This document shows, piece after piece, positions 1 through 16,886 of a DNA stretch of 16,886 bases; within the stretch, counting starts at the first letter, position 1; every line of letters starts with the position of its first letter. A program made the position numbers and the translations under genes. This DNA comes from Verrucomicrobiota bacterium (GTDB lineage: Bacteria > Verrucomicrobiota > Verrucomicrobiia > Verrucomicrobiales > DEV007). The stretch lies in assembly GCA_020629815.1 (NCBI GenBank), contig JAHDCN010000022.1, forward strand, positions 3,986-20,871, given 5' to 3'. The notes beneath the pieces are model-generated. The model saw nothing but the letters and a program-made list of their open reading frames with translations. It was not told the origin of the DNA and did not search any database.

Positions 1-1538
1 GTCAGGTTTTGAAACGAGGCATCGAATGGGTTGCCATCGGGTTCGGAGGCAGGAGCTGTTGCCTTTTCGGTGAGCGGGTGCCACTTCAATCGAGGCAGGG
101 CCTGAAGGCTGGCTTTTTTCAGAGGGGCAAACTTTTTCGGTGCCCGGTCCCGCAGTTGTTGAAGCTTTTCTGCATGTTTCGGATCGGCAGCAAGGTTGTT
201 CCATTCATAGGGATCGTTGCGGATGTCGTAGAGTTCTTCATCGCCGCCTTTGTAATGAATGTAGCGCCAGTCGTGTGCGCTGAGTCCGTAGCTTTCGGGT
301 TGCCCCAGATGAGTCAGAGAAACATGGGGCCATTCGGCTTCCGCATTTTGTAGAAGGGGAACCAAGCTCGGCCCGTCGTTGTCTTCTTTCGCAGGAAGGC
401 CAGCCAGCTCGGTGAGGGTGGGATAAAGGCTGAGTAAATTTACCGGAGCCTCACAGACGGAGCCGGCTTTGGTGCCATCGGGTAATTTGCTTGAGATGTT
501 TTCACCGGGCACGCGAATCATCAGAGGCACTCGGGTGACAGCGCGCCAGGCGGTGAATTTTTGCCAATGTTGCTTTTCCCCGAGATGCCAGCCGTGATCA
601 CTCCATAGCACGACAATGGTGTTGTCGCGGTGGGGGCCGTTTTCGAGGGCATCCAGCACGCGGCCGAGCATCGCGTCGGCAAAGTGAATCGAAGCGAGGT
701 AGCCCTGGATAGCCTGTTTCCACTGACCATGATTGCGGATGTGAGCGAAGTAACGATTGGGTCCGCGTTTCTTTCCTGCTGGAGGCAGATCATCGAGATC
801 GTCTTCGCGATAGCCGGGCGGAAGCTGAATCGAATCGAGCGGAAAGGGCTCGAAGTATTTCTCCGGAACAAACCAGGGCTCGTGGGGGCGATAGATACCA
901 CAGGCGAGGAAGAAGGGCTTTTCCTGTTTGCGGGTCAGCTCATCACCAATCCATTTCGACACCAACCAGTCACCGCCGAATTCTTCGTCAGTTGCCTTGA
1001 GCGCTGCCCAGTCGGTTTCAACATATTGCCACGGACCGCCTCGCGGTAAACTGACAGGGCGTTTTTCGGGATACAGGGTAAAGGGAAAGGGGTTCTCTTT
1101 TTCTTTTTCGGGAAAGTATTCGTCCCACGAGCGGGCATCGATGAAGTAGTGAAGCAATTTGCCGGATCCTGCCGCGCGGTAGCCATGATTGCGAAAGTGT
1201 TGAGGCAGTAAAGTGGCGTCGGGCAGGACTTCACGCATCTTCTGGCCGTTCTCATAGAGACCGGATCGATGGGGGGAGCGTCCGGTCATGATGGCAGTTC
1301 GCGACGGATTGCAGGCGGCTCCGGGGCAATGGGCATTGGTAAACAAAACTCCGCTTTCTGCCAGACGATCAAAATTCGGCGTGATCGTTTGCGGGTGTCC
1401 GCCCATACAGCCGATCCAGTCGTTCAGGTCGTCGATGGAGATAAAAAGCATATTGGGTTTTCGGTCGTCTGCTTTGGTTTCGAAGGAATGGAAGCCGAAA
1501 AGTATCAGGGGCAAAAGAAGTCGGATACCTGTGCTCAT
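1..1538 (-). CDS. Secreted sulfatase, iduronate-2-sulfatase-like (3' end beyond the window)
   Basis: This is an open minus-strand frame of about 512 residues with no stop before the left edge, so the C-terminus is missing. Residues 1 to about 23 form a signal peptide, so the enzyme should act in the periplasm or outside the cell. Metal-binding aspartates lie in ISIDDLND (D36, D37). The sulfatase signature is GAACNPSRTAIMTGR, with C76 as the residue matured to formylglycine (C-x-P-S-R type) and R80. A second active-site block, SDHGWHLGEKQHWQK (D314, H315), is typical of the iduronate-2-sulfatase branch of family S1. A later stretch, GGDEELYDIRNDPYEWNN, is the usual C-terminal subdomain signature. 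Family knowledge suggests hydrolysis of sulfate esters on marine or host polysaccharides; the true substrate cannot be read from sequence. No maturase or glycoside hydrolase is adjacent. The ATG at 1538 has only pyrimidine-rich sequence upstream and no Shine-Dalgarno, but the signal peptide fits it well. Confidence 0.93.
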   Translation of the reverse strand, partial: MSTGIRLLLPLILFGFHSFETKADDRKPNMLFISIDDLNDWIGCMGGHPQTITPNFDRLAESGVLFTNAHCPGAACNPSRTAIMTGRSPHRSGLYENGQKMREVLPDATLLPQHFRNHGYRAAGSGKLLHYFIDARSWDEYFPEKEKENPFPFTLYPEKRPVSLPRGGPWQYVETDWAALKATDEEFGGDWLVSKWIGDELTRKQEKPFFLACGIYRPHEPWFVPEKYFEPFPLDSIQLPPGYREDDLDDLPPAGKKRGPNRYFAHIRNHGQWKQAIQGYLASIHFADAMLGRVLDALENGPHRDNTIVVLWSDHGWHLGEKQHWQKFTAWRAVTRVPLMIRVPGENISSKLPDGTKAGSVCEAPVNLLSLYPTLTELAGLPAKEDNDGPSLVPLLQNAEAEWPHVSLTHLGQPESYGLSAHDWRYIHYKGGDEELYDIRNDPYEWNNLAADPKHAEKLQQLRDRAPKKFAPLKKASLQALPRLKWHPLTEKATAPASEPDGNPFDASFQNL

Positions 1539-1629
1539 GAAAGAAGGGTAGAGGGAGGAAACGATTCCGGCAATCCGGGAAATGCGATGCTGGTAAAAGA
1601 GGTTTCTCCCTGTAGGGATCGGGCATTCG
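1539..1629. promoter_or_regulatory. Divergent intergenic region between sulfatase and CPBP protease genes
   Basis: These 91 bases separate two divergently transcribed genes and must hold at least one promoter, although I see no convincing -35/-10 pair. Two small symmetries are visible: an imperfect ATTCCGG/CCGGGAAAT repeat near 1565-1584, and CCCTGTAGGG near 1608-1617. Either could be chance. A purine-rich run AGGGA lies about a dozen bases before the GTG at 1630. Confidence 0.3.
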
Positions 1630-3111
1630 GTGCTAGGTTCGGCGGAGATGTTGCAAGAGACAGAATCGAATGACCGCAAAGCAGGATGGTGGGCGTGGCC
1701 GCTGATCATTTTTACTGTCTTGTTTGTGGCTATTGCTCCGCGTTTTCTGGAAAGCTATCTTGCTGCTGCCCCTGATCCAGAGGGTGGTGAAAAATCGGAG
1801 GTCTTATCTGCCGATTGGGGACAATTGGCTTTGTTTCAACTGCAGGGGAAAATGGTCGTCGCTGCTGCGTCTGTAGATGAAAGGCAGGCGACAGAAACGA
1901 TTCGCCAGCTGGAAATGCACAGCAAGAGTGTCCACACGGAAGCGGCCGTGGCTCTGTTGCATTCGTTTGTAGAGGGGGAGGACAGCAAAGAGGTCGATCG
2001 TGTGTTGAAGCAGGCAAAGCGGGAGTATGGCGGTTCGCCCCAGGCTCTGGAATTTTTACAAAAGGTGGGTGAGGGAATTGATCAGGGAGTTTCGACTGAG
2101 GAGCGGCAATCTCTGGAGGAGTCTCTGGGTTGGTTCGCCAAGTTCTTTCCCGAAAAAGGGGCCAACGGAGAGGTGCTGGATTCTCCTGAGGCAGAGCCGC
2201 TGATCCAGTCTTCTCGAATGATGGCAGTTGGTATGGTCGGTGTGGTGTTTTTCATAGGTGCACTGTTTATCGGCGGCTGTATTGCGTTGTCGATCATTGT
2301 AAGCAAAGTGCGAAAGCCTGAGGGGCGGCAGTTTGATCGACAGCGGGCACCGGCCGGTGTGATGCTGGAGTGCTTTGCGATCTATCTGGCGGTGATGGTT
2401 TTCGGTGAGGTGGTTACGTCGTTTCTTCCCGGTGTGTTGGCGTTCGCCCATTATCCGGGAGCGATTGTGCTGGCGCTACTTTGGCCCCGGATTCGGGGCT
2501 ACACCTGGCGGGAAACGAGAGGAGCCATCGGTTGGACCAAGGGCAAAGGAACCTGGCGCGAATTGCTGGCCGGGGTCGTGGGTTACTTGTCGATCATTCC
2601 GCTGGCAGCAGTGGGAATTACTCTCACCATGATTCTGGCTTTCGCGGCCGGGCAAGTCTCCCAACTGTCTGATGACTCGGGTGCAACGAAGCCGATAGAA
2701 TCCGTTGAGGTGGGAGAGCGGGAAGAAGATGCAGAGGCAGAAGAACCGGTGCGATTAGTGGAACCGGAGATGCATCCCATTGTTGGTTGGATTGTTCAAG
2801 GAGGATGGAAAGAGAAATTGCTCTGCTTTTTGCTGGCGGCTGTATTTGCCCCTTTTGCGGAGGAAACCTTGTTCCGCGGTGCTCTTCATCGCCATTTGCG
2901 CAAAAGAACGCGATTTGTGGTGGCAGCGTTACTTGGCGGCGTGATTTTTGCGGCCCTGCATCCTCAGGGATTGATTGCGATTCCTGCGCTGTCGGCCATG
3001 GGTGTGGGATTTTGCCTGCTCCGCGAATGGCGTGATTCGCTGATCGCTCCCATGGTGGCCCACGCTATCAACAATGGGCTGATCGTTCTCATGGTGATGC
3101 TGATTTTGTAA
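1630..3111 (+). CDS. CPBP (CAAX/Abi-type) intramembrane metalloprotease
   Basis: This 493-residue polytopic membrane protein carries the three motifs of the CPBP family (PF02517): EETLFR (E411, E412, R416), FAALH (F440 to H444) and HAINN (H478 to N482). In this family the glutamates and histidines form the metal-dependent active site within the membrane. Layout from the N-terminus: one membrane segment at about 22-42; a hydrophilic helical domain at about 48-195; a membrane segment near 197-225; then several more segments from about 245 to the end. A strongly acidic loop at about 345-380 (GEREEDAEAEEP) precedes the catalytic core. Known members process prenylated peptides, bacteriocins or anti-sigma factors; the substrate here is unknown. 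The extra N-terminal domain makes it longer than a minimal CPBP protein. The start may be GTG 1630 or ATG 1648. The latter has GGCGGAG directly against it, too close to be a normal ribosome site. It is divergent from the sulfatase and has no obvious functional partner nearby. Confidence 0.88.
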   Translation: MLGSAEMLQETESNDRKAGWWAWPLIIFTVLFVAIAPRFLESYLAAAPDPEGGEKSEVLSADWGQLALFQLQGKMVVAAASVDERQATETIRQLEMHSKSVHTEAAVALLHSFVEGEDSKEVDRVLKQAKREYGGSPQALEFLQKVGEGIDQGVSTEERQSLEESLGWFAKFFPEKGANGEVLDSPEAEPLIQSSRMMAVGMVGVVFFIGALFIGGCIALSIIVSKVRKPEGRQFDRQRAPAGVMLECFAIYLAVMVFGEVVTSFLPGVLAFAHYPGAIVLALLWPRIRGYTWRETRGAIGWTKGKGTWRELLAGVVGYLSIIPLAAVGITLTMILAFAAGQVSQLSDDSGATKPIESVEVGEREEDAEAEEPVRLVEPEMHPIVGWIVQGGWKEKLLCFLLAAVFAPFAEETLFRGALHRHLRKRTRFVVAALLGGVIFAALHPQGLIAIPALSAMGVGFCLLREWRDSLIAPMVAHAINNGLIVLMVMLIL

Positions 3112-3293
3112 ATGGGTGGTTCTCCGGTCGCAGGGGGATCACGGGCAAATCGGGAAAATGGAAGAGTTTTTATTTTAGTTATCTAAATTATAAATTTTTC
3201 TTGATATTTTGGAATTACTCTTCTAATCTGCGCGTATTAGAAAATTCATAATCATATTGGTTTTCTAAGAAATTCCACTCAGTTTGCGTAGCC
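3112..3293. other. AT-rich intergenic region upstream of the GTPase/roadblock cluster
   Basis: This 182-base gap is conspicuously AT-rich from about 3165 to 3270, unlike the coding DNA on both sides. It separates the protease gene from the first gene of the central cluster. I see no good hairpin-plus-T-tract terminator for the protease gene. A candidate promoter within it is listed separately. Confidence 0.6.
3201..3229 (+). promoter_or_regulatory. Candidate sigma-70-type promoter for the GTPase/roadblock cluster
   Basis: TTGATA at 3201-3206 and TAATCT at 3224-3229 are separated by exactly 17 bases, matching the -35/-10 arrangement of a housekeeping promoter. It lies in the AT-rich stretch 65 bases before the ATG at 3294 and faces the cluster. 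This is pattern matching only; AT-rich DNA yields such matches by chance. Confidence 0.45.
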
Positions 3294-5801
3294 ATGTCAT
3301 TTTCCATTCGAAATCTTTTCTCTCAGGACGATTCGAAAAAGACGGAACCCGGTTTAGGCGGAAGTGCCTTTGAAGCCGACCGAAACCAGCCGCCTCCGTT
3401 GCCGGGAAATCCTCCTGCGGAATCGACTCCGTATACCATACAGGAGCTTTTGGCATTCATTCCTCCGGCGATTTCGGCTCAGGGGGCGCTGCCAATGGAT
3501 CAGGCGGTTCAGATTCCTGTGAGTGGACAGGGAGGAGATGTGAAACTTTCCGACATCTACCGGGCCTGTCCCGGTCTGTTTGCTGCTGAAATTACACCTT
3601 TGAATGACTCTTTGGTCACGTTGCCTCCGAAGATGCCTCCGGTTTCGGCTGCCGTAGAGGCTGGTGCGATGGACATGTCTGCCGGGCCTGATCCGGGTGG
3701 AAATCCTTTTGCCGATGCGGTGAACAGTCCATTGAATCCGGGCGGTATGGATAAAGCCGATATGCCGGAAGCTCTGGATCAACCTAACCCGTTCTCCGCT
3801 GAAGCTGAGACAGCACCTGAATCGAATTTCGAACCAAATCCTGCTCCACAGCCAACGGCCGGTTCTTTTCCTCCTCTCCCGGAGTCTTCCCCGTCTGCAT
3901 CACCTGAGTCGCCAAATCCATTTGGTGCGCAAACGGATCCAGCAACGCCACGTCAAGGGTTTGCAGAGTCGGCGACACCAATAAACCCGATCGCTCAAGG
4001 AATGCAGGAGGCGACTCCACCTCCAGCAGCTGAAGACAATCCTTTTTCCATGCCGGAAGCTCCTGCACCGGAGCCGGCAGCTGCTAACCCTTTCGCAGAG
4101 CCTTCTGCTGACTTGTCGAAGCCTTCTGCTGAACCTGAAGCGGCGCCCATGGTTGGATTCGAAAATCTCCCGGAACCGGAAGAACCAAGTGGCTTTCTTG
4201 CCAGTGATGACGGCAAAAACCCGTTTCTCAACAATGCAGGTGATGCTGCACCATCCGAGGCGGGCAATCCGTTTGAGCAGGGCCCGGGGTTCTCCACTCT
4301 TTTTTCCGAGCAGGCAGAGAAAGACGCATCTTTGGAGAATCCATCAGCCGACTCCGCATTCTCTGCACCCGCTGACACAGGTTTTGCCGTGCCGGCTTCA
4401 GCGGAACCCGGTTTTTCAACTCCGGCTGAGGCTCCGGCAACGGTGGGATTCGAGGCTCCAACAGCGAACGATCCTGTAGCAGGGAATCCATTCGGAGCGC
4501 AAGCTGCTGACTCACCACCGGCTGAGCAGCCTGCTGCCGCGACTGGATTTGGTGAAGCAATTGAAAATACGCCGGCCCAGTCTGCGCCTGAAGAGTCCAG
4601 CAGTCCCGCCCCGGCAGCTACCGATATCGGTGCGATTCCACTAGCTGATGAGCCCGCCGGCGCTTTTGGCCCCGGCTTTTCCCCTCCGAAAGAAGAAGGT
4701 TTCTCGAATCAGGAGCCAGCCGCTTTTTCCGCACCAGTTGCTGCGCAGTCTGAGTCTCCTAAGCAGGAAGAAGCTCAGGTAGATTTCGGTGCATTCCCAC
4801 CTCTGAATGAGACGGCGGTCGAGGCAGAGGAGACAGCACCAGCTGAAGAGGAAAAGCCTCGTTTGGCCAAAAACGTTGAATTGAGCGTGAAAATGCCGTC
4901 GACCCCTGAGCCAGCTGAGAATGCTAATGCCGGGCCAACTGTAGAAAATATCACGGTCGAGCGCGCGAATGACGGAGGATTTGCTGCGGCTGCAGCTGCT
5001 GCGACTGCCGCTTCTGCGGGAGCAGTCGCCACGTCTGCATTTGCGAATCCAGCGGCCACCGAAGAGCCGCCTGTAGCACCTGCCCCGCAAGAGGAAGGTG
5101 GATTTATCGTTCCTGCGTCAGTGGAGGAGCCGCCAGCGGCAGTGACTGAACCCGTGGAGGAGAAACCGGAGCCGGCTGCAGCCGTGGAAGAGCCAAAAAC
5201 TGCTGTAGCGGAAGAAACGGCCACGCCGGCGTTCGATTTTACTCCGGATACAACTGTTGAGGCTGATTCGCTTTCGCCGGAAGCTGCTCCGAAAGAAGAA
5301 GTGGTAGGGACTCCCGAACCGATAGAAGCTGAGCCAATTGCAGCCTCGGTGCCGGAAGTAGCTGTCGAAGAGGAGATTGATCTGTCTGCCTTTCCTGCAG
5401 CAATGGACGACGAAATCGTCAAGGATGTCGAGCTGCGTGCAGTCTTTGGAACCAATGAAGAATTCACTTTGCGGAAGATTGCCACTTTGATTGTGTGTAT
5501 GCCGGGTGTCAGTGCCTGTGCTGTGGTCAATCCTTTTAAGGCTCTTCAAGCGTCCCGGGATGAAGATACGCAAATCGGAGATGACGCCCGTGCTATGGCC
5601 GAAAATGTGAAGCAGTTGGCTGCCCTCACCGGTATTCCCGAGGCGAAGTCCTTTACGATTCACACGGACAAAGGAATCATGAGTCTCTTCAGTGAGGGCG
5701 GTTCCACTCTGACGGTTCTGCATGAACCTGGCGGCTTCGAAGATGGAGTGCGGGAGAAATTGATGCTGGTAACCAGAGCGCTCGACTCGATCGAGGACTA
5801 A
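3294..5801 (+). CDS. Large disordered NPF-repeat protein with C-terminal roadblock/LC7-like domain
   Basis: This 835-residue cytoplasmic-type protein has no signal peptide or membrane segment. Three parts can be seen. Residues about 45-112 (TIQELLAFIPP, then VKLSDIYRACPGLF and SLVTLPP) look like a small folded module. Residues about 115-700 are Ala/Pro/Glu/Ser-rich and surely disordered. This part carries eight NPF tripeptides with N at 137, 165, 208, 249, 265, 309, 325 and 398, many isolated GF dipeptides, and an alanine tract near 563-572. Residues about 705-835 resemble a roadblock/LC7 domain: a helix, LIVCMPGVSACAVV, a helical stretch, AKSFTIHTDKGIMSLF, LTVLHEPGGFEDGVREKL and a final helix. 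Roadblock proteins bind or activate small GTPases, as MglB does for MglA. The MglA-like GTPase begins 27 bases downstream, so a partnership is likely. A ninth NPF (N746) lies inside the domain. The ATG has no Shine-Dalgarno. The roadblock call is by pattern only; the rest has no function I recognise. Confidence 0.85.
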   Translation: MSFSIRNLFSQDDSKKTEPGLGGSAFEADRNQPPPLPGNPPAESTPYTIQELLAFIPPAISAQGALPMDQAVQIPVSGQGGDVKLSDIYRACPGLFAAEITPLNDSLVTLPPKMPPVSAAVEAGAMDMSAGPDPGGNPFADAVNSPLNPGGMDKADMPEALDQPNPFSAEAETAPESNFEPNPAPQPTAGSFPPLPESSPSASPESPNPFGAQTDPATPRQGFAESATPINPIAQGMQEATPPPAAEDNPFSMPEAPAPEPAAANPFAEPSADLSKPSAEPEAAPMVGFENLPEPEEPSGFLASDDGKNPFLNNAGDAAPSEAGNPFEQGPGFSTLFSEQAEKDASLENPSADSAFSAPADTGFAVPASAEPGFSTPAEAPATVGFEAPTANDPVAGNPFGAQAADSPPAEQPAAATGFGEAIENTPAQSAPEESSSPAPAATDIGAIPLADEPAGAFGPGFSPPKEEGFSNQEPAAFSAPVAAQSESPKQEEAQVDFGAFPPLNETAVEAEETAPAEEEKPRLAKNVELSVKMPSTPEPAENANAGPTVENITVERANDGGFAAAAAAATAASAGAVATSAFANPAATEEPPVAPAPQEEGGFIVPASVEEPPAAVTEPVEEKPEPAAAVEEPKTAVAEETATPAFDFTPDTTVEADSLSPEAAPKEEVVGTPEPIEAEPIAASVPEVAVEEEIDLSAFPAAMDDEIVKDVELRAVFGTNEEFTLRKIATLIVCMPGVSACAVVNPFKALQASRDEDTQIGDDARAMAENVKQLAALTGIPEAKSFTIHTDKGIMSLFSEGGSTLTVLHEPGGFEDGVREKLMLVTRALDSIED

Positions 5802-5828
5802 ATTTTTTATCCGGATCCCCCCCTTACT

Positions 5829-6491
5829 ATGGCAGTTTTTCATCACGACAAGCGCGAGATACAGTTCAAGATCGTCTATTGCGGCACGCCGCGCAGTGGC
5901 AAGACCACGAATCTTGAATACATTTACAAAAAGTTGGATCCCCACTTTCGGGGAAACTTGGTATCAATCGCGACAGAGGGGGAGAGAACGATCTTTTTCG
6001 ACTTTCTCGCGGTTAATTCCGGTGATGTGGCGGGCTATACGACAAAATTTCAGCTCTACACCGTTCCCGGTCAGGAGGTGTATCAGCAAACCCGTGATAC
6101 TGTTTTGGCCGGAGTGGACGGAGTCGTGTTTGTCGCGGACAGCGCTCCAGATCGGCAGGAAGCTAATGAGGTCGCGTTGAGTAATTTTCGTAAATCATTG
6201 ATTTCCAATGGTTATGATCCGGATAAAGTGCCGATGGCATTCCAGTTCAATAAGAGGGATTTGCCTGATGCTGTCGCGCCCTACGAGATGGATGAGAGTC
6301 TCGAAGTCTGTGTTCCAACGTTTCTCAGCAGTGCGACAAGTGGGTACCAAGTGTTTGCCACGCTGGACTTTGTATCGCAAATTGTGCTAAGACAATTCCA
6401 TGCTTCTCACGTTATGAGAAGTGAGATCGTTTCTGATAAAGGGAGCCGGTATACCGGTGCTCCTGCCACGGCAGCGGTCGCCAGTGCCTAG
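5829..6491 (+). CDS. MglA-like small Ras-type GTPase
   Basis: This 220-residue GTPase belongs to the bacterial MglA family. The P-loop is GTPRSGKT (G19 to T26). The stretch ATEGERTIFFDFL (48-60) is characteristic of MglA. The G3 region is TVPGQE (P80, G81, Q82), and the base-specificity motif is NKRD (141-144). R53 and Q82 fall at the same positions as the intrinsic arginine finger and catalytic glutamine of Myxococcus MglA, so it should hydrolyse GTP. MglA proteins cycle between GTP and GDP states, mark a cell pole and control motility machinery; roadblock proteins such as MglB act as their GAPs. Here the gene sits between two genes for roadblock-like proteins, which suggests that both act on it. 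A tail of about 25 residues (from about 195) extends past the usual MglA end and contains an Ala-rich tip. The ATG follows a C-rich run with no Shine-Dalgarno sequence; the 27-base gap suggests co-transcription with the gene before it. Confidence 0.93.
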   Translation: MAVFHHDKREIQFKIVYCGTPRSGKTTNLEYIYKKLDPHFRGNLVSIATEGERTIFFDFLAVNSGDVAGYTTKFQLYTVPGQEVYQQTRDTVLAGVDGVVFVADSAPDRQEANEVALSNFRKSLISNGYDPDKVPMAFQFNKRDLPDAVAPYEMDESLEVCVPTFLSSATSGYQVFATLDFVSQIVLRQFHASHVMRSEIVSDKGSRYTGAPATAAVASA

Positions 6492-6533
6492 CGGAAGAGA
6501 TTTTCCCGGGTGCCGGTTTGTTCCCAGTATCCC

Positions 6534-8192
6534 ATGAGTCACCCGCACGGAAACGATCATACTGCAGCTGTTGAGTTGCAAATTACCACCGAACTGGCTG
6601 AAGAGGCTGAAGAAATTCTGCGAGAGTTCGCTGAGGAGGCGGAAGTCGATTCCGTTTTGATTGTGGAGAGAAGCGGTTCATTGGTAGCCGGAATTTCCAA
6701 TGAAGATGAGGTCGATGTCGATACGCTGAGTGCTTTGGTGGCGGGGGCGAGCGGCGCAGTAAAGGCGCTGGTGAGAGAATTGGGTGAGCCGGGGGCGCTG
6801 GAGAGTTTACACCAGAGTGAAGATTGCCTGATTTATCTGCATGATTTGCTCGGTCGGTTTATTTTGGTAGCAGTTACGGAAACGGGTGTTCCTGCTGGTA
6901 TTGTTCGTCAGCAGGCTGTCCCGGTACGTGCAAAATTGTCCGGACTGCTCGCTGATTTTGCCGTTGATGAAACTGTCGTCGAAGAGCCGGAGCCTGTTGT
7001 TGAGGAGGAGGTCGAGGACCTTGTCGAGGAAGAAGCGGAGGTAGTCGATCCCGAACCGGAGCCGGAAGTTTCTTTGGATCCGAAAGCAGAGCGGGCGAAA
7101 CAGATTTCCGGAATGCTGCACGGTGGCGAAGCGTTGGTTGATCCAGCAGCTGGATTGGATATTCAACCCGAGGAACCAATCGGCAGTCCGGTCGATGAGA
7201 CCGAGGATGACATTAGCGATTTACGTGAAGAGGGAGAGGAACTTCCTGAAGGAGAAGCTGAGTGGGAAGCCGTTATCGAATTGGAACCGGAGGTCGAAGA
7301 AGAGCTGGAGGAAGAGCCGGTAGAGGAGGAGGTTTCCGATGAAGCTTCTGAAGCCGAAGCCTTAGATGACGTCGAGCCGGAAGAACCAGAGTCTGCATCG
7401 GAAGTCGATGAGATCGAAGAATCATTGGATGATCCGATTTTCGATATCGAAGAAGAGCCGGAACTGGAAGAGATCTTGGTGGAAGATACGGAAACAGAAG
7501 AGGAAAAACTGGATTCTGTTCCAGATAAAGAATCAGAGCCTGTAACTGCGGAGGAAGAGGCAGAACCCGTTGTTGATGAAGAGGAAATCGCTGAGCCCGA
7601 GCCTGAAGAGACTGGTCCCGCAAAAGTGATCGAAGAGTTTGTCGAGGCGCCACCGGCTGTAGAGAATCAGCCCCAGAAGCGTTCTTATGAGGGACTGGCA
7701 GGAGCTCCTCCCGAGGCAATTCTTCGTTCTCCATTCGAAGTGGTCGAAGAGGAAATTGTAGAGGTGGAAGATGAGGTTGAGGAGGAATCACTTCCTATTC
7801 CGATTCCGCAGCCGGTTGAAACCGAGGCTGCCGAAGCAGAGCCTGAGTCTGAACAGGTCAGCGAAGAGGTTGAAGAAGACGTTCCCGTAGAAGTCGAGGC
7901 CGAGCCGGAGGTCTTTATTTCTGAACAACCGGTGACGGAAGAGGAAAACGATGCCGGCGATGGATGGGGTGAGATTGAAATTGTGGAAGAGCCTGATGCT
8001 GATTCAGAGGAGGAGAGCCCTTTTGAAGTTGTCGAAGATGAAAGCGATGACGAAATAGTTTCCGAAGTGGAAGCTACTATCACGGCGCCGATTGAGGAGC
8101 CGACAGCGGAAGTGGAAGCCGTCGATCCAGTGGAGGAGGAAGAGGAATTACCGCCGATTGCCGGTCCAAAATACTCGTTTGATTTGGACTAG
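6534..8192 (+). CDS. Roadblock/LC7 domain protein with very long acidic tail
   Basis: From ATG 6534 the protein has 552 residues. Residues about 10-125 form a roadblock/LC7 domain: helix AEEILREFAEEAEVDSVLIV, then SGSLVAGIS, a helix with LSALVAGASGAVKAL, and LIYLHDLLGRFILVAVTETG. This is the MglB-type fold expected to contact the GTPase encoded just upstream. Everything after about residue 128 is overwhelmingly Glu/Asp with Pro, Val and Ser, has no membrane segment, and must be disordered and strongly negative. It contains a near-exact repeat SPFEVVEEE / SPFEVVEDE with S at 399 and 495, and ends in a distinct non-acidic tip, GPKYSFDLD. Its architecture mirrors the 835-residue protein upstream: there the domain is C-terminal, here it is N-terminal. 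An alternative GTG start at 6510 adds eight residues and has GGAAGAG about ten bases before it; the ATG has no Shine-Dalgarno, like its two upstream neighbours. The tail's function is unknown. Confidence 0.88.
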   Translation: MSHPHGNDHTAAVELQITTELAEEAEEILREFAEEAEVDSVLIVERSGSLVAGISNEDEVDVDTLSALVAGASGAVKALVRELGEPGALESLHQSEDCLIYLHDLLGRFILVAVTETGVPAGIVRQQAVPVRAKLSGLLADFAVDETVVEEPEPVVEEEVEDLVEEEAEVVDPEPEPEVSLDPKAERAKQISGMLHGGEALVDPAAGLDIQPEEPIGSPVDETEDDISDLREEGEELPEGEAEWEAVIELEPEVEEELEEEPVEEEVSDEASEAEALDDVEPEEPESASEVDEIEESLDDPIFDIEEEPELEEILVEDTETEEEKLDSVPDKESEPVTAEEEAEPVVDEEEIAEPEPEETGPAKVIEEFVEAPPAVENQPQKRSYEGLAGAPPEAILRSPFEVVEEEIVEVEDEVEEESLPIPIPQPVETEAAEAEPESEQVSEEVEEDVPVEVEAEPEVFISEQPVTEEENDAGDGWGEIEIVEEPDADSEEESPFEVVEDESDDEIVSEVEATITAPIEEPTAEVEAVDPVEEEEELPPIAGPKYSFDLD

Positions 8193-8276
8193 CCAGTCAG
8201 GAAGTTCCGGTTGATGTATGGGCCGATCAGGGTTTACTCTACGGATTACCGGGGGATTTCTACCTGAAGAAGGGAA

Positions 8277-8963
8277 ATGGATTTAATTACCAAAGGAGGA
8301 CCGTTGATGTGGCTGCTGCTCGGCTGCTCGGTCATTGCTATTGCGATTTTCCTGGAACGGTTATTCTTCTTCCATAGAGCCAAGATTGATGTGGGAGACT
8401 TGCTATTTGGTCTTCGAAATCTGATCAAGAACAAGGCGTATTCCGAAGCGAGATCAGAGGCGCAGGCGACTCCCGGACCCGCAGCACGTGTCATTCATTC
8501 TGCGATTCGAAATTACACTGCACCTCGGACTGAGCTGAAAGAGATCGTTCAGGAGAGTGGGCAATTGGAAGTTCCCAAACTGGAAAAGCACCTCTCGATT
8601 CTGCAATCGATAGCCTACATCGCTCCGTTGATTGGAATGCTTGGTTCGGTACTGGGACTGGTCGATACGTTCGTCCGAATTAACGCTGTAGGCGGCTTTG
8701 CAACGGTCGCCGAGATTTCAAAAGGTGTTTATGAAGCTCTTATCACTTCCGCGGCGGGTTTGATGGTGGCAATCCCTGCATTCGTATTTTTCTCCCACCT
8801 CCGCTCGCTGGCGAAATCCCTGATGCACGACATGGAGAGTGCCGGGATTGAGATCGTGAATACCATTTGTGATTTGCGGAATGAGCCATCGGATATTATC
8901 CCGATCCGTTCTGACCGACCGGATGAAGAGGATGAGCAAGCTACAGGCTCTGATCTCGAATAG
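8277..8963 (+). CDS. exbB: MotA/TolQ/ExbB-family proton channel protein
   Basis: This 228-residue inner-membrane protein has the standard three-helix layout. Segment 1 is at about 9-27, ending in the conserved FLER. A cytoplasmic domain follows. Segment 2 is at about 107-131, containing IAPLIGMLGSVLGLVDTF. Segment 3 is at about 152-173, containing YEALITSAAGLMVAIPA. The last two blocks are the family signature (PF01618). With an ExbD-type partner these proteins conduct protons and drive mechanical work in the envelope (TonB, Tol-Pal, flagellar or gliding motors). The length fits ExbB/TolQ rather than MotA, and the next genes are ExbD-like and TonB-like, so ExbB is the best name; TolQ or AglR-like cannot be excluded. 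The start is well supported by GAAGAAGGG at 8266-8273, just before the ATG. The 84-base gap from the acidic roadblock gene is the largest within the seven-gene cluster and could hide a secondary promoter, although none is obvious. Confidence 0.92.
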   Translation: MDLITKGGPLMWLLLGCSVIAIAIFLERLFFFHRAKIDVGDLLFGLRNLIKNKAYSEARSEAQATPGPAARVIHSAIRNYTAPRTELKEIVQESGQLEVPKLEKHLSILQSIAYIAPLIGMLGSVLGLVDTFVRINAVGGFATVAEISKGVYEALITSAAGLMVAIPAFVFFSHLRSLAKSLMHDMESAGIEIVNTICDLRNEPSDIIPIRSDRPDEEDEQATGSDLE

Positions 8964-8987
8964 AAAAACGAAGCTGGTTGAATCGTC

Positions 8988-9395
8988 GTGAAACTGCAAT
9001 CTTCGCTCACCAATAAAGCGGGTTTTCTGTACATCTCGCCGTTGATGGATGTGGTGATGCTCCTGCTGATTTTCTTTTTGTTTGGCTCGAACTTTGTTTT
9101 GAAATCAGGCGTCTCAGTTGCGCTGCCTCAGTCGGGATCTGAGCTGCCATCGGCTCTTCAATCACATATCATCACGATTGTGCCCGGCGAAAAGGAGATC
9201 ATTTATTTTAACGAGGAGAAAGTCAGTATCGAGCAATTGGAGCAGCAATTGAAGGACGGTGCAGGGAGATCTCGCCAGATCATTCTTCTGGCCGATCGCG
9301 AAGTCCGCTACGGAGTGGTGATGCAGGTTTCGCAACTGGGATTTCGTTTTGGTTATGAGATTTCCTTTGCTACGCAGGAAGAGCGGAACCAGTAG
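8988..9395 (+). CDS. exbD: ExbD/TolR-family proton channel partner
   Basis: This 135-residue protein has a short cytoplasmic N-terminus, one membrane helix (about 16-35, SPLMDVVMLLLIFFLF) and a periplasmic domain ending in LLADREVRYGVVMQVSQLGF. D21 in the helix is the equivalent of the proton-carrying aspartate that is essential in ExbD and TolR. The C-terminal block matches the ExbD periplasmic fold (PF02472). It should assemble with the ExbB-type protein encoded 24 bases upstream. The start is GTG 8988 with only weak ribosome-site complementarity. The stop codon overlaps the Shine-Dalgarno of the next gene (AGGAGAGG at 9394-9401), which suggests coupled translation with the TonB-like gene. 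Confidence 0.92.
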   Translation: MKLQSSLTNKAGFLYISPLMDVVMLLLIFFLFGSNFVLKSGVSVALPQSGSELPSALQSHIITIVPGEKEIIYFNEEKVSIEQLEQQLKDGAGRSRQIILLADREVRYGVVMQVSQLGFRFGYEISFATQEERNQ

Positions 9396-9403
9396 GAGAG
9401 GAA

Positions 9404-10129
9404 ATGGGATTGTTTGGAAAACGGAAAAAGAAGCAAGATGTCGGCTCCGACGATCCTCCGTTTACCTTTTCCTGGAAGAAGCCACGGAATACAGCGCTGC
9501 ATCTCGCCATGTTTCTGCTTTTTTCCACCCTGGTTCACACAACCAGTTTTTACCTGTTCCAGGTAGTTTATCCTGACCCGGTAAGGGCCGAACCGGTGAC
9601 GGAGCGAATCACAATTCTGGATTCGAGAAATCCGGTGGTTCGCAGTGCGATGGAAAGGGTAAAGGATCGGTCGATTTATCTGCAGGCACCATCCAGTGAC
9701 GCGAATGTGAGGCTGCGGCTACAGGATTTCTCCGCTCGTTTTACGCCCACCTTTCAGGAAGCGAAGCCTGTCTTTCTGCCGCCTGTTGAGTCGCCCGGGA
9801 TTTCCTCAAGTAGCACGAGCCGTTTTGCAGACGGCGAAAAATTTGAGAACTTGTTTTTACTGAGCGGAAATCTAAAGAGTCGGGGGCTTGCTCCATGGTC
9901 TGTATTGAATGACTACCTTGCGGCGGCAGGGGAAGTTCCAGGAGTGCGGCTGAATATCGCTGTGTCAGCGGATGGCCAGATCGAAACTGCGCAAACGGAG
10001 GGAGGCGGGCTTACAGAGGAGGAAAAGTCCGGTTTTGCCCGCGTAATTCAGTCAACGCTGCGGTTTCAGCCCGTTGAGAAGGCGGAGAGTGACAAGGGGT
10101 GGATTGAAATTCTCCCGCGTTCGCCCTAG
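9404..10129 (+). CDS. TonB-like energy transducer
   Basis: This 241-residue protein has a basic cytoplasmic N-terminus (GKRKKK) and a single membrane helix at about 29-55. A periplasmic region of about 185 residues follows. The helix contains S41-x-x-x-H45 (STLVH). An S-x-x-x-H pair in the anchor is the TonB hallmark that couples it to ExbB/ExbD. The C-terminal part, VRLNIAVSADGQIETAQT, followed by a helix and STLRFQP, resembles the TonB C-terminal domain, although it is divergent. There is no long Pro-Lys spacer of the classical kind. Classical TonB contacts outer-membrane receptors, but no TonB-dependent receptor is encoded in this window. Ribosome site AGGAGAGG at 9394-9401 gives strong support to ATG 9404. 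Its place directly after exbB and exbD, and beside the GTPase genes, raises the possibility that it drives something other than nutrient uptake. Confidence 0.8.
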   Translation: MGLFGKRKKKQDVGSDDPPFTFSWKKPRNTALHLAMFLLFSTLVHTTSFYLFQVVYPDPVRAEPVTERITILDSRNPVVRSAMERVKDRSIYLQAPSSDANVRLRLQDFSARFTPTFQEAKPVFLPPVESPGISSSSTSRFADGEKFENLFLLSGNLKSRGLAPWSVLNDYLAAAGEVPGVRLNIAVSADGQIETAQTEGGGLTEEEKSGFARVIQSTLRFQPVEKAESDKGWIEILPRSP

Positions 10130-10150
10130 CTTGGGAAAGGAGATATTCCT

Positions 10151-10390
10151 ATGTTTCGAGTCTCGCTGGAAAGTATTATTGCGATCTACCTTGCGGTCAT
10201 TTTGTGTGGGGTATTTTTCGTCTGGGTAGCGGCGGAGATTTTCCGTCGTGGTCGCGAGCATAGGAGGCGTAAGTATTTCGTTATCTGCAGTATTTGTGAC
10301 CATGTTTTCGAGGACCCGTCAGAGAATGATCTGGCCGAGTGTCCCCGTTGTGGTACCATGAATGAGCGGGGAAAAGTGCTCGAGATTTAG
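10151..10390 (+). CDS. Small membrane-anchored zinc-ribbon protein
   Basis: This 79-residue protein has one membrane helix (about 7-31, rich in Ile, Leu, Val and Phe), a very basic cytoplasmic stretch (RRGREHRRRKY, 32-42), and a compact four-cysteine knuckle: C46-x-x-C49 and C64-x-x-C67. The CSIC and CPRCG pairs spaced by 14 residues are typical of a rubredoxin-like zinc ribbon. The positive-inside rule places the ribbon in the cytoplasm. I do not recognise a named family. It is probably an assembly, scaffold or regulatory subunit for the membrane module encoded upstream. The start is secure: AAAGGAGAT at 10137-10145, six bases before the ATG. It lies 21 bases after the TonB-like gene and is probably the last dedicated gene of the cluster. 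Confidence 0.82.
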   Translation: MFRVSLESIIAIYLAVILCGVFFVWVAAEIFRRGREHRRRKYFVICSICDHVFEDPSENDLAECPRCGTMNERGKVLEI

Positions 10391-10468
10391 GGGGCGGAGA
10401 AATACTTGCAATGCGCTGAGAGCACGGCAGTTTAGCCGCTACGAATCGCAGATTTGCCGAACAGAAAT
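10391..10468. other. Short intergenic region before fabF
   Basis: These 78 bases lie between the zinc-ribbon gene and fabF on the same strand. I see no clear terminator hairpin with a T-tract and no strong promoter, so read-through from the cluster into fabF is possible. Confidence 0.35.
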
Positions 10469-11716
10469 ATGGATCGCAGAGTGGTAATTACAGGCATGGG
10501 CGTTATTTCCCCGGTGGGAAATGATTTGACCACCTTTTGGGAGAATTTGGTCGCCGGAAAAAGCGGTGTTGGACTTATCGAGTCCATGGATACCAGCGAA
10601 TACGGATGCAAAATCGGCGCAGAAGTGAAAGACTTTGATGCGGCTCCTTATTTCAAGAACCCCAAGGATGCTCGCCGCGCTGACCGCTTTGCCCAATTGG
10701 CAATGGCTGCCTCAGTTATGGCGATTGAGGATTCCGGGATGGATTTTGATTCACTCGACCGAAATCGAATCGGTGTGATGGTGGGAAGTGGGATTGGCGG
10801 TCTGATGACATTGGAAGCGCAGCACGCCAAGTGTATTCAGAAAAGCCCTTCGCGAGTGTCGCCTTTCACCATCCCAATGATGATTGCCAACATCTCGAGT
10901 GGGATGATATCCATGGACTATGATTTGCGCGGGCCAAACATGTGTATCGTGACCGCCTGCGCGACCACCAATCACAGTGTTGGAGAAGCGTGGCGAATCA
11001 TCAAATTCGGCGATGCCGATGCGATTGTTGCCGGTGGTTCGGAGTCAACTATCTGCCCGATGGGACTGTCCGGATTCGGTAACATGAAAGCTCTGAGCAC
11101 CCGCAATGACGATCCCGAAAGTGCGTCACGCCCCTTTGATCAAGGTCGGGATGGCTTTGTGATGGGAGAGGGAGCCGGTGTTTGTATGGTGGAAGAGTTA
11201 GAGCACGCGAAGAAACGCGGAGCAAATATTCTGGCTGAGCTGATTGGCTATGGCGTTTCTGCTGATGCGTATCATCTGACATCGCCACATCCCGAAGGGG
11301 AGGGCGCTGGCCGCTGTATGGATATGGCTCTGAAGCACGGTGGCATCTCCTGTGAGGAAGTGGACTACATCAATGCTCACGGAACCTCGACTCCGCTGGG
11401 TGATATCTGTGAAACTAAGGCGATTAAACGGGTTTTCGGTTCCCATGCGAAAGACGGCCTCATTGTGAGCTCCACGAAATCAATGACCGGACACTTGCTC
11501 GGTGCTGCCGGTGGGGTGGAAATGGCTGCCTGTATTCAGGCAATCAACGAGGGCGTCATACCTCCGACAATCAATCTCGATGATCAGGATCCAGAGTGTG
11601 ATCTCGACTACGTGCCACACACTGCCAGAGAGGCGAAAGTGGATGTCGCTTTGACAAACTCCTTTGGATTTGGTGGACACAATGCCTCGCTCCTTTTGCG
11701 GAGATACGACGGCTAA
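10469..11716 (+). CDS. fabF: 3-oxoacyl-[acyl-carrier-protein] synthase II (FabF)
   Basis: This 415-residue condensing enzyme of fatty-acid elongation joins malonyl-ACP to a growing acyl-ACP in the cytoplasm. The N-terminus RRVVITGMGVISPVGN is classical for FabF. The Cys-His-His triad is complete: C164 in VTACATTNHS, H304 in NAHGTSTPLGD and H342 in TGHLLGAAGG. The glycine-rich C-terminal NSFGFGGHNASL is also present. The length matches E. coli FabF (about 412). The ATG at 10469 is the sensible start; a TTG at 10454 would add five residues (MPNRN) ahead of a normal FabF N-terminus. No acpP, fabG or fabD is adjacent, so this copy is outside a fab operon. It may be the housekeeping enzyme or a paralogue for a specialised lipid. 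It converges with the DUF1552 gene, leaving only 24 bases between the stops. Confidence 0.95.
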   Translation: MDRRVVITGMGVISPVGNDLTTFWENLVAGKSGVGLIESMDTSEYGCKIGAEVKDFDAAPYFKNPKDARRADRFAQLAMAASVMAIEDSGMDFDSLDRNRIGVMVGSGIGGLMTLEAQHAKCIQKSPSRVSPFTIPMMIANISSGMISMDYDLRGPNMCIVTACATTNHSVGEAWRIIKFGDADAIVAGGSESTICPMGLSGFGNMKALSTRNDDPESASRPFDQGRDGFVMGEGAGVCMVEELEHAKKRGANILAELIGYGVSADAYHLTSPHPEGEGAGRCMDMALKHGGISCEEVDYINAHGTSTPLGDICETKAIKRVFGSHAKDGLIVSSTKSMTGHLLGAAGGVEMAACIQAINEGVIPPTINLDDQDPECDLDYVPHTAREAKVDVALTNSFGFGGHNASLLLRRYDG

Positions 11717-11740
11717 AAAACGCAGCCCGTTTCCGGCCTG

Positions 11741-13168
11741 CTACGCCAGAATAGAATCGACAGATTGGTGTTCCCTTTGATCCGGGCCGAGCCGATCACC
11801 TGCTCCCATGGATTTGAGCATGGTATTGTAAACGTCGATGCCTTCGGCGTCTTTGGTATCAGTGATACTTCCTGTCTTGAATCTTCCGTTAGCACCGGTG
11901 ATGGCATGAAAGACGCCGGCGAGCTCTCGCTTCACGTCGTTGTGCCGTCCATCGCCTGACTCGGTAGAGATGGTAATCAGGGAGTTTTCCAAAATGGTTT
12001 TGCCGTTGGCTTCGCGGGCGTCGTTGCCTTGGTCGAGCCGGTTCAGAAAGTAGGCCAGCTCCCGCATCTTCATGTGAGCATGCATTCGCAGGTGTTTGTT
12101 TTCCTTTTCTTCCCGGTACTGGTGCCAGTATTCGTGGCTGCAGCCGGCTGATCCGGAGGCATTCAAATTTTGCCGATCATTGAACTCGTAGATTTTCTCT
12201 CCGTTGAATTCATAATCTCCGGTGAGACGGATTCGTTCACCGGCGGCGAGAAAGGTAAGGGAGCCAAAGCGCACGCGATCCAGTTGGATGGAAAGAGCAT
12301 ACAAATCGGCCATCAGACGCCACTCTTCTGTCAGCTCGTCGAGAGTAATATCAATCCCTTCGCCTCCGGGATCGGCTTGCCCACCATGCAGAACTTTCGA
12401 GCGTGGCGGGTAATCCGGCGCATTCGGATCGAGCTTTTTCATCTCGAAAGCGCGTTGTTCATACTCACGGATTCGGTCGAGGTGATCGGATACCCGCGAC
12501 TTGGAGGCAGCACCCAGCGGGGAATTGGCACCAGTATAGTATTTGTATTGATCGACGACCGAGTCGAGGACACTACGCTTCAAACGTTCCCGTTTTACAT
12601 CAGTTTCCGCATCGGAAAGATTCATCACGCCGAACACCCGGTCGAACAGGTCGCGGGGTTTTTCCTGCATCGTAGCGGCGACAGTGCCGTCTGCGTTGTA
12701 GCTGTGCACATAGCGCCCAACCCGGCTACGCCGGAAAAAAGTGCCACCAACGAGTGTGGGAACCATTCCGGCGGGTTGGCCGTCTGGATGATGCGCGTGC
12801 CGAATGATCTGGTCGATAGACGCACCACCAGCTCGTGCCTCGCCATTTGGGGCAGTAGCGGTAAAAGCACCGGAAGCTCCATCGAAGTGCGCATTGATAC
12901 CTTTTCCGTCGCAACGGATCTGATCGACATTGCGGATGATCTGCAATTTATCAGACAGGGGCTTGAGAGGTTCCAATACACCCTCGTAGCCTTCCGCCTG
13001 CAATGGCTTGGGGATTCCCAGCCCGAAGAACAGGTTGAAAGCGCGGACCGGGACTTTTGCGTTAGCAGCCAGGCTCGTTGTGCCGATCATTTCTTCCAGC
13101 AGGGGCAGGCCAATCGCCACGGAACCGAATCCCTTTAACAACGTTCGGCGAGGAAGAGGGCGCTTCAT
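11741..13168 (-). CDS. DUF1552 family Tat-exported protein
   Basis: This 475-residue protein belongs to the DUF1552 family (PF07586), frequent in Planctomycetes and Verrucomicrobia. The N-terminus has a twin-arginine signal: R7-R8-T-L-L-K12, then the hydrophobic GFGSVAIGLPLLEEM. Export of a folded protein to the periplasm is expected. The conserved opening AFNLFFGLGIPKPL and the central LMADLYALSIQLDRVRFGSL fit the family. A histidine-rich block reads SHEYWH (S344 to H349), and a later block reads LITISTESGDGRHND. The biochemical function of the family is not established. Members are usually encoded next to a DUF1592-type cytochrome-like partner; none is visible here, so this copy looks solitary. 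ATG 13168 has no Shine-Dalgarno but places the Tat motif correctly. Long open frames on the opposite strand, including 12170-13138, are shadows. Confidence 0.9.
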   Translation of the reverse strand: MKRPLPRRTLLKGFGSVAIGLPLLEEMIGTTSLAANAKVPVRAFNLFFGLGIPKPLQAEGYEGVLEPLKPLSDKLQIIRNVDQIRCDGKGINAHFDGASGAFTATAPNGEARAGGASIDQIIRHAHHPDGQPAGMVPTLVGGTFFRRSRVGRYVHSYNADGTVAATMQEKPRDLFDRVFGVMNLSDAETDVKRERLKRSVLDSVVDQYKYYTGANSPLGAASKSRVSDHLDRIREYEQRAFEMKKLDPNAPDYPPRSKVLHGGQADPGGEGIDITLDELTEEWRLMADLYALSIQLDRVRFGSLTFLAAGERIRLTGDYEFNGEKIYEFNDRQNLNASGSAGCSHEYWHQYREEKENKHLRMHAHMKMRELAYFLNRLDQGNDAREANGKTILENSLITISTESGDGRHNDVKRELAGVFHAITGANGRFKTGSITDTKDAEGIDVYNTMLKSMGAGDRLGPDQREHQSVDSILA

Positions 13169-13327
13169 GAAAAAATCATTGCAGAAGTGGAACCACCTGT
13201 AAACGGCCTATTCGTGGCTGTATGAAAGCGATTCATTTCACTTATGAAAACAATGGAATCGCCCGCTGCGCTTAATCTTGTAGCATGGCACGTGCTTCGC
13301 TCTTTAGGGGGGCAAACGAACTCATCC
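13169..13327. promoter_or_regulatory. Divergent intergenic region between DUF1552 and porin genes
   Basis: These 159 bases must contain the promoters of two divergent genes. I cannot point to a convincing -35/-10 pair on either strand. GCACGTGC at 13288-13295 is an 8-base palindrome about 30 bases before the porin start, but one short palindrome is weak evidence for an operator. Confidence 0.3.
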
Positions 13328-14551
13328 ATGAAGAAACTCAACATCATTCTTTTACTCGGCGGGCTTTTGACCCCTGCCATTAACTTTGCAGGTGAACCTG
13401 AGCCCGTCATTCTCGACGATGCGAATCCTGCATTTGTCACTCCAACTCTCGATCTGCGTGCCCGCTATGAATACGGTGACGTTGATGTGCCCGGTGTGAT
13501 TTCATCCCACAATTTATCGCTCCGCGGTCGTGTTGGTCTGAAAACGCAGGAGTTCAATGGATTCCAGGTATTCGGTGAATACGAAGGGACCACTGTTGCG
13601 GACCGCGACTGGTATCGAGCAGCATCCGTTCACGGCCCTGCCAACAGGACGATCATTGCTGACCCGGAATCACACGAAGTGAATCAACTTTGGGCGAGCT
13701 ACAAAACACCGGACGGTGCGTTCATGCTGAAAGCAGGTCGTCAGGCGATTGCTCTTGATGGTCAGCGTTATGTCGGTGGCGTTGCCTGGAGACAGAATAT
13801 GCAGACCTTTGACGCTGCGACTCTGATTCTGAAACCGTCTTCTGATGTGGAGTTCTTCTACAGCTATGTGAATCAGGTGAATCGAATCTTCGGTTCCGAT
13901 GTTTTCGCACCGATTCACACTGACTTCGAGGGCAACTCTCATTTGATCAATGCAAAGATCAAAAACACTCCCGCAGGGACTCTTACCGCCTACGCTTATC
14001 TTCTGGATCTGACGAATGACTTCGGTTCAGCTGCCAGCAATAACACCTTCGGTCTTTCCTTGGATGGGGGATTGGGGGATATGACCTACCATTTGGAGTT
14101 TGCTTATCAAACAGACGCTTTCGACAGCCCGCTTGATTACGCAACTACCTACACGCACGCTTCTTTGTCTTCCCCGCTCGGTGGTGGGTTCAAAGGGACG
14201 GTTGGTGTCGAGCATCTTGGTTCAGACAACGGACAAGGCTTCCGCACACCTCTGGCGACTCTTCACAAGTTTAATGGTTTCGCTGACGTGTTCCTGAATA
14301 CTCCGGGAACTGGCCTCACAGATTTCTATGCTTCTGTTGGCACTAAGCTTCCTGGCGGTGTTGCTGCTACGGTTTTCTACCATCACTTCCAGGATGCTGA
14401 TCTCGACTTCAGTTATGGTGATGAGATTGACCTGGTGCTTGCAAAGGATCTGGGTAACGGCCTTTCCGTTCTGGGTAAAGGCTCATGGTTCTTCGGTGAT
14501 ACGCTTCCAGACGTCACGCGCATCTCGCTTGAGATGAATTACAAATACTAA
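13328..14551 (+). CDS. Outer-membrane beta-barrel porin
   Basis: From ATG 13328 the protein has 407 residues. It opens with a clear signal peptide (MKKLNIILLLGGLLTP..., cleavage likely after A21). The mature part is a series of amphipathic alternating strands such as LSLRGRVGLKTQEF, FMLKAGRQAIAL, VEFFYSYVNQVNRIF and ISLEMNYKY. It ends on the aromatic Y that marks outer-membrane barrels for the BAM machinery. YRAASVHGPANRTIIADPESHEVNQLW with QRYVGGVAWRQN resembles the alginate-export/porin superfamily, but I cannot name the solute. An in-frame ATG at 13244 would put 28 non-signal residues ahead of the signal peptide and is very unlikely. The gene stands alone, with a strong terminator just downstream. 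A role in anion entry linked to the neighbouring nitrate-type locus is possible but unproven. Confidence 0.88.
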   Translation: MKKLNIILLLGGLLTPAINFAGEPEPVILDDANPAFVTPTLDLRARYEYGDVDVPGVISSHNLSLRGRVGLKTQEFNGFQVFGEYEGTTVADRDWYRAASVHGPANRTIIADPESHEVNQLWASYKTPDGAFMLKAGRQAIALDGQRYVGGVAWRQNMQTFDAATLILKPSSDVEFFYSYVNQVNRIFGSDVFAPIHTDFEGNSHLINAKIKNTPAGTLTAYAYLLDLTNDFGSAASNNTFGLSLDGGLGDMTYHLEFAYQTDAFDSPLDYATTYTHASLSSPLGGGFKGTVGVEHLGSDNGQGFRTPLATLHKFNGFADVFLNTPGTGLTDFYASVGTKLPGGVAATVFYHHFQDADLDFSYGDEIDLVLAKDLGNGLSVLGKGSWFFGDTLPDVTRISLEMNYKY

Positions 14552-14606
14552 TTCTTTCCCCGCTTTATCGAAACTCTGTCTTCCTAAGTTCGAGTTTCTC
14601 TCTTTC

Positions 14607-14642
14607 CCCGGCAAGTTGCGAAGGCAGCTTGCCGGGTTTTTT
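14607..14642 (+). terminator. Rho-independent terminator after the porin gene
   Basis: A 13-base-pair stem (14607-14619 with 14624-14636; arms CCCGGCAAGTTGC and GCAGCTTGCCGGG, with one T-G wobble) closes on a GAAG loop and is followed directly by six T residues (14637-14642). It lies 55 bases after the porin stop and works on the plus strand only, because the minus strand lacks a T-tract. It insulates the porin from the convergent LysR gene. Confidence 0.95.
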
Positions 14643-14714
14643 GTGCCTTGTACAAGCTGAATCGGCAAAGGCAGATTAGCTTTCCATAAGAAAGTGGCTG
14701 AGTTCCGTTCCGTG

Positions 14715-15671
14715 CTAGGCAAGGTGAGCAGCAGGACTCTGCTGGGATTGAGACAGGACCTTGTCTACACGGATCATCATGGCCTGAATCACACTCTGAC
14801 AAATGCCGGAGAAAACATCTTCAGCAATATTCTCCCGATCGCTTCGTGAATACAGGCCCCACCAGCGATCCACATTTCCCATGGGTAGATCGCGGAACAC
14901 CAATGCACCGCTGGAAATCTCATCAAGTGCCACCCAGGGGGCCAGCAGGCCGATTCCCATGCCAATTTGTGCCATTTGCTTAATCGCTGCCATGCTTCCA
15001 ACTTGAAGCGATGCCTGAATGCGATCTTTTGATTGAGAAAAAGCCTTCTCAATTAATTGGAAGGTTTCGCTCGATTTGTTGTAGAAAATAAAATCCTCAC
15101 CACGAATTGTCTCCATGGTGATATCTTCCGCCACTGCGATGGGGTGCATGGGTGAAACCGCCATTTCGATTTTGTCGGAGAAGAGCGGTTCAAACTCAAT
15201 CCGGGAAGAGTGCGTCGCTTCTAATGCCACAGCGATATCAATGTCCCCCTGTTCAATCATGCGGATCAAATTTCGGCTGTCTTCGGTTGCTACCGTTATT
15301 TCAAAATTGGGAAAGCTCTCGCGCAATTCACGGAGAATCGAGGGCAGGATATACTGACTGATCGTCACTGTGGCACCGATTTGAAGCCGACCGTGGCCAG
15401 GGCGTTTCTGATTGAGAAGTTCATCCTGAGCTTTCTCCATCCTCGTCAGAATTCGGTTGGCATGAGGCAGAAGAACTTCGCCGGAATTGGTCAGGCGGAC
15501 CTGTTTCCCTTGCCGCTCAAACAGTTTGGTGTCGAGATGCACTTCCAAAGCCTTGATGGAGTGACTGACGGCAGACTGAGTGAGATGCAGGTGATTTGCT
15601 GCCTCAGTGAAGCTCCCACGAAGGGCTAACTCCTGAAAGGCTCGCAGTTGTCGTGAGTCAAGAAGGTCCAT
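14715..15671 (-). CDS. LysR-family transcriptional regulator
   Basis: This 318-residue regulator has the standard LysR build. A winged helix-turn-helix occupies about residues 4-65 (LRAFQELALRGSFTEAANHL, LTQSAVSHSIKALE, LFERQGKQVRLTNSGE). A linker helix and a periplasmic-binding-protein-like effector domain (about 90-300) follow. That domain has two typical lobes: GRLQIGATVTISQYILPSIL, and GIGLLAPWVALDEISSGALV. The gene is divergent from the CmpA/NrtA-type protein gene with 90 bases between the starts. This is the usual layout for a LysR protein that controls its neighbour and itself. CmpR, NtcB and Cbl/CysB-like regulators of anion uptake sit in the same kind of position, so an anion or nitrogen signal is plausible. 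The effector cannot be told from sequence. The ATG at 15671 has no Shine-Dalgarno. The 3' end faces the porin terminator across about 160 bases. Confidence 0.94.
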   Translation of the reverse strand: MDLLDSRQLRAFQELALRGSFTEAANHLHLTQSAVSHSIKALEVHLDTKLFERQGKQVRLTNSGEVLLPHANRILTRMEKAQDELLNQKRPGHGRLQIGATVTISQYILPSILRELRESFPNFEITVATEDSRNLIRMIEQGDIDIAVALEATHSSRIEFEPLFSDKIEMAVSPMHPIAVAEDITMETIRGEDFIFYNKSSETFQLIEKAFSQSKDRIQASLQVGSMAAIKQMAQIGMGIGLLAPWVALDEISSGALVFRDLPMGNVDRWWGLYSRSDRENIAEDVFSGICQSVIQAMMIRVDKVLSQSQQSPAAHLA

Positions 15672-15761
15672 GAATGGTTTTGATCAATCGGATGAGAGTT
15701 TAGAAAGCATCTTTCGGACCAATTGGCACGGTCTGGCACGCGTACGGCTAAAAAGGTGGGT
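15672..15761. promoter_or_regulatory. Divergent control region with candidate LysR operator
   Basis: These 90 bases lie between the LysR gene and the CmpA/NrtA/NasS-like gene. Three short symmetries are visible: TTGATCAA (15680-15687), GAAAG-CAT-CTTTC (15703-15715) and CCAATTGG (15719-15726). The middle one, a 5-base inverted repeat with a 3-base centre near the midpoint, is the best operator candidate. LysR proteins usually bind a pair of imperfect dyads in such a region, so two of these could be the recognition and activation sites. No footprint can be inferred. Confidence 0.45.
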
Positions 15762-16820
15762 GTGAAAGAAAACTCCAGCCCGATTAAAATTGGATTCGTT
15801 CCTCTGGTTGATGCGGCCCCTTTGGTCTACGCATCCGAAGAGGGATTGTTTGAAGATGCTGGGTTGGCGGTGGACTTGGTGCGTGAGCCTGGTTGGGGGT
15901 CTATTCGGGACAAGGTGGCATATGGAGAATTGGAAGGCGCGCATGCATTGGTAGGTCTCGTTTTTTCCATCACGCTCGGGCTTGGCTCATTGCAAAGAAA
16001 TTGCCTGACCGGTTTTTTGATTAATTCCAATGGGGATGCAATTTCCCTGTCGCGCGGTTTGCACGAGCAGGGGGTAACCGATGCTGCGGCATTGAGGAAG
16101 TTCAGTCTGGCAACCAGACGTCGCCTGCGTTTCGCGGTGCCTCATCTTTTCAGTTCTCACCACTTTCTCTTGCGGCAATGGCTACAGCCAGCGGGATTCC
16201 ATCCTGGAGAGGATATCGAAATCGTGGTTATCCCACCTTCATTGATGTCTCATTCCATGAGCACGGGATACATCGATGGTTTCTGTGTCGGCGAGCCTTA
16301 TAATAGCGAGGCACAATTGGGTGGGACCGGAGTAATTGTAAAAGAGACAGTAGACCTCAGCCCGCTGCACCCGGAGAAAGCTCTGTTAGTCACGGAATCG
16401 TTTGCAGAGTCCCGACACGATCTCCACTTGCAGTTGATTTCCTGCCTGATGGAAGCCGCTCGCCGCTGTGATACGGAAAAGGGCAGAGAGATTGTCGCAG
16501 CGCATCTTGCGAAGCGTGAATACCTCGACATACCGGAGAAGTCAATTCGGCAAAGTCTTTTCGGAGGGACGGGAAGCGTCAATAGCGATGAGTTTCATGT
16601 ATTTCACCGGTTCGATGTGAACCGTCCCACTGCCGAGCGTGCGAACTGGGTCGTCAGCCACATGAAGAGTGCCGGGCTGATTCCGGAATCATTCGGCGCA
16701 AGCGAATTGCCATTCTCCTCTGTCTTTCGCGATGACATTTTTCAAGCTGCCGGCAAACCGGCAAAAAAAAACGAACCAAAAAGAAAAGTAGGTAAGAGGC
16801 CGGTCGAGCTTGCTTCCTAA
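15762..16820 (+). CDS. CmpA/NrtA-family ligand-binding protein without signal peptide (NasS-like)
   Basis: From GTG 15762 the protein has 352 residues. It starts almost directly with the mature fold of the nitrate/bicarbonate-binding family: IKIGFVPLVDAAPLVYASEE, LVREPGWGSIRDKVAYGELE, GAHALVGLVFSITLGLGS, SSHHFLLRQWL and DGFCVGEPYNS. This is the NrtA/CmpA/NasS superfamily. With no signal peptide it should stay in the cytoplasm. In characterised bacteria a soluble member, NasS, senses nitrate and holds the antiterminator NasT. A fused or detached regulatory domain of an NrtC-type ATPase is another possibility. The C-terminus is a lysine-rich tail (KPAKKNEPKRKVGKRP) encoded partly by a run of nine A. 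The upstream TTG at 15723 would add 13 residues (ARSGTRTAKK...) and would run through the control region. The GTG has AAAAGG (15751-15756) at suitable distance. Divergent to LysR; a gene follows after 28 bases. Confidence 0.85.
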   Translation: MKENSSPIKIGFVPLVDAAPLVYASEEGLFEDAGLAVDLVREPGWGSIRDKVAYGELEGAHALVGLVFSITLGLGSLQRNCLTGFLINSNGDAISLSRGLHEQGVTDAAALRKFSLATRRRLRFAVPHLFSSHHFLLRQWLQPAGFHPGEDIEIVVIPPSLMSHSMSTGYIDGFCVGEPYNSEAQLGGTGVIVKETVDLSPLHPEKALLVTESFAESRHDLHLQLISCLMEAARRCDTEKGREIVAAHLAKREYLDIPEKSIRQSLFGGTGSVNSDEFHVFHRFDVNRPTAERANWVVSHMKSAGLIPESFGASELPFSSVFRDDIFQAAGKPAKKNEPKRKVGKRPVELAS

Positions 16821-16848
16821 ATATACAAAACTTTCAACCTAAACCAAA

Positions 16849-16886
16849 ATGAAACAGAAAAGATACCTGGTAACTACCATAGCAAC
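16849..16886 (+). CDS. Start of an unidentified gene, signal-peptide-like N-terminus (partial)
   Basis: An ATG at 16849 opens a frame (MKQKRYLVTTIA...) that runs off the right edge. The basic start followed by small hydrophobic residues looks like the beginning of a signal peptide or membrane anchor. It lies 28 bases after the NasS-like gene, on the same strand, so the two are probably co-transcribed. A secreted NrtA-type binding protein would fit the context. It does not look like the start of an ANTAR protein (NasT). With twelve residues the identity is a guess. Confidence 0.4.
   Translation, partial: MKQKRYLVTTIA

Follow-up and report, generated by a model that had tools for sequence, protein, structure and literature searches.

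MglA GTPases and their roadblock partners act as switches that steer pili and gliding motors; to our knowledge, cell polarity has been little studied in Verrucomicrobiota. The locus analyzed here lies in a 16,886-nucleotide stretch of a Verrucomicrobiota contig (JAHDCN010000022.1, positions 3,986 to 20,871; hereafter, the window). It shares with the MglA/MglB modules of Myxococcus xanthus and Thermus thermophilus the adjacent genes for an MglA GTPase and an MglB-like roadblock protein, but here a long protein, P1, is encoded ahead of the GTPase, the MglB-like protein bears an acidic tail (410 aa, 40% D+E), and a set of ExbB, ExbD and TonB-like genes follows. The latter set resembles the Ton system in comprising a channel, a subunit with a transmembrane (TM) aspartate and a transducer with a TM histidine and a predicted TonB-like C-terminal domain. 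It differs from Ton in that the TonB-like protein is short and below Pfam detection, a zinc-ribbon partner is regular, a fabF neighbor is frequent, the gene order is ExbB-ExbD-TonB-like-zinc ribbon, and some relatives lack both the aspartate and the histidine.

Three other arrangements bear comparison. The MglA-SgmX(TPR)-PilB system of Myxococcus (PMC7519303) resembles loci elsewhere in the class in which the MglA triad lies behind a PilB-like ATPase, an arrangement that differs from that in the order of our genome (see below). The PVC vWA force-transducer loci, with a TPR protein, two TolR-like proteins and a vWA protein (PMC12204202), likewise pair, within this phylum, a TolQ/TolR-like motor and a transducer bearing a TM His; in this genome, however, similar sets (ExbB, two ExbD-like genes and TPR genes) are found at C362 and C582, with a weak vWA match at C362 only, and not at the seven-gene unit. 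The actinobacterial conservon Cvn (PMC4316618) also brings together a roadblock protein and a small GTPase in one cluster, but here membrane motor genes are present instead, and Pfam detected no histidine kinase among the ten window ORFs scanned, which include the CAAX protease and fabF genes flanking the unit. In the open-licence literature, we found no paper describing the present combination of MglA with an ExbB/ExbD/TonB-like set.

All seven ORFs of the run (3294-10390) are on the forward strand, separated by 27, 18, 84, 24, 8 and 21 bases (Table 1), and form two sets, module A (P1, MglA and the MglB-like protein) and module B (ExbB, ExbD, the TonB-like protein and the zinc ribbon). No terminator-like sites were detected in the gaps between the seven genes, and promoter-like sites are rarer than in shuffled sequence (3 vs. 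5.9). The unit is broader than these seven genes, with the CAAX-protease-like gene and fabF as frequent flanking neighbors. The former lies 5' of P1 in 25 genus loci, the window's own included, and is missing from G015 (L100) and G023 (L076), where the upstream DNA was read; fabF comes after the zinc-ribbon gene in the majority of genus loci and also in certain other families. The sole outer-membrane candidate among the ten window ORFs scanned is an alginate-export-like ORF (13244-14551), which was not seen in the relatives compared.

Table 1. Genes of the seven-gene unit and its immediate flanks (window coordinates).
Feature	Coordinates	Strand	Evidence
CAAX protease (Rce1-like) gene	1630..3111	+	Pfam PF02517, E 1.2e-19
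P1: N-terminal segment conserved, long central stretch of low complexity, predicted roadblock fold at the C-terminus	3294..5801	+	
MglA-type small GTPase	5829..6491	+	Pfam; family profile vs. PDB; motifs
MglB-like roadblock protein	6510..8192	+	Robl_LC7 (Pfam); MglB profile match
ExbB/TolQ-type channel subunit	8277..8963	+	PF01618, E 1.4e-27
ExbD/TolR-type subunit, TM aspartate	8988..9395	+	PF02472, E 3.4e-19
TonB-like force transducer	9404..10129	+	TM helix with STLVH; predicted TonB-like C-terminal domain
Single-TM zinc-ribbon protein	10151..10390	+	four invariant Cys
fabF-like ketoacyl synthase	10454..11716	+	Pfam

The families to which the first-pass annotation had assigned the seven genes hold up. 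The GTPase carries G1, PGQ and NKRD motifs, and the top PDB matches of its family profile are MglA proteins from Myxococcus (7e-76) and Thermus (1.2e-72). The gene right after it encodes the Robl_LC7 protein, the family profile of which matches MglB chains in PDB at 5e-30. P1 matches neither Pfam nor NCBIfam. The model of its C-terminal part (pLDDT about 84-94 from residue 61; 77.1 for the whole piece, pTM 0.63) has the topology a-b-b-a-b-b-b-a and is matched by Foldseek to Ragulator and MglB, the predicted fold thus pointing to a second roadblock domain. At the sequence level the match is weak: hhalign of P1 against the roadblock (RB) family gave P 1.7e-4 with a probability of only 49. One class-level P1 homolog matches Robl_LC7 in Pfam at E 1.8e-5. 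P1 also contains nine NPF tripeptides, eight of them ahead of the C-terminal domain; its homolog P0006 is annotated as Verrucomicrobiales.

In module B, both ExbB and ExbD exceed the Pfam cut-offs, and a PDB search with the ExbB profile matches chains of TolQ and ExbB. The TonB-like protein has a TM helix with the SxxxH motif (STLVH) at residues 41-45, followed by a short periplasmic linker; SxxxH is found in 38 of 48 TonB-like matches, and the His is retained without the Ser in four more. This protein has no Pfam match, its profile yields only chance matches to PDB sequences, and one ortholog from the class matches TonB_C at E 0.019, i.e., below the cut-off. The C-terminus is predicted to be TonB-like: all 16 best Foldseek matches of its bbab domain in PDB are TonB or homologs (best E 8e-3), in a model of moderate confidence (pLDDT about 63-81 for the domain, 57.3 overall) that rests on five sequences because few homologs were found (no other protein in a search with the single sequence, three with an alignment). 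The zinc-ribbon protein, with C46, C49, C64 and C67 invariant across 15 orthologs, is a regular module B partner, its gene also adjoining ExbB/ExbD in three GTPase-less g4 genomes (L116-L118). Neither a TonB-dependent receptor nor tolB/pal was identified by Pfam among the ten window ORFs. That module B is the only Ton system of the cell was rejected, since a further TonB-ExbB-ExbD set is encoded at C262.

The earlier description of the unit as proton-powered fits the window, where the ExbD Asp and the TonB-like His are both present, but does not extend to some relatives, which lack the two residues. The ExbD TM Asp, at a position set by an E. coli sequence, is present in 43 of 56 distinct orthologs (the window counted), with Asn in 12 and Cys in one. 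Among the 47 loci in which both positions were read, 41 combine the Asp with the TM His and six combine Asn with no His, with no mixed cases; this count ignores kinship, and the six loci may represent one or two events. It omits the Asn loci L103, L104, L106, L112, L114 (TonB-like gene not found) and L117, as well as the Asp loci L116 and L118 and the Cys locus L232, in which the TonB-like protein was not read. The strict pairing, including joint loss of both residues in sister lineages, suggests that the two proteins belong to one motor. In G053 and L169, the module B that adjoins A has neither the proton Asp nor the His, and in G104 Cys replaces the Asp.

Linkage of the two modules looks ancestral in the genus. 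Among its 33 genomes, A and B are adjacent in 21, separate in five and unresolved in seven, i.e., together in 21 of the 26 that can be resolved; the identical order in 21 genomes led us to reject an assembly artifact. Four of the five separations fall within one clade (G001, G003, G009, G012, G014, G019, G032), so that the linkage appears to have been broken once there and, additionally, in G023. Of 14 further GTPase-bearing relatives from the order, two are linked, 11 have the modules apart and one is unresolved. Beyond the genus, linkage is found in G034, G053 and a Verrucomicrobiaceae MAG (L169), and in G104 in the same orientation. In six f14 genomes, the modules are linked but convergent and therefore not co-transcribed. 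Given contig ends, all linkage counts are lower bounds.

Across the class, module B is far more common than module A: among 286 sampled genomes, the ExbB of module B is present in 255 (one match per genome at E <= 1e-50) and the GTPase in 75. The two modules are linked in nine of these 75 genomes and were not seen linked in 66. For G070, G078, G131, G152, G160, G201, G224, G257 and G300, and for a second GTPase copy in G168, the call is based on contig and coordinates only. Since linkage requires an ExbB match, which G058, G111 and G143 lack, it could be observed in 72 of the 75 genomes and 27 of the 29 families. It recurs in four of 29 families, compared to random placement at p about 3e-6 (assuming independent families and 14 kb in 4 Mb), and chance adjacency was accordingly rejected. 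A wider contig scan with the GTPase profile retrieved, among the best 80 loci, mostly mglBA-type loci of other phyla; of these, L169 alone has module B beside A, and L141, L154 and L161 each have, at a distance of about 9 kb, ExbB-family genes with paralog-like scores (95-113 bits). That an MglA/roadblock switch is associated with an ExbB/ExbD/TonB-like module, as proposed at the outset, is supported. The refuting condition named there, separation of the two halves in most related genomes, has a mixed outcome, the halves being mostly together in the genus and mostly apart beyond it. Module B is present in many genomes without A and therefore works alone, and A and B are two recurrently pairing modules rather than one obligatory machine.

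The GTPase has been lost about three times with the roadblock genes still beside ExbB. It is a pseudogene with frameshifts and stops in G013; in G010, 165 bases without a GTPase match separate P1 and RB; and in G020 and G015, no match was found in either the genome or the locus. In all these cases, the roadblock gene remains next to ExbB. The repeated loss implies that the GTPase is dispensable and GTP gating not essential, which corrects the initial notion of a GTPase-gated unit. By a simple counting method that ignores kinship, and with dS varying among pairs, dN/dS of the roadblock domain is 0.19-0.20 in two pairs with GTPase loss vs. 0.04-0.08 in four pairs with the GTPase, and that of the P1 end is 0.39 (G013-G031) vs. 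0.02-0.23; these higher values indicate that the roadblock genes come under weaker constraint once the GTPase is lost.

The more common neighbor of the GTPase at the class level is a PilB-like ATPase, a family assignment that rests on one member, which in 21 of 59 class loci is encoded ahead of A, in the same direction, and often preceded by a TPR+MshEN gene; for this reason, the control of pili may have come first. The 59 loci include one from the order of the window (L220) and two from one genome (G093). In the order, PilB is directly upstream of A in none of 37 loci, some on short contigs, although L142 has a PilB-cluster gene several genes downstream. The counts of 59 and 37 loci omit L073, L079, L122, L135 and L226, of which L122, L135 and L226 are linked on gene maps and L226 has a PilB-cluster gene. 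The presence of a pilus-type ATPase was rejected as a predictor of the GTPase because all 56 relatives have T2SSE-family ATPases, whether or not they carry the GTPase.

We tentatively favor, at somewhat below an even chance, a polarity-type switch by which a Ton-like force unit is positioned or gated. MglA would cycle between GTP and GDP under the control of two roadblock proteins: the MglB-like protein, which would likely be a GAP or scaffold, and P1, whose roadblock domain would sit on a long, flexible arm. At a pole or in a patch, these two proteins would tether or activate ExbB from the cytoplasmic side; there, ExbB/ExbD would draw on the proton gradient, and the short TonB-like protein would pull on an outer-membrane partner or make contact with it. 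In other members of the class, a type IV pilus ATPase is probably under the control of this switch, so the Ton-like unit would be its second or replacement client. Alternatively, and this is a real if doubtful possibility, the modules are independent neighbors, A being a type IV pilus switch with MglA acting on PilB and B a general Ton/Tol-like envelope unit, such that the adjacency reflects inherited or drifted gene order and not a shared function. The PilB-like ATPases upstream of A, resembling MglA-SgmX-PilB as described in the Myxococcus study, the much wider distribution of B than of A (255 vs. 75 of 286 genomes) and the separation of the modules in most genomes beyond the genus favor this explanation; it accounts poorly for linkage far above random placement, for roadblock genes that keep their place beside ExbB once the GTPase is gone, and for the lack of PilB directly upstream in the order. 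T2SSE ATPases do not predict the GTPase either.

The remaining explanations are less probable. One, which we consider unlikely, is a roadblock-scaffolded Ton-like complex with optional GTP gating. The roadblock proteins would then be the lasting link to ExbB, with the MglA GTPase as an intermittent member. In a sister lineage, the joint loss of the ExbD Asp and the TonB-like His, with the complex and its GTPase neighbor retained, would have converted a rotary proton motor into an unpowered, GTPase-placed envelope tether. Ton-driven nutrient uptake, with the neighboring GTPase adjusting activity to nutrient state and not to location, would agree with the TonB-like fold, the SxxxH motif and the wide distribution of B with one match per genome; given the additional Ton set at C262 and the absence of a receptor among the ORFs scanned, it appears rather improbable. 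An MglA-steered gliding motor of the AglRQS/Glt type is suggested by the combination of an MglA/MglB-like pair with a MotA/TolQ-family channel and by the promotion of gliding-machinery assembly by MglA-GTP in Myxococcus (PMC9481161). However, module B consists of ExbB, ExbD and a TonB-like protein with a predicted TonB-type C-terminal domain, and its ExbB profile matches TolQ and ExbB chains, making such a motor highly improbable.

If the pairing is functional, as in the polarity-type reading that we favor, the range of MglA/roadblock switches would extend to trans-envelope force generation. Because some natural genomes lack the GTPase and others the motor residues, simple comparisons could tell apart what the switch, the scaffold and the motor each contribute. 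The pairing in several families suggests that the switch may determine where a proton-driven motor exerts its pull on the outer membrane.

All seven genes that the first-pass annotation had grouped as a single unit are present as described, with intergenic gaps of 8–84 bases. A Pfam scan identifies an Arf/Ras-type GTPase and the Robl_LC7, MotA_ExbB and ExbD families among the encoded proteins, and gives no match for the first protein (P1) or the TonB-like protein. The MglA-like nature of the GTPase is borne out by the match of its family profile to MglA structures (7e-76), and that of the MglB-like roadblock (RB) protein by Robl_LC7 and the match of the roadblock profile to MglB (5e-30). The RB protein has a 410-aa tail with 40% D+E; P1 contains nine NPF tripeptides.

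Coordinates of the features (window positions unless a locus or contig is given)
Feature	Position	Strand
CAAX-protease-like gene	1630–3111	
P1	3294–5801	+
MglA-type GTPase	5829–6491	+
RB protein	6510–8192	+
ExbB	8277–8963	+
ExbD	8988–9395	+
TonB-like protein	9404–10129	+
Zinc ribbon	10151–10390	+
fabF	10454–11716	+
GTPase pseudogene, G013	L135:6233–6871	
GTPase, G029	L134:2141–2767	
Other TonB-ExbB-ExbD set, window genome (G000)	G000:C262:24368–26576	

The proposal of two roadblock-like proteins holds for the RB gene by Pfam and for P1 by predicted fold, the profile-profile comparison of the P1 end with the roadblock family being only suggestive (probability 49). The predicted structure of the C-terminal 183 residues of P1 has the roadblock topology, mostly at pLDDT of about 84–94 (77.1 for the whole piece), and matches 53 PDB chains at E <= 0.001; among the 50 listed, roadblock proteins predominate, and the matches include Ragulator subunits and Myxococcus MglB. 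The TonB-like protein has a single TM helix with STLVH and a C-terminal bbab domain predicted with moderate confidence (whole-model pLDDT 57.3), and its 16 top PDB matches are TonB or the homologs HasB and FusB, the best at E 8e-3 and none below 0.001.

Maps of relatives' genes split the unit into module A (P1, GTPase, RB) and module B (ExbB, ExbD, TonB-like, zinc ribbon). A CAAX protease is, in the genus, usually upstream of module A; fabF is often attached to module B. Linked and unlinked genus loci alike, 25 in all, have the CAAX-protease-like gene upstream of P1; it is missing there in G015 and G023. In the class sample, an ExbB match is found in 255 of 286 genomes, one per genome (E <= 1e-50, the single match taken as ortholog), and the GTPase in 75 (E <= 1e-15). 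In L103–L107, L112 and L114, loci from parts of families f3 and f4, the stretch downstream of ExbB/ExbD yielded neither a TonB-like nor a zinc-ribbon gene. The window genome has another TonB-ExbB-ExbD set, and its contigs C362 and C582 carry ExbB, two ExbD-like genes and TPR genes, with a weak vWA match at C362.

Linkage of modules A and B
Sample and state	Genomes	Remark
Genus, linked on single contig	G000, G004, G006, G007, G008, G010, G011, G013, G015, G018, G020, G021, G022, G024, G025, G026, G028, G029, G030, G031	RB beside ExbB
Genus, linked across break	G005	contig ends inside RB gene; remainder adjoins ExbB
Genus, apart (5)	G009, G014, G019, G023, G032	contig continues beyond RB, ExbB absent
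Genus, no call (7)	G001, G002, G003, G012, G016, G017, G027	contigs or genes short or missing
Class, linked	G000, G053, G063, G094, G104, G141, G251, G292, G312	

The chief rival to a functional coupling is that two independent modules share a neighbourhood. Conserved adjacency was found within the genus, where the RB gene or its contig-broken rest adjoins ExbB in 21 of 33 genomes (the window's own counted), and in a minority of genomes beyond it. When module B proteins are placed on a tree with FastTree (support not inspected), G001, G003, G009, G012, G014, G019 and G032 fall into one clade, so a single break could account for four of the five separations, with G023 a further one. Among 14 more GTPase-bearing relatives, the modules are apart in 11 and linked in G034 (same family) and G053, G049 not being assignable; they are also linked in L169, a named Verrucomicrobiaceae MAG. 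In the class sample, linkage occurs in 9 of 75 GTPase genomes, 72 of which also have an ExbB match, and in 4 of 29 families; at least this many linked families would arise under random placement with p of about 3e-6, assuming independent families. The order in G104 (L232) is PilB-like, P1, GTPase, RB, ExbB, ExbD, TonB-like piece and zinc ribbon, with fabF farther along, and in the six genomes of family f14 the modules are convergent (ExbB-GTPase distance 4.4–4.5 kb in the five measured).

The GTPase has been lost (G013, G010, G020, G015) at three separate positions of the module B tree. In G013 it is a pseudogene with frameshifts and stops between the P1 and RB genes, within an 850-base stretch 86% identical to G031, whose GTPase is intact; in G010, G020 (contig beginning just before the RB gene) and G015 (77% complete), no GTPase was found in the locus or by genome search, and RB still adjoins ExbB. 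The G029 GTPase is missing the PGQ switch II motif and keeps NKRD. For RB residues 1–150, dN/dS is 0.20 in G010–G020 and 0.19 in G013–G031, and 0.04–0.08 in four GTPase-bearing pairs; for the P1 end it is 0.39 in G013–G031 versus 0.02–0.23, and for ExbB 0.02–0.05 in every pair giving a value. From these values, the roadblock genes are under purifying selection yet apparently relaxed, and the rise after GTPase loss counts against a strong scaffold role for them.

Two ExbB positions align with functional threonines of E. coli ExbB, and are mostly Thr or Ser in relatives. The ExbD TM position, read in 56 distinct orthologs (paralog L242 excluded), is Asp in 43, Asn in 12 and Cys in one, L232, the linked run with a PilB-like gene. 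Where ExbD and the TonB-like protein were both read, Asp occurs with the TM His at 41 loci and Asn without it at six (L109, L110, L111, L115, L137, L169), with no mixed case. Passages of PMC12204202 identify the Asp as the proton site and state that such a TM His contacts the motor; having both, the window module therefore shows the features of a Ton-like motor that is energised. Judged by these residues, some relatives, including the linked G053 and L169, lack such features.

A PilB-like cluster gene (T2SSE and MshEN domains in the one member scanned) lies upstream of module A and in the same orientation in 21 of the 59 class loci that were counted, and in none of 37 loci of the window's order. 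T2SSE-family ATPases are found in all 56 relatives and thus do not follow GTPase presence. In some loci of the order (L084, L087, L220, L142), a cluster c37 gene a few genes past the GTPase has a start presumably resembling GspF/PilC. In other families, DUF4388 genes that also encode a response-regulator or FHA domain occur near module A. P1-GTPase genes are present on MAG contigs filed as Akkermansia muciniphila (L157; this label may be wrong) and Prosthecobacter debontii (L142), and genomes of group g4 gave no GTPase match where they were listed. In Myxococcus, MglA-GTP acts on PilB localisation via the TPR protein SgmX, as stated in an excerpt of PMC7519303. Neighbourhoods of MglA groups 1 and 5 are varied, and Verrucomicrobia belong among group 5, according to passages of PMC4316618.

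The open-licence literature searched yielded no paper on pairing of MglA/roadblock proteins with a Ton-like unit. The analysis shows which genes are present, their predicted folds, the recurrence of the linkage, the pattern of GTPase decay and the pairing of motor residues, and the best account is a polarity switch with a Ton-like client: the MglA/roadblock switch would take the Ton-like force unit as its client, and we infer its contact with that unit, its place and an outer-membrane target.
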